DNA of 64,000 bases. Source: Rhodococcus aetherivorans (lineage in GTDB: Bacteria > Actinomycetota > Actinomycetes > Mycobacteriales > Mycobacteriaceae). The first letter of the stretch is position 1. The number at the start of each line of letters is the position of its first letter. The DNA lies in NCBI RefSeq assembly GCF_011058165.1, contig NZ_JAALEG010000005.1:62001-126000 (forward strand), read 5' to 3'. Below, in pieces: positions 1 through 64,000 of this stretch. The notes below the pieces were generated by a model. That model was not told where the DNA came from and made no database searches. It worked only from the letters and a program-made list of their open reading frames with translations. The position numbers and the translations under genes were made by a program.

Positions 1-113
1 GATTCACGGAGGTCGCCCTCGTCCAGATCGGAGGTGACCGGCAGGGGCCGTTCATCCGGTGGGCCGAACAGGAACTGCTGCCGGCGCTGCGCAGCCTGTT
101 GCCGGGCTCATGA
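1..113 (+). CDS. C-terminal end of a probable LLM-class F420-dependent oxidoreductase (partial)
   Basis: The reading frame entering at base 3 gives 36 codons and stops with TGA at 111-113. The visible end contains VALVQIGGDRQGPFIRWAEQ followed by a Leu-Pro-rich tail. This resembles the C-terminus of luciferase-like monooxygenase proteins of the F420-dependent glucose-6-phosphate dehydrogenase-like group, where a V-x-Q-I-G-x-D segment precedes an F-x-x-x-W/Y-E-x-E-x-L-P-x-L helix. The catalytic domain lies outside the window, so the family call rests on this short tail only. The last codons and the stop sit in the first copy of a 26-bp tandem repeat. Confidence 0.55.
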   Translation, partial: FTEVALVQIGGDRQGPFIRWAEQELLPALRSLLPGS

Positions 114-192
114 AGCGCAGCCTGTTGCCGGGCTCATGAAGCGCAGCCTGTTGCCGGGCTCATGAAGCGCAGCCTGTTGCCGGGCTCGTGAA
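89..192. repeat. 26-bp tandem repeat, four copies, spanning a stop codon
   Basis: Four head-to-tail copies occupy 89-114, 115-140, 141-166 and 167-192. The first three are identical and the fourth differs by one base (A to G at 188). Copy 1 includes the last seven codons and TGA of the upstream gene; copies 2-4 are non-coding 3' duplications. It is too short and has no spacers, so it is not a CRISPR array. Confidence 0.95.
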
Positions 193-193
193 A

Positions 194-211
194 CGCCGCG
201 CGCTCGCGGCG
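194..211. terminator. Small GC hairpin after the tandem repeat
   Basis: CGCCGCG (194-200) pairs with CGCGGCG (205-211) around a CGCT loop. It lies just after the repeat array and could end transcription of the first gene, but no T-run follows. Confidence 0.35.
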
Positions 212-312
212 CGATGGTCTCGGTAGTAGTCAGTTTCGCTGACGCCGCAGATCTCGGACCCGCATGCTCCCGCGAGCGCACCCGACGGTCGCCGGCGTCG
301 AAGGGTGCCGAG

Positions 313-648
313 ATGAACGTCGAACCGCGGATGGCCGGGTTGCGCCAATGGCGCACCGATCGCCTCGAGGATCTCGTGGCCCAGCTCGAACGCACGACCG
401 ATCCCGCGCTGCCCTGCTTCGCCCGCGACGTCGCGCGCACCGAGCTGGCGCTGCGCCGGGAGGGCGGAACGGTGGACTGGGTGTGCCGTGTCAGGGCACA
501 GCCGAGGTCCGACGGTCGTTCCGTGCTGCTGACCCTGGCGTTGCCCACGACGCTGTCGGAGCCGGAGGTGCGCGACGCGGCTCTGGTCCGCGCCCGCGAA
601 CTGTTCGGGTCCGACGTCGTCGTCGACAGCGTGCAGTTCGGCGACTGA
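313..648 (+). CDS. Hypothetical protein, 111 aa
   Basis: I do not recognise this protein. ATG at 313 is preferred over upstream starts because AAGGG lies about 8 bases before it and the residues ahead of it look random. The product is soluble, Arg/Glu/Asp-rich, with an N-terminal helical half and a V-rich C-terminal half ending VVVDSVQFGD. One Cys near residue 40 and another near residue 58 are the only cysteines. It faces the next gene convergently across 17 bases. Codon use matches the neighbours (G/C third positions), supporting real coding, but no function can be assigned. Confidence 0.6.
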   Translation: MNVEPRMAGLRQWRTDRLEDLVAQLERTTDPALPCFARDVARTELALRREGGTVDWVCRVRAQPRSDGRSVLLTLALPTTLSEPEVRDAALVRARELFGSDVVVDSVQFGD

Positions 649-665
649 GGGGTTCGCCGAGCCGG

Positions 666-923
666 TCAGGGTCCGAGCCGGACGGCCGAGACCAGGCCGG
701 ACACCGTGGCGACGGTACCGACCGCCACGAAGCCGGTCACCATGGTGGCGACGGCCCCCGCGGAGACGACCGTGCCGAGGACGGTGCCCACGCGGGGACG
801 CAGGCCGGAGGCCGGACGGATCGGGGCCGGCTCCTCGAGGCGTATCGAGTGGGGCGCCGCCGGAATCGTCGCGGCCGGCAGAGCGAAGAGGGGGTCGGGT
901 CGGTGGGCGATGTTCTCGGACAT
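666..923 (-). CDS. Small hypothetical membrane protein, 85 aa
   Basis: Read on the minus strand from ATG at 921-923, with GGGGA about 10 bases upstream. Residues 1-43 are polar and Pro-rich. Residues 45-82 are one long hydrophobic Val/Ala/Gly/Thr stretch able to form one or two membrane helices (VGTVLGTVVSAGAVATMVTG onward). The open frame continues upstream to about 1172, but that extension is Arg/Pro-rich and looks non-coding. Unknown function; small single-gene transcription unit convergent with the 313-648 gene. Confidence 0.55.
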   Translation of the reverse strand: MSENIAHRPDPLFALPAATIPAAPHSIRLEEPAPIRPASGLRPRVGTVLGTVVSAGAVATMVTGFVAVGTVATVSGLVSAVRLGP

Positions 924-1121
924 ATCAGTGTTTCCCCGTCCGTCGTTGACACCTTGTGCCTCCAGTGTCGCGGCGGCGGGTCTCCGGCAGATGGCCGCAT
1001 TTTGAACTCTGGGTTTCGTGGAGTCGGCGTCGTCGGTCCCGGTTCCGGGGCACCGCGGGCGAGGCAGCGGCGTGGCAGTACGGTGATCCGCCCGAGTGTG
1101 CCGGCCCGCACGCGCCCGGAT

Positions 1122-1152
1122 GCCGGTCACCGCCCCCTGCGCGGTGACCGGC
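1122..1152. other. Strong stem-loop in a 520-base non-coding stretch
   Basis: GCCGGTCACCGC (1122-1133) pairs perfectly with GCGGTGACCGGC (1141-1152) around a 7-base loop. It lies in 924-1440, where I see no credible gene in either direction; the listed long frames there have shadow-type composition. It may be a terminator or regulatory structure between the divergent small membrane gene and the riboswitch transcript. Confidence 0.45.
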
Positions 1153-1444
1153 CCGCCGGTCCGCCGCATCACCCGACGTTCCGGCGCGTTGCCCCTCGGA
1201 AGAGGGGCCGGTGGCGACGCCCCGGCCGCACGAGGGCGCAGTCCGTTCGACAGCCACCATCAATCGGAACGCACCGGGGATCGCCGCGGTTCCGGAGCCG
1301 AGGTCGCGAACGGGGTGAAAGTGAGGGTGAAAACCGGGGGAGGGCGGCGGACGATGGAACGGCGCTCCGGGTGGCCGTCCCGACGGACCCGCGCACCGGT
1401 GGCCGACCCTGCGATGCGAGCCGGCCGCCGACATGCATAATGGC

Positions 1445-1555
1445 CGCAGCGTTGCTGACGCCCGTGCAGGGAAAGTCCGGTCCGAGTCCGGCGCTGACCC
1501 GCAACGGTAGGCCGTCCATCCGACGGTGAGCCCGATCGCCTGCACGGGGGTGCGC
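1445..1555 (+). promoter_or_regulatory. Cobalamin riboswitch (aptamer)
   Basis: The core matches the B12 aptamer: GGGAAAGTCCGG at 1469-1480, GAGTCCGGCGCTGACCCGCA at 1484-1503 continuing ACGGTAG, then a B12-box-like GAGCCCGATCGCCTGC at 1528-1543. CCCGTGCAGG (1461-1470) and CCTGCACGGG (1539-1548) are perfect reverse complements and form the closing stem. Outer boundaries are approximate. It is followed by about 120 bases of leader and then a binding-protein-dependent ABC transporter, which fits a corrinoid-repressed uptake operon. Confidence 0.88.
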
Positions 1556-1645
1556 GACTCCGGTATTTCGTCGTGGTCTACGAGATGGAGTCCAGCAGGG
1601 TAGCCGGTGCCCGCTGTCCGGGGTCGCTGCCGTGCCGGAGTCTGC

Positions 1646-1672
1646 CTCGTGCCACCTGAGCAGAGCACGAGG
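1646..1672 (+). promoter_or_regulatory. Hairpin covering the Shine-Dalgarno of the transporter operon
   Basis: CTCGTGC (1646-1652) pairs with GCACGAG (1665-1671) around a 12-base loop, and the 3' arm contains the GAGG (1669-1672) that serves ATG 1677. A second pairing, GACTCCGG (1556-1563) with CCGGAGTC (1635-1642), links the end of the aptamer to the base of this hairpin. Together they look like a translational expression platform that hides the ribosome binding site when B12 is bound; which pairing forms with ligand is inference. Confidence 0.6.
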
Positions 1673-1676
1673 TCCC

Positions 1677-2699
1677 ATGCCCGTCGACTTCCGCCGTCCC
1701 GTGCGAGACGCCGCCGCGGTTCTCGCCGCCCTGACCGTCGCCACCGCGGCCCTGTCGGGTTGCTCGCGGGGCGCAGACACCGGCGCCACCCCGCCGGCCG
1801 CGGCCTTCGGCGAACCGGTGACGATCACCAACTGCGGACGCACCGCGACCTACGACGCGCCCCCGCAGCGGATCGTGTCGATGAACGACCACGTCACCGA
1901 AACCCTGATCCAGATGGGCGTGGGGGATCGCATCGTCGGTATGGGCTACGGCGAGAAGGACGACCCGCTGCCCGAGACGGCCGAGCAGTTCCGGGCGATT
2001 CCGTCGCTGGCTGCCGAGTACCCCACGTACGAGCAGATCCGCGACCTCGACCCGGATCTGGTCGTCGGCGGGATGCGCAGCGCATTCGACGACAAGACCG
2101 GACGCGGGCGGGACGCACTCGAGCAGGCGGGTATCCGCACGTTCCTGTTCTCCGAGTACTGCGGTGCCGGCTTCTCCGATATCGCGTTGCTGAAGAACGA
2201 CTTCGCCCAACTCGGCGCCCTCCTCGGTACCGAGGAACAGGCCGCGGCCCTGACCGAATCGATTACCGCGGAACTCGACGCGGTACGCGCCCGCCTGGAG
2301 CAGGCCGCCGTCGCGCCGGTGCGCACCTTCTTCTACGACTCGGGCGAAGCCGAGCCGCTCTCGGTCGGCGGCGTGGGCATCGGCAACCTCATCGCCGAAT
2401 ACGCCGGCGCCGACAACATCACCGCCGAAGGCCCGAAACCGTACTTCACCACCGGCTGGGAGGTCGTCGGCGAGCGCGCACCCGAGGCGATCGTCGTACT
2501 CGACTACGGCGCGACCAGCGCGGAGGACAAGATCGCCTATCTGAAGAACCAGCCGATCGTGGCCACCACGCCCGCCGTGCGCAACGATCGTTTCGTCGTC
2601 GTGCCGCTCGACGACTTCTTCGAGAGCTCGCGCATGGTCGACTCGGTCGCGACGATCGCCCGCGGACTGCACCCGGCCGCGTTCACGGATCCGGAATGA
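1677..2699 (+). CDS. Corrinoid ABC transporter substrate-binding lipoprotein (BtuF/FecB family)
   Basis: Extracytoplasmic binding protein of the TroA-like class III fold used for cobalamin, haem and siderophores. The chosen ATG at 1677 (340 aa) gives a short Arg-containing n-region, a hydrophobic core and lipobox LSGC near residue 26, so the mature protein is membrane-anchored. An ATG 45 bases upstream is in frame but would bury the signal. The sequence shows the first-lobe pattern APPQRIVSMNDHVTETLIQM and DLDPDLVVGGMRS, typical of the family. It is first of four overlapping genes and stops in the ATG of the permease (ATGA). The upstream cobalamin riboswitch makes a corrinoid the likely cargo; without it, an iron-siderophore annotation would be equally plausible. 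Confidence 0.85.
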   Translation: MPVDFRRPVRDAAAVLAALTVATAALSGCSRGADTGATPPAAAFGEPVTITNCGRTATYDAPPQRIVSMNDHVTETLIQMGVGDRIVGMGYGEKDDPLPETAEQFRAIPSLAAEYPTYEQIRDLDPDLVVGGMRSAFDDKTGRGRDALEQAGIRTFLFSEYCGAGFSDIALLKNDFAQLGALLGTEEQAAALTESITAELDAVRARLEQAAVAPVRTFFYDSGEAEPLSVGGVGIGNLIAEYAGADNITAEGPKPYFTTGWEVVGERAPEAIVVLDYGATSAEDKIAYLKNQPIVATTPAVRNDRFVVVPLDDFFESSRMVDSVATIARGLHPAAFTDPE

Positions 2700-3811
2700 C
2701 CCCCGCCGGTACCCTGGCCGACGCATCGGCGCCGCACGCCGGCGCCGCGGCGCCGGCCGCGCGGGGACGGGACGGGGGCGCGGCGCGTCGTTCGCTGTGG
2801 CTGATCCTGCCGCCGCTGCTCGCCGCACTCGTGCTGGCGCTGGCGGGCGCCGTGTCGCTGGGCACGGTGAACATCCCCTTCGGCGACGTGTGGGCGATCG
2901 TCGCGCACCGCCTCGCACCGGGGGCCTTCACGCCGTGGTGGACCGCGGCGCGGGAAGCGATCGTCGTCGAATCACGCCTGCCCCGGGCGTTGACGGCCGC
3001 CGTCGTCGGTGCCGCGCTCGCGATCGCCGGGGTGGTGGCGCAGGCGGTGACCCGCAACCCGCTGGCCGACCCCTACCTGTTGGGCGTGTCCTCCGGTGCC
3101 GGGTTCGGGGTGGTGCTGGTGACGGTCCTGGGTGTCGGCAGCGGCGCACTCGGAGCGTTCACCCTGCCGTTCGCGGCCTTCCTCGGAGCCCTGTTTCCGC
3201 TCGCCGGCGCGATCGCGGTGAGTCTGCGCGCCCATGCCGTCACCGCGATCGTCCTCGTCGGCGTGGCGATGTCGATGGTGTTCTCTGCGGCGACCACCTT
3301 CACCCTGCTGGTCCTGGGTGACGACCGTCAGATCGGTACGGTGATGCGTTGGCTGGCAGGAGGATTCGGGGATGCGACGTGGTCGATGCTCGCCGCGCCG
3401 GCGCTGGTCCTGCTCACCGTCGGCGGCGGCGTCCTGCTGTGCGGCCGGCAGCTGAACCTGCTGCTCGTCGGCGACGACGGGGCGACCGCCCTGGGAATGG
3501 ACGTGCGGCGGTTCCGCATCCTGATCCTGCTGGCGGTCTCTCTGCTCACCGCCGCGGCGGTGGCCGTCTCGGGGACCGTCGGATTCATCGGACTGCTGAT
3601 CCCGCACATCGCCGGCCATCTCGTCGGCCGCAACACCGTCCGGCTGATACCCGTGGCGGCGGTGGCCGGGGCGCTCGCGCTGGTCCTGGCCGACATGGTC
3701 GCCCGTTCGGTCAGCGGCTCGACCGAGCTGCCGGTGGGGGTCGTCACCGGTCTGCTCGGTGCGCCCGCCTTCCTCGTCATGCTGTGGCGCAGCTACGGGC
3801 GGGCACGATGA
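2696..3811 (+). CDS. Corrinoid ABC transporter permease (BtuC/FecCD family)
   Basis: Inner-membrane permease of 371 aa with about ten hydrophobic segments after a polar 35-residue Ala/Gly/Arg-rich tail. The family hallmark ESRLPRALTAAVVGAALAIA (from about residue 88) and the ATPase-coupling GFIGLLIPHIAGHLVG region (near residue 300) are both present. ATG 2696 overlaps the stop of the binding protein by four bases and its own stop overlaps the ATPase start in the same way, so the three subunits are translationally coupled. Substrate is inferred from the riboswitch, not from permease residues. Confidence 0.88.
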   Translation: MTPAGTLADASAPHAGAAAPAARGRDGGAARRSLWLILPPLLAALVLALAGAVSLGTVNIPFGDVWAIVAHRLAPGAFTPWWTAAREAIVVESRLPRALTAAVVGAALAIAGVVAQAVTRNPLADPYLLGVSSGAGFGVVLVTVLGVGSGALGAFTLPFAAFLGALFPLAGAIAVSLRAHAVTAIVLVGVAMSMVFSAATTFTLLVLGDDRQIGTVMRWLAGGFGDATWSMLAAPALVLLTVGGGVLLCGRQLNLLLVGDDGATALGMDVRRFRILILLAVSLLTAAAVAVSGTVGFIGLLIPHIAGHLVGRNTVRLIPVAAVAGALALVLADMVARSVSGSTELPVGVVTGLLGAPAFLVMLWRSYGRAR

Positions 3812-4590
3812 CCCGCCTGCGCGCCACCGGGGTCCGCGCGCGGCTGGGCGAACGCACCGTACTCGACGGGGTGGACCTCGACGTGGCCCCGGGCCGGGTG
3901 CTCGCCCTCGTCGGGCCCAACGGCAGCGGCAAGACGACCCTGCTGCGCGCCTGTTACCGCGCGGTGCGGGTCGGGGCCGGCGCGATCACCGTCGGCGACG
4001 AGGACGTCACGGACCTGAAGCGCCGCACGCTCGCGCGCCTCGTCGGGGTCGGCGTCCAGGAGCCGGTCTCGCTCGGTGGGACGACCGTGCGCGAATCGGT
4101 GCAGCTGGGACGCACCGCCCGGCGGGGATGGCTCGAACCGTTCGGTGACGACGACCGGGTGGTCGTCGAGGATGTGCTCGGCCGGCTCGGGCTGCTGCAC
4201 CTCGCCGATCGCGACGTGCTCGCCCTGTCCGGTGGGGAACGCCAGCGTGTGTCCATAGCCCGGGCCCTGGCCCAGCAACCCCGCGTGCTCCTGCTCGACG
4301 AGCCGACGAATCATCTCGACCTGCGCCACCAGCTGACCGTGCTGGAGTTGCTGCGCAGCCTCGCCGCGGACGGGCTCGCCGTGCTGGTGACGCTGCACGA
4401 CCTGCGGCTGGCGGCCGCGTACTGCGATCGCATGGCGGTACTGGACCACGGATCGGTGGTCGCTGCGGGAACCCCGGAAGACGTCCTGCATCCCGCCGTG
4501 CTGGCGGGGGTCTTCGGAGTTCGTGGCCGGGTGGCTGTGGACGGCGACGGACGACGCACGCTCGAGGTCTGGGGGCTCGCCGATGCCTGA
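3808..4590 (+). CDS. Corrinoid ABC transporter ATP-binding protein (BtuD/FecE family)
   Basis: Cytoplasmic ATPase of 260 aa. Walker A GPNGSGKTT is at residues 36-44, the signature LSGGERQRVS near 142, Walker B VLLLDEPTNH near 162 and the H-loop His in VTLHDLRLAA near 195. Length and motif order are those of FecE/BtuD subunits. ATG 3808 overlaps the permease stop; the 3' end overlaps the next gene by eight bases. It should energise import by the permease at 2696-3811. Confidence 0.9.
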   Translation: MTRLRATGVRARLGERTVLDGVDLDVAPGRVLALVGPNGSGKTTLLRACYRAVRVGAGAITVGDEDVTDLKRRTLARLVGVGVQEPVSLGGTTVRESVQLGRTARRGWLEPFGDDDRVVVEDVLGRLGLLHLADRDVLALSGGERQRVSIARALAQQPRVLLLDEPTNHLDLRHQLTVLELLRSLAADGLAVLVTLHDLRLAAAYCDRMAVLDHGSVVAAGTPEDVLHPAVLAGVFGVRGRVAVDGDGRRTLEVWGLADA

Positions 4591-5356
4591 CGGGCACGCC
4601 GACGCCGCGGCGCGTGCCTACGCCGCGGCCCGAACCCTGCTCGGCGACTTCGCGCACACCGTCGACCTCGGGACCGCCGTCCTTCCGGGCACGGTGACGA
4701 CCGATCCGCAGTGGCTGGCCGGACGGGTATCCGACACCGGCCGCAGGTGGGACTGCAGCGACCCTCGGGTCAACGGCACGCTCTGGTGGTACTCGGCCAG
4801 TTCAACCCTGGTGGCCGGACCCGTCGCGATGCTCCTGGCCACCGGCCACGCTCCCGATCCCGACCCGGCCCGGTTGCGCTGCGTGCTGCGGGAGGACGGC
4901 TACCTCGGCGCGGTGCGTTCCTCGCGCCTGCTGCCCGGGCCCGATGCCTTTGCGCGCGCTCTCGTGCCGGCGCTGTCGGCGATCATCGCGCCGCTCGCGC
5001 GGGTGTCGGGTGCGCCGGAGCGGGCGTTGTGGGCCGTCGCGTCCGACTCGATCGCCAACCGTGCCCTCGACGCCGGGCGTGCCGCCCACCGCGTCGACGA
5101 CGGGTGCACCCTCGCCGCCGCGCTGTCGCGGCCGCCGCTGCTGCCACCGCGTTTCGTCGACGTCGATCCCACCGGGAGCGTCACGGCGGCAGCTCCCGGA
5201 TCGCCGGAGCCGGCGGACGGGCGACGCTTCGTGCGACGCAGCTCCTGCTGCCTGATCTACCGGGCGACCGACAGCGGCAAGTGCACGAGCTGCCCGCGCC
5301 GGTCACCGGCCGACCGCGCCGCGGCGCTGGGGCGGTACGTCGCCGCGCAGGAGTAG
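4583..5356 (+). CDS. FhuF-like (2Fe-2S) reductase protein in the B12-riboswitch operon
   Basis: A 257-aa protein ending in the FhuF C-terminal cluster-binding motif: Cys222-Cys223, ten residues, Cys234, two residues, Cys237 (visible as SSCCLIYRATDSGKCTSCPR). FhuF proteins reduce ferric siderophores in the cytoplasm with a [2Fe-2S] centre. The N-terminal domain has the usual W-x-C and L-W-W-Y-S features (residues 56-71). ATG 4583 lies inside the ATPase gene, so it is co-translated with the transporter. Its place under a cobalamin riboswitch suggests either Co(III)-corrinoid reduction after uptake or that the operon handles an iron chelate; the former is inference. Confidence 0.8.
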   Translation: MPDGHADAAARAYAAARTLLGDFAHTVDLGTAVLPGTVTTDPQWLAGRVSDTGRRWDCSDPRVNGTLWWYSASSTLVAGPVAMLLATGHAPDPDPARLRCVLREDGYLGAVRSSRLLPGPDAFARALVPALSAIIAPLARVSGAPERALWAVASDSIANRALDAGRAAHRVDDGCTLAAALSRPPLLPPRFVDVDPTGSVTAAAPGSPEPADGRRFVRRSSCCLIYRATDSGKCTSCPRRSPADRAAALGRYVAAQE

Positions 5357-5360
5357 CGGA

Positions 5361-5765
5361 TCAGGCTGCCGCGAGCGCGATCAGCGCGATCGCCGGTGGC
5401 GTGCACTGCGCCGCGGCACCCCCGAGCCCGGCGCCGCGGGGCCGGCTCATGGCCATGCGGTCCGAGACGAACAGGGCGATCCCGGCGAGCAGCATGAACG
5501 AACACGTGTAGAGCACGAGCGCGCGTCCGACCGTGTCCTCGCCGGCCCGCCACAGGGCCACCCCCATCAGCGCGCCGGTGCCGAGGAACAGGTTGTAGAA
5601 GCCGACGTTGAACGCCCACATCCGCACCGCTGCGACGTCGCCGGTGGGGATGCGGAACAGGTCTTCGTGTATCGACGGCCGCCGGAACAGCAGCGTCTCC
5701 CACACGAAGGCGAGCAGATGCACGGCCGCGCCGACCAGCGCGGCGACCTGCGCGAGAACGATCAC
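5361..5765 (-). CDS. DUF1304 family membrane protein
   Basis: A 134-aa protein with four hydrophobic segments (about residues 3-22, 48-70, 80-100 and 122-134) and the DUF1304 signature pattern around HLLAFVWETLLFRRP and AFNVGFYNLFLGTGAL. Biochemical role of the family is unknown. GTG at 5763-5765 overlaps the stop of the upstream cupin gene (GTGA), so the two form a coupled pair read away from the LuxR regulator. It converges with the FhuF-like gene, only four bases apart. Confidence 0.8.
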   Translation of the reverse strand: MIVLAQVAALVGAAVHLLAFVWETLLFRRPSIHEDLFRIPTGDVAAVRMWAFNVGFYNLFLGTGALMGVALWRAGEDTVGRALVLYTCSFMLLAGIALFVSDRMAMSRPRGAGLGGAAAQCTPPAIALIALAAA

Positions 5766-6223
5766 GACGCACCTGCCTCCGCTGCGAGCGTGACCCCGTA
5801 CCGGTCGGCGACCTCTCGGAGAATCCGACCCGTCTCGTCCGGTGGACGCTCGTGCCCGAGGGCGTCGACCGCGCCGAAGAATCCGCCCATCGAGGTCCCG
5901 GCGGCGATCAGCAGGAAGGTCGCGGCGTCGGTCAGGACGGTGAAGGAGTTCACCGTTCCCGGCGCGAGGGTGATCGTGTCCCCGGCCGCGAGCTCGTGAC
6001 CGGTCGCTGCGGCACGGACCAGGATCCGGCCGCTCAGCACGTGATACGACTTGGCCCACGGTTCGGCGTGCAGCGGCGCCGGCTCGGTGCGCGGGGCCTC
6101 GACGAGGAAGAGCTCGTAGGCTCCGCCGGCGTGTGCACCGGTGGACAGGACCGTGACGGTTGCGTCGGGCAGGGTGAGGCGACGGCCCTCGCCCATCCTG
6201 CAGAGTTCGATGTTGTCGGACAT
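5762..6223 (-). CDS. Cupin-domain protein
   Basis: A 153-aa protein with one cupin barrel at about residues 30-110: the first motif includes PLHAEPWAKSYHVLSG and the second PGTVNSFTVLTDAATFLLIA. Metal-ligand positions are partly kept (H52 and H61 region), but the second-motif His is replaced (PGTVNSF), so metal binding is uncertain. The C-terminal 40 residues form a polar helical tail. ATG at 6221-6223 is used here; a GTG nine bases upstream is also possible. First gene of the pair with DUF1304, divergent from a LuxR regulator 87 bases away. Confidence 0.8.
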   Translation of the reverse strand: MSDNIELCRMGEGRRLTLPDATVTVLSTGAHAGGAYELFLVEAPRTEPAPLHAEPWAKSYHVLSGRILVRAAATGHELAAGDTITLAPGTVNSFTVLTDAATFLLIAAGTSMGGFFGAVDALGHERPPDETGRILREVADRYGVTLAAEAGAS

Positions 6224-6255
6224 GTCTGTCACGTTAGGAACCGCCCGGCCGATGG

Positions 6256-6279
6256 CCCATCCCCGAAAACGGGGATGGG
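6256..6279. promoter_or_regulatory. Perfect 24-bp palindrome between divergent cupin and LuxR genes
   Basis: CCCATCCCCG (6256-6265) and CGGGGATGGG (6270-6279) flank AAAA. It is centred in the 87-base gap between the two start codons and is probably the operator through which the LuxR protein controls itself and the cupin/DUF1304 pair. It could also act as an RNA hairpin. Confidence 0.65.
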
Positions 6280-6310
6280 TACAGGTCCGCCACCAGCGCA
6301 TACTGGGTTC

Positions 6311-7378
6311 ATGCTCGAGATCCGGGCGGAGAAGGTGGGCCGCGAGGTGGTGGCGCTCGCGGCCGCGGGCGCCGATGTGACGCAGGTGCACGGGCGCGCC
6401 ATCGAACTCGTCGGCCGGACGGTGCGCAGCGACCTGACGTGCTGGGCGATGATCGATCCCCGGTCCCTGACGATCGGTTCCATGACGAGCGGACCCGACC
6501 GGGTTCCGCCGGAATACGAGCCGCTGCTCGCCGAGAGCGAGTACCGCGGGCGGGATCCCGGCACTTTCGCCGAGCTGTTCCGCAACGGCCGCAGTGCGGC
6601 CCGGGGATCCGAGCTGCCCCCGGACGAGGTGGCCCACAGTCTTCGCCACGCCGGGGTGTGGCGTCCGCTCGGGTTGGACCACGAACTGCGCGTGATCTTC
6701 CGCATCGGCGGACTGTGCTGGGGTGCGGCCGGATTCGTTCGGTCCGGGGCGGACTTCACCGACTCGGAGGTCGAGTTCCTCACGCGGGTGGCGCCGGCGG
6801 TGGCGTCGGCGACCCGCGCCGCCGTGTGCGCCACCGCCGCCTCGCGCCTGGGCGACCCGGGTCCGGCGGTCGTACTCACCGGGGCCGCGGGTGAGCCGCT
6901 CGCGCTCACAGCGGCCGCCCGCGACTGGCAGGACCGATTCGACGAGATCGCGCCCGGACGGCTGGCCGTCATGGTGCGCGCCGCCGCGTTCGGGGCGCGT
7001 GCGAGCGGTTCGGGTGTGTTCCGAACGCGGATCCGCGACGCCACCGGCGGGTGGATCCTGATGCGGGCCACCGCGCTGCTGGGCGGTGCCGAACCGCAGA
7101 CCGTGGTCACCATCGAGCATGCGACCGGCCTCGAACTCGCCGAGTTGCTGCTCGCCGCATACGCGCTCACCGCCCGCGAACGGGACGTGTGCCTCGAGGT
7201 GATGGCCGGATACTCGACCGCCGAGATCGCCGACCGTCGCGGTATCACTCCGAACACCGTCCACGATCACCTCAAGGCGATCTACACGAAGACCGGAGTC
7301 CGCAGCAGGGCCGAACTCACCGCCCGCCTGCGGTCCGATCGGGACCTGCGCCGAACCACAGCCGCCGGGCCGGAGTGA
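6311..7378 (+). CDS. LuxR-family transcriptional regulator
   Basis: A 355-aa DNA-binding regulator. Residues about 1-200 form a GAF/PAS-like sensory region (contains DLTCWAMIDP and ELRVIFRIGGLCWGAAGFVR). A middle linker follows, and the C-terminal LuxR helix-turn-helix is at about 285-340: LTARERDVCLEVMAGYSTAE, then IADRRGITPNTVHDHLKAIY. No receiver domain or phospho-acceptor Asp is seen, so it likely senses a ligand directly. ATG 6311 follows the divergent promoter region with the 6256-6279 palindrome. The neighbouring cupin and DUF1304 genes are its probable targets. Confidence 0.85.
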   Translation: MLEIRAEKVGREVVALAAAGADVTQVHGRAIELVGRTVRSDLTCWAMIDPRSLTIGSMTSGPDRVPPEYEPLLAESEYRGRDPGTFAELFRNGRSAARGSELPPDEVAHSLRHAGVWRPLGLDHELRVIFRIGGLCWGAAGFVRSGADFTDSEVEFLTRVAPAVASATRAAVCATAASRLGDPGPAVVLTGAAGEPLALTAAARDWQDRFDEIAPGRLAVMVRAAAFGARASGSGVFRTRIRDATGGWILMRATALLGGAEPQTVVTIEHATGLELAELLLAAYALTARERDVCLEVMAGYSTAEIADRRGITPNTVHDHLKAIYTKTGVRSRAELTARLRSDRDLRRTTAAGPE

Positions 7379-7412
7379 TCGCACCGGCCGAGCGCATCTG
7401 CCAAGATCAGGC

Positions 7413-8678
7413 ATGCCCCTGAACCGGCGGATCCTGTCCGTGCTGTGCGCACTCGGCCTCCTGACCGCCTGCACGTCGACGGACGATGCCGCGCCCGGCC
7501 CGTCCGGATCCGCCGACACCGCGGCCGCATCGGGGACCGCCTCGTCGGCCGACCCCGCACAGGCCGAGGCCGTGGACCGGATCGTGCGCGACACCATGGC
7601 GGAGACGCACCTGAAGGCGGCGGTCGTGCGCGTCACCGTCGACGGCAGGGAGATCCTCACCCGCGCCTACGGCGAATCCACCACCGGCGTGCCGGCGACG
7701 ACCGACATGCACTTCCGCAACGGCGCGGTGGCCATCTCCTACGTCGCCACGCTGCTGCTGCAACTCGTCGACGAGGGGAAGGTCCGCCTCGACGACAAGG
7801 TCTCGACGTGGCTGCCCGACATTCCGAATTCGGACCGGGTCAACCTCGGGCAGCTCGCCCAGATGACCTCCGGCTATGCCGACTACGTGCAGAATCCCGA
7901 ACTGTCGGATGCGATCTACCGGGACCCGTTCCGGAACTGGACGCCCGACGAGCTCATCGCCTACGGCACGTCCCAGCCCCTCTTCTACGAGCCCGGCACC
8001 AACTGGAACTACGCGCACACCAACTACGTGATCCTCGGCCTGGCCCTCGAGAAGATCACCGGCCGGCCGGTGGCGGAACTGCTGCAGGAGAAGGTACTCG
8101 ATCCGCTCGGGCTGGACGGCACGACGCCGTCGCAGACGCCGACGATCCCGGAGCCGGTGCTGCATGCGTTCAGCTCGGAACGCCGGCAGGCGCTCGGGAT
8201 CCCCGCCGCGACACCCTTCTACGAGGAATCCACGTTCTGGGACCCGTCCTGGACCATCACCCGCGGCGCCGTCCAGACCACCGACATCCACGACCTGCAC
8301 GACACCGCGGTCGCCGTCGGCACCGGCACGCTGCTCTCCCCGGAGTCGTACCGGGCGATGGTGTCGACGGACCTGCGCGGCCGGACCACCGCGCTGCCCG
8401 GCTGCCCCACGTGCTTCCCGCAGTCCGAGGGCTACACCTATGGCCTCGGTGTGGTGGTCACCGGCAACTGGCTGATGCAGAACCCGTTGTTCGGTGGGTA
8501 CGCCGCGGTCGAGGCATACCTGCCGTCGCGGAAGATCGCCGTCGCCGTCGCCGTCACCTTCGACCCGGCGGCGTTCGACGACACCGGTGCGTACCGGAAC
8601 GAGGCCGACACGCTGTTCCGTCGGATCGGTGCGCACCTCGCCCCGGACGACGCACCCCCGCCGCGGCCCACCCGGTGA
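7413..8678 (+). CDS. Serine-hydrolase (class C beta-lactamase fold) lipoprotein with degenerate catalytic motifs
   Basis: A 421-aa exported lipoprotein: signal residues 1-19, lipobox LTAC with Cys20, then a Ser/Thr/Ala linker to about 50. The fold is recognisable from LLLQLVDEGKVRLDDKVSTW, LAQMTSGYADY and PGTNWNYAHTNYVILGLALE. At the usual F-R-x-x-S-x-x-K site it reads FRNGAVAI (101-108), so nucleophile Ser is Ala105 and Lys is Ile108. The Y-x-N motif reads Tyr-Ala-His (200-202), and the late H-x-G region is replaced near NPLFGGYAAV. It is therefore probably not an active peptidase or lactamase but a binding or scaffold protein. The family is common in actinobacteria; its role is not known to me. 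Confidence 0.8.
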   Translation: MPLNRRILSVLCALGLLTACTSTDDAAPGPSGSADTAAASGTASSADPAQAEAVDRIVRDTMAETHLKAAVVRVTVDGREILTRAYGESTTGVPATTDMHFRNGAVAISYVATLLLQLVDEGKVRLDDKVSTWLPDIPNSDRVNLGQLAQMTSGYADYVQNPELSDAIYRDPFRNWTPDELIAYGTSQPLFYEPGTNWNYAHTNYVILGLALEKITGRPVAELLQEKVLDPLGLDGTTPSQTPTIPEPVLHAFSSERRQALGIPAATPFYEESTFWDPSWTITRGAVQTTDIHDLHDTAVAVGTGTLLSPESYRAMVSTDLRGRTTALPGCPTCFPQSEGYTYGLGVVVTGNWLMQNPLFGGYAAVEAYLPSRKIAVAVAVTFDPAAFDDTGAYRNEADTLFRRIGAHLAPDDAPPPRPTR

Positions 8679-8706
8679 CGAACCCCGCCGCGGCCCACCC
8701 GGTGAC
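8656..8706. repeat. 24-bp direct repeat (27-bp period) spanning the lipoprotein stop codon
   Basis: Two identical 24-base copies lie at 8656-8679 and 8683-8706, separated by three bases. The TGA of the upstream gene is at 8676-8678 within the first copy, so the duplication copies the 3' end of the gene and its stop. Confidence 0.9.
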
Positions 8707-8714
8707 TCACGCCG

Positions 8715-9464
8715 TCACAGCAGCCCCGACAGGCGTGCCGAGCCGTCGAAGAGGAACCGCACGAGCACCGCGTCGTCCGGGGTGACCCGCGACGCCGACC
8801 CCTGCAGGTAGAGGCCGCCGACGACGAACGCCGAACGGTCCCGGATCGGCACCGCCAGCGCGGCCCGCCCGGTCCGGCACTCCTCGCCCTCGTACGCGTA
8901 GCCCGCGGCGGCGACGGCGCGCAGTTCCTCGGCGAGGACGTCGTGGTCGCAGATCGTGTGGTCGGTCAGGCGCCGCAGTTCCGGATCGGGACGCACGTGC
9001 GGATGGTGCGCCAACATGAGCTTGCCGAGGGCGTTGGCGTGCAGGTTCTTCGCGAGCACGCCGATGGCGATGATCTCGTGGTCGGGGTCCTTGTCGACGA
9101 ACCGCAGCCGCCCGGCCGCGAACGAGGCGACGTGCACCCCGAATCGGGTGTGGGTGCGCAGCTCCTCGACGACGTCGTGCAGCGTCGGCGACGGGCTCGT
9201 CTCCGCGGCCGCCTGTGCGAGCTCCGCGGTGCGACGACCCAGCGCGAAGCCGGACAGGTCCGGCACGCGGACGAGGAATCCGTCGGCCACGAGCAGGTTG
9301 AGCATGCGGTACGCGGTGGTCGGCGGCACCCCGGCGAACCTGGCGATCTCCTTCGCGGACGTGCCGGGGCCGAGCTGCGCGACGGCCTCGAGCATCCCCA
9401 GCGCCTTCTGCACCGCGCGCGGCTGCTGTCCGCTGAAGTGCGAATCGTCCGCGTGCACGGACAC
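8715..9464 (-). CDS. IclR-family transcriptional regulator
   Basis: A 249-aa regulator. The N-terminal winged helix-turn-helix is at about residues 15-75 (AVQKALGMLEAVAQLGPGTS, then KEIARFAGVPPTTAYRMLNL). The C-terminal IclR effector domain runs from about 90 to 245 and includes LHANALGKLMLAHH and the usual YEGEECRTGRAALAVPI. GTG at 9462-9464 is chosen because translation upstream enters the permease stop region. It lies 8 bases after the APC permease on the same strand, so it likely controls that transporter. The effector is unknown. Confidence 0.85.
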   Translation of the reverse strand: MSVHADDSHFSGQQPRAVQKALGMLEAVAQLGPGTSAKEIARFAGVPPTTAYRMLNLLVADGFLVRVPDLSGFALGRRTAELAQAAAETSPSPTLHDVVEELRTHTRFGVHVASFAAGRLRFVDKDPDHEIIAIGVLAKNLHANALGKLMLAHHPHVRPDPELRRLTDHTICDHDVLAEELRAVAAAGYAYEGEECRTGRAALAVPIRDRSAFVVGGLYLQGSASRVTPDDAVLVRFLFDGSARLSGLL

Positions 9465-9472
9465 GTGCGCGG

Positions 9473-11017
9473 TCAACCCGGGTTCCCGTCGCGGGGACGG
9501 GCGTCGTCGCCGGGGTGCGGGACGTCCGGGAGGATGCGCCGCCGCCCGTCCGCGCCGATCACGAGGGTCCCCGCCCCGGGGAGGATGTCCCCGGTCTCGA
9601 CCGAGTCGAACGCACCGATGGTCGTCAGGCTGCCCGGCCGGACCCGGCGCAGCACGTACTGCCACACCGTGCCGGACGCCGCGACCGCCGAGAGTGTCGC
9701 GGGCACGACCCATACGCCGTGCGCGGTGCCGTCGACGGCGATGTAGCCGAGCAGGCCCATCCCCAGGACCGAGACGAACAGCGCGGCCGCCCGCGTCACG
9801 ACGGTGTGCTCGCCGATGCGGTGCAGGAATCGCAGCGACGCGACGGCCACCAGCGTGTAGGCCACGACGAGGCCGATCTCCACGACGCCGTCGAACGCCC
9901 CCGAATCCGCCCCCGCGAGGGACGCGTACAGGCACGCGCCGGCGAAACCCGCGGCGGTGAAGGAGAGCACGCCCACGTGCGGGGTGCGGAACCGGTCGTG
10001 GACACGGGCGAGGGCGCTCGGCAGCACCCGCTCGACACCCATCGAGTACAGCAGCCGGGAACCCGCCTGCGCGCACCCCAGGGTCGACGCGAGCCACGAG
10101 CACGTCATGCCCGCCTGCACCGCGAGCACCACACCGACGCTCGCGCCGGACGCCGTGCCGTCGAAGTACGCGCCGACGACGACGGCGCCGTGGCCGGACA
10201 ACGCGGCCCACGCCGCGAACACGAACAGGACACCGACGACGACGGGGGAGATCAGCACGGTGCGAGTGACGGTCACCAACGGCCGCTTGGCCTCCGGGCC
10301 GAAGAACGCGGCGCTCTCGAAGCCCGCCATCGACAGCACGGTGAGCATCGCGAGGAACGGCATGAGGCTCAGGGGTGCGTCCGGCAGTTCGGTGGTGGCC
10401 GTGCCCGCACCGGCCGGGGTGCCGAGCATGAGCGCCACGATGAGCACGAGCGAGCACGCCTCGACGAGCAGGATGGCGCGCGTCGCGAACCGCACGCCGC
10501 GCACCGTGATCACCGCGACGGCAACCGCGACGAGACCGATCGTGACCGACCACGGCGCGGCGCCGGGCACGTGCATGCCGAGCAGGTCTGCGATGCGGAG
10601 CAGGCTCTGTGCGGCCTGCGACATCACCGAGATCGAGATGCCGAGATAGCCCAGCAGCAGCGCCGCGCCCGTGGTGAGGGTCGCGCGGGCACTCAGGCCC
10701 TGGAACACGAAGCTGTAGAGCGACCCGGCCGCGGCGAGGCGCCGCGTGAACTGCGTGATGCACAGCGCCACCAGCACCACCACGGCGGTGGTCCCCGCGA
10801 TCGCCAGCAGACCGCCGACGCCCGGCCGGTGGGTCACCATCCACAGCGCGATGAACACCATCCCGGTGGCCGGCGCGATCGTCGACAGGGACTGGCCGAG
10901 CAGATCGATCGGGGTGAGCTGACGGCGGCCGAGGGCGCGCAGCGGCGAATACACCGGATCCCGATGGGTTTCGGCGTCCCGTGAGCGGGCAATCGCGGCC
11001 CGGAGTGCGGTTGTCAC
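9473..11017 (-). CDS. APC-family amino acid/amine permease
   Basis: Polytopic inner-membrane transporter of about 514 aa with roughly 12 hydrophobic segments. The first, LGQSLSTIAPATGMVFIALW, matches the APC helix-1 region, and GFESAAFFGPEAKRP marks the conserved helix-6 to loop segment. A hydrophilic 45-residue C-terminal tail carries VIGADGRRRILPD. GTG 11017 is preferred because GGGAT lies about 9 bases upstream; a GTG at 11065 is also open. The substrate is not readable. The position divergent from an amine dehydrogenase operon makes an amine or amino acid plausible (inference). Confidence 0.8.
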   Translation of the reverse strand: MTTALRAAIARSRDAETHRDPVYSPLRALGRRQLTPIDLLGQSLSTIAPATGMVFIALWMVTHRPGVGGLLAIAGTTAVVVLVALCITQFTRRLAAAGSLYSFVFQGLSARATLTTGAALLLGYLGISISVMSQAAQSLLRIADLLGMHVPGAAPWSVTIGLVAVAVAVITVRGVRFATRAILLVEACSLVLIVALMLGTPAGAGTATTELPDAPLSLMPFLAMLTVLSMAGFESAAFFGPEAKRPLVTVTRTVLISPVVVGVLFVFAAWAALSGHGAVVVGAYFDGTASGASVGVVLAVQAGMTCSWLASTLGCAQAGSRLLYSMGVERVLPSALARVHDRFRTPHVGVLSFTAAGFAGACLYASLAGADSGAFDGVVEIGLVVAYTLVAVASLRFLHRIGEHTVVTRAAALFVSVLGMGLLGYIAVDGTAHGVWVVPATLSAVAASGTVWQYVLRRVRPGSLTTIGAFDSVETGDILPGAGTLVIGADGRRRILPDVPHPGDDARPRDGNPG

Positions 11018-11392
11018 GATCGTCGTATCCCGTCTGTGCGTCCGTGCAGCCGGCGGTGCCGGCACCTCGGGCGGTGAAACGCCTCAGGGCGAGGGACAAC
11101 GTAGCGCCGCGGTGTTACGCGACGGTTACCTCCGCGAACGACATGTGGACGGCAAGTGGGAATCCGCCCGACGCGGCGCTGTGGCCCGCGCCACCGCACG
11201 GCCCCGTGCCCCGTGCGGACACGGTCCCCCGAGCGCCGGAGACCGTGTCCCACCTGCAGTGTCCGCATGGGGCGCGCCGCCACGGCCGGTTCCACTCGCG
11301 GTGCCCCCGGACGTTTCCCCGACGACCCGTTCGCGACGCATCCGGTGCGCACGATTGACCGGCACGATCACTCGACTGCGAAGGGGACGACC
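11018..11392. other. 375-base divergent promoter region upstream of the mau-type operon
   Basis: No credible gene lies here. The main structure is a perfect inverted repeat GGACACGGTC (11217-11226) and GACCGTGTCC (11241-11250) with a 14-base spacer, able to act as an operator or hairpin. AAGGGG at 11381-11386 is the ribosome binding site for mauE. I cannot pick a confident -10/-35 pair. Confidence 0.5.
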
Positions 11393-11983
11393 ATGATCTG
11401 GGCGGTGGTTGCGGCGCTCGTCGGCGGGACGTTGTTGCTCGCCGGGGTGCCGAAGGCCGGCGATCACGAGGGGCTGCTGCGCGCCGTCCGCGGCTATCGG
11501 CTGCTGCCGCCCGTGTTGGAACGGGCGGTCGCGCGGGTGTTGCCCGCCGCGGAGATCGCCGTGGGTGCCCTGCTGGTGCTCGGCGTCGCCGGCAGTGCCG
11601 CCGCGGCTGTCGCGGCGGTGCTGTTCCTCGGCTTCTTCGTCGGTCTCACCGTGAACCTCGCGCGGGGCCGGCGCGAGCTCGACTGCGGCTGCTTCGCGTT
11701 CGGCGGCCACGGCGAGGCACCGCGCATCGGCTGGTTCCACTCCGTGCGGGCCGGTGCGTTCGCCGCCGCGTCGATCGTGCTGGCCCTCACCGGACCCGCG
11801 ACGATCGCCGCGCTCCAGCAGATGGCGGCAATCGCGCTCGCGGCGCTCGCGCTCGCCGCCGGGCTCGCGGTGGCCCAGTTGCGCTCCGTGGTCCACGTCG
11901 GGCGCCGGCCCGTCGACGAGCACCTGACCGGCGCGTCCATCGAACTGCGCGCGGTCTCTGCCGTGTCGCGCTACGGGGCCTGA
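11393..11983 (+). CDS. mauE: MauE-type membrane protein for amine dehydrogenase maturation
   Basis: A 196-aa protein with about five hydrophobic segments and, in the loop after residue 90, RGRRELDCGCFAFGG with Cys98-Gly-Cys100, the usual MauE loop motif. MauE together with MauD is needed for export, folding and disulfide formation of the cysteine-rich light chain of methylamine dehydrogenase. ATG 11393 follows AAGGGG by 6 bases. It opens the operon, 40 bases before mauD. The C-terminal 30 residues are polar and probably cytoplasmic. Confidence 0.85.
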   Translation: MIWAVVAALVGGTLLLAGVPKAGDHEGLLRAVRGYRLLPPVLERAVARVLPAAEIAVGALLVLGVAGSAAAAVAAVLFLGFFVGLTVNLARGRRELDCGCFAFGGHGEAPRIGWFHSVRAGAFAAASIVLALTGPATIAALQQMAAIALAALALAAGLAVAQLRSVVHVGRRPVDEHLTGASIELRAVSAVSRYGA

Positions 11984-12023
11984 AACCATTTCTTCCACAA
12001 CATTTTCCGAGACAGGACGACAG

Positions 12024-12638
12024 ATGGACACCATATTTCTCGTTGCGATCATCGTGCTGGTGGTGGCGGTCGCCGTGTTGTTCCTGATGGTGCTCGCGCT
12101 GGCCCGCGAGATCGGCCGGGTGCAGGTCCGGCTCGGCCCCCTCGGGGCCCGCATGATGGACACCGGTCCGAAGATCGAGCAGGCCGGCCCGTCCTTCCGG
12201 GGCCTCACCGACCATGTGGGCCGCACCGTCGGCGTCGGCGGCCACCGCGACAGGCCGCAGCTGCTGCTGTTCACGGCGCCCACCTGTTCCACCTGCAAGA
12301 GCCTGCTGCCCGGCATCCGGGCGATGGCCAAGGCGGAGAAGGACCTCGACGTCGTGATCGTCTCCGACGGCACACCGGAGGAACACCGGCAGTTCCTCGC
12401 CGGCAGCAACATCGGCACCGAACTGAGCTACGTCGACGGCCGCGACGTCGGCATCGCCTACCAGGTCGGCACCACCCCCTACGGGGTGATCCTCGACGAG
12501 CACGGCAGGATCCGCGCCAAGGGGCTGTGCAACCACATGGCCCAGGTCGAGAGCCTGCTCAACGCCCTCGAGACCGGCACCCCGTCGCTGCAGCACCTGC
12601 ACGAACAGGCCAAGGCCCGCGCCGCCGCGAGCGCCTGA
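12024..12638 (+). CDS. mauD: MauD-type membrane-anchored thioredoxin-like protein
   Basis: A 204-aa protein with a single N-terminal membrane helix (residues 3-27) and an exported thioredoxin-like domain. The redox motif is Cys88-Ser-Thr-Cys91 in LLFTAPTCSTCKSLLP, and cis-Pro is in GTTPYGVILDE. MauD proteins are proposed to form or isomerise the many disulfides of the light chain. It sits between mauE and the light-chain gene in the usual E-D-A order. The gap to the next gene is 44 bases. Confidence 0.9.
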   Translation: MDTIFLVAIIVLVVAVAVLFLMVLALAREIGRVQVRLGPLGARMMDTGPKIEQAGPSFRGLTDHVGRTVGVGGHRDRPQLLLFTAPTCSTCKSLLPGIRAMAKAEKDLDVVIVSDGTPEEHRQFLAGSNIGTELSYVDGRDVGIAYQVGTTPYGVILDEHGRIRAKGLCNHMAQVESLLNALETGTPSLQHLHEQAKARAAASA

Positions 12639-12682
12639 ATCCCGCCTTCCCCCTGGACGAACGGAGAGATGCGTTGGAAGAG

Positions 12683-13345
12683 ATGTACGAGAACCGGTAT
12701 CCGGTCGACGAGGAGACCGTCAAGGAACAAGCCGCCTGGATGGCCGGCAAGGGCGGCTCGTTCATGAGCCGGACCGGACGCCGGATGTCGGAACAGGTGT
12801 CGCGCCGCTCGATGATCAGCCGCCTCGGCCGCTGGACGATGGGCGTGTCGGGGGTGGCGCTCATCAGTTCGCTTCCGGTGACGCGCACCGCGTTCGCGCA
12901 GGAACCCGCCCCCGAGCCCGGCCCGGAACCGCTCGTGCCCGTGTACGACGGCAAGGATCCCGCCGAGTGCGAGTACTGGCGCTGGTGCAACATGGACGGC
13001 ACCTCCTGCGCTGCCTGCAACGGAGGCGGAGTGACCACGTGCGCGCCGGGCAGCAAGCCGGGCGCCGAATTCTGGGTGGGCTGCTGCACCAACCCCGACA
13101 CCGGCAAGACCTACCTGATCGCCTACTACGACTGCTGCGGCGCCCCGTCGTGCTCCAACGCCTTCTGCGGCGAGCCCGACATGCAGGCCGTCATGTACAA
13201 CCCGGTCTCGGGCAGCTACGACCAGGAGATCATCTGGTGCGTGTCCGACGAATCCCAGTCGTACACCTGCACCATGGCCCCCATCATCGGCGAGGACTGC
13301 CAGGCCCGTCCCGCCGACCGCCCGAAGGTCGGTGCCGGATCATGA
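12683..13345 (+). CDS. mauA: TTQ amine dehydrogenase light (beta) chain
   Basis: A 220-aa precursor. The twin-arginine motif SRRSMIS (40-46) and hydrophobic core to AFAQ (about 70-73) mark Tat export in the folded state. The mature part has 14 Cys (96, 102, 109, 112, 120, 134, 135, 151, 152, 157, 162, 186, 196, 206), the spacing expected of the disulfide-knotted methylamine or aromatic amine dehydrogenase beta chain. Trp131 (GAEFWVGCC) and Trp185 (QEIIWCVSD) sit at the two positions that become tryptophan tryptophylquinone. ATG 12683 is used; TTG 12674 has better-spaced GGAGAG (12663-12668) and would add three residues. The stop overlaps the heavy-chain start. Confidence 0.88.
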   Translation: MYENRYPVDEETVKEQAAWMAGKGGSFMSRTGRRMSEQVSRRSMISRLGRWTMGVSGVALISSLPVTRTAFAQEPAPEPGPEPLVPVYDGKDPAECEYWRWCNMDGTSCAACNGGGVTTCAPGSKPGAEFWVGCCTNPDTGKTYLIAYYDCCGAPSCSNAFCGEPDMQAVMYNPVSGSYDQEIIWCVSDESQSYTCTMAPIIGEDCQARPADRPKVGAGS

Positions 13346-14655
13346 CATCGCGTTCCCGCCGCCTCGTGCGTCCCGCCGCGGCCGTCGTTCCGCTCGCGCT
13401 GCTCGTCACCCTCACCGGTTGCGGCTCGTCCGGCGACGACGCGAACACCGCCGGCGACATCACCTATCCCACCGTCGAATTCAGCACCCCCGGCGAGGGC
13501 ATCTCGCTCGGCCACGACGACCAGGAGATCGGCGACACCATCCCCGAACCGCTGCACGTCGCCGAGATCGACCCCATCCGACGTGACCAGCTCGTCGCCG
13601 TGGCAGGCGGATTCGGCAAGCTCGAGCTCGGCGTCAACGTCCTCGACCCGAAGACGGGCGTCGCCGGCAGCCGCATCGTCGTCGGCCCCGGCATCTGGGA
13701 CCCCGTGATCCACGGCTTCGTCGGCGAGACCCCGTCCGATCCGGCCGTTCTCGCCGCCGAGGTGTGGCGCCCCCGCGGCTCGCGGGGGGCCGCGGACTTC
13801 ACCGTCAGCACCTACTCCGGGAATCTGCTCGAGCCGGCCGAGGCGCTGCTGCCCGACGTCGCGCGCGTGCACTCGCGGCCCGGTTCCAACGCGGTCACCT
13901 CCGACGGGCGGTACTTCGTCACGTGGGACGACGGGCTCTACGGCGTCCGCGTCGTGGACCTCGAGACGAAGCAGCAGAGCGGGGCCGTGCAGATCGTCGG
14001 CTGCGGACCGTTCACCTGGACCGTGGACCACGAGATCTACAGCGTGTGCGAGGAGACCGGCGAGCTGATCCGGATCTCCGTCGGCGACGACGGCGTGCCG
14101 GCCGAGACCGCCCGGGCGAAGGTGCTGCCGGAGGACTTCGTCAGCGCCCGGAAGGTCGGGTGGGCCGCCGAGGCGCGCAAGGCCCTGCTGGTCGGGGAGA
14201 ACGGCGACGTGTACGTCTTCGACTTCTCGAACGGCCTGCCGCAGGGCGCGGTGACGCCGATCGGCAACGCCGGTCAGCCCGACGGGCGGTTCGCGAGCGA
14301 CGTCATCGACAACACCGGCACCCGGATCGCGATCGCCTACACCGACTCACCGATCCATCCCAGTTCCGCGCGCGGCGGCGACCTGACCCGCATCGTGCTG
14401 TCCGACGCCGCGAACCTCGCCCCGATCCGGTCGCTGAGCCTGCAGGACCTGGGGCTGACCGACATCGCGAGCATGGCGTTCTCCGTCGACGGCGCGACGT
14501 TCTACGTCCTCGGTGGCAATCCGGAGGGTCAGGGCGAGGCGGCACAGCGCATCGTCGGGTTCGACGCCGCGACCGGGCAACAGGTCTCCTCGGCGGAGAT
14601 CAGCGGCAACGTCGAGGATTTCACCGACCTGCTCACCCCCGAGGTGATCGGATGA
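13342..14655 (+). CDS. mauB: Amine dehydrogenase heavy (alpha) chain-like beta-propeller lipoprotein
   Basis: A 437-aa exported protein with signal residues 1-26 and lipobox LTGC, so it should be anchored to the membrane, unlike soluble periplasmic MauB of Gram-negative bacteria. The body consists of repeated beta-blades; examples are GVNVLDPKTG, SDGRYFVTWDDGLYGVRVVD, GENGDVYVFDFSNG and FSVDGATFYVLGGNPEGQGE, as in seven-bladed MADH heavy chains. It overlaps mauA by four bases (ATGA) and the oxidase gene in the same way. Assignment depends on context plus propeller pattern; overall similarity to proteobacterial MauB appears modest. Confidence 0.75.
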   Translation: MTSRSRRLVRPAAAVVPLALLVTLTGCGSSGDDANTAGDITYPTVEFSTPGEGISLGHDDQEIGDTIPEPLHVAEIDPIRRDQLVAVAGGFGKLELGVNVLDPKTGVAGSRIVVGPGIWDPVIHGFVGETPSDPAVLAAEVWRPRGSRGAADFTVSTYSGNLLEPAEALLPDVARVHSRPGSNAVTSDGRYFVTWDDGLYGVRVVDLETKQQSGAVQIVGCGPFTWTVDHEIYSVCEETGELIRISVGDDGVPAETARAKVLPEDFVSARKVGWAAEARKALLVGENGDVYVFDFSNGLPQGAVTPIGNAGQPDGRFASDVIDNTGTRIAIAYTDSPIHPSSARGGDLTRIVLSDAANLAPIRSLSLQDLGLTDIASMAFSVDGATFYVLGGNPEGQGEAAQRIVGFDAATGQQVSSAEISGNVEDFTDLLTPEVIG

Positions 14656-16265
14656 GACAACCCGACAACGGGTTGGGCCGGCGCCGATTCCTCGCCCTGG
14701 GCTCCCTCGGAGCCGGGGCGCTGGGAATGAGCGCGCTCGGGTTCGGTGCCGCCGGCTGCGCTACCGCATCGTCCGGTACGCAGCCGGCGGCCGCCGGCTC
14801 GGACACACGATCGGCGGCGTCCGATCTCGACTACATTTCCCCGGCCGATCCGGAGATCGCCGCCGCCGAGGCCGCCCGCGGGTGGAACGGCACCGTGGCG
14901 TCGTTCGCGCTCGCCGCCGGATTCTCCACCGTCGACCTGGGCGGACGCCTGGTCGACACCTGGACCTACGGCGGGCACGCCGTCGCCCCGGAACTGCGGG
15001 TACGCAAGGGCGACCGGCTCGACGCCGTGGTGCGCAACGACCTGGACGCCGACACCACGCTCCACTGGCACGGCATCCGGATCCGCAACGACATGGACGG
15101 CGCAGCGCCCGTCACCCAGGCGGCGATCGCACCGGGCACGACGTTCGACTACAGCTTCGTCGTCCCGGACCCCGGCACCCACTGGTACCACTCGCACAGC
15201 GGCCTGCAGGCCGACCGCGGCCTGTTCGGGGCCCTGATCGTGGAGGACCCCGACGACCGCACCGGCGCCGACGCCGACGCCGTCCTGGTCCTCGACGACT
15301 GGGTCGACGGCCTGGGCACCACGCCCGACGCCGTGCTCGCGGCGCTCAACCCCGCGATCTCCGGCGGTCACGGCGGCCACGGCGGGGGTGCGGCACCCGG
15401 CGCACACCCGGCCGGCGACACGGACGTCGCCCGGCGGCTGGTGAGCGCCGGGCACGGCGACTCCGCGCCCCTCGGCGGGATGACCCAGCACATCGCGTAT
15501 CCGTTGCACCTGATCAACGGTCGTCCTCCGAATGATCCCGCCCCGGTCGTCGCCGCGGCGGGACAGCGGTTGCGGCTGCGGATCGTCAACGCGGCGGCGG
15601 AGACCCCGTACCGGTTCGCGGTGGCCGGGCACGAACTCACGATCGTCGCGGCGGACGGCTTCGACGTGCAGCCCACCGTCGCCGACACGATCGTCGTCGG
15701 AATGGCGCAACGCTACGACGTCCTCGTCACCGTGAAGTCGGGCGTGTGGCCGATCGTCGCGAAGGTCGAAGGGCGGCAAGGGTATGCCTCGACGGTGCTG
15801 CGCACCCCGGATGCGGTGCCGATGGCCGACGCCGACGTGGGCGATGCGATCCCCGAACTCGGCGGCCGGCTCGTCGCGGAGAACGCGTTGCGGCCTGCCG
15901 ACACCGTGCGGCTCGACCCGCGCGAGCCCGACCGGGACTACCGGATCGATCTGATCCAGGCAGGGGACCGCTACGTGTGGGGCATGGTCGGCGCCGACGC
16001 CGGCCGCCTCGTCATGAAACAGGGTGAACGCGTGCGGATCACGATGAAGAACTCGTCCACCATGTGGCACCCCATGCACACGCACGGACACACCTTCGCG
16101 ATCGGCGCGTACGGCGGGTTGCGCCGCGACACGGTCAACGTGCTGCCCGGCACCGAACTTGCGATCGAATTCGATGCCGACAATCCGGGCGAATGGATGT
16201 TCCACTGCCACAACGCCTACCACTTCGAAGCCGGCATGACCGCGAACCTGCGGTACATCCGATGA
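14652..16265 (+). CDS. Multicopper oxidase (Tat lipoprotein) in the amine dehydrogenase operon
   Basis: A 537-aa laccase-type oxidase. GRRRFLALGSL (9-19) is a Tat motif and AAGC with Cys36 is a lipobox. All four copper motifs are intact: HWHG (138-141), HWYHSH (177-182), HPMHTH (473-478) and HCHNAYHFEAGM (518-529), giving type 1 ligands His473, Cys519, His524 and probably Met529, plus the trinuclear cluster His set. A Gly/His stretch (GGHGGHGGG, near 238) lies in a loop. Its start overlaps mauB and two cupredoxin genes follow. Likely roles are terminal oxidase for electrons from the dehydrogenase, or cofactor maturation in place of MauG; both are inference. Confidence 0.85.
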   Translation: MRQPDNGLGRRRFLALGSLGAGALGMSALGFGAAGCATASSGTQPAAAGSDTRSAASDLDYISPADPEIAAAEAARGWNGTVASFALAAGFSTVDLGGRLVDTWTYGGHAVAPELRVRKGDRLDAVVRNDLDADTTLHWHGIRIRNDMDGAAPVTQAAIAPGTTFDYSFVVPDPGTHWYHSHSGLQADRGLFGALIVEDPDDRTGADADAVLVLDDWVDGLGTTPDAVLAALNPAISGGHGGHGGGAAPGAHPAGDTDVARRLVSAGHGDSAPLGGMTQHIAYPLHLINGRPPNDPAPVVAAAGQRLRLRIVNAAAETPYRFAVAGHELTIVAADGFDVQPTVADTIVVGMAQRYDVLVTVKSGVWPIVAKVEGRQGYASTVLRTPDAVPMADADVGDAIPELGGRLVAENALRPADTVRLDPREPDRDYRIDLIQAGDRYVWGMVGADAGRLVMKQGERVRITMKNSSTMWHPMHTHGHTFAIGAYGGLRRDTVNVLPGTELAIEFDADNPGEWMFHCHNAYHFEAGMTANLRYIR

Positions 16266-16276
16266 GAGGAATCGCC

Positions 16277-16621
16277 ATGAGAAGGTCCGTCACCCTGCTC
16301 GCCGGCCTGCTGACCGCGGCGAGCCTGTCCGCGTGCGGCAGCGCCGGAGGTTCGGCCGAACCGGCCGTCGTCGTGGAGGTGAGGAACATGGCCTACAACC
16401 CGGAGTCGGTGACGATCGAGAAGGGGCAGACCGTCGAATGGCGATTCGACGACGGCGGACTGCCGCACGACGTCGTGGGCGAGGGCCCCCTCGAGGGGGA
16501 GCTGAAGAGTGAACTCCTCACCGAGGGAACGTATTCCTACACCTTCGACGAAGCCGGCACGTTCACCTATCACTGCACGCCGCACCCGATGATGGTCGGC
16601 ACCGTGATCGTCCGGGAATGA
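16277..16621 (+). CDS. Plastocyanin/amicyanin-like cupredoxin lipoprotein 1
   Basis: A 114-aa lipoprotein (lipobox LSAC, Cys20). The cupredoxin domain follows, with type 1 copper ligands His64 (GLPHDVV), Cys100, His103 and Met105 or 106 (TYHCTPHPMM). Amicyanin is the natural electron acceptor of methylamine dehydrogenase, and this small blue copper protein fits that role. ATG 16277 has AGAGGA six bases upstream; an ATG at 16262 overlapping the oxidase stop would add five residues. The 3' end overlaps the second cupredoxin. Confidence 0.85.
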   Translation: MRRSVTLLAGLLTAASLSACGSAGGSAEPAVVVEVRNMAYNPESVTIEKGQTVEWRFDDGGLPHDVVGEGPLEGELKSELLTEGTYSYTFDEAGTFTYHCTPHPMMVGTVIVRE

Positions 16622-16950
16622 CCCGGCGGCCGGGGTGGGCTGCGGCCCTGCTGCTTCCGCTCGTCACGGCCTGCGGCCCGTCCGAGCGGCCCCCGGACGC
16701 GGTGGTGGTCGTCAGCAACGTCCACTTCGCTCCGCCCGACGTGACCGTGCCGGCCGGCGGCACCGTCGAATGGCGGTTCGAGGACGGCGGGGTGCTGCAC
16801 CAGGTCACGTCGGAGGGGCGGTTCGACAGCGGGATCACCGGGGGAGGCACGTACTCCCACACCTTCGACGAACCGGGAACCTACGAGTACACCTGCTCGG
16901 TCCACCGGTACATGACCGGCACCGTCACCGTCACCGTCACCGAATCCTGA
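16618..16950 (+). CDS. Plastocyanin/amicyanin-like cupredoxin lipoprotein 2
   Basis: A 110-aa lipoprotein (lipobox VTAC, Cys19) with ligands His61, Cys93, His96 and Met99 (YTCSVHRYM). It is clearly a paralogue of the preceding protein: both have GxTVEWRFxDGG and TYSxTFDExGT. The Cys-x2-His-x2-Met ligand loop here has Arg-Tyr where the first has Pro, which should tune the copper potential. Two cupredoxins in series suggest a relay from dehydrogenase to oxidase. The start overlaps the first cupredoxin stop (ATGA). Confidence 0.85.
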   Translation: MTRRPGWAAALLLPLVTACGPSERPPDAVVVVSNVHFAPPDVTVPAGGTVEWRFEDGGVLHQVTSEGRFDSGITGGGTYSHTFDEPGTYEYTCSVHRYMTGTVTVTVTES

Positions 16951-16996
16951 ACCAGTCGTCCGAATCCGGAGAACACCGACCCCCTTGGAGGAAGTC

Positions 16997-17833
16997 ATGA
17001 CAGCAGTACTCACGCACGAGCCGCTGACGACGGACGTGCCGGACATCCGTCCCACCCTGCAGAAGGCCGTGCCGTCGCGCACCCGGGCGGCGCTGATCGC
17101 CGCCGCCGGCGTCGCCGGTGCCGGGGCGGCGGCGCTCCTCACGCCGTCGGGACCCGCCGCGACGACCGCCGCGGTCGTGGGTGCCGGCGCCGTCACCGCC
17201 CTGGCCGCGAACTGGTCGACGTGCGGCATGTCGGTCGCCGGCGTCGTCGCGGCTCCGAAGCAGCCCGACCGCGCGGGCTCGTCGACGCCGGTGCGCCGGC
17301 TCGGCTGGCACGCGCTCGGGTCGGTCGCGACCGGCGCCCCCACCGGTGCGCTCGTCGGCGCGCTCGGTGCGCTCGTCGCCGGATCCGTCCCGGTGACGTG
17401 GGCGCTCGTCGCGTGGGGCGTCGTCGCGTTCGCCTACGGTCTGCACGAGCTGGGTCTGGTGACGCTGCCGACGCCGATGCGCCGCCGGCAGCTGCCGCGG
17501 CACCTGCGCCGGTCGATGGCCCCGTGGAAGGTCTCGCTGCTCTTCGGCGCCATGATCGGACCCGGCTTCGTGATCTTCATCCGGTCGAGCGCGTACTACC
17601 TGCTGGTGCTCGGCGTCGCCGTGGTCGGCTCCCCGGCGCTCGGCGCCGCCCTGTTCACGCTCGTCTCGCTCGGCCGGTGCCTGCCGAGCCTGCTGGCGAT
17701 CCTGCACACCCGCGGCGGCGGGTCGATGCCGGGCTTCCTGTCGGCGATGTGCGTGGTCGACCGCCGCGTGCAGACGCTGACCGGCGCCGTGCTCGTCGCC
17801 CTCGGTGCGTTCGCGGTCGTCGCCGCACTCTGA
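16997..17833 (+). CDS. Polytopic membrane protein closing the mau-type operon (MauF/CcdA-like?)
   Basis: A 278-aa protein with about six to seven hydrophobic segments. NWSTCGMSVAG near residue 75 and LVSLGRCLPSLLAI near residue 225 place single cysteines at the starts of two helices, reminiscent of CcdA/DsbD-type transmembrane thiol carriers, to which MauF is related. If so it would supply reducing or oxidising equivalents for light-chain disulfides or copper loading. ATG 16997 follows GGAGGA (16987-16992). A 47-base gap separates it from cupredoxin 2. Family assignment is tentative; the location is the main support. Confidence 0.5.
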   Translation: MTAVLTHEPLTTDVPDIRPTLQKAVPSRTRAALIAAAGVAGAGAAALLTPSGPAATTAAVVGAGAVTALAANWSTCGMSVAGVVAAPKQPDRAGSSTPVRRLGWHALGSVATGAPTGALVGALGALVAGSVPVTWALVAWGVVAFAYGLHELGLVTLPTPMRRRQLPRHLRRSMAPWKVSLLFGAMIGPGFVIFIRSSAYYLLVLGVAVVGSPALGAALFTLVSLGRCLPSLLAILHTRGGGSMPGFLSAMCVVDRRVQTLTGAVLVALGAFAVVAAL

Positions 17834-17902
17834 CGTGCCGGTTCGCGGCGGTTTCCGGGCGCACTACCGCACCCGGGACCGCCGCGACTAACGTCGGGCG
17901 GC

Positions 17903-18397
17903 ATGACGACTTCTCTGCAGAACATCGGCATCAACACCCTCGGCGGGGTGCCCACCTCCCTCGCCGAGTTCGACGGCCGCGCGGTCCTCGTGGTCAACGT
18001 CGCCTCCAAGTGCGGCCTGACCCCGCAGTACACGGCGCTCGAGAAGCTCGCCGTCGAGTACGCGGACCGGGGCCTGACCGTGGTCGGTGTGCCGTGCAAC
18101 CAGTTCATGGGCCAGGAGCCGGGCACCGCCGAGGAGATCCGGACCTTCTGCTCCACCAACTACGGCGTCACGTTCCCGCTGATGGAGAAGATCGACGTCA
18201 ATGGCGAGAGCCGGCACCCCCTCTACACCGAGCTCACCCAGCACCCCGACGCGAACGGGGAGGCCGGCGACGTGCAGTGGAACTTCGAGAAGTTCCTCGT
18301 CGCGCCGGACGGGAACGTCGTCGCCCGGTTCCGGCCGCGCACCGAGCCCGACGCCCCCGAGGTGATCGCGGCCATCGAAGCCGCGCTGCCCCGCTGA
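17903..18397 (+). CDS. Glutathione peroxidase family thiol peroxidase
   Basis: A 164-aa cytoplasmic protein. Peroxidatic Cys37 lies in NVASKCGLTPQY, followed by the conserved GVPCNQFMGQEPG and WNFEKFLV blocks that supply Gln, Asn and Trp of the catalytic tetrad. The second Cys (in GVPCNQF) and a third (TFCSTNY) suggest a thioredoxin-dependent 2-Cys mechanism, as in other bacterial GPx proteins. It lies 5 bases before bluB and may be co-transcribed with it. Confidence 0.9.
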   Translation: MTTSLQNIGINTLGGVPTSLAEFDGRAVLVVNVASKCGLTPQYTALEKLAVEYADRGLTVVGVPCNQFMGQEPGTAEEIRTFCSTNYGVTFPLMEKIDVNGESRHPLYTELTQHPDANGEAGDVQWNFEKFLVAPDGNVVARFRPRTEPDAPEVIAAIEAALPR

Positions 18398-18402
18398 CCG
18401 CG

Positions 18403-19056
18403 ATGACCGACACCATCGATGCGCGGGCGGCCCTGTACGACGTGATCCGTGCGCGCCGCGACGTCCGCGCGGAGTTCACCGGCGAGCGCGTCGACGAGCA
18501 GGTCCTGTGGCGGGTGCTGGGTGCGGCGCACGCCGCGCCCAGCGTCGGCAACACCCAGCCGTGGGACTTCGTGGTGGTCCGCGACCCGCAGCGGCTCGCC
18601 GAGTTCGCCGACCACGTCGCCGGATGCCGTCGCGCGTTCGCGGACTCGTTGCCGGAGGAGCGGCGGCGCACCTTCGACCCCATCAAGGTCGAGGGCATCG
18701 CCGAGTCCGGCACCGGGATCGTGGTCACCTACGACCCGTCGCGGGGCGGGCAGCACATCCTCGGCCGGCACACGATCGACGACGTGGGCGTGTTCTCGGC
18801 GGTGCTGTCGATCCAGAACCTGTGGCTCGCGGCGACCGTCGAAGGACTCGGTGTCGGCTGGGTCTCGTTCTACGACGAGGCGTTCCTCGCCGACTTCGTC
18901 GGGGCGCGGACCCCGGTGCGGCCGATCGCGTGGCTGTGCGTCGGCCTCGTGACGCGGTTGCAGGAGGTGCCGGACCTCGAACGGTTCGGGTGGCGGACCG
19001 GCCGGCCCCTCGCCGACGCCGTGCATGCCGAAACCCTTCAGGTCCGCGACGCCTGA
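18403..19056 (+). CDS. bluB: BluB-type 5,6-dimethylbenzimidazole synthase
   Basis: A 217-aa flavoprotein of the nitroreductase fold. BluB converts FMNH2 and O2 into 5,6-dimethylbenzimidazole, the lower ligand of cobalamin. Diagnostic blocks are VIRARRDVRAEF near residue 12, AAHAAPSVGNTQPWDFVVV near 40, and HTIDDVGVFSAVLSIQNLWL then AATVEGLGVGWVSF near 125-150, which are BluB-like rather than generic nitroreductase. ATG 18403 is five bases after the peroxidase stop. Together with the cobalamin riboswitch operon at 1.4-5.4 kb it suggests active corrinoid metabolism. A plain nitroreductase is the alternative. Confidence 0.8.
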   Translation: MTDTIDARAALYDVIRARRDVRAEFTGERVDEQVLWRVLGAAHAAPSVGNTQPWDFVVVRDPQRLAEFADHVAGCRRAFADSLPEERRRTFDPIKVEGIAESGTGIVVTYDPSRGGQHILGRHTIDDVGVFSAVLSIQNLWLAATVEGLGVGWVSFYDEAFLADFVGARTPVRPIAWLCVGLVTRLQEVPDLERFGWRTGRPLADAVHAETLQVRDA

Positions 19057-19086
19057 CGTTCACCCGGCCCTGGCACCGTGGAGCCC

Positions 19087-19791
19087 ATGAGCGGCCAGCT
19101 GATCGTGTCGGTGTCGGGCATCAGGGACGAAACCCGCCCGGCGGTGGACGACTTCGCCCGGGAGATGGACGCCCGCGGCGTGCCGCTGTCGCTGCTCGTC
19201 GCGCCGCGACTGAAGGATCACTACCGGCTGGCGCGCGACCCGCACACCCAGGAGTGGCTGCTCGAGCGTCGCGAGGGCGGCGACGCCATCGTGCTCCACG
19301 GCTACGATCAGGCCGCGACCAAGCGGCGGCGCGCCGAGTTCGCGGTCCTGCCCGAACACGAGGCGCGGCTGCGGTTGCTCGCCGCCGACCGGGTGCTCGA
19401 GGAGACGGGGCTGCGGACCCGGCTGTTCGCGCCGCCGCGCTGGCTCGCCTCGCCCGGGGCCGTCGCGGCGCTGCCCGCCACCGGTTTCCGGCTCCTGGCC
19501 GGCGCCGCCGGAATCCACGACCTCGACCGCGATACCGTCACCCATGCACGGGTGTTCGGCATCGGCGAGGGCGCCAAGGCCGAACCGTGGTGGTGCCGGG
19601 CGATGGTCATCGGCGCCGCCCGGGTCGCACGGCGCGGCGGGCTGCTGCGGCTGTCGATCTCCGGCAAGCAACTCGACCGGCCGGGGCCGCGGCAGGCGAT
19701 GCTCGACGCGATCGACCTCGCCCTGCACCTCGAGGCGCAGCCCTCCGTCTACCGCTGGCCGCCGCGCCTGCGCACACTCGGCGCGGCCTGA
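19087..19791 (+). CDS. DUF2334-type (polysaccharide deacetylase-like) protein
   Basis: A 234-aa protein beginning LIVSVSGIRDETRPAVDDFA and containing HGYDQ near residue 78 and LFAPPRWLASPGAVAAL near 118, the pattern of DUF2334 proteins that share the NodB-like deacetylase barrel. The catalytic Asp near the N-terminus and the His of HGYD are present; a metal-binding His pair is not obvious, so activity is uncertain. ATG 19087 is preferred over GTG 19078. Single gene between bluB and the FAD enzyme. Confidence 0.7.
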   Translation: MSGQLIVSVSGIRDETRPAVDDFAREMDARGVPLSLLVAPRLKDHYRLARDPHTQEWLLERREGGDAIVLHGYDQAATKRRRAEFAVLPEHEARLRLLAADRVLEETGLRTRLFAPPRWLASPGAVAALPATGFRLLAGAAGIHDLDRDTVTHARVFGIGEGAKAEPWWCRAMVIGAARVARRGGLLRLSISGKQLDRPGPRQAMLDAIDLALHLEAQPSVYRWPPRLRTLGAA

Positions 19792-19839
19792 GCCCGAAGA
19801 TCCGCCCACACGAACCTACCCTGCAGTAGGTTGGCGGGC

Positions 19840-21483
19840 ATGGACGCAGACGTGATCGTGGTGGGCGCCGGCCTGGCCGGGCTCGTCGCCACGGCCAAAC
19901 TCATCGACGCCGGGCGCACCGTGGTGCTCGTCGACCAGGAGAACTCGCACAACCTCGGGGGACAAGCCTTCTGGTCGTTCGGCGGGCTGTTCTTCGTGGA
20001 TTCCCCCGAGCAGCGCCGGCTCGGCATCCGCGACTCGTACGACCTGGCCCTGCAGGACTGGATGGGCAGCGCCGCCTTCGACCGGGAGGACGAGGACTAT
20101 TGGCCGCGCCGCTGGGCGCAGGCCTACGTCGAGTTCGCGGCCGGAGAAAAGCACGCGTGGCTGAAGGAACGCGGGCTGAAGCTGTTCCCCATGGTCGGCT
20201 GGGCCGAACGCGGCGGCTACGACGCCGGCGGTCACGGCAACTCCGTGCCGCGCTTCCACATCACGTGGGGCACCGGACCGGCCCTCGTCGAGATCTTCGC
20301 CCGCAGGGTGCTCGACGGCGTCGAGCGCGGCCGGGTGATCCTGCGGAACCGGCACCGCGTCGACGACCTCGTCGTCACCGGCAACGCCGTCACCGGGGTG
20401 CGCGGAACCGTGCTCGAGCCGTCGTCGGCGGCGCGGGGCGTGGCGTCGTCGCGCGTGGCGACCGGCGAGTTCGAACTCTCGGCCGGCGCGGTGATCGTCA
20501 CGTCGGGCGGCATCGGCGGCAACTACGACCTGGTGAAGAAGAACTGGCCGAAGCGGCTGGGAGACCCGCCGAAGCACATGCTCACCGGCGTGCCGGCGCA
20601 CGTCGACGGGCGGATGCTCGAGATCACCGAACGCGCCGGCGGGCGCGTCGTCAACCGCGACCGGATGTGGCACTACACCGAGGGCATCACCAACTACGAC
20701 CCCGTCTGGCCCAACCACGGCATCCGCATCCTGCCCGGCCCGTCGTCGCTGTGGCTCGACGCCACCGGCAAGCGACTGCCGGTGCCGCTGTTCCCGGGCT
20801 TCGACACCCTCGGCACCCTCGAGCACATCGTGCGCAGCGGCCACGACCACACCTGGTTCGTGCTCGACCAGAAGATCATCGAGAAGGAGTTCGCGCTCTC
20901 CGGCCAGGAACAGAACCCGGACCTGACCGGACGCGACATCCGCAAGGTGCTGCAGCGGGTCAAGCCCGGCGCACCCGGACCGGTGGAGGCGTTCAAGCGC
21001 CGCGGCGTCGACTTCGTCGTCCGCGACACCCTCGCCGAACTGGTGGCAGGAATGAACGAGATCACCCCGGATGCGCCGCTGGATTACGCGACGGTCAAGC
21101 AGGTCGTCGAGTCCCGCGATCGCGAGATCGCGAACAAGTACACCAAGGATCTGCAGGTCGCGGCGATGCGCGCGGCCCGCGCCTACCTGCCGGACCGGAT
21201 CACCCGCATCGCCGCCCCCCACCGGCTGCTCGATCCCAAGGCCGGACCGCTGATCGCGGTCAAGCTGCACCTGCTGACGCGCAAGACGTTGGGCGGGCTC
21301 GAAACCGACCTGTCGGGCCGGGTGCTGAAGGCCGACGGCTCGGTGTTCGAGGGCCTGTTCGCCGCCGGTGAGGTCGCCGGATTCGGCGGCGGCGGGGTAC
21401 ACGGCTACCGCTCGCTCGAGGGCACGTTCCTCGGCGGCTGCATCTTCTCCGGCCGCGCCGCCGGGAGGGCCGCAGGCCGCTGA
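19840..21483 (+). CDS. FAD-binding dehydrogenase (fumarate reductase/KstD superfamily)
   Basis: A 547-aa flavoprotein. The Rossmann motif VIVVGAGLAGLVATAKLIDA is at residues 5-24, followed by VVLVDQENSHNLGGQAFWSF, and the C-terminal FAD site is FAAGEVAGFGGGGVHGYRSL then EGTFLGGCIFSGRAAG. The middle domain contains GGIGGNYDLVKKNWP. The length and order match the conserved FAD-binding dehydrogenase whose M. tuberculosis homologue I recall as Rv0785; the substrate is unknown. ATG 19840 is used (a TTG lies nine bases upstream). It ends at a strong bidirectional stem-loop. Confidence 0.85.
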   Translation: MDADVIVVGAGLAGLVATAKLIDAGRTVVLVDQENSHNLGGQAFWSFGGLFFVDSPEQRRLGIRDSYDLALQDWMGSAAFDREDEDYWPRRWAQAYVEFAAGEKHAWLKERGLKLFPMVGWAERGGYDAGGHGNSVPRFHITWGTGPALVEIFARRVLDGVERGRVILRNRHRVDDLVVTGNAVTGVRGTVLEPSSAARGVASSRVATGEFELSAGAVIVTSGGIGGNYDLVKKNWPKRLGDPPKHMLTGVPAHVDGRMLEITERAGGRVVNRDRMWHYTEGITNYDPVWPNHGIRILPGPSSLWLDATGKRLPVPLFPGFDTLGTLEHIVRSGHDHTWFVLDQKIIEKEFALSGQEQNPDLTGRDIRKVLQRVKPGAPGPVEAFKRRGVDFVVRDTLAELVAGMNEITPDAPLDYATVKQVVESRDREIANKYTKDLQVAAMRAARAYLPDRITRIAAPHRLLDPKAGPLIAVKLHLLTRKTLGGLETDLSGRVLKADGSVFEGLFAAGEVAGFGGGGVHGYRSLEGTFLGGCIFSGRAAGRAAGR

Positions 21484-21488
21484 CGCGG

Positions 21489-21534
21489 CCGGTGCGTCCT
21501 TTGGGCGGCTACTGCAGCCCAAAGGACGCACCGG
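21489..21534. terminator. Bidirectional terminator-like 18-bp stem-loop
   Basis: CCGGTGCGTCCTTTGGGC (21489-21506) is perfectly complementary to GCCCAAAGGACGCACCGG (21517-21534), with a 10-base loop. It occupies the whole gap between two convergent genes and should stop transcription from both sides, although it lacks a T-run. Confidence 0.8.
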
Positions 21535-21537
21535 CGG

Positions 21538-22182
21538 TTACGCCTCGACCGAATCCTCGGCGGGCAGCACCCGGAACTCGGTGCCCTCCGGCGCCATCTC
21601 GGAGTAACGGCCGTAGAAGATGCCGGTGGCCTGCTCCGCGACGATGCCCTGGTGGATCGGCACGGCCACCCGCGGATTGACCGCGCGCAGATAGTCCACC
21701 GACTCCCAGATCTTCAGCCACGGTGCCGCGGCGGGCAGCGCGAGCACGTCGACCTCTTCGTTCGGGATGTACAGCGAATCGCCCGGATGCAGCAGCCGCG
21801 CCGGGTTCTCGGCGTCGCCGAGCAGATAGGCGGTGTTGTCGATGACCGGCAGTTCCGGGTGGATGACGGCGTGCCGGCCTCCGGTGCCGCGCACGCGCAC
21901 GTCGCCGACGGTGAATGCGTCGCCCGGGAGCACGGCCTTCCAGCCGCCGCCCAGCTGAGCGGCGGTCTGCGGGTCCGCGTACAGGGCGGCCCCCGGGTTG
22001 GCCTCCACCAGCGCCGGCAGTCGCGCCGGGTCGGCGTGGTCCGGGTGCTGATGGGTGACCAGGATCGCGTCGAGCCCCGTGATGCCCTCGAAGCCGTGCG
22101 AGAAATTCCCCGGGTCGAACAGGATCGTCGCGCCCAGGTGCTCCACGAGCAGGCAGGAATGTCCGAAGTGGGTCAGTCGCAT
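21538..22182 (-). CDS. MBL-fold metallohydrolase (UPF0173/UlaG-like)
   Basis: A 214-aa protein with the metallo-beta-lactamase signature THQHPDH (about residues 43-49), an N-terminal MRLTHFGHSCLLVEHLGATI strand pair and the late VPIHQGIVAEQ His. The short single-domain form with THxHxDH resembles UlaG-type hydrolases that act on small phosphorylated or lactone substrates; substrate not predictable. ATG at 22180-22182. It converges with the FAD gene across the stem-loop. Confidence 0.85.
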   Translation of the reverse strand: MRLTHFGHSCLLVEHLGATILFDPGNFSHGFEGITGLDAILVTHQHPDHADPARLPALVEANPGAALYADPQTAAQLGGGWKAVLPGDAFTVGDVRVRGTGGRHAVIHPELPVIDNTAYLLGDAENPARLLHPGDSLYIPNEEVDVLALPAAAPWLKIWESVDYLRAVNPRVAVPIHQGIVAEQATGIFYGRYSEMAPEGTEFRVLPAEDSVEA

Positions 22183-22243
22183 GCACCCGAGTATGGACCG
22201 TCGCGTGCGGCGGCGCGCCGAGCAATCTCGCGTCCGGGTTGCG

Positions 22244-22298
22244 CCGAGCGAATGTATCGTTCCGTCGGCCTACGGAGATGAGCGATACATTCGCTCGG
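22244..22298. repeat. 55-bp palindromic repeat element, copy 1
   Basis: Outer arms CCGAGCGAATGTATCG (22244-22259) and CGATACATTCGCTCGG (22283-22298) are perfect 16-bp complements, enclosing an inner CCGT-cggcct-ACGG hairpin. A second copy with four differences lies at 22917-22971 on the other side of the flavodoxin gene. Confidence 0.9.
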
Positions 22299-22310
22299 CC
22301 CGCGGGCGGG

Positions 22311-22853
22311 TCAGCGCAGCTCCTCGGACCCGCTCGCTGCCTGCTGGGCGAGCGAGCGGCCCCACTGCTCGGCCCGATCCTCCTCGCCGGGCTCGAGCTT
22401 CGACTGCTTGTCGACGAGGAAGCTCTCCGGATCGGCGACGAGTTCGAACCCGTGCTTGCGCAGCTTCTTGGCGATGCCCTTGCCGGCGCGCCCGGTCAGG
22501 ACGGCCGCCATGTCGATGCGCGTGTCGAACGATGCGGCCTTCCCGCCGCCGGCCGGCAGCGAATCGAGCCACTCGCGGACGCCCTCGCTCTCGGCGTCCG
22601 GCTCGAGCGTCAGCCCGCTGTCGGGTTTCTCGGCCTGCTCGACCGCGCCGTGGCGCGTCGACTCCCGGCTCATGCCGTGCGCATGCGTCGGGCCGCCGAC
22701 GACCACCAGGTCGTATTCGGACAGGTTCTCCTCATGCGCCTGCGTCACGGGGACCGTGCGCACCGCGTCCGCCGGTCCCAGCCCGCGCGCGACGGCTTCC
22801 GCCACGTGACGGGTGTTCCCGAACATCGATTCGTACACCACCAGTGCTCGCAT
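22311..22853 (-). CDS. Flavodoxin-domain protein
   Basis: A 180-aa cytoplasmic protein. The FMN phosphate loop is at the N-terminus (VVYESMFGNTRHVAEAVARG, residues 6-25), followed by YDLVVVGGPTHAHGMSRE, the second FMN-contact loop. The C-terminal part (KLRKHGFELVADPESFLVD) fits flavodoxin-like FMN-binding proteins that often act in redox stress. It is flanked on both sides by copies of a 55-bp palindromic element. ATG at 22851-22853. Confidence 0.85.
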   Translation of the reverse strand: MRALVVYESMFGNTRHVAEAVARGLGPADAVRTVPVTQAHEENLSEYDLVVVGGPTHAHGMSRESTRHGAVEQAEKPDSGLTLEPDAESEGVREWLDSLPAGGGKAASFDTRIDMAAVLTGRAGKGIAKKLRKHGFELVADPESFLVDKQSKLEPGEEDRAEQWGRSLAQQAASGSEELR

Positions 22854-22916
22854 GCCGCGCCTCCTCGGCTGGGCGGAAAGTCGACGACCGTCCAACTCAG
22901 CATAGGAGCCGTCGGA

Positions 22917-22971
22917 CCGAGCGAATGTGACTTTCCGTCGGCCTACGGAGATCAGCGATACATTCGCTCGG
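22917..22971. repeat. 55-bp palindromic repeat element, copy 2
   Basis: Same length and orientation as the 22244-22298 element, identical at 51 of 55 positions. The outer 12 bp of the arms still pair (CCGAGCGAATGT with ACATTCGCTCGG) and the inner CCGTCGGCCTACGG is unchanged. It sits between the divergent flavodoxin and esterase genes. Confidence 0.9.
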
Positions 22972-23012
22972 GTGGGTGGCGTTGTGAGGAGCTGCGAGGA
23001 GAGGATCGGGGC

Positions 23013-24491
23013 ATGACGGATACGGTGCAGACGACCGGGGGAACGGTTCGGGGCACGCCGACCGACGGAGTGTGGGCCTTTCTGGGCATTCCGTACGCGG
23101 CCGCCCCGGTGGGGGCGGTGCGGTTCGCGGCCCCGGGCCCGGCGCCGCGTTGGGACGGTGTCCGCGACGCCGCCACGCCCGGCCCCACCTGCCCTCAGGC
23201 GCCGTACGCCGCTCCGGCGGCCGCATTGCTCGGCAACGTCATCGCACCCGGCGACGAGTGCCTGAATCTGTCCGTGTGGACACCCGATCCGGGCGCCTCC
23301 GGGTTGCCGGTGATGGTGTGGATCCACGGTGGCGCGTTCACCCGCGGCTCGAACCGGATCGACAGTTACGACGGACGCGCCTTCGCGCGCGACGGTGTGG
23401 TGCTGGTCGGCATCAACTACCGACTCGGCGTCACCGGGTTCCTGTCGCTCGACGGCGCGCCGGACAATCGTGGCCTGCTGGATCAGCTCGCCGCGCTGCG
23501 CTGGGTGCAGGACAACATCCGGGCCTTCGGCGGCAACCCGGACAACGTGACGGTGTTCGGCGAGTCGGCGGGCGGGATGAGCGTGGCTGCGTTGCTGGCC
23601 TCGCCCGCCGCGAGCGGACTGTTCCACCGCGCCGTCGTGCAGAGCGGCAACGCCACGGCCGCCTCGGACCTCGAGGACGCGCGCCGGGTGGGGGCTGTCC
23701 TCGCCGACCGCCTGGGTGTGCCGGCCACGGCCGAGGCGTTCGGGGCCCTCGCCCCGGACGTCCTGCAGGCGGCCCAGGACGCTCTCGGGCTCGACCTCGC
23801 CCAGAATCCGGACCCGGCCCGGTGGGGCGGGTCGGTGGTGCAGCGCGGCTTGGGCGTGATGAGCATGTTCCCGACGATCGACGGGGAGATTCTGCCGTCG
23901 TTGCCGATCGACGCGATCGCCGCCGGAGCGGGCACGGGTGTGCCGGTGCTGGCCGGCACGACCACGGACGAGTTCCGCTTCTTCCTGGTGCCGACCGGTA
24001 TCGCCGCGGCGATCACCGACGACAACCTGCCGTTCGTCCTGCAGCGGTACGGGATCGATCCCGCGCTCGCCGACCTGTACGCGGCCCACCGGCCGGGCGC
24101 GACTCCCGGCGACGTGCTCGCCGCCGTCCTCACCGATTACGCCTTCCGGTCGGGCACGGTCACCCTGGCCGACGCGGTCGCCCGCCGCGGTGGCACGGCG
24201 TGGTTGTACGAGTTCGCCTGGCCGAGCCCGGTGCAGGATCTGCGGGCGTGCCATGCCCTCGAGATCGCGTTCGTCTTCGACCGCCTCGACGTCTCCCACC
24301 GGCTCACCGGCGATCGGCCCCCGCAGGCCCTCGCCGACGAGATGCACCGCGCCTGGGTGCAGTTCGCGACCACGGGAGGTCCGGGATGGGCAACGATCGG
24401 TGCCTCGCGGCCGGTCCGGGTGTTCGGCGGTGAGGGTGATCCGGTGGTGGCCGATCCGCGCGCCGACGAGCTGGCGTGCTGGATCGGGTGA
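23013..24491 (+). CDS. Type B carboxylesterase
   Basis: A 492-aa alpha/beta-hydrolase of the carboxylesterase/lipase family. The oxyanion-hole segment is MVWIHGGAFTRGSN (near residue 103), the nucleophile Ser is in VTVFGESAGGMSV (near 188), the acid Glu is in TTTDEFRFF (near 313) and the catalytic His is in ACHALEIAFVF (near 413). EDECLNLSVW-like GDECLNLSVWTP is present, also typical. There is no signal peptide, so it is cytoplasmic. GAGGAG precedes ATG 23013. Substrate unknown. Confidence 0.9.
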   Translation: MTDTVQTTGGTVRGTPTDGVWAFLGIPYAAAPVGAVRFAAPGPAPRWDGVRDAATPGPTCPQAPYAAPAAALLGNVIAPGDECLNLSVWTPDPGASGLPVMVWIHGGAFTRGSNRIDSYDGRAFARDGVVLVGINYRLGVTGFLSLDGAPDNRGLLDQLAALRWVQDNIRAFGGNPDNVTVFGESAGGMSVAALLASPAASGLFHRAVVQSGNATAASDLEDARRVGAVLADRLGVPATAEAFGALAPDVLQAAQDALGLDLAQNPDPARWGGSVVQRGLGVMSMFPTIDGEILPSLPIDAIAAGAGTGVPVLAGTTTDEFRFFLVPTGIAAAITDDNLPFVLQRYGIDPALADLYAAHRPGATPGDVLAAVLTDYAFRSGTVTLADAVARRGGTAWLYEFAWPSPVQDLRACHALEIAFVFDRLDVSHRLTGDRPPQALADEMHRAWVQFATTGGPGWATIGASRPVRVFGGEGDPVVADPRADELACWIG

Positions 24492-24553
24492 CGTCGCAGC
24501 GGAATCCGTGAGGGCAGCGCCCGCGGCGGGTAGGGCGGCCGCACGGTATCCCG

Positions 24554-24742
24554 GTGCCCGGAGGCGTCGCCCTGCGCCGGGGCTGGATCACCCAGCTCGC
24601 GAATCGCACGCCGACCCGGTATCCGGGCTGGTATTCGGTGCACCCGTCCGGGCCGCCGACGCTGTGGGAGGGCGGTGGCCGCATCCCGGCGGAGCGGACC
24701 GTCACGTGGGACTGTGTCCTCCTCGACACGCAGGGGTGCTGA
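24554..24742 (+). CDS. Possible small protein, 62 aa
   Basis: A GTG-started frame in the 260-base gap between the esterase and the next gene. The peptide has a protein-like composition (PGWYSVHPSGPPTLWEGGGR, ending TWDCVLLDTQGC) with two Cys and several Trp, unlike Arg-rich shadow frames. There is no clear ribosome binding site and no known family. Treat as doubtful. Confidence 0.3.
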   Translation: MPGGVALRRGWITQLANRTPTRYPGWYSVHPSGPPTLWEGGGRIPAERTVTWDCVLLDTQGC

Positions 24743-24752
24743 GCGGCCGGTG

Positions 24753-25469
24753 CTACGGCTCCGGGCCGGCGACGATCTGCTCGACCCGATCGTGGAAGAT
24801 CCGCCAGCGCCGCTCGTTCTCGTGCGTGAGCACCGCGCTCTGCGCCGCGAGATCGGCGGCGTGGTCGATCATTTCCGCGGCCGAGAAGACGTAACGTGGC
24901 GCGATGCGGTCCCCGGCGAGGTCCGCGCGCAGGGCGGCTGCGGTGAAGTCGATGCGTCCCAGGATCGCGACCGCCCGGTCGAGGTTGCGGGCGACGAGTT
25001 GGGCCGTCGTCGCGCACTGCCAGTCGTTGGTGACGATGCGGTGCCGTTCGGCGAGCAGGTCCGCCAGGCCCGGGTAGGCCAGCAGCGCCTCGAGCACGTC
25101 CCAGGCGGTCGCCATGGCGTCGGCGAGCCACTGCCCGGTCGTCCGGTTCGCCTCGGCGAGCGCCCCGAGGTCGGCCTTCAGTCTGGTGATCTCGGCGGGT
25201 TCGTCGCCGCTCTCCATGAACAGGATGCCGAGCGTCTCGGTGGCCCGATCGTCGTTGAGGTCGGGCGCGCCGGCGAACGGGCTCGGCGACGTCCGTTCGA
25301 GTGGTGCGACGACCGACCACCGCTCGGCGAGCGCCTTCAGGGCACGTGAGCTGCGGTGCAGCCGGATCACGTCGTGGAACGGCGATTCGGAATAGAACTT
25401 CTCGTGCTCGCGGTGGAACCGGGCGAGGTTACGCACCGTGAGCAGCAGCTGGTCCCGCTCCGCCTCCAT
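24753..25469 (-). CDS. Hypothetical protein, 238 aa
   Basis: A soluble, largely alpha-helical protein that I do not recognise. It starts MEAERDQLLLTVRNLARFHR; the earlier in-frame start at 25490 adds seven residues. The middle has ADLGALAEANRTTGQWLADA and the C-terminal half has IDFTAAALRADLAGDRI and AEMIDHAADLAAQSAVLTHE, suggesting a helical bundle. No catalytic motif or membrane segment. Convergent with the possible small ORF and 81 bases from the copA stop. Confidence 0.7.
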   Translation of the reverse strand: MEAERDQLLLTVRNLARFHREHEKFYSESPFHDVIRLHRSSRALKALAERWSVVAPLERTSPSPFAGAPDLNDDRATETLGILFMESGDEPAEITRLKADLGALAEANRTTGQWLADAMATAWDVLEALLAYPGLADLLAERHRIVTNDWQCATTAQLVARNLDRAVAILGRIDFTAAALRADLAGDRIAPRYVFSAAEMIDHAADLAAQSAVLTHENERRWRIFHDRVEQIVAGPEP

Positions 25470-25550
25470 GGCACGAGCGTGACACAGCACGACGACGCGC
25501 TGCCGGCGAATCGGAGACCTTCCGCCGGCAGCGCGTCGTGGGTGCGGGCC

Positions 25551-27791
25551 TCAGCGGGGGCTGAACCGCCGCAGCCGCAGGCTGTTGCTGACCACGAACA
25601 CCGAGCTGAACGCCATCGCCGCGCCGGCGATCAGCGGGTTGAGCAACCCGAGCGCCGCGAGCGGCAGGGCCGCGACGTTGTAGGCGAACGCCCAGAACAG
25701 GTTGCCCTTGATGGTGCGCAGGGTGGCGCGGGCGAGCCGGATCGCGTCGGGAGCGGCCCGCAGGTCGCCGCGCACGAGCGTCAGGTCGGAGGCCTCGATC
25801 GCGACGTCGGTGCCGGTGCCCATCGCCAGTCCGAGGTCTGCCTGGGCGAGGGCGGCCGCGTCGTTGACGCCGTCGCCGATCATGGCGACGACCCGGCCCT
25901 CGTCCTGCAGCCTCTTGACCACGTCGACCTTGTCGGCGGGCAGGACCTCGGCGATGACCTCGTCGATGCCGACCTGCTTCGCGACGGTCTCGGCGGCGCT
26001 GCGGTTGTCGCCGGTGAGCAGCACCGGCCGCAGGCCGAGTTCGCGCAGATCGGCGATCGCCGACGCGGAGGTGTCCTTGATGGTGTCCGAGACGACGACG
26101 ATCGCCCGGATGCGCCCGTCCCAGGCGATCCACACCGGTGTGCGGCCCTCGGCCTCGGCGGCCCCGGCGCTCCGTCGCAGCGATTCGGGCGCGGTCAGCG
26201 ACCACTCGTCGCGCAGCCAGGACAGCCGGCCCGCGAGCACGGCGTGTCCGTCGACGACACCGGAAACCCCTCGTCCACCGTGGTTTTCGAAGCTTTCCAC
26301 CGGCGAGAGAGCCCCGGTGGCCGCGGCCCGGTCGGCGACGGCGCGCCCGATGGGGTGCTCGGAGGCGTGCTCGAGCGACCCCGCCAGGTGCAGCGCCTCG
26401 TCCTCGGAGCCGCCGTCCGCCGCGTGCACCGCGGCCACGGCCATGCGGCCGGTGGTGACGGTGCCCGTCTTGTCGAGCACGACGGTGTCGACGCGGCGGG
26501 TGGATTCGAGGATCTGCGGTCCCTTGATCAGGATGCCGAGCTGGGCGCCGCGGCCGGTGCCGACGAGCAGTGCGGTCGGGGTCGCGAGGCCCAGCGCGCA
26601 GGGGCAGGCGATGATCAGTACTGCGACGGCAGCGGTGAACGCCGCGGTCACCGAGTTGCCCGTGAGGAGCCAGCCGGCGAGGGTGAGCAGCGACAGCCCG
26701 ATGACGATCGGGACGAACACCGCCGACACCCGGTCTGCGAGCCGCTGCACCTCGGCCTTGCCGTTCTGCGCCTCCGTCACCAGCCGCGCCATCTGAGCGA
26801 GCTGGGTGTCGGCGCCGACGCGGGTCGCGCGGACCACGAGCCGGCCGCCGGCGTTGACGGTCGCGCCGACGACGGGGTCCGCGGGCCCGACCTCGACGGG
26901 CACGGGTTCGCCGGTGAGCATCGACGCGTCGACGGCGGAGGTGCCGGAGACGACGACGCCGTCGGTGGCGATCTTCTCGCCGGGACGCACGACGAACCGG
27001 TCGCCGACGGTGAGCCGGCCGATCGGGATCCGGGTTTCGGTGTCACCGTCGCCCAGCACGGCGACGTCCTTGGCGCCCATGTCGAGCAGTGCCCGCAGGG
27101 CCGCGCCCGACTGCCGCTTGGCGCGGGCCTCGAAATAGCGCCCCGCGAGAATGAAGGTGGTGACGGCGGCGGCGACCTCGAGATAGATGTGCGGCTCGGA
27201 GCTTCCGGTGGGGAGCAGGTCGAACGTCATCCGCATCCCGGTCATGCCGGCGTGGGTGAAGAACAACGCCCACAGCGACCAGAGGTACGCGGCCGTGACG
27301 CCGACGGAGATGAGGGTGTCCATCGTGGCGGCGCCGTGGCGGGCGTTGGTCCAGGCGGCGCGGTGGAACGGCAGTGCCCCCCACACCACGACGGGGGAGG
27401 CGAGGGTCAGGGTCAGCCACTGCCAGTTGTCGAACTGCAGCGCCGGGATCATCGACAGCAGTACCACCGGCACGGTGAGGACCGCGGAGACGGTCAGGCG
27501 CTGACGCCAGGCGGCGGCCTCGTCCGGTTCGGGGGCGGCCTCGGTGGCCTCCTCGGCCCGGGGCGGGGCGGGGAGCGCGGCGGTGTAGCCGGTCGCCTCG
27601 ACCGTCGCGACGAGGTCGTCGGGGACGACCCCGTGCGCATAGGTGACCTTCGCCTTCTCCGTCGCGTAGTTGACGGTGGCGGTCACGCCGTCCATCCGGT
27701 TGAGCTTCTTCTCGATGCGCGCCGCGCAGGAGGCGCAGGTCATGCCGCCGATCGAGAGTTCTACCTCGTGCACCATCTCACCCGTGGTCAT
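25551..27791 (-). CDS. copA: Copper-exporting P1B-type ATPase
   Basis: A 746-aa heavy-metal ATPase. One N-terminal HMA domain carries GMTCASC (Cys19, Cys22). Eight membrane segments follow, with the transport motif [10 protein letters not shown] near residue 395, phosphorylation motif DKTGTVTTG, and hinge [13 protein letters not shown] with a CASC HMA is the CopA (Cu+) type. It exports Cu(I) from the cytoplasm. It is the second gene behind the copZ-like gene and its CsoR-type operator, 27 bases downstream. Confidence 0.93.
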
Positions 27792-27818
27792 GGGCGGGTC
27801 CCTTCTCGGGTCGGCGGG

Positions 27819-28136
27819 TCACTGCGGGGCGAGGCGGTAGTCGCCGGCCTCGTCGAGCGCGGTGGCGACGGCCTCGTCGTCGATTCCGTCGACGCTGGTC
27901 ACCGTGACGGTGGAGACGCCGCCCGCGACCAGTTCGACGTGTACGTCCTCGACGCCGGGCAGGGCGCGCAGTTCCTCGGTGACGGCGCCGGCGCAGTGGC
28001 CGCAGGTCATGCCGACGACGGGGAAGGCCTGGGTGTTCATTCGGGGGTCCTCACTGCTCGGTCCGGTCGGTTCGGTGGGGTGGCTGCCGCAGCGGCAGCC
28101 GCTGGCCGTGTCGGTCAGGGGCAGGAGCCGGGTCAT
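27819..28136 (-). CDS. copZ: CopZ-like heavy-metal-associated protein, possibly with a Cys/His N-terminal extension
   Basis: The HMA domain (last 73 residues) has VVGMTCGHCAGAV with the metal-binding Cys pair of copper chaperones. A start at ATG 28038-28040 gives only this domain and has GAGG upstream. The longer start used here, ATG 28134-28136, has GAGGAG seven bases upstream and adds 32 residues including GCRCGSH, which could bind metal. Both may be used. The protein should hand Cu(I) to CopA, encoded just downstream. The promoter region holds a CsoR-like operator. Confidence 0.75.
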   Translation of the reverse strand: MTRLLPLTDTASGCRCGSHPTEPTGPSSEDPRMNTQAFPVVGMTCGHCAGAVTEELRALPGVEDVHVELVAGGVSTVTVTSVDGIDDEAVATALDEAGDYRLAPQ

Positions 28137-28169
28137 CGCGATTCTCCTCTGCGTGGGTGCACCCCATTT

Positions 28170-28186
28170 ATACCCCCTAGGGGTAT
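28170..28186. promoter_or_regulatory. CsoR/RicR-type copper operator upstream of copZ-copA
   Basis: ATACCCCCTAGGGGTAT matches the TACCCC/GGGGTA palindrome bound by CsoR-family copper repressors. On the minus strand its end merges with TATAAAT (28171-28165), a plausible -10, so a bound repressor would block transcription. A near-identical site lies at 35208-35224. Confidence 0.85.
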
Positions 28187-28338
28187 TGAACCGCCAGGGC
28201 GGGACGTGCTCTTCATCGAATCTTCAGGAATGCCGCGTGCCGTCGGGGCGGGACAAGGCCCGGAAAGCGGCGGGCCGGCCCGCTTTATCCTGAGAACCTC
28301 CGACAGGACCGACGGCAAGGATGTGAGGCGACACCGAG

Positions 28339-30720
28339 GTGAACGACGAGACTTCGGCCCGCGCCCTGTTCCCGGAATCGGATCCCACCGCGACCGCCCA
28401 CCGCGCCGCCGACTGGGCGTCGACCGCGCTGGGGCCGATCGACACCTGGCCTGCCGAACTGACGGCGGCCGTGCGGACCGTCGTTCCGTCGCGGGTGCCC
28501 ATGCTGCTGTGCTGGGGCCCCGAACTGGTGCAGATCTTCAACGACGCCTTCCGGCCCCTCCTCGGCGAGAAGTTTCCGGCGGCGGTCGCCCAGCGGGCCT
28601 CCGAGTGCTGGGGCGAGATCTGGGACTTCGTCGGCGCCCTCTTCGCCCAGGCGCAACGCGGGGAGCCGACCCTGTCGGAGCGGATGCAGTTGTTCATGCA
28701 CCGATTCGGCTACACGGAAGAGACGTACTGGACGTTCTCCTACAGCCCCGTCCGGGCCGCCGACGGCACCGTCGCGGGCATCTTCGTCGCCACCACGGAC
28801 GTCACCGAGCAGGTGCTCGCCGAGCGCCGGGCCGCCGTCCTGCGGGAACTCGGCCAGCTCTCGATGACGGAGACCGATACCGCCGACGATGCCTGCCGGG
28901 CTGCGCTCGGCCTGCTCGCCGGCCACGAGGACGATCTGCCGTTCGGCAGTGCCCACCTGTGCCGCGACGAGGTGACGGTGACGGTCGCCGAGTTCGGCAC
29001 CGCTCCCGGCGCCGCGTCGGACCTGCCGGAGGTGATCGCCCGGGTCGCCGAGTCCGGCAAGGCCGAGACCGTCGCGGACCTCGGCCGCGACGGCGACACC
29101 GCGGTGGTCCTGCCGCTCCCGGTCTCCGCTGGTGGCCCGGCCGGCTCCCTCATGCTCGGCATCAGCCGGTTCCGCGAGCTGAACGAGCAGTACCGGGTGT
29201 TCCTCGATATGGTCGCGGTCCGCGTGTCCACGGCCCTGTCCGATGCGCAGGCCTACGAGGCCGAACGCCGGCGGGCGGCCGAACTCGCCGAGCTCGACGC
29301 CGCCAAGAGCCGGTTCTTCGAGAACGTCAGCCACGAGTTCCGCACCCCGCTGACGCTGCTCCTCGGGCCGCTGCAGACCCTGCTCGACGAGCACGCCGCC
29401 GCGCTGCCACCCGCCCAGGTCGACGCCGTCGCGGCGGCGCGGCGGGCCGCCCTGCGCCTGCAGCGGCTCGTCGACATGCTGCTCGACGTTGCGCGTGGGG
29501 ACGCCGGCCGGCTCGACGCCCACACCGAGCCCACCGACATCGTCGCGGTGACGCGCGAGGCCGCCGAACTGTTCCGCGACGCCGCGGACCGCGCGGGGCT
29601 CGCGCTCCTCGTCGACGTCGACAATGTGCCGACCCGGTACGTGGCGACCGACCGGGCGATGTGGACGCACATCGTGCTGAATCTGCTGTCCAACGCGATG
29701 AAGTTCACGCCGGAGGGATCGGTCGCCGTGTCCCTGCGGGGTGACGGGGCGAACCTGGTGCTGCGTGTCGCCGACACCGGCACAGGCATCGCGGAGGCCG
29801 AGCGGGGCAAGATCTTCGACCGCTTCTACCAGATCGGCGACCGGTCCGGCCGCAGCCGCGAGGGCTCGGGCATCGGGCTGTCTCTTGTCGCGCAATTCGT
29901 TGCCGCCCTGGGTGGTTCGGTGTCCGTCGACGCCGTCGCCCCGCACGGCTCGGTGTTCACGGTGACGGTGCCCGCGGTGCCGAGCGCGCAGCCGGCACCA
30001 CGCGCCGCGGACGACGTCGTGGCGTCCGCCGGCGCGGCGTATCTGGGGGAGGCCGAGGCGTGGCGGCCCGTCGCGACCCCCGGCGCCGGACCGCGCGAGG
30101 GGCAACCGCGCCTGCTCCTCGTCGAGGACAACGCGGACATGCGTGACCATCTCGTCGACCTGCTCGCCGCGCAGGGTTGGCACGTCGACGTCACCGCCGA
30201 CGCCGAGTCCGCGCTCGAGCGGATCCGGACGGAGGTTCCCGACCTGCTCCTCAGCGACGTCATGCTGCCCGGACGTAGCGGGTTGTCGCTGCTGCAGGAC
30301 GTGCGGGGCGACGAACGGCTGGTGCGGCTGCCGGTGATCCTGCTCACGGCCCGGGCCGGATCGGAGTCCGCCGTCGAGGGGCTGCGGGCCGGTGCCGACG
30401 ACTACGTCGTCAAGCCGTTCCATCCCAGCGAGCTGATCGCCCGGGTCCGCGTGCACCTGGAGATGTCGCGGCTGCGGGAGGCGTTGCTCGCCGCCGGCGA
30501 GCGCGAGGCCGCCTCGCTCCGGACCGCCTTGGACACACGGAGTGTCACGAGCCGGGCCGTGGGCCTGCTCATGGCAGCGCACCGGGTCGACGCGGACACC
30601 GCGTTCGCGCAGCTGTCGGCGATGTCGCAGGCGACGAACGTCAAGGTCCGCACCCTCGCGGCCGAGATCGTCGAGAACTTCACGGCGTCGCTCGCCGAGC
30701 CGGGGCCGCCACAGCCGTGA
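28339..30720 (+). CDS. Hybrid sensor histidine kinase with REC and C-terminal ANTAR domain
   Basis: A 793-aa cytoplasmic multidomain protein. A PAS-like region (about 45-155, with WGPELVQIFNDAFRPLLG) and a GAF-like region (about 165-320) precede HisKA with His332 (FENVSHEFRTPL), an HATPase domain (NLLSNAMKF, VADTGTGI, GSGIGLSL) to about 550, then a receiver with Asp640 (LLSDVMLPGRSG) and Lys in DDYVVKPF. The last 75 residues (SRAVGLLMAAHRVDADTAFA onward) are an ANTAR RNA-binding domain, used for antitermination. GTG start at 28339. The fusion of kinase, receiver and ANTAR is unusual and suggests phosphorylation-controlled transcript antitermination; targets unknown. It diverges from copZ-copA. 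Confidence 0.85.
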   Translation: MNDETSARALFPESDPTATAHRAADWASTALGPIDTWPAELTAAVRTVVPSRVPMLLCWGPELVQIFNDAFRPLLGEKFPAAVAQRASECWGEIWDFVGALFAQAQRGEPTLSERMQLFMHRFGYTEETYWTFSYSPVRAADGTVAGIFVATTDVTEQVLAERRAAVLRELGQLSMTETDTADDACRAALGLLAGHEDDLPFGSAHLCRDEVTVTVAEFGTAPGAASDLPEVIARVAESGKAETVADLGRDGDTAVVLPLPVSAGGPAGSLMLGISRFRELNEQYRVFLDMVAVRVSTALSDAQAYEAERRRAAELAELDAAKSRFFENVSHEFRTPLTLLLGPLQTLLDEHAAALPPAQVDAVAAARRAALRLQRLVDMLLDVARGDAGRLDAHTEPTDIVAVTREAAELFRDAADRAGLALLVDVDNVPTRYVATDRAMWTHIVLNLLSNAMKFTPEGSVAVSLRGDGANLVLRVADTGTGIAEAERGKIFDRFYQIGDRSGRSREGSGIGLSLVAQFVAALGGSVSVDAVAPHGSVFTVTVPAVPSAQPAPRAADDVVASAGAAYLGEAEAWRPVATPGAGPREGQPRLLLVEDNADMRDHLVDLLAAQGWHVDVTADAESALERIRTEVPDLLLSDVMLPGRSGLSLLQDVRGDERLVRLPVILLTARAGSESAVEGLRAGADDYVVKPFHPSELIARVRVHLEMSRLREALLAAGEREAASLRTALDTRSVTSRAVGLLMAAHRVDADTAFAQLSAMSQATNVKVRTLAAEIVENFTASLAEPGPPQP

Positions 30721-30773
30721 CGGGGCCGCCGGCGTCGGGCCCTGCCGATTCCGGACCGGCTCGGGTCGGCCGG

Positions 30774-30779
30774 TAAACT
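30774..30779 (+). promoter_or_regulatory. Probable -10 element of purS-purQ
   Basis: TAAACT, about 55 bases before the purS start, in the short gap after the hybrid kinase gene. Similar hexamers precede purL (TAGACT) and purF (TAGAAT). No convincing -35 is visible. Confidence 0.35.
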
Positions 30780-30834
30780 GCGGGCTGTCCGGTGTCCGTC
30801 CCCGGGCGCCAGCACTACTACCGAGGAGCAGCAC

Positions 30835-31080
30835 GTGGCTCGTGTCGTCGTCGAAGTCATGCCCAAGGCCGAGATTCTCGATCCTCAGGGCCAGGCCATT
30901 GTCGGGGCGCTGTCGCGACTGGGCTTCGCGGGCGTGTCCGACGTCCGTCAGGGAAAGCGCTTCGAGCTCGAGGTCGACGGCAGCGTCGACGACGCCGAGG
31001 TCGAGAAGATCGCCGAGGCTCTGCTCGCCAACACGGTCATCGAGGACTGGACCGTGCGGCGGATCGACGGTGACGCATGA
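30835..31080 (+). CDS. purS: Phosphoribosylformylglycinamidine synthase subunit PurS
   Basis: An 81-aa protein starting [20 protein letters not shown], with GLSRLGF-like [20 protein letters not shown] following, standard PurS. It bridges PurL and PurQ in the FGAM synthase complex of purine synthesis. GTG 30835 has GAGGAG nearby. It overlaps purQ by four bases (ATGA). Confidence 0.95.
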
Positions 31081-31754
31081 GTGCCCGCGTCGGAGTCATC
31101 ACCTTCCCGGGCACGCTCGACGACATCGATGCGGCCCGCGCCGTCGAACTCGCCGGCGGTGAGGCCGTCAGCCTCTGGCACGGCGACGCCGACCTGAGGG
31201 GAGTCGACGCGGTCATCGTGCCGGGTGGCTTCTCCTACGGCGACTACCTGCGCTGCGGCGCCATCGCGCGGTTCGCCCCGGTCATGGGCAAGGTCGTCGA
31301 GGCCGCTCGGGGCGGGATGCCGGTGCTCGGCATCTGCAACGGCTTCCAGGTGCTGTGCGAGGCGGGTCTGCTGCCGGGAGCCCTCACCCGCAACGAGGGC
31401 CTGCACTTCATCTGCCGCGACCAGTGGCTGAAGGTGGAGTCGAACACCACCGCGTGGACCACCCGCTACGAGGCCGGGGCCGAGATCCTGGTGCCCCTCA
31501 AGTCGGGTGAGGGCCGGTTCCAGGCCTCGGAGAAGGTGCTGGACGAACTCGAGGGTGAGGGCCGCGTGGTGTTCCGCTACGCCGGCGACAACCCGAACGG
31601 CTCCCAGCGCGGCATCGCGGGCATCTCGTCGGCGAACGGCCGCGTCGTCGGCCTGATGCCGCACCCCGAGCACGCCACCGAAGCGCTCACCGGTCCCAGC
31701 GACGACGGGCTCGGCATGTTCTACAGCGTTCTCGACGCGGTCGTCTCCGCCTGA
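31077..31754 (+). CDS. purQ: Phosphoribosylformylglycinamidine synthase, glutaminase subunit PurQ
   Basis: A 225-aa class I glutamine amidotransferase. The nucleophile Cys is in [14 protein letters not shown] (near residue 87) and the His/Glu pair in [11 protein letters not shown] (near 196). It releases ammonia for PurL (encoded 9 kb downstream). Its 3' end overlaps the convergent histidine kinase gene by 34 bases. Confidence 0.95.
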
Positions 31755-32842
31755 TTCCCGTTCGTGGGCAGGGTCAGGTCGAAGCGGGCACCGCGCCCCG
31801 GCCCGTCGCTCGCGGCCGTGAGATTGCCGCCGTGGGCGCGGGCGAGACTGCGCGCGATGGTCAGGCCCAGGCCGCTGCCGCCGGGGCTGCGGGCCGGATC
31901 GATCCGGTGGAACCGCTCGAACACCGCGTCGAGCTGATCCGCGGGGATGCCGTCGCCCGTGTCGCGGACCCGCACCCGCACGGCCGCCCGGTCCGCGCGC
32001 TCGCACGTGACGACCACCCGGCCCCCGGCCGGCGTGTGACGCAGGGCGTTCTCGAGCAGGTTCGCCAGGATCTGCGCCACTCGCTGCGAATCGAACCGGA
32101 CCGGCGGCAGCGCCTCGGGCAGCTCCGTCCCGAGCCCGACCTGCTTGTCGGCGAACCGCGGTGCCGCGGCCGAGACCGATGCCGTCACCGCCGCGGCGAG
32201 GTCGCCCTCCTCGGGGTGCAGGGCGAGCGCGTGCTCGTCCGCGGCGGAGAGGTCGGACAGGTCCGACACGAGACGCCGCAGCCGGTCGAGCTGGTGGTGC
32301 ATCACCTGCCACGAGGTGGCGTCGGCGGGCAGTACGTCGTCCTCGATGCCCTCGAGGTAGGCCTCGAGCGTGGCCACGGGTGTGCGCAGTTCGTGGGCGA
32401 GATCGTCGAGCAGCCGGCGTCGTGAGAGCTCCGTGCTGTGCAGGCGGCCCGCCATGTCGGCGAAGGCGTTCTCGAGCCGGGCGAAGTCCGCGTCGCCGGA
32501 CCGGGTGATCGGCACGTCGTAGCGGCCGCGGGCGACGTGGCCCGCGGCCTCCACCAGCCGGCCCACCGGCGCGGTGATGCGGCGCACCAGGACCACGGAC
32601 GTGATCGCCGCGGCACCGAGCGCGACGGCTGCCCCGGCGGCGAGCGCGACCGCCCCGGCCTGCGCGAACGCCTCCTCGGTGTGAAGGCGGACCTGCGTGT
32701 CCTCCACGCCCGCGTGGGCGAGGTGGTAGTGGAACAGCGGGGCGGCCACCAGCGTCGCGACGACGGTGAGCGTCGCGGCCCCGACGAACAGCACGAGCAG
32801 TTGCGCGATCAGCAGCCGCCCGCGCAGTCCCAGCCGGTTCAC
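31721..32842 (-). CDS. Two-component sensor histidine kinase
   Basis: A 373-aa membrane sensor. Two membrane helices (about 8-33 and 63-86) enclose a very short external segment of about 30 residues with [12 protein letters not shown] follows (about 88-140), then HisKA with His150 ([16 protein letters not shown]) and HATPase ([29 protein letters not shown]). GTG 32842 overlaps the stop of the response regulator gene, so the pair is coupled. The small His-bearing sensor loop and the copper genes around it make metal sensing conceivable, but this is inference. The stop lies within the purQ 3' end. Confidence 0.9.
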
Positions 32843-33534
32843 CGCGCGGCCTCCATCGCATACCCGACCCCGCGCACGGTCCGGACGAAGCGCGGGGCGG
32901 CGGCATCGTCGCCGAGCTTGCGGCGCAGGGCGCGGATGTGGACGTCGACGATGTGCTCGTCGCCGAACCAGTTCGGCCCCCACACCTCGTCGATGATCTG
33001 CCGGCGTGAGAGCGCCGCCGAAGGTCGATCCGAAAGTGCCAGCAGCACATCGAATTCCGTGCGTGTCAGCTCCACCGGCGCGTCGTCGACCGAGACGGTG
33101 CGCGACACCGGATCGACGACGAGCCCGCCGATCCGGCGCGGTGCCTCCGCCGCGGTGCCACTGCGGGGCCGGCGCAGCATGGCACGCACCCGGGCGACGA
33201 GCTCCCGTGGCCCGAAAGGCTTCACGACGTAGTCGTCGGCGCCCACCGACAGGCCGATCACCTTGTCCACCTCGTCGCCACGGGCGGTGAGCATGAGCAC
33301 GTACGCGTCCGAGAAGGTCCGCAGCTGCCGGCACACCTCGATGCCGTCGAATCCCGGCAGCATCAGGTCGAGCACCACGAGCACCGGGTCCGTCTGCCGA
33401 GCCAGCGCGACGGCCGTCGGTCCGTCGTAGGCGAGCGCGACCTCGAAGCCCTCCCGTTCGAGATAGCTGGCCACCACCTTCGCCAGGGCGGCTTCGTCGT
33501 CGACTACGAGGATGCGGGGGCCGGGGGTGTGCAC
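32839..33534 (-). CDS. OmpR/PhoB-family response regulator
   Basis: A 231-aa regulator. The receiver (residues 7-118) has acidic Asp12-Asp13, phospho-acceptor Asp56 (VVLDLMLPGFDG), Thr in MLTARGD and Lys in VVKPFGPREL. The C-terminal winged helix (about 135-230) has VELTRTEFDVLLALSDRPSA and VHIRALRRKLGDD then VRTVRGVGYAM. GTG at 33532-33534 is the start. Partner kinase is the overlapping downstream gene. Confidence 0.92.
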   Translation of the reverse strand: MHTPGPRILVVDDEAALAKVVASYLEREGFEVALAYDGPTAVALARQTDPVLVVLDLMLPGFDGIEVCRQLRTFSDAYVLMLTARGDEVDKVIGLSVGADDYVVKPFGPRELVARVRAMLRRPRSGTAAEAPRRIGGLVVDPVSRTVSVDDAPVELTRTEFDVLLALSDRPSAALSRRQIIDEVWGPNWFGDEHIVDVHIRALRRKLGDDAAAPRFVRTVRGVGYAMEAAR

Positions 33535-33627
33535 GCGGCCAGGGTACCCAGCACTCGCGGCCGTCCGTTCCCTGTCGCGGGTCGGGTGTACAACTGGGTG
33601 GCCCTGTCCGCCGACCGAGGAGATCCC

Positions 33628-33987
33628 ATGCCCAGCGCGGACAGTGTGCGCGCGATGATGCTGGCGCTGCCCGAGGCACGTGAAGTGGTGGTGGACAGCT
33701 GGGGTGACCAACCCACGTACCGGGTGCGGAACAAGATGTTCGGCCTCCTGGGTTACGGTGCGGCCACGGTCTGCCTCAAAGCCACCGTGGACACCCAGGC
33801 GGCCCTGCTCCACGAGGATCCGGACGTGTTCCGCGCGGCCCCGTTCTTCGGGCGCTACGGCTGGATCGACGTGGTTTTCGCCGCGGTCGACACGGTCGAG
33901 TTGGCGGAACTGATCGAGGATGCGTGGCGGCTGACCGCGCCGAAGCGGGTCGTCGCGGCGTTCGATGCCCGCCGGGAACATCGCTGA
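33628..33987 (+). CDS. MmcQ/YjbR-family protein
   Basis: A 119-aa protein with family blocks MLALPEAREVVVDSWGDQPT, YRVRNKMFGLLG and FFGRYGWIDVVFA, ending in a helix with EDAWRLTAPKRVVAAFD. The fold resembles double wing DNA-binding proteins, but the function of the family is unsettled. GAGGAG precedes ATG 33628. Single gene divergent from the response regulator. Confidence 0.8.
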   Translation: MPSADSVRAMMLALPEAREVVVDSWGDQPTYRVRNKMFGLLGYGAATVCLKATVDTQAALLHEDPDVFRAAPFFGRYGWIDVVFAAVDTVELAELIEDAWRLTAPKRVVAAFDARREHR

Positions 33988-34169
33988 CGAGCGAGTGCCG
34001 CAGGGTGCCGACCATGCCTCGGGTGACCATGCCGCGGGGGACGAGGGCCGGGCGCCCCCGGCTGCCCGCCACTCGGGTTGCGGCAGAGAATTGTTCGGCG
34101 ACCCGTCGACGACGGATCGGATCGCGGTGACCCCGTGAACGTGCTGCATCGCGTATCGAGCAGGCGGAT

Positions 34170-34409
34170 CTATCGACGCGTCCGTCGTGGGGGCCGCGCG
34201 TCCAGTTCGTCGCGCAGAGTCCGGTAGGTTGCGACGTCGATCTCGCCGGAGGCGAGCCGCCGGTCCAGGATCCGGCGGGCGTCGTCGCCGGGATCCGGTG
34301 GCGCCGCCGCCCGGACCACCGCCCACACCACCACCCCGGCGAGCAACAGCCAGAACACACCCATTGCGAGGGCGGCGGCCCAGCCTGCGCCGCCGTACCA
34401 ACCCATCAT
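34170..34409 (-). CDS. Small membrane protein with SHOCT domain
   Basis: A 79-aa protein: hydrophobic helix at about residues 8-33 (MGVFWLLLAGVVVWAVV), then the C-terminal SHOCT motif (ILDRRLASGEIDVATYRTLR). Such proteins are frequent near metal-response genes; the role is unknown. ATG 34407-34409. The 180 bases between 33988 and 34169 show no gene. Confidence 0.75.
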   Translation of the reverse strand: MMGWYGGAGWAAALAMGVFWLLLAGVVVWAVVRAAAPPDPGDDARRILDRRLASGEIDVATYRTLRDELDARPPRRTRR

Positions 34410-34543
34410 CGCGCACCTCCTACGACGAGTGTGCGCGCCGCCGCGTGTGGGCGGGCGTTGCGGCCGATGAAGTTTCGATGAAGGACCGGCCGGGGCGGGG
34501 CTGCGGCCCCGGACTCGGCCGATACGGCGGGTACCGTCGAATC

Positions 34544-35164
34544 ATGTTGTGGAACAAGAGAGTAGTAGCGGCAGCGGCGGCGGTTCCGCTCGCCTTGGTG
34601 ATCGTGGCGTGTGGCAGCGACGAGCCGCAGCAGCAGGCGGGGACGGCGACTCCGGGCACGTCCCAGACCTCGGCGCCGGCCGGGCAGGCGCAGTTCGTCG
34701 ACGCGGACGTCGAGTTCCTGCAGGAGATGTATCCCCATCACGCGCAGGCCGTGCAGATGGCCCAGGCCGTGCCCGAACGCAGCGAGGATCCGCAGCTCAT
34801 CGACCTCGCCGCCCGCATCGAGGCCGCGCAGGAACCCGAGATGGAGCAGATGGTGTCGCTGCTCGACAGCTGGGGGCAGGAGGCGCCGGACGAGGACGGG
34901 ATGGGTCACGGCGGCATGGGCATGCCCGGCGGGATGCCGGGAATGATGTCCGACGACGAGTGGGACTCCATGATGGGGGCCCGCGGCATGGACTTCGACC
35001 GCATGTGGCTGACCATGATGATCGTCCACCACGAGGGCGCGATCGAGATGTCGCAGACCGAGCTGGCCGAGGGCGTGAACCCGGAGGCGCGGCAACTCGC
35101 CGAGTCGATCATCGCGACGCAGCAGGCGGAGATCGACGAGATGCGCGCCATGCTCGAGCGGTAG
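34544..35164 (+). CDS. DUF305 lipoprotein
   Basis: A 206-aa exported lipoprotein (lipobox IVAC, Cys23). The DUF305 domain has two His-rich helical halves: EMYPHHAQAVQMAQ (near 62) and MMIVHHEGAIEMSQ (near 161). A Met/Gly/His-rich linker in between (GMGHGGMGMPGGMPGMMSDD) could bind copper. DUF305 proteins are often next to copper genes, as here, 105 bases before the CopB-like ATPase. It may buffer copper outside the membrane. Confidence 0.85.
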   Translation: MLWNKRVVAAAAAVPLALVIVACGSDEPQQQAGTATPGTSQTSAPAGQAQFVDADVEFLQEMYPHHAQAVQMAQAVPERSEDPQLIDLAARIEAAQEPEMEQMVSLLDSWGQEAPDEDGMGHGGMGMPGGMPGMMSDDEWDSMMGARGMDFDRMWLTMMIVHHEGAIEMSQTELAEGVNPEARQLAESIIATQQAEIDEMRAMLER

Positions 35165-35207
35165 TCGGGGCCGTGATCGGATCGTGACCGTCCCACCCCT
35201 TCCATTC

Positions 35208-35224
35208 ATACCCCCAGGGGGTAT
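35208..35224. promoter_or_regulatory. CsoR/RicR-type copper operator upstream of the CopB-like ATPase
   Basis: ATACCCCCAGGGGGTAT differs from the copZ-copA site in two central bases. TATCAAT (35222-35228) overlaps its right end and could be the -10 on the plus strand, giving the same operator-promoter geometry as at 28170-28186. Confidence 0.85.
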
Positions 35225-35269
35225 CAATGGAGGGGTCCACGGAAACGGAAACGGATCGAGGCGGGAGCC

Positions 35270-37339
35270 ATGACAGAGCTCGCACACCACGGACACGCTG
35301 CCCACACCGCGCCGCCCGGAGCGCGCGACGCCCACCGCGCCCGGGACCGGCACGCCGGGCACGGGCCGCACGGTGAGATCTTCCGTCGCAGATTCTGGGT
35401 GAGCCTGGTCCTCGCGGTTCCGATCGTGGCGTTCAGCGCCATGTTCGCCGACCTGCTCGGCTACGCGCTGCCCGACGCCGCGTGGGCCGGATGGGTCTCG
35501 CCCGTCCTCGGCACGGTCGTGTTCGCCTACGGCGGCAGCCCCTTCCTCGTCGGCGGGTGGAACGAGCTGCGGGACCGCCGGCCCGGAATGATGCTGCTCA
35601 TCGCCATGGCCATCAGCGTCGCGTTCGCGGCGTCCTGGGTGACCACGCTCGGGCTGGGCGGGTTCGACCTCGATTTCTGGTGGGAACTGGCGCTGCTGAT
35701 CGTGATCATGCTGCTCGGGCACTGGCTCGAGATGCGGGCGCTGGGCTCGGCGTCGCGCGCGCTCGACGCCCTGGCCGCGATGCTGCCCGACACCGCCGAG
35801 AAGGTGACCGCGGACGGCGTCGTGCAGGTCGCCCTCGCCGACCTGGCCGTCGGCGACGTCGCGCTGGTGCGCGCCGGTGCGCGCGTCCCGGCCGACGGCA
35901 CGGTCGTCGACGGGCGCGCCGACGTGGACGAGTCGATGATCACCGGCGAGTCCCGCGCCGTGCCCCGCGCCGTGGGCGACACCGTCGTCGCCGGCACGGT
36001 CGCCACCGACAGTGCACTGCGCGTCCGCATCTCCGCGGTGGGGGAGGACACCGCGCTCGCCGGCATCCAGCGCATGGTCGCCGACGCGCAGGCCTCGTCC
36101 TCGCGAGCCCAGGCGCTCGCGGACCGGGCCGCCGCCTTCCTCTTCTACTTCGCCACCGTCGCCGGCGTCCTCACCTTCGCCGTGTGGACGCTGCTCGGCA
36201 ACGTCGACGAGGCCGTCGTCCGTACCGTCACGGTCCTGGTCATCGCGTGCCCGCACGCGCTGGGCCTGGCCATCCCACTCGTCATCGCCATCTCGACCGA
36301 GCGCGCCGCCCGCGCCGGCGTGCTCGTCAAGGACCGGCTGTCGCTGGAGCGGATGCGCGGCGTGGACGTCGTCCTGTTCGACAAGACCGGGACCCTGACC
36401 CAGGGGCGGCACGTCGTCACCGACGTCGTCGCCACCGCCGGCACCACCGAGGACGACCTGTTGACCCTGGCCGCCGCGGTCGAATCCGACAGCGAGCACC
36501 CCGTCGCCCGCGCCGTCGTCGCCGCCGCGGGAGGGCGAGTCATGTTGCCGACGAAGGATTTCCGCTCCCTGCCCGGCCGCGGGGTGCGGGCCGTGGTGGA
36601 CGGGGCGACCGTGTTCGTCGGCGGTCCGGCCGTGCTCGCGGACCTGCGGGCGCACGTGCCCGCCGACGTCGCGGCCGCGACCGACCGCTGGGTCGCCCGC
36701 GGGGCGTCGGTGCTGCACGTCGTGCGCGACGGCACGGTGCTGGGAGCCGTCGCGCTCGAGGACGCGGTGCGCGAGGAGTCGCGGCAGGCGATCGACGCCC
36801 TGCACGCGCGCGGGGTGAAGGTCGCCATGATCACCGGGGACGCGCGGCAGGTGGCCGACGCCGTCGCCGCCGACCTCGGTATCGACGAGGTGTTCGCGAA
36901 CGTGCTGCCCGAACACAAGGACGCGAAGGTCGCCGAGCTGCAGGCCCGCGGGCACCGCGTCGCGATGGTCGGTGACGGGGTCAACGACGCGCCGGCGCTG
37001 GCGCGGGCCGACGTCGGCATCGCGATCGGCGCGGGCACCGACGTCGCCGTCGAGTCGGCCGGCGTGGTCCTGGCCGCAGACGATCCGCGCGCCGTGCTGT
37101 CGGTGATCGCACTGTCGCGGGCGAGCTACCGCAAGATGTGGCAGAACCTGGCCTGGGCCACCGGGTACAACGTCGTCGCGGTGCCCCTCGCGGCCGGTGC
37201 GTTGGCCTTCGCCGGGGTGGTCCTGCCGCCTGCGGTGGCTGCCGTGCTCATGTCGGTCTCCACGATCGTCGTGGCACTGAACGCGCAGTTGCTGCGCCGG
37301 CTGGAGCTGGATCCGGCGAAGGTCGCAGCCCGGAGCTGA
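35270..37339 (+). CDS. copB: CPH-type (CopB-like) copper/silver P1B ATPase
   Basis: A 689-aa metal ATPase. In place of an HMA domain it has a His-rich N-terminus (HHGHAAH, then RDRHAGHGPHGE). The membrane motif is CPHALGLAIP with Cys327-Pro-His329, phosphorylation Asp371 in DKTGTLTQG and hinge GDGVNDAPAL near 568. CPH with a His-rich tail is the CopB class, proposed to export Cu(II), Cu(I) or Ag(I). Controlled by the operator 45 bases upstream; ends at a strong stem-loop. Metal specificity is inferred. Confidence 0.9.
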   Translation: MTELAHHGHAAHTAPPGARDAHRARDRHAGHGPHGEIFRRRFWVSLVLAVPIVAFSAMFADLLGYALPDAAWAGWVSPVLGTVVFAYGGSPFLVGGWNELRDRRPGMMLLIAMAISVAFAASWVTTLGLGGFDLDFWWELALLIVIMLLGHWLEMRALGSASRALDALAAMLPDTAEKVTADGVVQVALADLAVGDVALVRAGARVPADGTVVDGRADVDESMITGESRAVPRAVGDTVVAGTVATDSALRVRISAVGEDTALAGIQRMVADAQASSSRAQALADRAAAFLFYFATVAGVLTFAVWTLLGNVDEAVVRTVTVLVIACPHALGLAIPLVIAISTERAARAGVLVKDRLSLERMRGVDVVLFDKTGTLTQGRHVVTDVVATAGTTEDDLLTLAAAVESDSEHPVARAVVAAAGGRVMLPTKDFRSLPGRGVRAVVDGATVFVGGPAVLADLRAHVPADVAAATDRWVARGASVLHVVRDGTVLGAVALEDAVREESRQAIDALHARGVKVAMITGDARQVADAVAADLGIDEVFANVLPEHKDAKVAELQARGHRVAMVGDGVNDAPALARADVGIAIGAGTDVAVESAGVVLAADDPRAVLSVIALSRASYRKMWQNLAWATGYNVVAVPLAAGALAFAGVVLPPAVAAVLMSVSTIVVALNAQLLRRLELDPAKVAARS

Positions 37340-37363
37340 GACGACCGTCGCCCGACGCGACGA

Positions 37364-37404
37364 AAGGGGCCCCGCCGCCGTCCCGATCGGCGGCGGGGCC
37401 CCTT
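37364..37404 (+). terminator. Rho-independent-type terminator after copB
   Basis: AAGGGGCCCCGCCGCC (37364-37379) pairs perfectly with GGCGGCGGGGCCCCTT (37389-37404), 9-base loop, followed by a pyrimidine run CTCCT. The rest of 37340-37646 shows no gene. Confidence 0.85.
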
Positions 37405-37646
37405 CTCCTGCGGTCCGGAGCGCGGCCCCCAACCGGCTCCGGCGGGCACCGCCGAATCCCCCGATCGGCCGTGCCGGGCACCACTATGCCGCACGTCGTC
37501 GCCGTTGTCTCGAGTAGCATTACGCATCTTTGCCGGGGCCGTTCGGCCGTCCCCTTCCCGGGCCGGGAAGCGCGTGAGCGCGACGGCTCACCGTGAATTC
37601 CGCCTTTCACCGGCGCGGGCGCGTCCCGGCGTGTCACGCTCGAACA

Positions 37647-38030
37647 ATGAAGACCAAGACTGCTGTGGTGGCGGCGGTCGCCGCCCTCTTCCTGCTCACC
37701 GCCTGCGGATCCGACGACGAGACGTCCGCGCCCGAGAGCACGACCCGCCCGGCCGGCAGCGTCGCCTCCAGCGTCGTCCAACGTGCCGTCGACGCAGCGA
37801 AGTTGGGGACCTTCGTCGCAACCTTCCGGACGGGCTACCCGAACCTGGCCGACGGTCGGGACGACGCCTCCATCGAGGCGATCGTCACCGAAACCTGTCC
37901 ACTGATCGACGACGGGGCGAGCGACGAGGAGATCAACAGCCGGGTCGCGGAGCTGTCCACCAACGGGGCGGTCACCCCCACCGATCAGCAGGTGGACCGC
38001 ATCACCCAGCTCGTCCGCGCCGCCTGCTGA
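37647..38030 (+). CDS. Small hypothetical lipoprotein
   Basis: A 127-aa exported lipoprotein: MKTK start, hydrophobic core, lipobox LTAC, then a Ser/Thr/Glu linker. The folded part contains VQRAVDAAKLGTFVATFRTG and an ETCPLIDDGASDEEI helix-loop, with a final Cys at the very end (LVRAAC) that may pair with the internal Cys. The family resembles DUF732-type small actinobacterial lipoproteins only loosely. ATG 37647 is clear. Confidence 0.75.
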   Translation: MKTKTAVVAAVAALFLLTACGSDDETSAPESTTRPAGSVASSVVQRAVDAAKLGTFVATFRTGYPNLADGRDDASIEAIVTETCPLIDDGASDEEINSRVAELSTNGAVTPTDQQVDRITQLVRAAC

Positions 38031-38090
38031 CGGCGAACCCGGTGCCGTGGCGGCACACTCGTGTCGGTCCCGTCCGCTACCGTCCCGGCC

Positions 38091-38441
38091 ATGGCACTGA
38101 ACATCGGCATGATCACCTTCGACAGCGCCGACCCCGGCCCGCTTGCCACGTGGTGGGCCGAGCAGATCGGCGGCCGGATCGAGCAGGACAACGACGGCTG
38201 GTTCTACATCGTCGGAATGCCCGGCACCGCACAGAAACTCGGTTTCCAGAAGGTTCCGGATCCGATCCCGGGCAAGAACCGGGTCCACCTCGACCTGGTG
38301 GCGCCCGATCTCGACGCCGAGGTGCGCCGGCTCGTCGAGGCGGGCGCGGGTGAGGTGCACCGCCAGGACATGGGCGGGTTCCGGTGGGTGACGCTCACCG
38401 ACCCGGACGGCAACCAGTTCTGCGTGGCGGGAGGGCACTGA
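38091..38441 (+). CDS. VOC (glyoxalase-fold) family protein
   Basis: A 116-aa protein with two beta-alpha-beta-beta modules: [20 protein letters not shown] at the N-terminus and [20 protein letters not shown] then [14 protein letters not shown] at the C-terminus. This is the glyoxalase/bleomycin-resistance fold. Candidate ligands are His and Asp of HLDL and the Asp-Gly-Asn region, but no full metal triad is assured. The ATG 30 bases upstream of 38091 is not preferred because its added residues lie over the promoter region. Confidence 0.8.
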
Positions 38442-38614
38442 GCGACGGCGGCAGCGCGGCCCCGGGGGCGGGATTCGATCCCGCCCCGTCGGCGCGGTCG
38501 CCGGCGACGCGGTGCGCTCGCGGAGACACTCCCGGTCGTGCATCACGGACGTGCCGGGGTGCGGGGTGGCGCGGCCGGGGTGTGTCGAGGCGGGTGCGGT
38601 GCGAGGATGCAGCC

Positions 38615-39913
38615 ATGCCTACGACCATGCCCGCCGACGCACAGGGCCTGTGCAACTTCGTCGATCTGTCGCCGTCGCCGTTCCACGTGTGCGCGACCGT
38701 CGCGGCCACCCTCACCGACGCCGGCTTCACGCAGCTCACCGAGGCCCAGGTGTGGCCGAGCGAGCCCGGCCGCTACTACCTGCTGCGGGGCGGCTCGTTG
38801 ATCGCGTGGAGCACCGAAGGCGCCGACGGCGACCCCGCCCGCCCGTTCCGGATCGTCGGCGGCCACACCGACAGCCCCAACCTGCGGGTCAAGCAGCACC
38901 CCGACCTCGCCTCGGCAGGCTGGCAACTGGTCGGTCTCGAACCGTACGGGGGAGCATGGCTGAACTCGTGGCTGGACCGCGATCTCGGCGTCTCCGGCCG
39001 GCTCACGGTACGGGCCGGCAACGGTGCCGAGGACGTGCTCGTGCGCGTCGACCGGCCGATCCTGCGTGTCCCCCAGCTCGCCATCCACCTCTCGGAGGAC
39101 CGCAAGGGCGTGCAACTGGATCCGCAGCGCCACGTCAACGCCGTGTGGGGGGTGGGCACCGCGCCGCGGTCCTTCCTCGCCTTCCTCGCCGAGGCGGTCG
39201 AGGTCGAGGCCGACGCGATCCTGGGCTGGGAGCTGATGACCCACGACCTGGCCCCGTCCACCCTGGTCGGGGCGGACGCGGACCTCGTCAGCGCGCCACG
39301 GCTGGACAACCAGGGCACCTGCTACGCCGGGACCGCGGCGCTGCTCGCCGCCGTCGGCCACGTCGCCGAGCACGGCGGCCCGGTGCCGCTGCTCGCCCTG
39401 TTCGACCACGAGGAGGTCGGCAGCATGTCCGACCGCGGCGCGTTCTCCGACCTGCTGAACACCGTGCTCGAACGGGTCGTGCTGGCCCGCGGCGGGAGCC
39501 GCGAGGACTTTCTGCGGACCATGGCCGGCTCGGTGGTGGCCTCCGGCGACATGGCTCACGCCACCCACCCGAACTACCCGGACCGCCACGAGCCCGCCCA
39601 CCGCATCGCGGTGAACGGCGGCCCCGTGCTCAAGGTCAACCAGAACCTGCGCTATGCCACAGACGCCGCCGGCGCCGCCGCGTTCGCGCTCGCCTGCGAT
39701 CAGGCCGGGGTGCCGCTGCAGCGCTACGTGCATCGCGCCGACCTGCCGTGCGGCTCGACGATCGGCCCCATCACCGCCTCCCGGACCGGGCTGACGACCG
39801 TCGACGTCGGGGCTCCGCAGCTCGCGATGCACTCGGCGCGCGAGCTCATGGGAGCGAAGGACGTCACCGCGTACGCCCGCGCTCTCGGGGCGTTTCTCAC
39901 TCCGGCGAACTGA
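38615..39913 (+). CDS. pepC: M18 family aminopeptidase
   Basis: A 432-aa metallopeptidase of the aspartyl aminopeptidase family. Zinc-site blocks are [13 protein letters not shown] (His near residue 91), [10 protein letters not shown] (Asp), [11 protein letters not shown] (Asp-His-Glu-Glu) and the C-terminal [11 protein letters not shown]. It removes N-terminal residues, mostly acidic, from peptides. ATG 38615; 173 bases upstream are non-coding. In mycobacteria a pepC homologue (Rv0800) also lies near purL. Confidence 0.92.
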
Positions 39914-39982
39914 CCGGCACGGCCCGGCATCCGGTGCCAGACTGAGGGGACAATTCGCCCGACCGCGAACGGTGGTGATCCT

Positions 39983-40594
39983 GTGACCGGCCCGTCGTTC
40001 CCCGACCATCTGCTCACGCTCGCCGAATGGACGGAACTGCCCGAATACGAGCAGTTCCACGTCGAGGTCTGCGAAGGGGTGCTGTCGGCGTCGCCGCGGC
40101 CCGGATACCTGCACCAGCACGTCGCGTTCGGGCTCGTCGCTCAGCTCGCCGATCAGCTGCCGAAGGAACTGGCCGTGCTCGGCGACGTGGAGGTGCTGCT
40201 CACCGAGTCCCCGCTGACGGTGCGCTGCCCGGACGGCATCGTCGTCGACCGGGCGCTGGTGGACGCCGACCCCGACCGCGCGACGGCCGGCGACGTGCGG
40301 CTGGTGGTGGAGGTCATGGCCGAGGGCAGCGTCCGCACCGATCGCGTCACGAAGTTCTCCGAGTACGCCGAGGCGCGCATCCCCGCCTACTGGATGATCG
40401 ACCTCGTCGAACCCGCGACGCTGGGGGTGTTCGTGCTCGACGACGGGTGGTACCGCTACGAGGGGGAGTACACGGGCAAGGTGCTGCTTCCGGCCGCGGG
40501 TCACCGGGTGAGCGTGGATCTCGACGCGTTGACGGCGGTGCGGCCGCCGCGGGGCGTCGCACCGGTGGACGGCGCCGGGCGTGCACCCGGATAG
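39983..40594 (+). CDS. Uma2-family putative endonuclease (DUF820)
   Basis: A 203-aa protein with the PD-(D/E)xK-like core of the Uma2 family: an N-terminal [20 protein letters not shown], then [13 protein letters not shown], a central [20 protein letters not shown] and [14 protein letters not shown]. The family is abundant in cyanobacteria and actinobacteria; DNA cleavage is predicted from fold, not shown. GTG 39983. It lies between two housekeeping genes without operon signs. Confidence 0.8.
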
Positions 40595-40597
40595 ACT
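40592..40597 (+). promoter_or_regulatory. Probable -10 element of purL
   Basis: TAGACT overlaps the stop codon of the Uma2 gene and lies 63 bases before the purL start. It resembles the hexamers before purS and purF. Confidence 0.35.
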
Positions 40598-40659
40598 GGC
40601 CGCGGCAGCGCGCGCCCGGCCTGCCGTTTCGATCCCAGAGTGAAGGGACCCGACGCCCA

Positions 40660-42942
40660 GTGTCACCGCAGGTGGATACCGTCACCCACGCCGCCGAAAC
40701 CCCCGATGTCGCCCAGCCCTCCCGCGAACTGGGGCTGAAGGACGACGAGTACGCCCGCATCCGCGAGATCCTGGGCCGTCGTCCCACGGACGCCGAACTG
40801 GCCATGTACTCGGTGATGTGGTCCGAGCACTGCTCCTACAAGTCCTCCAAGGTGCACCTGCGGTACTTCGGGGAGACCACCACCGACGAGATGCGGGCGT
40901 CGATGCTCGCGGGTATCGGTGAGAACGCCGGCGTCGTCGACATCGGCGACGGCTGGGCGGTCACCTTCAAGGTCGAATCCCACAACCATCCGTCCTACGT
41001 CGAGCCGTACCAGGGCGCCGCGACCGGTGTCGGCGGCATCGTCCGCGACATCATGGCGATGGGCGCCCGCCCGATCGCGGTCATGGACCAGCTGCGCTTC
41101 GGCGCCGCCGACGCGCCCGACACCCGTCGCGTCGTCGACGGCGTGGTCCGCGGTATCGGCGGCTACGGCAACTCCCTCGGCCTGCCCAACGTCGGCGGCG
41201 AGACCGTCTTCGACGCCTCCTACGCCGGCAACCCGCTCGTCAACGCGCTGTGCGCCGGCGCGATGCGCAAGGAGGACCTGCACCTGGCGTTCGCGTCGGG
41301 CACGGGTAACAAGGTCATCCTGTTCGGTGCGCGCACCGGTCTCGACGGCATCGGCGGCGTGTCCGTCCTGGCGTCGGAGACCTTCGAGGGCGACGAATCT
41401 TCTTCCGGCCGGAAGAAGCTGCCGGCCGTGCAGGTGGGGGACCCGTTCACCGAGAAGGTGCTCATCGAGTGCTGCCTCGACCTCTACCGCGAGAAGCTCG
41501 TCGTCGGCATCCAGGACCTCGGCGGCGCCGGCCTCGCCTGCGCGACCTCCGAGCTGGCCGCCGCCGGTGACGGCGGCATGCACGTCGCACTGGAGCGGGT
41601 CCCGATGCGCGCGAAGGGAATGACGCCCGCCGAGGTGCTCTCGAGCGAGTCCCAGGAGCGCATGTGCGCCGTCGTGACCCCGGAGAACGTCGACGCCTTC
41701 ATGGCCGTGTGCAAGAAGTGGGACGTGCTCGCCACCGTGATCGGCGAGGTCACCGACGGCGACCGGCTCGTCATCACCTGGCACGGTGAGACCGTCGTCG
41801 ACGTGCCGCCGCGCACCGTCGCGCACGAGGGCCCGGTGTACCACCGTCCGGTGCAGCGCCCGGAGTCCCAGGACGCGCTCGTCGCGGACACCACCGCCGG
41901 ACTGCAGCGCCCGCAGACTCCCGAGGAGCTGAAGGCGACCCTGCTGAAGATGATCGGCTCGCCGCAGCTGTGCAGCCGCAGGTGGATCACCGAGCAGTAC
42001 GACCGTTACGTCCGCGGCAACACGGTGCTCGCCGAGAACGCCGACGCGGGCGTGGTCCGCGTGGACGAGAAGACCGGCCGCGGCATCGCGCTGGCCACCG
42101 ACGCGTCGGGCCGCTACACCCAGCTGGACCCGTACGCCGGCGCGCAGCTCGCCCTCGCAGAGGCCTACCGCAACGTCGCCGTCACCGGTGCCACCCCCAA
42201 GGCCGTGTCCAACTGCCTCAACTTCGGCTCGCCCGAGGATCCGGGCGTGATGTGGCAGTTCCAGCAGGCCGTGCGTGGTCTCGCCGACGGATGCGCGAAG
42301 CTCGGCATCCCCGTCACCGGCGGCAACGTCAGCTTCTACAACCAGACCGGGGCCACCCCGATCCTGCCGACCCCGGTCGTCGCCGTGCTCGGCGTGATCG
42401 ACGACGTGCACCGGCGCATCCCCACCGGCCTCGGCCTCGAGCCGGGCGAGACCCTGATCCTGCTGGGGGAGACCCGCGACGAGTTCGACGGCTCGATCTG
42501 GGCGCAGGTCGAGCACGACCACCTCGGCGGCGTGCCGCCGAAGGTCGACCTCGAGCGGGAGCGGCTGCTCGCCGAGATCCTCACCGCCGGTTCGCGCGAC
42601 GGCCTGATCTCCGCCGCCCACGACCTGTCCGAGGGCGGCCTCGCGCAGGCGGTCGTGGAGGCCGCGTTGGCCGGCGAGACCGGCTGCCGGATCCTGCTGC
42701 CGGAGGACGCGGATCCGTTCGTGACCCTGTTCTCCGAGTCCGCCGGCCGGGTGCTGGTGGCGGTGCCGCGCACCGAGGAGACCCGCTTCACCGGCATGTG
42801 CACGGCGCGCAACATGCCGTGGGTGCGGATCGGGGTCGTCGACGAGGGCTCCGACTCCGTCGAGGTGCAGGGCCGGTTCTCGGTCTCGATGGCCGAACTG
42901 CGAGAGGTCTACGAGGGCACACTGCCGGCATTGTTCGGGTGA
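40660..42942 (+). CDS. purL: Phosphoribosylformylglycinamidine synthase subunit PurL
   Basis: A 760-aa small-form PurL. Early blocks are [20 protein letters not shown] (catalytic His) and [20 protein letters not shown]; later [13 protein letters not shown] and [20 protein letters not shown]. It catalyses ATP-dependent amidination of FGAR with PurQ and PurS. GTG 40660 gives the normal N-terminus. Stand-alone PurL with separate PurS/PurQ is the usual actinobacterial arrangement. Confidence 0.96.
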
Positions 42943-42945
42943 GCG

Positions 42946-44721
42946 ATGGTCGGATCCCAGGTCGATCGGCTGGCGTTGATCGAGGCCCGGCAGGGCCGGA
43001 TCATCGACGCGGTCACCGAATTCGGTGACCGTCATCCCCACACCGCCCAGGCGTGGGGACTGCTGAGCCTGGATTTCACCGGCATCGCCTTCGCGGCCCT
43101 GTTCTTCTGCTGGTCGCTGACCCCGTCGCTGCTGCCCCGCGACTGGTTGTTCCAGGGCATCATCGGCGGCATCAACGTCGCCATCGGCTACGGCGTGGGG
43201 TGTGCCGTCGGCTGGGCCGGGTACCGGCTGCTGCTGGCGAACCGACTGTGGTGGCCGCCGCCGCTGCCCGTGCTGCGGGCGATCAAGGTCGCGGTCCCCG
43301 TCGCGGCCGTGCTCGCGTCGCTGGTGGCCCTGGTGTTCGCCTCGCGGCAGCAGCGTCAGCTCGCCGCGCTGATGAATGCCGAGGGCACCACCACCAGCGG
43401 GTATCTGCGGACCCTGGTGCTTGCCGCCGCCGTCGCGATCACCCTGATTGCGACCTGGCGGGGGCTGCGCGAACTCGCGGGGATCGTCGCGTGGCAACTC
43501 GTGCGGCGCCTGCGCATGCCGCCGGGTGCGGCTCGCTCGCTCGGTGCGCTGCTGGTGGTGCTGGTCGTCTTCATGCTGATCGACGGTGTGCTGGCCCGGG
43601 GTGCGTACGCGGGACTCAACGTGGTGTTCGGTCTCCAGAACAGCGAGACCCGCCCCGGGATCACCCAGCCGCTCGTGCCCGAGAAGTCCGGGAGCCCGGA
43701 GTCGTTCGCGGCGTGGGACACGCTCGGCTACCAGGGCCGCGACTTCGTCGGCCGGGGACTGAGCGCCGCGGAGCTGACCGCGATCAACGGCGCCCCGGCG
43801 AGGGAACCGATCCGGGTCTACGCCGGGCTCGAGACCGCCGACACCCCCGAGGCGCGTGCCGACCTGGTGATCGACGAGCTCGAACGCACCGACGCGTTCG
43901 ACCGCGAGGTGCTCGTCGTCATCCCGACCACCGGCACCGGATGGGTCAATCCGACCGCGGCGATGATGATGGAACTGGTCCACAACGGCGACGTCGCCCT
44001 CGTCGCGTGGCAGTACTCGTACATGCCGAGCTGGATCTCGTTCCTCGCCGACCGCGAGAAGGCCGCCGCCGCCGGCGACATGCTGATCGACCGGGTGCAC
44101 AACCGGTGGCTCGCCCAGGCCGCCGAGCATCGCCCGAAGCTGTACCTGTACGGGGAGAGCCTCGGAACCCAGTCGGGGGAGGGCGCTTTCGACACGCTCG
44201 CCGAGATCCGCGACACCGTCGACGGTGTCCTGTGGGTCGGTCCGCCCAACTCGAACCGCCTGTGGCGTCAGCTCGTCACCCGGCGCGACCCGGGCACCAC
44301 CGAGGTCGAGCCGGTGTACGCGGACGGCCTGGTGGTGCGCTTCGCCGACAACCGCGCGTCGATCGGCGAACCCGACACTCAATGGTTGTTCCCCCGGATC
44401 CTGTACCTGCAGCACGCCTCCGATCCGGTGGTGTGGTGGTCCCCGGACCTGATCTTCAGCCGGCCGGACTGGCTGTCCGAACCGCCCGGACCCGATCGGC
44501 TGCCGCAGATGCGGTGGTTCCCGTTCGTGACGTTCTGGCAGGTCTCGGCGGATCTGACCAACGCCGCGGGGGTACCCGACGGTCACGGCCACAACTACGG
44601 CACCACGGTGCTCGACGGGTGGCTCGCGATCGCCCGGCCCGAAGGCTGGGCGGAGACCGACACCGAGCGGGTGCGGTTCGCGCTGAGCGTCATCGACGAC
44701 CTGCAGGGACCGGAGAAGTGA
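42946..44721 (+). CDS. Membrane-anchored alpha/beta-hydrolase-like protein (Abhydrolase_9 family)
   Basis: A 591-aa protein. The N-terminal 230 residues contain about five membrane helices (LLSLDFTGIAFAALFFCWSL, GIIGGINVAIGYGVGCAVGW and others). The C-terminal domain from about 270 has hydrolase strands REVLVVIPTTGTGWVNP and LYLYGESLGTQSGEGAF, where the Gly-x-Ser-x-Gly nucleophile elbow is intact. LYLQHASDPVVWW supplies the Asp segment and GHGHNYGT the His. Function unknown; widespread in mycobacteria and rhodococci. It begins three bases after purL and overlaps the CPBP protease gene, so it is probably in the purL operon. Confidence 0.8.
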   Translation: MVGSQVDRLALIEARQGRIIDAVTEFGDRHPHTAQAWGLLSLDFTGIAFAALFFCWSLTPSLLPRDWLFQGIIGGINVAIGYGVGCAVGWAGYRLLLANRLWWPPPLPVLRAIKVAVPVAAVLASLVALVFASRQQRQLAALMNAEGTTTSGYLRTLVLAAAVAITLIATWRGLRELAGIVAWQLVRRLRMPPGAARSLGALLVVLVVFMLIDGVLARGAYAGLNVVFGLQNSETRPGITQPLVPEKSGSPESFAAWDTLGYQGRDFVGRGLSAAELTAINGAPAREPIRVYAGLETADTPEARADLVIDELERTDAFDREVLVVIPTTGTGWVNPTAAMMMELVHNGDVALVAWQYSYMPSWISFLADREKAAAAGDMLIDRVHNRWLAQAAEHRPKLYLYGESLGTQSGEGAFDTLAEIRDTVDGVLWVGPPNSNRLWRQLVTRRDPGTTEVEPVYADGLVVRFADNRASIGEPDTQWLFPRILYLQHASDPVVWWSPDLIFSRPDWLSEPPGPDRLPQMRWFPFVTFWQVSADLTNAAGVPDGHGHNYGTTVLDGWLAIARPEGWAETDTERVRFALSVIDDLQGPEK

Positions 44722-45404
44722 GCCGGCCGGGACGGGCTCGCCGCCGGCCGTGGCTCGGTCCGGTCGTCGCCGCGGCGGTCGTCGGCTGGGGTGCGGTGCT
44801 GCCGGCCACGCGCCTCGGGCCGCGGGGGCGGGCCGTGCTGTCCGCAGCGGTCGGCGCCGCGGCGGTGGGTGCGGCGCGGGCCTCGGGCCTGGAACGGGCG
44901 ACGCTGGGACTGGACCCGGTGCACCTGGTGTCCGGCGCCCGCTGGGGTGCGGCCGCCGCGACCGTCCCGCTCGCCGCCTACGGGGTGATGCTGGCCGTCC
45001 CGTCGCTGCGTGCCCGGCTCGTCGACGAGGCCCGCGCCGAACGTGAGGACTTCTACGAATGGGTGGGCCTGCACATTCCCTTCGGCACCGTCGCCGCCGA
45101 GGAACTCCTGTTCCGCAGCGTGCTCGCGGCGCTGCTCGGTCCGGGTGGGGCGGGGTCCGGCCTGCACGCGGCGGCCTTCGGGCTGTGGCACGTGCGGCCC
45201 GCGAGGGACGCCGGTCACCACGTGCTCGGAACCGTGCTGGTCACCGGACTCTCGGCGGTGGTCTTCGACGGGCTGCGCCGGCGCAGCGGCAGTGTCCTCG
45301 CGCCGGCACTGCTGCACCTGGCCCTCAACGCCGGCGGCGCCGTGGCCGTCCGCCTGGCCGGCCTGCCGCCCGAGGAGGACGCCGCCGCGCCGCGGCGGCG
45401 TTAG
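44718..45404 (+). CDS. CPBP family intramembrane metalloprotease
   Basis: A 228-aa polytopic protein of the CAAX-protease/bacteriocin-processing group. Catalytic motif EELLFRS (Glu-Glu-x3-Arg, near residue 133), second motif FGLWHVRP (His, near 155) and third HLALNAGG (near 208) are all present, so it should be active. GTG 44718 overlaps the upstream stop. Substrate unknown. Confidence 0.85.
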   Translation: MSRPGRARRRPWLGPVVAAAVVGWGAVLPATRLGPRGRAVLSAAVGAAAVGAARASGLERATLGLDPVHLVSGARWGAAAATVPLAAYGVMLAVPSLRARLVDEARAEREDFYEWVGLHIPFGTVAAEELLFRSVLAALLGPGGAGSGLHAAAFGLWHVRPARDAGHHVLGTVLVTGLSAVVFDGLRRRSGSVLAPALLHLALNAGGAVAVRLAGLPPEEDAAAPRRR

Positions 45405-45415
45405 GCTGGCTCGCC

Positions 45416-45802
45416 GTGGCACCGCGCAGACCCGTCGACCCCGCCGAACTCCGCGCCGCCCTGCTCCGGGTCGGTCCGTGGCTGCGGGCGGAGACCGACG
45501 ACGCGCCCGCCCGCACCGACCTCGCGACGGCCGTGCGCCTGAGCGCCCGTGCCCTCGAACAGGTGGCGCCCGGATCCAGCGTCGAGGTCCGGGTGCCGCC
45601 GTTCGTGGCGGTGCAGTGCATCGAGGGCCCTCGCCACACCCGGGGCACCCCGCCCAACGTGGTCGAGACCGACCCGCGGACGTGGCTGCGGCTGGCCACC
45701 GGTCTCGTCGGCTTCGCCGACGCGGCCGCCGAGGGATCGCTGGACGCGTCCGGCAGCCGGGCGGGGGAAATCGCGCACTGGATGCCGCTGCTGCGGTTGT
45801 GA
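45416..45802 (+). CDS. Sterol carrier-like family protein
   Basis: A 128-aa protein with the actinobacterial block VEVRVPPFVAVQCIEGPRHT followed by RGTPPNVVETDPRTWLRLAT, typical of the small sterol-carrier-like family encoded before purF in mycobacteria (Rv0807 as I recall). A lipid or cofactor-binding role is inferred from the SCP2-like pattern. GTG 45416 is 11 bases after the protease stop. Confidence 0.75.
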   Translation: MAPRRPVDPAELRAALLRVGPWLRAETDDAPARTDLATAVRLSARALEQVAPGSSVEVRVPPFVAVQCIEGPRHTRGTPPNVVETDPRTWLRLATGLVGFADAAAEGSLDASGSRAGEIAHWMPLLRL

Positions 45803-45872
45803 GTGGGGGACTACGGGACGCCGGATGGGGCCCCGGCGGCCCGTCGGGGCGGGGCACCGTCGCGCGACCCGT

Positions 45873-45878
45873 AGAATG
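45873..45878 (+). promoter_or_regulatory. Probable -10 element of purF
   Basis: TAGAAT, 40 bases before the purF start codon in a 116-base gap. The best candidate -10 in the region; -35 not evident. Confidence 0.4.
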
Positions 45879-45918
45879 GTGTTGCCTCTCTTCTGTCCAG
45901 CCCCCAGGGAGCACCCCG

Positions 45919-47505
45919 GTGACCAGTGCCGATCTGTCGGTCCACACACGTAATCTCCTCGCAGCCGAGGAACCTGAGAACGAACCTCGCGAGGAGTGCG
46001 GAGTCTTCGGAGTGTGGGCTCCGGGCGAGGATGTGTCCAAGCTCACGTACTACGGCCTCTATGCGCTGCAGCACCGCGGCCAGGAGGCGGCCGGCATCGC
46101 CGTCGCCGACGGCTCGCAGGTTCTCGTCTTCAAGGATCTCGGGCTGGTGAGCCAGGTCTTCGACGAGCAGACGCTCGCCGCCATGTCCGGTCACATCGCG
46201 ATCGGGCACTGCCGCTACTCGACCACCGGGTCGACCACCTGGGAGAACGCCCAGCCGATCTTCCGCACCACCGCGGCCGGCACCGGCGTCGCGCTCGGCC
46301 ACAACGGCAACCTGGTCAACACCGCCGAACTCGCCCAGCGCGCCCGCGAGCTGGGCCTCGGCGAGGACCGGCGGGCGGTCACGGCGACCACCGACTCGGA
46401 CATCGTCGGCGCGCTGCTCGCGCACGCCGCCGCCGACAGCACCGTCGAGCAGGCGGCCCTCGAGCTGCTGCCGACCCTGCGTGGTGCCTTCTGCCTCACC
46501 TTCATGGACGAGCACACGCTCTACGCCGCCCGCGATCCGTGGGGAATCCGGCCGTTGTGCCTGGGTCGCCTGGACCGTGGCTGGGTGGTGGCCAGCGAGA
46601 CCGCCGCGCTCGACATCGTCGGTGCGTCCTTCGTGCGCGACATCGAGCCCGGCGAGCTGCTCGCCATCGACGCCGACGGCGTCCGCTCGACCCGCTTCGC
46701 GAACCCCGAGCCCAAGGGCTGCGTGTTCGAGTACGTCTACCTCGCGCGTCCGGACTCGACGATCGCGGGCCGCTCGGTGCACGCGACCCGCGTCGAGATC
46801 GGCCGGCGCCTGGCCAAGGAACACCCGGTCGACGCGGACTTGGTCATCCCGGTCCCGGAGTCGGGCACCCCGGCCGCCGTCGGCTACGCCCAGGGCTCCG
46901 GCATCCCCTACGGCCAGGGCCTGATGAAGAACGCCTACGTGGGCCGCACCTTCATCCAGCCGAGCCAGACCATCCGGCAGCTCGGCATCCGGCTCAAGCT
47001 CAATCCGCTGCGCGAGGTGATCCGCGGCAAGCGGCTCGTCGTCGTCGACGACTCGATCGTGCGTGGCAACACTCAGCGCGCCCTGATCCGCATGCTCCGC
47101 GAGGCCGGTGCGCTCGAGATCCACGTGCGGATCGCGTCGCCGCCGGTGAAGTGGCCCTGCTTCTACGGCATCGACTTCGCGTCCCCGGCCGAGCTGATCG
47201 CCAACGGCGGCGGCACCCGCGACGCCTCCGAGCTGACCGGGCACGACTTCGACGAGATGGTGGAGATGGTGCGCCGTTCGATCGGTGCGGACTCCCTCGG
47301 GTACATCTCGATCGACGGGATGATCGGCGCCACCGAGCAGCCCGCATCGCGCCTGTGCGCCGCGTGCTTCGACGGGCACTACCCGATCGCGCTGCCGAAG
47401 GAGCACGCCGTCGGAAAGAACGTGCTCGAAGGCATGCTCGGCGGGGCCGCGGGCACCGCGCCGGTGCTCGACAACGACAACGCGGACGCGTTGAGCCGCC
47501 CCTAG
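45919..47505 (+). CDS. purF: Amidophosphoribosyltransferase
   Basis: A 528-aa enzyme of the first step of purine synthesis. The N-terminal nucleophile Cys follows a propeptide (PREECGVFGVW, so residues up to about 26 are likely removed), as in Bacillus-type PurF. The phosphoribosyltransferase PRPP loop is RLVVVDDSIVRGNTQRALIR. Cysteines for an Fe-S cluster are in WPCFYGIDF and LCAACFDGHYP. GTG 45919 start. Confidence 0.96.
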   Translation: MTSADLSVHTRNLLAAEEPENEPREECGVFGVWAPGEDVSKLTYYGLYALQHRGQEAAGIAVADGSQVLVFKDLGLVSQVFDEQTLAAMSGHIAIGHCRYSTTGSTTWENAQPIFRTTAAGTGVALGHNGNLVNTAELAQRARELGLGEDRRAVTATTDSDIVGALLAHAAADSTVEQAALELLPTLRGAFCLTFMDEHTLYAARDPWGIRPLCLGRLDRGWVVASETAALDIVGASFVRDIEPGELLAIDADGVRSTRFANPEPKGCVFEYVYLARPDSTIAGRSVHATRVEIGRRLAKEHPVDADLVIPVPESGTPAAVGYAQGSGIPYGQGLMKNAYVGRTFIQPSQTIRQLGIRLKLNPLREVIRGKRLVVVDDSIVRGNTQRALIRMLREAGALEIHVRIASPPVKWPCFYGIDFASPAELIANGGGTRDASELTGHDFDEMVEMVRRSIGADSLGYISIDGMIGATEQPASRLCAACFDGHYPIALPKEHAVGKNVLEGMLGGAAGTAPVLDNDNADALSRP

Positions 47506-47680
47506 ACCCACCCGCCGCCGCGATGGCGGCGGCCACGGTTTCGCGTCGTCGCGCGTCGGCGGTCCGACCCGGTCAGGTACCTTGAGGTGCGCGATCGGCG
47601 GGCTTCGGCGTGCGTGCGCGCGCCCGGCAGCGATGCCGACACACCTGTTCACCACAACTCGAGGCTGGAGCCGACAACCC

Positions 47681-48754
47681 ATGACCGAGGACACAACCCC
47701 CGGAGCTTCCTACGCAGCGGCGGGCGTGGACATCGAGGCCGGCGATCGAGCCGTCGAACTGTTCGCACCGCACGCGAAGAAGGCGACCCGCCCGGAGGTG
47801 CTCGGCGGCCTCGGCGGATTCGCGGGTCTGTTCGCGCTCAAGGGTGACTACAAGGAACCGCTGCTCGCGGCGTCCACCGACGGCGTCGGCACCAAGCTCG
47901 CCGTCGCGCAGGCCCTCGACAAGCACGACACGGTCGGTCTCGACCTCGTCGCGATGGTCGTCGACGACCTCGTGGTCTGCGGCGCCGAACCGCTCTTCCT
48001 GCAGGACTACATCGCGGTCGGTCGCGTGGTGCCCGAGCGGGTGGCCGAGATCGTCGGCGGCATCGCGGCCGGCTGCGTCCAGGCCGGTTGCGCGCTGCTC
48101 GGCGGCGAGACCGCCGAGCACCCCGGCGTGATGGCCGACGGGGACTACGACCTGTCCGCCACCGGTGTCGGCGTCGTCGAGGCCGACAGGCTGCTCGGAC
48201 CCGACCGGGTGCGCCCGGGCGACGTGGTCATCGCCATGGGCTCGTCGGGCCTGCACTCCAACGGATACTCGCTGGCGCGCAAGGTCCTTCTCGACATCGG
48301 CAAGATGAGCCTGACGGCACACGTCGACGAGTTCAGCCGCACCCTCGGCGAGGAACTGCTCGAGCCGACCCGGATCTACGCGAAGGACTGCCTCGCGCTG
48401 GCCGCCGAGACCGAGGTCCGTACCTTCTGCCACGTCACCGGCGGGGGACTCGCGGGGAACCTGGCCCGCGTGATGCCGAAGGGACTCGTCGCCGAACTCG
48501 ACCGCACCACGTGGAGCCCGGCTCCGGTGTTCGGGCTCATCGCCCAGCGCGGCCGCGTCGAGCGGGCCGAGATGGAGAAGACCTTCAACATGGGCGTCGG
48601 CATGGTCGCGATCGTCGCGCCCGAGGACGTCGACCGGGCCCTCGCGGTGCTCACCGCGCGGCACATCGACTGCTGGACCCTGGGCACCGTGCGCAAGTCG
48701 CAGGACCAGGACGACGTGCGGGCCGTGCTGGTGGGCGACCACCCGCGGTTCTGA
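47681..48754 (+). CDS. purM: Phosphoribosylformylglycinamidine cyclo-ligase
   Basis: A 357-aa PurM with SYAAAGVDIEAGDRAVELFA, STDGVGTKLAVAQAL, the ALLGGETAEHPGVM block and FCHVTGGGLAGNLARV. It closes the imidazole ring to give AIR. ATG 47681; 175 bases separate it from purF, so it may have its own promoter. It is followed by a 17-bp terminator stem. Confidence 0.96.
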   Translation: MTEDTTPGASYAAAGVDIEAGDRAVELFAPHAKKATRPEVLGGLGGFAGLFALKGDYKEPLLAASTDGVGTKLAVAQALDKHDTVGLDLVAMVVDDLVVCGAEPLFLQDYIAVGRVVPERVAEIVGGIAAGCVQAGCALLGGETAEHPGVMADGDYDLSATGVGVVEADRLLGPDRVRPGDVVIAMGSSGLHSNGYSLARKVLLDIGKMSLTAHVDEFSRTLGEELLEPTRIYAKDCLALAAETEVRTFCHVTGGGLAGNLARVMPKGLVAELDRTTWSPAPVFGLIAQRGRVERAEMEKTFNMGVGMVAIVAPEDVDRALAVLTARHIDCWTLGTVRKSQDQDDVRAVLVGDHPRF

Positions 48755-48820
48755 CCCGGCGCCGGCCCGAGTCCGGCATCCGGGAACGCCCCACCCCGGA
48801 ACCTCTCCATACCCGAAACA

Positions 48821-48859
48821 CGCAGCGCCCGGGCCGTTCAGGACGGCCCGGGCGCTGCG
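48821..48859 (+). terminator. Terminator stem-loop after purM
   Basis: CGCAGCGCCCGGGCCGT (48821-48837) pairs perfectly with ACGGCCCGGGCGCTGCG (48843-48859) around a 5-base loop. No T-run, but the 17-bp stem is strong. Confidence 0.8.
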
Positions 48860-48954
48860 CGTCGTGGTGATGAAGAAGTTTTCGGGATCGCCTCACCGCC
48901 CGACCGGGTCCGCAGAGCTGTGCGGGATCCGGGCGGAGGGGAGGGGTGCCCAGC

Positions 48955-48990
48955 GGGAGGGGGGAGTCGGTGGTCCGACTCCCCCCTCCC
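48955..48990 (-). terminator. Terminator stem-loop after the DUF3073 gene
   Basis: GGGAGGGGGGAGTCGG (48955-48970) and CCGACTCCCCCCTCCC (48975-48990), loop TGGT. It lies 16 bases beyond the stop of the minus-strand DUF3073 gene and faces the purM terminator. Confidence 0.8.
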
Positions 48991-49006
48991 GTGCGTGAGG
49001 CTCGGG

Positions 49007-49216
49007 TCAGCGACGCCAGTCGTCGTCGTAGTCGTCGTCCCAGGCGGAACGACCGTCCGGGCCGGAACGCTGGTCCGCGAAGACCTCGTCCCGGTGCGAG
49101 TTGGGTGTACCGCCAGACAATTCCCGCTGGAGGCTCTCGAAGTCGGTGGCCGGTGAGCTGTACTTGAGCTCCCGTGCAACCTTGGTCTGCTTTGCCTTAG
49201 CCCGGCCGCGGCCCAT
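49007..49216 (-). CDS. DUF3073 family protein
   Basis: A 69-aa protein: basic N-terminus MGRGRAKAKQTKVARELKYS, middle TDFESLQRELSG and acidic tail SAWDDDYDDDWRR. This charge split is characteristic of DUF3073, a conserved actinobacterial family of unknown role encoded beside purM (Rv0810c in M. tuberculosis, from memory). Upstream, TAGAGT on the minus strand (about 49293-49298) is a possible -10. Confidence 0.88.
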   Translation of the reverse strand: MGRGRAKAKQTKVARELKYSSPATDFESLQRELSGGTPNSHRDEVFADQRSGPDGRSAWDDDYDDDWRR

Positions 49217-49398
49217 GGCTAACCCCCTCGCGCCTTGACGGGGCGGCCTGGGGAATTTGGCGGCCCCGGTTAATTGAGTATTTTCCTGGCCACCACTCTA
49301 GCGTGCAAAAGTCGGTTCCGCCTCCACACACCTGGTTGCGGCAGTGTCCGATTGGTCTCACCCACAGGCGACCTGGGCAAATGCGGTGCCGGTGGCGC

Positions 49399-50373
49399 TC
49401 AGAGCACCCCGGGGATCGCCCGCACCGTGCCGACCCGGATGCCGCCGCCGAGCACCGGCTGCGAGGCGAGCTCCGCGTGGTCCTCGGACCATGTCACGCC
49501 GAGGTGGTGCAGCAGGGCGGCCGTGAGGGGGAGCCGGGCCCGCTCGTGGCCGTCGTCGATCTTGAGGGCGAACGCGGTGCCGTCCGGCAGGGCGCCCGCG
49601 TGCACGCCGTCCGCGCCGGCCTTGCACAGCAGCCCCGGCACCGCGGGCATCAGCCGGGCGTCGTCCTTGCCGCTGCCCGAGACGAGGCGCGGATGACGCC
49701 GGATCGCGTCGGCGACGGCCCGTTCCGGCGTCCCGGGCGCGGCCGTCGCCAGCCGCGAATAGGCGCGGGCGAGGTTGAACAGCGGTAGCGGCACGATCGG
49801 CAGTCCGCACCCGTCGATTCCGAGATCGGTGTCCTCCACGTCCCCGGCGAGCTCGAGGATCGTCTCGAGCACGGCCTGCTGCAGCGGATGGGCGGAGTCG
49901 AGGTAGCCCGGCTCGTCCTGCTCGGCGCGGACGGGCCAGCCGTTCGCGGCGCACGTCGCGAGCATCGCCGCGTGCTTGCCGGAGCAGTTCATGTACACCG
50001 TCCGCCGTGGGCGGCCGGCCGCGACGATCGTCGCGCGGGCCGGTTCGTTGCCCGGCAGGTCCGGCGGGCACTGCAGGTCGTCCTCGGTGAACCCGTGCCC
50101 GGCGAGCAGCGCGTGCACGAGCCGGACGTGATCCTCCTCGCCCTCGTGGGAGGCCGTCGCGATGGCCAGTTCCTCCGTCGAGCTGGGCACGAATCCGTGG
50201 CGCAGCAGGGCCACCGCCTGCAGCGGCTTGTTCGACGAACGCGGGTAGACGGGCGTGTGGATCTCTCCGAGGGCGATCCGCACCTCACCGTCCGGCCCGA
50301 CCACGACGAGCGAGCCGCGGTGCACGCATTCGCGGAATCCGGACCGCACCACTTCCACGAGTTCGACGCTCAA
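49399..50373 (-). CDS. Asparaginase II family protein
   Basis: A 324-aa protein of the Asparaginase_II family: VEVVRSGFRECVHRGSLVVV, RSSNKPLQAVALLRHG, NCSGKHAAMLATCAANGW and GIDGCGLPIVPLPLFNLARA. The conserved Ser-Gly-Lys and Cys-Gly residues seen in this family are present. It should hydrolyse asparagine, although many members are untested. The start is TTG (50371-50373) overlapping the stop of the MOSC gene (TTGA), which implies translational coupling. Confidence 0.85.
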   Translation of the reverse strand: MSVELVEVVRSGFRECVHRGSLVVVGPDGEVRIALGEIHTPVYPRSSNKPLQAVALLRHGFVPSSTEELAIATASHEGEEDHVRLVHALLAGHGFTEDDLQCPPDLPGNEPARATIVAAGRPRRTVYMNCSGKHAAMLATCAANGWPVRAEQDEPGYLDSAHPLQQAVLETILELAGDVEDTDLGIDGCGLPIVPLPLFNLARAYSRLATAAPGTPERAVADAIRRHPRLVSGSGKDDARLMPAVPGLLCKAGADGVHAGALPDGTAFALKIDDGHERARLPLTAALLHHLGVTWSEDHAELASQPVLGGGIRVGTVRAIPGVL

Positions 50374-51044
50374 TACTCCACCTGCACCTCTCGTCCGGCG
50401 ACTCGTCTGCGAGCCTTGTCGGCGACACTAGGGGACAAGTCGGCCTGCCGTTCGAGCATCACCGCGATCCGCGCCGGGTCCCGGCCGGTGAACAGCTCCC
50501 GCACGGTCACCCCGTGCTCGGGCACGTGCACGACGGTGATCCCGTCGCCCGCCTCGACCGGGCCCTCGACGATCACCTTCAGGTACGCGCCGGTGTCGCC
50601 GCGGGCCGCGAACCGCTTCACCCAGCCCGGTTCCTGCGCCCCCACCCCGAACGTGCCGCACGGGGTGCGCGGTCCGGTGACCTCGAGGAGCAGGCCGGCG
50701 GATCCGATCCGCCAGCGCTCGCCGATCACGGCATCCGACGTGGCGATCCCGCTCACGCGCAGGTTCTCGCCGAACCAACCCGCGGGCAGTTCGCGGCCGA
50801 GCTCGTCGGCCCAGCGGCGCACCTCGTCCTCGGCGTACGCGTAGAAGGCCTTGTGGCGGCCGCCGTGGTGGGCGGTGTCGCACTGCCGGTCGCCGTGCAG
50901 GCCGAGCTGCCGGACCGGCACGGGCCCGGGCACGGGCCGCTTGTCGATGGCGGTGTACGGAACGCGGCGGGTGCCGCTGTGGCGGACGGCGTGCACCACG
51001 CAGACCGCCTCGACCCGGCCGGTCGGGACGTACGGGTGGCTCAC
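50370..51044 (-). CDS. MOSC-domain protein (YiiM-like)
   Basis: A 224-aa single-domain MOSC protein. LGLHGDRQCDTAHHGGRHKA leads to the FYAYAEDEVRRWADELGREL helix and FGENLRV, with the candidate substrate Cys in RTPCGTFG (near residue 127). YiiM relatives reduce N-hydroxylated bases with the molybdenum cofactor. GTG 51044 overlaps the YgfZ stop (GTGA). Confidence 0.85.
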   Translation of the reverse strand: MSHPYVPTGRVEAVCVVHAVRHSGTRRVPYTAIDKRPVPGPVPVRQLGLHGDRQCDTAHHGGRHKAFYAYAEDEVRRWADELGRELPAGWFGENLRVSGIATSDAVIGERWRIGSAGLLLEVTGPRTPCGTFGVGAQEPGWVKRFAARGDTGAYLKVIVEGPVEAGDGITVVHVPEHGVTVRELFTGRDPARIAVMLERQADLSPSVADKARRRVAGREVQVEY

Positions 51045-52171
51045 CGCCCGCGGAGCCGTTCCACGGCGAGCCGGCCGGCCTGCACGGCGGCGTCGTCGGG
51101 CACCGAGTCCGGATCGATCGCCGCGGCGCAGGGTCCGGCGACGAGCGCCGTACCGACGGGAACGTTCCGCTTGACGAGGGCCAGCGCGACGGGACCGAGC
51201 TCGAAGTGGTCGACGACGGTGCCCACCCGGCCGACGGCGCGACCGTCGGCGGTCACCGGGTCGCCGGGTTCGGGCCGGCCCTCGGCGGAACCGTCGAGGT
51301 GCAGCAGGACGAGGTGCCGGGGCGGCTTGCCGAGGTTGTGCACCCGCGCGACGGTCTCCTGCCCCCGGTAGCAGCCCTTGTCGAGATGGACGGCGCCGCG
51401 CTCGGCCGGGCCGCCGATCCAGCGGGCCTCGTGCGGGATGGTGCGCTCGTCGGTGTCGAGGCCGATGCGCGGGCGCAGCGAGACGACCCGCAGCGCCTCG
51501 AACGCCCAGGTGCCCGCCGGGCGGGCACCGGCGTCGACGAGGGCGGTGAACACGTCGGCGAGCCGTTCCCGGGGTACGAGAAGGTCCCAGGCGTCGTCGG
51601 TGGGCCAGGGCATGCGCCGGACGAGCCCGCCCCCGGGCAGCGCGGCCGCGGCGTAGACGTCGGCGGGCAGGGCGTCGATGCCCAGCGCGGCCAGGACGGC
51701 GGCATCGCCGGCGTGCGGACCGAGCAGGGTGAGCACGGCCAGTTCGTTGCCGTCCCGCGGCTCGGCCTTGGACCAGAACACCATCTTGGTGAGGAACGCG
51801 AGCAGGTCCGGTCCACGCTGCGGCTCGGTGTCGATCCAGGTGACGCCGTCGAGATCGGTCTGCACGAAGTGGTGCTCGACGCGGCCCTGCGCATCGAGGC
51901 TGAGGTTCTCCGCCGAGGTGCCGTCGCGCAGCTGCGCGACGTGCTGGCTCGAGATGGTGTGCAGCCAGCTCAGGCGCTCCTCGCCGGGAACGGCGACGAC
52001 GAACCGGGTCGAGCGGTCGACGACGGCCACGCCGGTGAGGGCGGCGCGCTGTTCACCGAACGGGTCGCCGTAGTGCCACGGCAGTCCCGCGTCGGGGGTG
52101 CCGGCCGGCGCAGGGACGGCGCCGGGGCGGGCAAGGAGTGGGCTGTCGGTCACGGAGGGAGTGTCGGCCAC
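51041..52171 (-). CDS. ygfZ: YgfZ/GcvT-type folate-binding protein
   Basis: A 376-aa aminomethyltransferase-fold protein. The YgfZ signature KGCYRGQETVARVHNLGKPP is present at about residue 265-285 with its Cys. YgfZ aids folate-dependent Fe-S cluster assembly or repair. GTG 52169-52171 start. It leads a three-gene coupled minus-strand operon (YgfZ, MOSC, asparaginase), divergent from pabC by 54 bases. Confidence 0.88.
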   Translation of the reverse strand: MADTPSVTDSPLLARPGAVPAPAGTPDAGLPWHYGDPFGEQRAALTGVAVVDRSTRFVVAVPGEERLSWLHTISSQHVAQLRDGTSAENLSLDAQGRVEHHFVQTDLDGVTWIDTEPQRGPDLLAFLTKMVFWSKAEPRDGNELAVLTLLGPHAGDAAVLAALGIDALPADVYAAAALPGGGLVRRMPWPTDDAWDLLVPRERLADVFTALVDAGARPAGTWAFEALRVVSLRPRIGLDTDERTIPHEARWIGGPAERGAVHLDKGCYRGQETVARVHNLGKPPRHLVLLHLDGSAEGRPEPGDPVTADGRAVGRVGTVVDHFELGPVALALVKRNVPVGTALVAGPCAAAIDPDSVPDDAAVQAGRLAVERLRGR

Positions 52172-52225
52172 GACACCAGTCTAGGAGCGCGGGTCTGTAC
52201 CGGGAGGAATGGATAGGGTGTGCGC

Positions 52226-53071
52226 ATGGCTGAGCGGGTGCTGGTGACGCTGGACGGCGAGGTTCGGGACGCGGATGTGCCGCTGCTGCACGCGGACGAC
52301 ATCGGGGTGCTGCGCGGCGACGGGGTGTTCGAGACGCTCCTCGTGCGTGGCGGGCGGGCACGCACCGTCGAACAGCACCTGAGCCGGCTCGTGTCGTCCG
52401 CCGCGGCGGCGGGACTGCCGGCCCCCGAGCGCGACGACTGGCGGCTGGCGATCGAGGTCGCGATCGAGCAGTGGGACGCGGAGCGGGAGGGGGCGTTGCG
52501 CCTGGTGTACACCCGCGGCCGGGAGGGCGGGAGTGAACCGACCGCGTTCCTGTTGCTGACGCCGGTGGCCGAACGGGTGTACAAGGCCCGCAAGGACGGG
52601 GTGTCCGTGGTGACGCTCGAGCGCGGATACTCGGTGGATCTCGCGTCGAAGGCGCCGTGGCAGCTGCTCGGGGCCAAGACCCTGTCCTACGCGACGAACA
52701 TGGCGGCGCTGCGGCACGCCGAGTCGCTCGGCGCCGACGATGTGATCTACATCAGCAGCGAGGGGTACGTGTTGGAGGGGCCACGTTCGTCGGTCCTCAT
52801 TGCGCGCGGCCGCACGCTCATCACTCCGCCGCCGGAGCAGGGGATCCTGCCCGGCACCACGCAGCAGGCGCTGTTCGACGTCGCGGGCGACCACAATTTC
52901 GTCGTGCGGTACGAACCGGTCCGTCCTGCGGATCTTGTTGTGGCGGAAGGTGTTTGGCTCGTCTCGAGCGTCGCTCTGGCGGCGCGGGTGCACACCCTCG
53001 ACGGGCACGCCCTGTCCCGCCGTGCCCTGGTCGGTGAGGTAGAGGCGTTGGTGGACGCCGCGGTCGAGTGA
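52226..53071 (+). CDS. pabC: Aminodeoxychorismate lyase (class IV PLP enzyme)
   Basis: A 281-aa fold-type IV PLP enzyme. GVLRGDGVFETLLVRGGRAR is the N-terminal signature; the PLP Lys is in LLGAKTLSYATNMAALR (near residue 151), followed by DDVIYISSEGYVLEGPRSSV and PPEQGILPGTTQQALF. It releases p-aminobenzoate for folate. Branched-chain or D-amino acid aminotransferases are related alternatives, but length and neighbourhood fit PabC. ATG 52226; a GTG six bases earlier is possible. Confidence 0.82.
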   Translation: MAERVLVTLDGEVRDADVPLLHADDIGVLRGDGVFETLLVRGGRARTVEQHLSRLVSSAAAAGLPAPERDDWRLAIEVAIEQWDAEREGALRLVYTRGREGGSEPTAFLLLTPVAERVYKARKDGVSVVTLERGYSVDLASKAPWQLLGAKTLSYATNMAALRHAESLGADDVIYISSEGYVLEGPRSSVLIARGRTLITPPPEQGILPGTTQQALFDVAGDHNFVVRYEPVRPADLVVAEGVWLVSSVALAARVHTLDGHALSRRALVGEVEALVDAAVE

Positions 53072-53157
53072 GCGCCGCCGCGGCCCGGCCGGGGGCGTGC
53101 CGCTCGCGCGATCGGAAGCATGTGTCGGTCGACACCGTCGACGCTTCTGTCCACTTC

Positions 53158-53174
53158 TACTACTGTTAGTAGTA
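53158..53174. promoter_or_regulatory. Perfect 17-bp palindrome upstream of cydA (probable operator)
   Basis: TACTACTGTTAGTAGTA has perfect 7-bp arms around GTT, 109 bases before cydA. The AT-rich site stands out in GC-rich surroundings. Its TACTA/TAGTA arms resemble sites of BlaI/MecI-type winged-helix repressors; the regulator is not in the window. Confidence 0.65.
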
Positions 53175-53283
53175 ACAAGGTCTCCGGCGCGTGCGGCGGA
53201 TGGTCCCTTGTGCACAGAGTCCGAGGCCCCGAGCCCGCGCCCCGGATTCGGAGCCTGTCCCTGGGCGTCACCTCGGAGTAGCC

Positions 53284-54780
53284 ATGGATGTGTTGGACCT
53301 GTCCCGGTGGCAGTTCGGCATCACCACCGTCTATCACTTCATCCTCGTCCCGCTGACCATCGGTCTCGCCCCGCTCATCGCGATCATGCAGACCATGTGG
53401 GTGGTCACGAAGAAGGACCACTGGTACCGCCTGACGAAGTTCTTCGGCAAGCTCTTCCTCATCAACTTCGCTCTCGGCGTGGCCACCGGCATCGTCCAGG
53501 AGTTCCAGTTCGGCATGAACTGGAGCGAATACTCCCGCTTCGTCGGGGACGTCTTCGGCGCCCCGCTGGCGCTCGAGGGCCTGGTGGCGTTCTTCCTCGA
53601 GTCGACCTTCCTGGGCCTGTGGATCTTCGGATGGGGCCGGCTGCCGAAACTGCTCCACCTGGCGACGATCTGGCTGGTCGCGATCGGCGTGAACGCCTCC
53701 GCGTACTTCATCATCTCTGCCAACTCGTTCATGCAGCACCCCGTCGGTGCGACGTACAACCCCGAGACCGGGCGTGCGGAGCTGACGAGCATCTGGGAAC
53801 TGCTGACCAACAACACCGCGCTCGCGGCGTTCCCCCACACCGTCGCCGGGGCGTTCCTCACCGCCGGCACCTTCGTCGCGGGCATCGCCGGCTGGTGGAT
53901 GGTGCGCAACATGCGGCGCGCCGCGCAGGCCGAGCCGGTCGAGGCCGACCGGCTCGAGGGTGAGGCCCGCGGGATGTTCCACCCCGCCGCCCGCCTCGGC
54001 ATGCTGGTCATGATCGTCTCCGGTGTCGCGCTCTTCGTCAGTGGCGACATCCAGGCGAAGCTCATGTTCGAACAGCAGCCGATGAAGATGGCGTCGGCGG
54101 AGTCGTTGTGCCACACCGAGACGGACCCCAAGTTCTCGGTCCTGACGATCGGCACGCACAACAACTGCGACGGTGTCATCCACGTCCTCGAGGTGCCGTT
54201 CGTGCTGCCGTACCTCGCGCAGGGCGAGTTCACCGGCGTCACCCTGCAGGGCGTCGAAGACCTGCAGGACCAGTACGAGGAGCAGTTCGGCCCCGGCAAC
54301 TACCGGCCCAACCTGTTCGTCACCTACTGGTCGTTCCGCGCCATGATCGGCCTGGCCGCCGGCTCGGCCGCGCTGGCCCTGGCCGGGCTGTGGGTCACCC
54401 GCCGCGGCCGCGTCCCCGACCAGAAGTGGTTCGGCTGGTTGAGCATCCTCGCCATCCCCACGCCGTTCCTGGCCAACAGCGCCGGCTGGATCTTCACGGA
54501 GATGGGACGCCAGCCGTGGGTCGTGCACCCCAACCCGACGGGCGTGGACATGATCCGGCTCACCGTCGACCAGGGCGTGTCGAACAACTCGTCCGGCGCC
54601 GTGATCGCCTCGCTGGTGGCCTTCACCGTCGTCTACGGCGCGCTCGGCGTCGTGTGGTTCTGGCTGATCCGCCGCTACACCATCGAGGGCCCGTTGCCGC
54701 ACGACGCCCACCCGCCGGGTGAGCACGACGACGAACCCGACGACACCGGCCGGCCCAAGCAGCTGTCCTTCGCGTACTAG
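53284..54780 (+). CDS. cydA: Cytochrome bd ubiquinol/menaquinol oxidase subunit I
   Basis: A 498-aa haem-bearing subunit with about nine membrane helices. It starts with the conserved SRWQFGITTVYHFILVPLTI (His ligand), carries the FGMNWSEYSRFVGDVFG quinone-side block, the Q-loop and GRQPWVVHP. The short Q-loop is typical of Gram-positive CydA. It oxidises quinol and reduces O2 to water at high affinity. ATG 53284; first of a complete cydABDC operon. Confidence 0.96.
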   Translation: MDVLDLSRWQFGITTVYHFILVPLTIGLAPLIAIMQTMWVVTKKDHWYRLTKFFGKLFLINFALGVATGIVQEFQFGMNWSEYSRFVGDVFGAPLALEGLVAFFLESTFLGLWIFGWGRLPKLLHLATIWLVAIGVNASAYFIISANSFMQHPVGATYNPETGRAELTSIWELLTNNTALAAFPHTVAGAFLTAGTFVAGIAGWWMVRNMRRAAQAEPVEADRLEGEARGMFHPAARLGMLVMIVSGVALFVSGDIQAKLMFEQQPMKMASAESLCHTETDPKFSVLTIGTHNNCDGVIHVLEVPFVLPYLAQGEFTGVTLQGVEDLQDQYEEQFGPGNYRPNLFVTYWSFRAMIGLAAGSAALALAGLWVTRRGRVPDQKWFGWLSILAIPTPFLANSAGWIFTEMGRQPWVVHPNPTGVDMIRLTVDQGVSNNSSGAVIASLVAFTVVYGALGVVWFWLIRRYTIEGPLPHDAHPPGEHDDEPDDTGRPKQLSFAY

Positions 54781-54790
54781 GAGATCGGTC

Positions 54791-55828
54791 ATGGGACTTC
54801 AAGAGGTCTGGTTCGTCCTGATCGCGGTGCTGTTCACCGGGTACTTCGTGCTCGAGGGTTTCGACTTCGGTGTCGGCATGCTGATGCCGGTGCTCGGCCG
54901 GGGCCGCACCGAGACGGCCGACACCCGCCGCCGGGTGTTGCTCAACACCATCGGACCGGTGTGGGACGGCAACGAGGTGTGGCTGCTCACCGCGGGCGGC
55001 GCGATGTTCGCCGCGTTCCCCGAGTGGTACGCGACCCTGTTCTCCGGGTTCTACCTGCCGCTGCTGCTGATCCTGCTCGGCCTCATCGTCCGGGTCGTGG
55101 CGATCGAGTACCGCGGCAAGATCGACGACCCCACCTGGCGGCGGCGCTGCGACTGGGGCATCGTCTTCGGCTCCTGGGTGCCGGCCGTGCTGTGGGGCGT
55201 GGCGTTCGCGAACATCGTCCGCGGCGTCGCCATCGACGAGAACAAGCAGTACATCGGTGGCTTCTTCGACCTGCTGAACCCGTACGCGCTGCTCGGCGGC
55301 GCGACCACCGCACTGGTGTTCGCGCTGCACGGCGCGGTCTTCATCGCCCTGAAGTCCGCCGACGAGGTGCGCGAGGACGCCGTGAAACTCGCCGCCCGGC
55401 TCGCCGTTCCGGCGGTCGTCGTGGCCGGTGTCTTCGTGGTGTGGACGCAACTCGCCTACGGCAAGACCTGGACGTGGCTCGTCGTCGGCGTCGCGGCGGC
55501 CGCGCTGCTCGCCGTCGTCGCCCTCACCCGCGCGGAGCGCGAGGGCTGGGCGTTCGTGTTCACCACCGTCGCGATCGTCGGCACCGTCGTCCTGTTGTTC
55601 GGCTCGCTGTTCCCGAACGTCATGCCGTCCACGCTCGGCGACACCCTGTCGCTGACGATCGAGAACGCGTCGTCGAGCCCGTACACGCTGAAGGTCATGA
55701 CGTGGGCCGCGGTGATCGTCACCCCGGTGGTCCTGATCTACCAGGGGTGGACGTACTGGGTGTTCCGCCAGCGCATCTCCACCAAGCACATCCCGAAGTC
55801 CATCGGCCTGTCGCTCGGGACGAAATGA
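54791..55828 (+). CDS. cydB: Cytochrome bd oxidase subunit II
   Basis: A 345-aa membrane subunit. LFTGYFVLEGFDFGVGMLMP and NTIGPVWDGNEVWLLTAGGA are diagnostic. It pairs with CydA. ATG 54791, ten bases after the cydA stop; the 3' end overlaps cydD (ATGA). Confidence 0.96.
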   Translation: MGLQEVWFVLIAVLFTGYFVLEGFDFGVGMLMPVLGRGRTETADTRRRVLLNTIGPVWDGNEVWLLTAGGAMFAAFPEWYATLFSGFYLPLLLILLGLIVRVVAIEYRGKIDDPTWRRRCDWGIVFGSWVPAVLWGVAFANIVRGVAIDENKQYIGGFFDLLNPYALLGGATTALVFALHGAVFIALKSADEVREDAVKLAARLAVPAVVVAGVFVVWTQLAYGKTWTWLVVGVAAAALLAVVALTRAEREGWAFVFTTVAIVGTVVLLFGSLFPNVMPSTLGDTLSLTIENASSSPYTLKVMTWAAVIVTPVVLIYQGWTYWVFRQRISTKHIPKSIGLSLGTK

Positions 55829-57564
55829 CCGCGCCCGCCGACGCCCCGGTGCGTCCGTTCGGCTCCGCCCCCGGAGCGTCGGACGCGCCGCGGCGTCGCG
55901 GGCCGATCGACCCACGGTTGTGGCGTTACTCCGCCACCGCCCGCGGCTATCTGGCGCTCGCCGTCGTCACGGCCTCGATCAACGTCGCGATGATCGTCGT
56001 GTCCGCACTCGCGATCGGTGCGGTCCTCGCCGGGGTGCTCACCACCGGCTCCACCGACCTCGGCGCATGGCGGACCGAACTGCTGACGCTGGCCGCGGCC
56101 GTCACCGTCCGGACCTTCGTCACGTGGGTGCAGTCCCGGTTCGCGCACCGCTCGGCGAGCCGGGTCGTCGCCGAACTCGAGCACGAGGTGCTCGCGGCGG
56201 CGACCCGGTTGCCGCCGCGCGAACTCGAACCACGCCGCGACGAGATCGCCACCGTCCTCACCCGCGGGCTCGGCGGGCTCTCCGAGTACCTCACCGGGTA
56301 CGTGCCGGCCCTGCTGCTCGCCGTCACGCTCACCCCGATCACCGTGGTGGTCATCGCCTTCCAGGACCTCACCTCGGCGATCATCGTCGTCGTGACGCTG
56401 CCGCTCATCCCGGCGTTCATGATCCTCATCGGGCTGCTGACCAAGGGCAAGGCCGACCGCACGCTGCGCACCATGACGACGCTGTCGGCCCAGCTGCTCG
56501 ACCTGATCGCCGGTCTGCCCACGCTGCGCGCGCTCGGCCGCGAGCAGGGGCCGGCGCAGAAGGTGCGCGAACTCGGCGACGACCACCGCCGCACGACCAT
56601 GTCGGCGCTGCGCGTGGCCTTCCTGTCCGGCACCGTGCTCGAATGGCTCGCCACCCTGTCCGTCGCGCTGATCGCGGTGAGCATCGGCCTGCGCCTCGTC
56701 TACGGCGACATGGCCCTCGAGGCGGGCATCGTCGCGCTGATCCTCGCCCCCGAGGCGTATCTGCCGTTGCGCACGGTGGGCGCGAAGTTCCACGCTGCCG
56801 AGGACGGCAAGGCCGCCGCCGAGCGCGCCTTCACGATCCTCGACCGTGCCCCCGCGACCACCGCGGTGTCGGAGAGCGCCGAATTCGATGCCACCGCAGC
56901 CGAACTGACGTTGACCAGCCTCAGCGTCGCGAGCCGCGACGGCTACGCCCCGTTCCGGCTCGACGCCGTGTGCCGGCCGGGCGCCGTGACCGTGCTGACC
57001 GGAGCGAACGGCTCGGGCAAGTCGACGGCGCTGCTCGCCGTCCTCGGCCTCGCCGCGCCGGTGGAGGGCCGCGTCGAGGTCGGTGGCCGTCCCGTGGTGG
57101 CCGACGACGCGTGGTGGGGGCAGGTGGCGTGGCTGCCCCAGCGGCCCGTGCTGCTCCCCGGCACGCTGGCCGACAACCTGCGCCTCACCGGCGTGGACCT
57201 CACCACCGCCGGGATCGACGACATCTGTGCGGCAACGGGATTCGACGAGGTGCTCGAGGAGCTCCCGGACGGCTGGAACACCGTCGTCGGCGCCGGCGGC
57301 AGCGGGCTGTCGCTCGGGCAGAGGCAACGGCTCGCCCTCGTCCGCACCCTCGCCGCGGACCGGCCCGTGCTGCTGCTGGACGAGCCGACCGCCCACCTCG
57401 ACGACGCGACGGAAACCACGGTCCTGGCGACGGTGCGGGACCTGGCCCGTCGCGGACGCACCGTGGTGATCGTCGCGCACCGCCCGAGCATCCTGGCGAT
57501 CGCCGACACCGTCGTCCGGGTCTGCTCCCACAGCGACGCGACCTCCGGCACGGGGGAGCGGTGA
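55825..57564 (+). CDS. cydD: Thiol reductant ABC exporter subunit CydD
   Basis: A 579-aa half-transporter with six membrane helices (from about residue 40 to 320), EYLTGYVPALLLAVTLTPIT within, then an ATPase domain with Walker A GANGSGKST (near 393), signature LSLGQRQRLALVR and Walker B VLLLDEPTAHLDD. With CydC it exports cysteine/glutathione-type reductants needed for assembly of cytochrome bd. Confidence 0.94.
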   Translation: MTAPADAPVRPFGSAPGASDAPRRRGPIDPRLWRYSATARGYLALAVVTASINVAMIVVSALAIGAVLAGVLTTGSTDLGAWRTELLTLAAAVTVRTFVTWVQSRFAHRSASRVVAELEHEVLAAATRLPPRELEPRRDEIATVLTRGLGGLSEYLTGYVPALLLAVTLTPITVVVIAFQDLTSAIIVVVTLPLIPAFMILIGLLTKGKADRTLRTMTTLSAQLLDLIAGLPTLRALGREQGPAQKVRELGDDHRRTTMSALRVAFLSGTVLEWLATLSVALIAVSIGLRLVYGDMALEAGIVALILAPEAYLPLRTVGAKFHAAEDGKAAAERAFTILDRAPATTAVSESAEFDATAAELTLTSLSVASRDGYAPFRLDAVCRPGAVTVLTGANGSGKSTALLAVLGLAAPVEGRVEVGGRPVVADDAWWGQVAWLPQRPVLLPGTLADNLRLTGVDLTTAGIDDICAATGFDEVLEELPDGWNTVVGAGGSGLSLGQRQRLALVRTLAADRPVLLLDEPTAHLDDATETTVLATVRDLARRGRTVVIVAHRPSILAIADTVVRVCSHSDATSGTGER

Positions 57565-59225
57565 TGAACGATCTGCGTCGCGCGATGGCGCTGCTCGAAC
57601 TGCGCCCCGGCCGGGTCGCCGCCGCCGTCGCCGCCGGCGTCGCCACCCTGGGCAGCGCCCTGGCGCTGGCGGGCCTGTCGGCCTGGCTGATCATCCGTGC
57701 GTGGCAGATGCCGCCGGTGCTGGACCTGACGGTCGCCGTCGTCGCGGTGCGGGCCCTGGGCATCTCCCGCGGCCTGTTCCGCTATCTCGAGCGGCTCGCC
57801 GGCCACGACACCGCGCTGCGCGGCACCACCGCCGCTCGCACCCGGCTCTACCGGCGCCTCGCCGACGGCGACCCGGTCGCCTCCGCCGGCCTGCGCCGCG
57901 GGGACCTGCTCGCCCGCACCGGCGCCGACGTCGACGCCCTCGGGGACGTGGTGGTCCGGGCGCTGGTGCCCATCGCCGTCGCCGCGGTCCTCGCCCTCGC
58001 CGCCGTCGGCTGGCTCGCCCTGATCTCCCCGGCCGCGGCGGCGGTCCTCGCCGTCGCGCTGCTCGTCACCGGCGTCGCGGCCCCGTGGCTGTCCGCCCGC
58101 GCCGCGGCCCGCGCCGAGGCCGACAGCGCCGCCGCCCGCGTCCGGTTCTCCCGCGACGCGGTCACCGCGCTCGACCACGCCGCCGAGCTGCGGGTCGCGG
58201 GCCTGCTCCCGCAGGCCGTCGGCCGGGCGCACCGCGCGGGCGTGGACGCGGTGCGGGCCACCGACCGCGCGGCCGTCCCCGCCGCGTACGCGGAGGCCGC
58301 CACCCCCCTCGCGGTCGGGGCGAGCGTCCTGGGGTCGCTGCTCGTCGGCATCGCGGTCTTCGCCGAGGGCGGGATGAGCCCGATGTCCCTCGGGATCCTC
58401 GTGTTGCTGCCCCTGTCCGCGTTCGAAGCCGGCGCGGCGCTGCCCGGCGCGGCCGTCACCCTCACCCGCGCCCGGATCGCGGCGCGCCGCGTCGTCGGCC
58501 TGCTCGACCGCGCCGACCGGCCGGTGCCGCACGGCACCCGGCCCGTCGCGGAACCGTGCTACCTGCGTGCCGTCGATCTGCGCAGCGGCTGGCCCGGCGG
58601 ACGGGACGCCGGGCCCCTCACGCTCGACCTGCCACCCGGCGCGCGCGTCGCCCTCGTCGGGAGCAGCGGCAGCGGCAAGACCAGCACACTGATGACCCTC
58701 GCGGGGTTGCTCGAGCCCGTCGCCGGGACGGTCACCCTCGGCGGCGTGCCGCTCGCCGAGCTCGAACCGGCTGCCCTGCGGCAGAAGGCCGGATTCTTCG
58801 CCGAGGACGCCCACCTGTTCGAGACGTCCGTGCTGGAGAACCTGCGGGTGGCCCGCGGCGACCTCACCGAGGCCGAGGCGCTGGACGTGCTCGGCGACGT
58901 CGGGCTGGGGGAGTGGGTGGCCGGGCTTCCCGACGGACTGCACAGCACCCTGGCCGGCGGTGCGCGGGCTGTCTCCGGGGGCCAGCGGCGCCGGTTGCTG
59001 CTCGCGCGGGCCCTCGTGTCCCCCGCACGGGTGCTGCTGCTCGACGAGCCGACCGAGCATCTCGACGCCGTCGACGGTGCGCAGTTGCAGCGGCTGCTGC
59101 TGGACCGGGACGCCGGATTCGTCGCGCCCGAGCGCACCGTCGTCGTCGTCACGCACCAACTGCCCGGCGACACCGCGGCCGACCTCGTCGTTCGCCTGGG
59201 GAAAAACTCGTTGCCCGCGGTCTGA
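57564..59225 (+). CDS. cydC: Thiol reductant ABC exporter subunit CydC
   Basis: A 553-aa half-transporter. The N-terminal membrane domain has LSAWLIIRAWQMPPVLDLTV and RGLFRYLERLAGHDTALR, hallmarks of CydC. The ATPase domain has Walker A GSSGSGKTS (near 369), signature VSGGQRRRLLLAR and Walker B VLLLDEPTEHLDA. The start overlaps the cydD stop by one base; GTG just before it is an alternative. In M. tuberculosis cydC is at a different locus from this purine/pabC neighbourhood. Confidence 0.94.
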   Translation: MNDLRRAMALLELRPGRVAAAVAAGVATLGSALALAGLSAWLIIRAWQMPPVLDLTVAVVAVRALGISRGLFRYLERLAGHDTALRGTTAARTRLYRRLADGDPVASAGLRRGDLLARTGADVDALGDVVVRALVPIAVAAVLALAAVGWLALISPAAAAVLAVALLVTGVAAPWLSARAAARAEADSAAARVRFSRDAVTALDHAAELRVAGLLPQAVGRAHRAGVDAVRATDRAAVPAAYAEAATPLAVGASVLGSLLVGIAVFAEGGMSPMSLGILVLLPLSAFEAGAALPGAAVTLTRARIAARRVVGLLDRADRPVPHGTRPVAEPCYLRAVDLRSGWPGGRDAGPLTLDLPPGARVALVGSSGSGKTSTLMTLAGLLEPVAGTVTLGGVPLAELEPAALRQKAGFFAEDAHLFETSVLENLRVARGDLTEAEALDVLGDVGLGEWVAGLPDGLHSTLAGGARAVSGGQRRRLLLARALVSPARVLLLDEPTEHLDAVDGAQLQRLLLDRDAGFVAPERTVVVVTHQLPGDTAADLVVRLGKNSLPAV

Positions 59226-59270
59226 GCGGGGCGTACTTTCGGGCGTACACGAGAAAGGAGGTGGTCTGAA

Positions 59271-59306
59271 TTGAAGTATCGGACACGTGAGGTGGCTGCG
59301 CGCTAG
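59271..59306 (+). CDS. Possible 11-codon micro-ORF (MKYRTREVAAR)
   Basis: TTG at 59271 lies nine bases after a perfect AGGAGG (59256-59261), the strongest ribosome binding site in the region, and the frame closes with TAG at 59304-59306. The peptide is MKYRTREVAAR. It is 45 bases past the cydC stop. It could be a translated small peptide or a leader for an unseen RNA. No downstream plus-strand gene follows closely, which is odd for a leader. Confidence 0.45.
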   Translation: MKYRTREVAAR

Positions 59307-59382
59307 CCGCTGTCATCGACGACGGGATTGTCGACCGCTGCAGCGGCCGGCGAATACCACGCAGTCACCCGGCCCCCGAGCC

Positions 59383-59403
59383 TCCCGGTCCGTCCGACCG
59401 GGA
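59383..59403 (+). terminator. Hairpin downstream of cydC and the micro-ORF
   Basis: TCCCGGTC (59383-59390) pairs with GACCGGGA (59396-59403), 5-base loop. It may end the cyd transcript. Apart from this, the micro-ORF and the tandem repeat, the 356 bases from 59226 to 59581 show no gene. Confidence 0.5.
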
Positions 59404-59431
59404 ATCGCCGAGACGATCCGTCCCGGCGTAG

Positions 59432-59479
59432 CGCTCGGGGGCCGTTCGCGTCCGTCGCTCGGGGGCCGTTCGCGTCCGT
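59432..59479. repeat. 24-bp tandem duplication
   Basis: Two identical, directly adjacent 24-base copies at 59432-59455 and 59456-59479, beginning CGCTCGGGGGCCGTTC. Non-coding location between convergent units. Confidence 0.9.
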
Positions 59480-59581
59480 GGGCGGAGGCCGTGCGCGGGC
59501 CGCGCGACCACGTCCCTCGGCTCGGGGACCGGCGGAACGGGCCGCGTGCCCGGAGGGCGGTTCCGAAGGAGTGCCGGGCGG

Positions 59582-60253
59582 TCAGCCGATGTAGCGTGCC
59601 AGCCGCGCGGACATGTGCGGCTGCAGTTCCCCGTCCGCGGTGACGCGTTCCTCGACGTAGGCGAGATCGCCGCCCTCGACGATGCCGTACAGGCGCTTGG
59701 CGCCGCCGACCACCTCGCCGGACTGGCTTCGGATCACCACGTCGGTCGCCAGCTCCCAGGACGACTGGGTCAGGGCGGTGCCGTAGTACAGCTCGACGAC
59801 GCCGGAGCTGTGATTGAGGAGCAGCTCGAGGGTTTCCGGATCCTCGCTGCCGGGCGCGCCGGTGCCGGAGACCCGCCAGAATCCGCTCTCTCGCCGGTCC
59901 GGGCCGCGGTAACCGCCCTCCTCGTCGAGGCGCCACGAACGGGCCTCCCACACGAGGTAGTTGCCGCCGTCGTGGGTGACCACGATCTGCTGGCCGAAGC
60001 GGTAGTCGCCGGTGCGGGGATCGTTGCCCTCGCCCTCGCCGCGCCACACGCCCACCATGGGCAGCAGCGCCAACAGCTCCGGATGCATGTCCGGGCCGAG
60101 GCGCAGGTTTGCGGTGTCGTCGGGGACGGGCAGGCCGCTCAGGATCGGGACGTTCTTGTCGGCAGTCGCCTTGGCCCGTTCGAGGGCGTCCGCGACCGCC
60201 TTGTCGCCGCTCCCGCGGACGACCTCCCGTTCCTCACCGGACTCGGCACTCAC
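59582..60253 (-). CDS. Nitrobindin (haem-binding beta-barrel, THAP4/FABP-like)
   Basis: A 223-aa protein. A 55-residue N-terminal extension is followed by the beta-barrel: [49 protein letters not shown] and [14 protein letters not shown], with [14 protein letters not shown] at the end, where a His ligates haem in nitrobindins. Members bind ferric haem and react with NO or peroxynitrite. GTG at 60251-60253 overlaps the stop of a small membrane gene. The M. tuberculosis counterpart beside pabC is, from memory, Rv0813c. Confidence 0.85.
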
Positions 60254-60354
60254 GGCTGATCGGTCACCAGACGGTAGAGGACGTACACCGCGAACCACGT
60301 GATGAGCACGGCCGCCAGGACAAGGAGAGCTTCGAAGAAGATGACCACGGCCAT
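60250..60354 (-). CDS. Small single-pass membrane protein, 34 aa
   Basis: ATG at 60352-60354 opens a 34-codon frame reading [20 protein letters not shown], then [14 protein letters not shown], and ends at TGA 60252-60250. Nearly the whole peptide is one hydrophobic helix with an Arg and Asp near the C-terminus. The stop overlaps the nitrobindin GTG (GTGA), as in truly coupled gene pairs, which argues that it is translated. AGGAT directly precedes the ATG; leaderless translation is possible. Confidence 0.6.
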
Positions 60355-60482
60355 ATCCTAGACGGCGCCCGGAGAGCGCGAAAACCGACGTCCCCACCGG
60401 GCGCGCAGTGCGGCGCGCGGGATAGTACCGTGCAGTGGGCCGTGCGGGCCCTTTCGTCCGGAAAGTCCGACTCGGAGGTCGT

Positions 60483-61718
60483 GTGCGCCCCATCCGTCTG
60501 CTGCTGCCGGCTGTTGCGGCGCTCGCGACCCTGTCCCTGACCGTGCCCGTCGCGGTCGCCGCCCCCGGGACGGGGTCGAGCAGCGGTTCGTCCGGGCCCG
60601 CCGTCCACCCCGACAACTACGCCCTGGAGTGCCCCGACCTGCTGATCGTCGCGGTCTCCGGCGCCACCGACTCCGAGGCCGGCCGCGATCCCGTGGTCGA
60701 GGAGTCGCGACAGCTGTGGTCGAACTGGGTGGGCAACGTGACGGTCCCGGCCGGCGAGGCCACCGCGGACCGTCCGGGCTCGATCGGCTGGATGTACGTG
60801 CCGTACCCGGCCACCTACGGCCTGGGCCTGTTCGAGGACGTGCCGACCTATCAGGACTCGGTGGCGGCGGGCGTCGCGTCGACCAACCGCATCCTCGACG
60901 AACGCAAGAGCGCCTGCGGGGAGCGCACCCGGTTCGCGCTCGTCGGCTACAGCGTCGGCGCCGAGGTGATCGAACGGGTGAGCCGCGAACTCGGGCACCG
61001 GCCCGCCGACGCCCACGTCGCACCGGACGACATCGCCGGGGTCGTCCTCGTCGGTGACCCGTACCGGCCGGCGGGGGTCGACTCGATGGGCGAGCCCGGT
61101 CCGCCCGGTGGCGGGTTCATGTCCTCGGAACCCGCCGACTACGGGGCGCTGGCCGACCGGGTCGTGTACTCGTGCCGGCGTTACGACGTCGCGTGCGACG
61201 CACCCGAGGACATCGCGGTGCTCGAACTGGTCCTCGGCGTGCTCGGACAGATGCGGTTCACGCTGCTGAACCCGTTGCAGACCGTCGGCGACCTGGGCGG
61301 TGCGCTGGCGGTGACGGCGGCCCGCGCGGCCGCCCACATCGTCACCCGCGACGACTGGTGGGAGTCCGGCGAATCCCTCCTCGACGTGCTGCGCAAGGTC
61401 CTCGACACGACGTACCCGGTGGACCCGAGCGCCGATGTGAGCCCCGAACGGATGCGGGAGATTCTCGACTGGGCCTTGGGACCGGGCCGGCCGGTCGTGG
61501 TGGAGAAGCTGCGCGCCGAGGGAGCCGGCTTCGCCGACGACAACAGCGGCATCGTCGACCTGTTTCTCGAGCCGTACCTCCTGCTGGGCTTCATCCAGCA
61601 CATCGGCTACTGGAACACGAACCCGCACGATCCCTGGTACTCGGACAGTGAGCGGATCGTCGACTGGATCGTCGCGCTCGCCGACGCCGAACGGACGGAC
61701 CGGCAGCCGCAGAACTGA
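60483..61718 (+). CDS. Secreted cutinase/PE-PPE-type serine hydrolase
   Basis: A 411-aa exported alpha/beta-hydrolase. GTG 60483 with GGAGG upstream gives a signal peptide ([20 protein letters not shown], cleavage near VAVAAPG). The nucleophile elbow is [14 protein letters not shown] (Gly-Tyr-Ser-Val-Gly) after an N-terminal [34 protein letters not shown] carries a disulfide-capable Cys pair and the acid residue. Cutinase-like proteins of mycolic-acid bacteria are esterases or lipases of the envelope. Substrate unknown. Confidence 0.82.
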
Positions 61719-61728
61719 CCACGGACGA

Positions 61729-61762
61729 CGGCGGGCCCGTTCCCGGAGGAACGGGCCCGCCG
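61729..61762. terminator. Bidirectional terminator stem-loop
   Basis: CGGCGGGCCCGTTCC (61729-61743) pairs with GGAACGGGCCCGCCG (61748-61762), loop CGGA. It separates the cutinase-like gene from the convergent sulfur operon. Confidence 0.85.
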
Positions 61763-61771
61763 AACGGTCTG

Positions 61772-62077
61772 CTACTTCGCGACCGTGACCTCGACGTGGT
61801 GGACGCCGGGGGCGGCCGGGCTCACGGCGACGTCACCGTTGCCACGGCCGGACAACGCGCGGACCTTCCAGTCGCCGGGCGCGGCGAAGAAGCGGAAGTC
61901 ACCGGTGCCGGAGGCGACGACCTCGGCGGTGAACTCACCGGTGCCGTCGAGCAGGCGCACGAAGGCACCGCCGACCGGCTGGCCGTCGGCGTCGACGACA
62001 CGGCCGGTCAGGACCGTCTCCTTCTCGACGTCGACGCCCGCGGGCAGGGTCTGGGACTGAACGGGTGCACCACACAT
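61772..62077 (-). CDS. sseC: SseC-like DUF1416 protein
   Basis: A 101-aa protein: VLTGRVVDADGQPVGGAFVR and the beta-rich DFRFFAAPGDWKVRALSGRG match the DUF1416/SseC family, encoded with rhodanese genes in actinobacteria (Rv0814c sseC2, from memory). Cys2 at the N-terminus (MCGAPVQ) is conserved. A carboxypeptidase-regulatory-like Ig fold is likely; exact role in sulfur metabolism is unknown. It starts two bases after the rhodanese stop. Confidence 0.88.
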   Translation of the reverse strand: MCGAPVQSQTLPAGVDVEKETVLTGRVVDADGQPVGGAFVRLLDGTGEFTAEVVASGTGDFRFFAAPGDWKVRALSGRGNGDVAVSPAAPGVHHVEVTVAK

Positions 62078-62079
62078 GG

Positions 62080-62916
62080 TCAGCGAACCTCCAACTCGAT
62101 CGGGGCTCCGACGAGCGAGCCGTATTCGACCCAGCTGCCGTCGTAGTTCTTGACGTTCTTCTTGCCGAGGATCTCCTGCAGCACGAACCAGGTGTGGCTC
62201 GAGCGCTCACCGATCCGGCAGTAGGCGATGGTCTCGCGGCTGTCGTCGAAGCCCTTCGCCCGGTAGAGGGCCTCGAGGTCGTCGTCCGACTTGAAGGTGC
62301 CGTCCTCGTTGGCGGTGGTGCTCCACGGGATGTTGATCGCACCCGGGACGTGGCCGCGCTGCTGGGCCTGCTCCTGCGGCAGGTGGGCCGGGGCGAGGAT
62401 CCGGCCGGAGAACTCGTCGGGGGAGCGGACGTCGATGATGTTCTTGGTGCCGATCGCGTCGATCACCTCGTCGCGGAAGGCGCGGATCGAGTAGTCCGGC
62501 TCCTGCGCCTTGTACTCGGTGGCCGGGCGGGTGACCTCGTCCTTGGACAGCGGGCGTCCGTCGAGCTCCCACTTCTTGCGGCCACCGTCGATGAGCTTGA
62601 CGTCCCGGTGCCCGTAGAACTTGAAGTACCAGTACGCGTAGGCGGCGAACCAGTTGTTGTTGCCGCCGTAGAGCACGACGGTGTCGTCGTCGGCGACGCC
62701 CTTCGCGGACAGCAGGGCGGAGAACTGCTCCCGGTTCAGGAAGTCGCGACGGACGCCGTCCTGCAGGTCCTTACGCCAGTCGAGCTTGATCGCGCCCTCG
62801 ATGTGCCCGCCGTCGTAGGCTGCGGTGTCCTCGTCGACCTCGATGAACACGGTCTTCGGTGCGTGAAGGTTCTGCTCTGCCCAGTCTGCTGAGACCAGGA
62901 CGTCGGAGCGAGCCAT
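62080..62916 (-). CDS. cysA2: Thiosulfate sulfurtransferase (rhodanese)
   Basis: A 278-aa two-domain rhodanese. The active-site loop is CRIGERSSHTW in the second domain (Cys near residue 233); the first domain has YDGGHIEGAIKLDWRKDLQD and LYGGNNNWFAAYAYWY. CRxGERSSHTW is the CysA2/SseA-type loop. It transfers sulfur from thiosulfate to thiols or cyanide. ATG 62914-62916 preferred; GGAAA lies upstream. Confidence 0.92.
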   Translation of the reverse strand: MARSDVLVSADWAEQNLHAPKTVFIEVDEDTAAYDGGHIEGAIKLDWRKDLQDGVRRDFLNREQFSALLSAKGVADDDTVVLYGGNNNWFAAYAYWYFKFYGHRDVKLIDGGRKKWELDGRPLSKDEVTRPATEYKAQEPDYSIRAFRDEVIDAIGTKNIIDVRSPDEFSGRILAPAHLPQEQAQQRGHVPGAINIPWSTTANEDGTFKSDDDLEALYRAKGFDDSRETIAYCRIGERSSHTWFVLQEILGKKNVKNYDGSWVEYGSLVGAPIELEVR

Positions 62917-62976
62917 GGAGTTTCCTTTCGGTGTTGACACTCTCGGTCGAGTGGAACGGTGCGGAGGGAACGGTGG

Positions 62977-63444
62977 TCAGGCGGCGACGGCCCGGAACCT
63001 GGCCACGAGCGGGTAGATCGCGCAGCCGAGGCACACCCCGAACGCGGCGTTGAGCAGCGCGGCGAACAGCGCGAACCCGGTGGCGACGAGACCGGCGAGG
63101 TCGGCGCCGAGGAGGAATCCGAAGGTGCCCACGGCGGCGAACACGAACCCGACGAGCTGCGCGAACCGCAGCGGGGCGACCGGTTCCTTCTCGGTGGGGG
63201 CGCCCAGCCGGGGCGCGACGAGCCGCGCGAAGAGCAGGCCGTAGGGGCTGCGGCGCGGGCCGAGGGCCGCACCGGCCGCGAACACCGCGGTCTGGACGGC
63301 GAGCAGTACGCCGGCCACCGTGGTCGAGACCGTCGCGACGGCCAGGACGACGACGAGGACGGCGGTGGTGATCCACGCCGCGAACCGGGGGCCGCGGACG
63401 TCTACCTGCTGACCCTGGCGGGCGGCGGGGGCGGTGGTGGACAT
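62977..63444 (-). CDS. DUF4395 membrane protein
   Basis: A 155-aa protein with four hydrophobic segments and the C-terminal FGVCLGCAIYPLVARF Cys-x2-Cys motif at a helix start. DUF4395 proteins often neighbour rhodanese and thioredoxin genes and may carry thiols or sulfur across the membrane (inference). ATG 63442-63444 with AGGAG eight bases upstream. First structural gene after the polycysteine leader. Confidence 0.85.
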   Translation of the reverse strand: MSTTAPAARQGQQVDVRGPRFAAWITTAVLVVVLAVATVSTTVAGVLLAVQTAVFAAGAALGPRRSPYGLLFARLVAPRLGAPTEKEPVAPLRFAQLVGFVFAAVGTFGFLLGADLAGLVATGFALFAALLNAAFGVCLGCAIYPLVARFRAVAA

Positions 63445-63565
63445 GAGGGGTGCTCCTGCTGGGAGGGGACGCATGGGGGCGAACCGTCGCGGTGGCAACC
63501 GCGGGGATCACACCGGTGACGGCAGCGGATGCCGCGGAGACGGTCGGGCGTCTCGGCCGGGGTGA
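63445..63565 (-). promoter_or_regulatory. Probable attenuator region between the polycysteine leader and DUF4395
   Basis: On the minus strand, GAGACG-cccgac-CGTCTC forms a hairpin shortly after the leader stop, and several GC-rich alternative pairings exist before AGGAG of the next gene. The arrangement suits a leader whose stalled ribosome changes access to downstream genes. Confidence 0.5.
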
Positions 63566-63631
63566 TCAGCAGCAGGTACAGCAGAAGCCGCCGAGGCGGC
63601 ACAGATCGACTGTGCGGCGTCGGGTGAGCAT
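63566..63631 (-). CDS. Polycysteine leader peptide, 21 aa (cysteine-responsive attenuator)
   Basis: ATG at 63629-63631 opens MLTRRRTVDLCRLGG and ends in FCCTCC before TGA at 63568-63566, with five Cys in 11 residues. Short ORFs of this type (MLTRRRxVDLCR..., Cys-rich end) precede sulfur genes in mycobacteria and act as cysteine-responsive attenuators. Here it precedes DUF4395, rhodanese and SseC genes, the same context. When cysteine is scarce, ribosomes should pause at the Cys codons and downstream expression rises (known for the family, inferred here). Confidence 0.85.
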   Translation of the reverse strand: MLTRRRTVDLCRLGGFCCTCC

Positions 63632-63662
63632 GAGCTCTCGGCAGGTCGACACGGCAGGCAGC

Positions 63663-64000
63663 TTAGCCGACGTCTCGACGGATCGGGGCCCAGGGGGTGC
63701 GCAGCGGCACCAGCGCGGCCCGCAGGTCCGCCGCGGCCGGCACACCCGAAACCCGGTACCTTTCGGTGCCGGCGGCGTCGAACAGGAACGTCGTCGGCAG
63801 CGACAGCACGCCGAGTTCCCTTGCCAACTGCGGGTTCTCGTCGATGTCCAGTTCGAGGTCGCGGGGTGCCGGCAGCCCGTCGCCGGTGGCCGCGAGGTCG
63901 GCGACCACCTGAGCGACGATCCGGCGCACCGCGGCGCACGGTCCGCACCAGTCGGCGGAGAAGTGCAGCACCACCGGCGCACTGCCGGTGCCCACGCCCA
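63663..64000 (-). CDS. Thioredoxin-family protein (N-terminus cut by the window edge)
   Basis: At least 110 residues: HFSADWCGPCAAVRRIVAQV with the Trp-Cys-Gly-Pro-Cys redox site, DIDENPQLARELGVLSLPTT with cis-Pro, and FLFDAAGTERYRVSG. The frame is open to base 64000. A GTG at 63993-63995 could start it, but related actinobacterial proteins have an N-terminal membrane segment, so the true start is probably beyond the window. Its location upstream of the sulfur leader matches thiX (Rv0816c, from memory). Confidence 0.8.
   Translation of the reverse strand, partial: GVGTGSAPVVLHFSADWCGPCAAVRRIVAQVVADLAATGDGLPAPRDLELDIDENPQLARELGVLSLPTTFLFDAAGTERYRVSGVPAAADLRAALVPLRTPWAPIRRDVG

Follow-up and report, generated by a model that had tools for sequence, protein, structure and literature searches.

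A conserved actinobacterial operon predicted to encode a TTQ amine dehydrogenase with a dedicated multicopper oxidase and two cupredoxins

The closest described systems are the mau operon of Paracoccus denitrificans, which has the order mauRFBEDACJGMN, and the aau-type operons, which consist of aauBEDA and the genes of two cytochromes c. Among their products, MauD, MauE and MauF have known roles in the folding of the light chain. No mauG gene is reportedly present in the aau cluster published for Alcaligenes faecalis. A 2021 review assigns methylamine dehydrogenase to Gram-negative bacteria and methylamine oxidase to Gram-positive ones (PMC8292978). The operon described here stands against this division, being a conserved, predicted TTQ system of Gram-positive Actinobacteria without a haem protein of its own. 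It appears to be an undescribed variant of TTQ amine dehydrogenase with an obligate multicopper oxidase: we found no description of an actinobacterial TTQ operon in the open-access literature, subscription papers being outside the scope of the search.

The window, a stretch of 64,000 nucleotides from Rhodococcus aetherivorans, contains eight genes on the same strand at positions 11393-17833, which encode MauE, MauD, the light chain, the heavy chain, a multicopper oxidase (MCO), two cupredoxins (Cup1 and Cup2) and MauF. They are listed here with the two genes that diverge from them:

8715-9470, minus strand: IclR-type regulator, start unfixed; named by the appearance of its sequence, with a homologue at the same site in most related loci
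9473-11065, minus strand: APC-family permease (PF00324), at the same site in most related loci
11393-11983, plus strand: MauE, membrane protein of light-chain disulphide maturation (PF07291, E 6e-23)
12024-12638, plus strand: MauD, membrane-anchored, thioredoxin fold (TIGR02661, E 2e-51)
12683-13345, plus strand: TTQ light chain, MauA (PF02975, E 1e-31; alignment to MADH/AADH)
13342-14655, plus strand: heavy chain, MauB, a divergent beta-propeller lipoprotein (hhalign E 1e-11; AF2 fold matches)
14652-16265, plus strand: three-domain MCO with Tat signal and lipobox (PF07732/PF00394/PF07731, E 1e-24 to 1e-37)
16262-16621, plus strand: Cup1, amicyanin-like lipoprotein (TIGR02657, E 1.5e-15, below the cut-off)
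16618-16950, plus strand: Cup2, lipoprotein (PF13473, E 9e-10)
16997-17833, plus strand: MauF homologue, polytopic membrane protein (hhalign to MauF)

The preliminary description of this DNA had named MauE, MauD, the light chain, the MCO and the two cupredoxins, and Pfam or NCBIfam matches recover all of them at the positions given there; the TIGR02661 score of MauD (174 bits) is below the curated cut-off of 188.6. The heavy chain (13342-14655) and MauF (16997-17833) were identified in addition. The former has no Pfam match and was assigned by profile comparison with MADH/AADH heavy chains (hhalign E 1e-11) and by its AF2 model (mean pLDDT 73), which matches the fold of the MADH heavy chain in the PDB with an E of 7e-17; the best 28 PDB fold matches are all MADH/AADH heavy chains, and the model thus points to a beta-propeller heavy chain of this type. 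The latter also lacks a Pfam match, and profile comparison relates it to MauF of Paracoccus and Methylobacterium (hhalign 99%, E 6.6e-18). Its initial naming as DUF2182, from appearance, was rejected on these two results.

ATGA overlaps occur at the four junctions MauA/MauB, MauB/MCO, MCO/Cup1 and Cup1/Cup2, and therefore the genes from MauA to Cup2 very likely form one translationally coupled operon. The downstream genes for a glutathione peroxidase, a nitroreductase, a deacetylase and an FAD dehydrogenase were considered as further parts and rejected, as they occur together only in the closest relative. The IclR-type regulator and the permease (8715-11065) are kept in Rhodococcus, Prescottella, Nocardia and Actinacidiphila; they are present at most related loci and missing beside the operon in Dietzia and Kineococcus. 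The permease is a probable transport partner of the operon, and the divergent pair gives a hint to the substrate.

The light chain is full length (220 aa) and starts with a Tat-like signal. The TTQ residues proposed earlier, Trp131 and Trp185, are placed exactly: they align with Trp57 and Trp108 of P. denitrificans, of which the catalytic Asp32 and Asp76 are also kept. The protein has 14 Cys, versus 12 in Paracoccus, the additional ones being located next to the Cys61 position and in the C-terminal tail, which may indicate a seventh disulphide in the actinobacterial proteins. A Cys pair directly follows the first TTQ Trp (WVGCC), and WxxCC is also found in Thermomicrobium. Both TTQ Trp and the 14 Cys are present in 54 of the 55 light chains, a count in which some genomes were entered twice, and the remaining one has a broken reading frame. 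The methylamine dehydrogenase equivalog TIGR02659 matches with 118.6 bits, below its curated cut-off of 196.85. A tree built from 26 mature light chains places the actinobacterial ones in a single clade (100/100) on a long branch, separate from the MADH pair and from the aau-type set. Because this tree contains few and short proteins, we used the coarse three-way split alone; by this split, the actinobacterial light chains form a third deep clade beside the methylamine and aromatic amine dehydrogenases. Together, the PF02975 fold, both TTQ Trp, the catalytic Asp and the propeller heavy chain identify the operon product, as predicted from the genes, as a TTQ amine dehydrogenase.

The overlapping genes for an oxidase and two cupredoxin lipoproteins, already noted in the preliminary description, are borne out by the ATGA overlaps, the copper ligands and the lipoboxes. 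The MCO keeps all ten His, the Cys and the axial Met copper ligands, and its four copper motifs are intact in 53/53 orthologues (some genomes counted twice). The type-1 site reads HCHxxxHxxxxM in every copy, with Met as the axial ligand throughout. Such a ligand is typical of low- or medium-potential type-1 sites, a rule of thumb by which the site would suit electron uptake from an amicyanin-like cupredoxin. For the MCO, the AF2 model reached a mean pLDDT of 54 and was left out of the analysis. Both cupredoxins match PF00127 (E 2e-13 and 4e-9), and the ligand pattern of Cup1 (His...CxxHxxM) is the amicyanin signature. Pattern searches found a lipobox on the heavy chain in 20/20 operons, a lipobox together with the copper ligands on Cup1 in the same number (20/20), and lipoboxes in nearly all MCO and Cup2 orthologues; the light chain and the MCO carry twin-arginine motifs. 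The whole redox set is therefore predicted to lie outside the membrane while being tethered to it. A CxxCH haem motif is absent from all products of the operon in the window, as had been reported, and from those of 19 homologous operons. Lipoboxes, Tat motifs, copper ligands and the missing CxxCH products agree with the all-copper, membrane-tethered set proposed at the outset.

Clear light chains were found in 44 of the 401 genomes of the window's taxonomic family, its own included, and in a sample of the phylum in its own genome only. Weak matches in three genomes (E ~1e-4 to 1e-3) were taken as chance; on inspection, one of these (G457) proved to have no mau genes nearby. Scanning 84,980 species genomes gave 36 loci, which we merged with 19 earlier loci and the window into 42 distinct loci whose contig reaches past the heavy chain. 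The genera with the operon are Rhodococcus, Prescottella, Nocardia, Dietzia, Corynebacterium sp., Kineococcus, Actinacidiphila and Microbacterium. The light chain, heavy chain, MCO and Cup1 occur together in 42/42 loci, MauF is present in all 41 with the region in view, and Cup2 is missing only in Actinacidiphila. Actinobacterial operons lacking the oxidase, which the preliminary description had named as evidence against its involvement, are absent from the 42 loci, where the MCO is an obligatory, dedicated member. Gene order is kept across genera down to 44-53% identity, and the conservation of the operon is thus, judged from these sequences, far beyond chance. Kineococcus sp. TRM81007 (L071, 7664-14169) has all eight genes in an altered order, in which MauF separates the light chain from the heavy chain.

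The MCO is also inherited together with the dehydrogenase, because the operon MCO of light-chain-positive genomes of the Rhodococcus group is 73-80% identical to that of the window (52% in Dietzia), versus 42-45% for the closest MCO in light-chain-negative genomes. A second close copy is lacking in most of the sampled genomes that carry the operon. The R. erythropolis group (L099 4697-7263, L042 15342-15999) has a second MCO, 62-63% identical to the operon MCO, with a cupredoxin. This pair, at a distance of ~5 kb from the TTQ operon, has an iron-siderophore-type binding protein and ABC exporters as neighbours and no dehydrogenase.

The search for a MauG elsewhere in the genome had been set beforehand as a check. 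The MauG/CCP family (PF03150) has no match in the window's own genome, in 45 further genomes of its taxonomic family (43 with a clear light chain, two with weak matches) or in seven genomes of Kineococcus, Actinacidiphila, Microbacterium, Corynebacterium sp. and Nocardia, i.e., in 53 genomes, nearly all with the light chain. The same search detects MauG on the mau plasmids of P. denitrificans and Methylobacterium. The family was found in 6 of 296 genomes of Actinomycetota and has no match in the window's class, and its absence is therefore usual in this class and not specific to the operon. In the window's genome, c-type cytochrome domains are confined to a tandem pair within a single ORF, which directly follows a gene similar to cytochrome c oxidase subunit III; this ORF is QcrC, the only c-type cytochrome of the host. 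Only one such tandem pair was found in 17 of 18 other operon-bearing genomes.

That TTQ operons depend on MauG was too strong a premise. In five aau-type proteobacterial plasmid records, PF03150 has no match on the whole plasmid, and among the aau-type operons inspected, only that of Chimaeribacter arupi has an MCO beside it. Hence, the absence of MauG alone does not demand an MCO.

Our favoured reading, to which we give an even chance, is that electrons pass from the amine through TTQ and a cupredoxin to the MCO and then to O2, the MCO being the terminal oxidase and TTQ being made without MauG. We infer both the direction of electron flow and the role as terminal oxidase. MauD, MauE and MauF would fold the light chain, as the roles of their homologues suggest, and the light chain would join the lipoprotein beta-propeller heavy chain outside the cytoplasmic membrane. 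TTQ would oxidise a primary amine to an aldehyde and ammonia, and the electrons would pass to the amicyanin-like Cup1, perhaps to Cup2, and on to the dedicated MCO, which would reduce O2 to water as the terminal oxidase of hosts without soluble cytochrome c. TTQ formation without MauG might involve a Cu/O2-dependent self-hydroxylation, with the MCO chain as the sink for the last oxidation steps. In favour of the terminal-oxidase role, the MCO and Cup1 accompany the dehydrogenase in 42/42 loci, even in the reshuffled one of Kineococcus. The MCO also occurs in two lineages where a route from soluble cytochrome c to an oxidase would be unavailable, which favours the same role: in the one, QcrC is the only c-type cytochrome, and in the other, the MCO of C. 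arupi is found in an Enterobacterales host, an argument drawn from one operon. Members of this order possess quinol oxidases and are not known to possess a cytochrome c oxidase. Besides electron transfer, the MCO could act in maturation, as the operon encodes no other strong oxidant.

The preliminary description had offered two mechanisms, of which the passage of electrons to O2 is the better supported; the replacement of MauG by the oxidase is possible and, given the Met axial ligand and the aau-type operons, not favoured. According to the latter, the MCO, alone or through a cupredoxin, would be a copper-based TTQ synthase, which we consider rather unlikely; the scheme in which it oxidises mono-hydroxy-Trp131 to give the Trp131-Trp185 cross-link, the second oxygen and the quinone is doubtful to the same degree. 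It would account for the conserved maturation genes E, D and F in an operon without MauG, for an MCO that is never missing while the MauG family is absent from the 53 genomes, and it is chemically plausible in that laccase-type enzymes oxidise phenol-like groups. The substrate of MauG is already a 7-hydroxy-Trp, the first hydroxylation being thought autocatalytic, and the autocatalytic first hydroxylation in LodA appears to be copper-dependent (PMC7876137). Yet MauG oxidises Trp at ~1 V (PMC6405878), versus the modest potential implied by a Met axial ligand, the aau-type operons lack MauG and, in most cases, a nearby MCO, and the cupredoxins would be redundant if maturation were the sole role.

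Alternatively, the cupredoxins might pass their electrons to the bcc-aa3 supercomplex, by way of QcrC or the CuA of CtaC, leaving copper handling to the MCO. This we hold to be improbable, and no less so the part in which the MCO oxidises Cu(I) or metallates the cupredoxins. The match to the copper-resistance CopA model TIGR01480 (249 bits, below the cut-off of 479), the His-rich loop GGHGGHGG and the related pair of MCO and cupredoxin (62-63%) that the R. erythropolis group carries next to a siderophore-type binding protein speak for copper handling, for which a strict one-to-one linkage to the dehydrogenase in eight genera would be unusual and the lack of a second close MCO in most operon-bearing genomes sampled unexpected. 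Finally, TTQ might be made by an unlinked enzyme (a flavin monooxygenase, a P450 or another) without the MCO. There is a precedent in the CTQ enzymes, whose maturation relies on the flavoproteins QhpG, LodB and GoxB (PMC7876137), but the tryptophan-halogenase-like flavoprotein family PF04820, taken as a proxy for a QhpG/LodB-like enzyme with unproven sensitivity for these, has no match in the window's genome and none in 6 of the 12 other genomes with the operon. We regard such an enzyme as very unlikely in this role; it is compatible with the MCO being the terminal oxidase.

The operon appears to represent a third lineage among the TTQ amine dehydrogenases, one that in Actinobacteria would be tethered to the outer side of the cytoplasmic membrane. 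It makes it testable whether, and by which oxidant, TTQ is formed without MauG, for which Rhodococcus species are convenient, being easily grown. The terminal-oxidase reading suggests that electrons take a short all-copper path from the amine to O2, located outside the membrane; if true, this path would conserve no energy, and the system would therefore serve nitrogen supply or detoxification. If the MCO did replace MauG, a protein-derived quinone cofactor would be made by a copper-based route.

Three-domain MCOs of the CopA/laccase type share with the operon MCO the four copper motifs and the Tat signal; the operon MCO differs in being a lipoprotein, in its co-inheritance with a TTQ dehydrogenase and in an identity of 42-45% to other actinobacterial MCOs. 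The megaplasmid of Thermomicrobium roseum (NC_011961.1, 6780-14197) carries two divergent TTQ-type light-chain ORFs, one of them unannotated and with the motifs SSWYMCC and NNWCG, several ORFs of ~400 aa of unassigned family that may encode heavy chains, and a MauE with a long N-terminal fusion; within 12 kb, neither MauG nor an MCO is annotated. The plasmid of C. arupi (NZ_CP119396.1, 4610-9926) has a TTQ operon directly followed by an MCO, as in the actinobacterial pairing, but with an aau-type light chain, two cytochromes c and an MCO of just 31% identity. It is the sole proteobacterial TTQ operon with an MCO among those inspected, and no TTQ operon was found in E. coli genomes.

The aau-type and the actinobacterial operons have in common the light chain, the heavy chain, MauE, MauD and the lack of MauG. 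Both have two small carriers downstream, which are monohaem cytochromes c in the former and cupredoxins in the latter; MauF is absent from the aau-type operons, which normally also have no MCO, whereas the actinobacterial operon has both. With its light chain outside the aau clade and without CxxCH carriers, the actinobacterial system does not belong to the aau type. The mau operon of P. denitrificans shares with it MauF, the heavy chain, MauE, MauD, the light chain and an amicyanin-like cupredoxin, as well as both TTQ Trp and both catalytic Asp. The light chains are ~35% identical, that of the Actinobacteria having 14 Cys and a C-terminal tail. Compared with mau, the actinobacterial operon has no MauG, MauJ, MauM or MauN and differs in gene order; it adds the MCO and a second cupredoxin, and its carriers and heavy chain are, unlike those of P. 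denitrificans, predicted lipoproteins.

Follow-up and report, generated by a model that had tools for sequence, protein, structure and literature searches.

The window, the whole 64,000-nucleotide stretch of DNA that was analysed, encodes a protein in which a sensor histidine kinase, a receiver and an ANTAR domain are carried on one chain. This protein is probably a two-component system contained in a single polypeptide, a soluble hybrid sensor kinase with a predicted RNA-binding output. The fusion is real and conserved and, within the literature coverage searched, undescribed. A full-text search of open-access papers, the coverage of which is incomplete, found no paper on a fusion of ANTAR domains with hybrid histidine kinases. 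Domain databases may well list the architecture.

A sequence-only reading of this DNA had proposed that kinase, receiver and ANTAR were fused in one protein, with His332 and Asp640 as the phosphosites, an ANTAR domain at residues 720-785, and a gene divergent from a copper export operon. A single 793-aa ORF encodes the protein, with copZ and copA upstream on the opposite strand (Table 1), and Pfam places the domains in the proposed order: PAS_4 (residues 118-159, E 1.8e-6), HisKA (PF00512; 322-390, E 9.4e-16), HATPase_c (440-546, E 4.5e-24), Response_reg (593-704, E 6.9e-26) and ANTAR (PF03861; 726-778, E 9.2e-16, 57.8 bits against a curated cut-off of 27.3). A GAF domain had no Pfam match in the window protein itself. 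The ANTAR segment was also recovered by an independent six-frame search of the whole genome, where it is one of seven ANTAR genes. The two phosphosites are at the right positions, and H332, E333, T336, N448, D597, D640 and K692 are invariant in 26 aligned sequences; receiver position 670 is Thr or Ser. The chain thus carries an H-box HisKA domain, the HATPase boxes and a receiver with its phosphoacceptor Asp. None of the relatives compared has lost the kinase boxes, the HExxT motif or the acid pocket of the receiver. All parts of the proposed route from sensor to RNA-binding output within one chain are present, with every catalytic residue that was checked intact. No transmembrane segment is evident in the domain order or the AF2 secondary structure of the 793-aa protein, so it is taken as soluble. 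Confidence in the full-length AF2 model is low where the domains join.

Table 1. Coordinates of the hybrid kinase gene, its domains and the neighbouring copper features (positions in the window)
Feature	Position	Strand	Basis or remark
copA-like P1B copper ATPase	25551..27791	-	Pfam, ORF
copZ-like metallochaperone, divergent neighbour	27819..28136	-	Pfam, ORF
Perfect CsoR-type palindrome ATACCCCCTAGGGGTAT	28170..28186	.	34 bp upstream of copZ start, 153 bp upstream of kinase start
Hybrid kinase gene, PAS-GAF-HisKA-HATPase-REC-ANTAR	28339..30720	+	793 aa, GTG start; 12 homologues with identical plan
N-terminal PAS-like sensor region, residues 22-160	28402..28818	+	PAS_4 match 118-159; AF2 secondary structure
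Invariant C90 codon, PAS-like region	28606-28608	+	Alignment
GAF-like region, residues 166-300	28834..29238	+	GAF_2/GAF_3 matches in homologues; AF2
Invariant C186 codon, GAF-like region	28894-28896	+	Alignment
HisKA dimerisation/phosphoacceptor domain	29302..29508	+	Pfam; alignment
His332 codon, within SHEFRTP (HExxT)	29332-29334	+	Sequence; alignment
HATPase_c catalytic domain	29656..29976	+	Pfam
Receiver domain	30115..30450	+	Pfam; alignment; model
Asp640 codon, receiver	30256-30258	+	Sequence; alignment
Helical REC-ANTAR linker, part of single long helix in model	30457..30513	+	Predicted structure
ANTAR domain, residues 726-778	30514..30672	+	Pfam, six-frame search, sequence and structure matches
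Second perfect CsoR-type palindrome ATACCCCCAGGGGGTAT	35208-35224		Precedes second heavy-metal P-type ATPase gene (35270-37339)

The C-terminal segment could instead have been an unrelated helix bundle, and both the Pfam score and the predicted structure identify it as ANTAR. The last 86 residues match PAL (6hmj, 7.6e-7) and Rv1626/PdtaR (1s8n) by sequence among solved structures. A REC-ANTAR model built from 12 sequences (mean pLDDT 91.5) shows the receiver, a long helix and two further ANTAR helices; its helices at 108-160, 164-178 and 182-198 form a three-helix ANTAR fold after the coiled-coil helix. The best Foldseek match of this model among solved structures is RNA-bound EutV (6ww6, E 3.8e-14, 193 columns), and free EutV and Rv1626/PdtaR (1sd5) rank third and fifth. 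The VIA-align matches listed for the model are receiver domains and have no bearing on the ANTAR part.

PAL, a light-gated PAS-ANTAR-LOV protein, binds RNA tightly. It is the nearest in ANTAR sequence among the solved structures and has the N-x-K-x-R signature (767, 769, 771) in common with the fused kinase, in which R734, S763, Q764, N767, K769 and R771 are invariant across a 12-sequence alignment. With the structural matches above, these features make RNA binding by the ANTAR tail likely. EutV contacts RNA through R142, K149, Y164, R168, M172, R175 and R177 (PMC8934654). When the contacts are placed by position from the published residue numbers, three are kept in kind (R142=R734, Y164=F756, R177=K769) and four differ (K149=V741, R168=S760, M172=Q764, R175=N767). 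The details of RNA binding are probably nearer to those of PAL than to those of EutV.

Twelve further genomes encode the architecture, with 48-90% identity in the 11 that were aligned. Within the genus, 11 of 18 genomes have this domain order free of insertions, and a second genus of the family adds two more. In a tree built from residues 20-710 only, with the ANTAR left out, the 13 fused proteins of the two genera form one clade (100/100 support), and the window copy clusters with the second genus, apart from its nine congeners (98/96), which suggests either two old subfamilies or transfer. Between the two closest orthologues the ANTAR has the lowest dN/dS of all segments (0.031; HisKA has 0.072 and the protein as a whole 0.20), an approximate value given the short domain and its one amino-acid-changing substitution. 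Across all 13 fused proteins the ANTAR identity is 68%, near that of the receiver (69%) and the PAS region (71%). As judged from these comparisons, the fusion is old and under purifying selection.

Of 394 genomes of the class (123 genera), 63 encode a relative of the kinase module (E 1e-90 or better), in a search that scored two candidates per genome and could therefore miss an ANTAR fusion beyond the clade. Outside the fused clade most of these matches end at about residue 714, after which the relatives checked by Pfam have a SpoIIE phosphatase, a second HATPase domain or both. A broad scan of contigs gave mostly generic hybrid kinases. When named fused homologues were sought on plasmids 54 records matched, and the 20 listed all end before the ANTAR. 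The fusion likely arose from an actinobacterial PAS-GAF-HK-REC module that acquired ANTAR where many of its relatives have a phosphatase output. In a second plan the hybrid kinase is longer, apparently by PAS/GAF insertion, and the ANTAR stands at its very end; this plan is found in Terrabacter (L034, 5815-9042; HK-REC-PAS, then ANTAR by Pfam) and in L156 (1080-4259), where the ANTAR is at residues 1001-1055, beyond an additional stretch after the kinase-receiver part. As these two form their own clade (99/99) in the tree without the ANTAR, the domain was probably joined to such kinases at least twice.

From this layout the following mechanism can be proposed. A signal at the PAS/GAF region would set the activity of the HisKA-type kinase, His332 would be phosphorylated and the phosphate would then pass to Asp640 of the attached receiver; the HExxT motif suggests that the kinase can also remove phosphate. 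The state of the receiver would be passed along the long helix to the three-helix ANTAR domain, exposing or arranging it so that hairpin RNAs from other parts of the genome are bound or released, and this would alter translation or transcript elongation. In EutV phosphate drives dimerisation. Because HisKA kinases are already dimers, phosphate in the fused kinase probably re-arranges a standing ANTAR pair instead.

A lead to the signal comes from two cysteines of the sensor, C90 (PAS region) and C186 (GAF region). Both are invariant in 13 of 13 fused proteins, and among 13 other relatives compared C90 is found in one and C186 in two. In PdtaS, cysteines of the GAF domain serve to sense copper and NO (PMC8131098), and for this reason thiol sensing through C90 and C186 is a lead for the fused kinase and not a finding. 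We tentatively put forward, as possible but doubtful, that the lineage exchanged the phosphatase output of a hybrid kinase for an ANTAR and acquired the two cysteines; a redox, NO or metal signal would then be turned into RNA binding within one protein, which would control a hairpin-RNA regulon in trans.

The earlier expectation of transcription antitermination through two-hexaloop targets in 5' leaders is not supported at the nearby genes. No tandem (dual) hexaloop RNA (A1, G4) was found in the leaders of the kinase gene itself, of cop or of purS. Dual hexaloops number nine and seven on the two strands of the window, not above shuffled sequences (mean 17.8 per strand), and the Rfam scan of the window matched no ANTAR RNA family. 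Autoregulation through a hexaloop in the kinase's own leader was considered and rejected (4 hairpins in 13 leaders, 5.0 expected), as was a 5-bp hexaloop hairpin in the purS leader (30750-30765), which is broken in the aligned sequence of the close relative G003. In actinobacteria an ANTAR target and the ribosome-binding site often overlap (PMC8164766), which points to translation. Two other features of the window were observed. The only Rfam match was Ms_IGR-5, an actinobacterial sRNA (59247-59450, 128.9 bits, full length), and the minus strand at 91-180 contains a tandem repeat of ~26 bp, GCAACAGGCTGCGCTTCATGAGCCCG, the copies of which happen to fold as hexaloop-like hairpins.

The position of the gene had implied a link to copper, and in the corresponding explanation the kinase would respond to copper and control the divergent copZ-copA operon, by antitermination or in some other way. 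The divergent adjacency in the window genome (G000) and G003, the two clade-specific cysteines of the sensor and the inhibition by copper of PdtaS, the soluble kinase of another ANTAR system (PMC8131098), speak for such control. However, the adjacency is confined to these two genomes. In five others (G007, G009, G012, G013 and G016) copA adjoins purS with no kinase there, and two of these (G009 and G016) lack the kinase in the whole genome. In nine congeners the kinase lies within a galactan/cell-wall locus (GlfT2-like, glycosyltransferase and ABC exporter genes), and in G022 it is near genes for glucose-6-phosphate dehydrogenase and a Na/H exchanger. The gene therefore occupies at least three distinct neighbourhoods, as expected of a self-contained regulator, and its linkage to copper genes is not conserved. 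The copZ leader is also without a hexaloop hairpin, and perfect CsoR-type palindromes precede both copZ and the second P-type ATPase gene, where the search expected 0.10 matches by chance. The palindrome ATACCCCCTAGGGGTAT is kept in G003, and the genome has three CsoR-family genes. Together, the palindromes and these genes suggest that the cop genes are under ordinary DNA-level (CsoR-type) control; ATACCCCCTAGGGGTAT may also affect the kinase promoter. Copper control by the kinase is thus improbable. The simplest reading of the gene orders is that, in the line of G000 and G003, the kinase gene entered a copA-purS neighbourhood and came to lie between the two genes; its place beside the copper genes looks like coincidence. 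Separately, the second P-type ATPase gene is preceded by a His- and Met-rich DUF305-like ORF.

Three further explanations concern where the phosphate goes and whether the chain is genuine. Many hybrid kinases pass phosphate through HPt proteins (PMC12471899), and the loss of several EutV RNA contacts would suit a receiver that feeds such a separate phosphorelay, with the ANTAR as only a dimerisation helper or a relic. This is unlikely: no other segment is as constrained as the ANTAR when the two closest orthologues are compared, and six of its residues are invariant in the 12-sequence alignment. That the kinase acts mainly on separate ANTAR regulators such as PdtaR is very improbable: the genome does encode PdtaR (L001), PdtaS and five other ANTAR genes, but PdtaR has a dedicated kinase in PdtaS, the receiver of the fused kinase is intact, and a receiver on the same chain usually wins over free ones. 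The chance that the fusion is an artefact of assembly or of a frameshift is negligible, this being already refuted by the identical plan in a single frame in 12 other genomes. Close to PdtaR (~10 kb, on the same contig, G000:C131; L001, L002) is a sensor-ANTAR protein, GAF-like by eye, with an ANTAR signature (SQ..NVK.R) that is nearly that of the fused kinase.

The favoured reading thus remains the one-polypeptide sensor kinase with an RNA-binding output. Only a few kinds of response regulator bind RNA, and as a rule the kinase is a separate protein. The single-chain version would be a simple system for examining how receiver phosphorylation switches RNA binding by ANTAR when the kinase is already dimeric, and it offers a module for signal-to-RNA control. 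The exchange of a SpoIIE phosphatase for an ANTAR output shows how a sensor module can be re-wired.

The sequence-only reading had also stated that ANTAR regulators normally receive phosphate from a separate kinase. This is correct for the EutW/EutV and PdtaS/PdtaR type, but many, including NasR and PAL, need no kinase. EutW/EutV and PdtaS/PdtaR likewise consist of a kinase, a receiver and an ANTAR output, and the REC-ANTAR half of the fused protein folds like EutV and Rv1626; however, these systems are two proteins and the window protein is one. Its kinase is of the HisKA type, with no Pfam match to the GAF_PdtaS or HisKA_2 domains of the PdtaS type, and the genome keeps separate PdtaS and PdtaR besides it. 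The one-component ANTAR proteins (NasR, PAL and GAF-ANTAR) also join a sensor to an ANTAR in one chain, but without a kinase or receiver, so that coupling is direct and not via phosphate. The actinobacterial PAS-GAF-HK-REC-SpoIIE hybrid kinases are ~42-46% identical to the fused kinase over the N-terminal 700 residues; where the fused kinase has ANTAR they have a SpoIIE-type phosphatase, in many cases accompanied by a second HATPase domain. The Bacteroides HTCS carry a sensor kinase, a receiver and a nucleic-acid-binding output in one polypeptide (PMC11253607), as does the window protein, but they have membrane sensors and an AraC-type DNA-binding output, whereas the window protein looks soluble and has ANTAR at its C-terminus. 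By analogy, the fused kinase is best read as an RNA-level counterpart of the Bacteroides HTCS, with similar logic in a different family.
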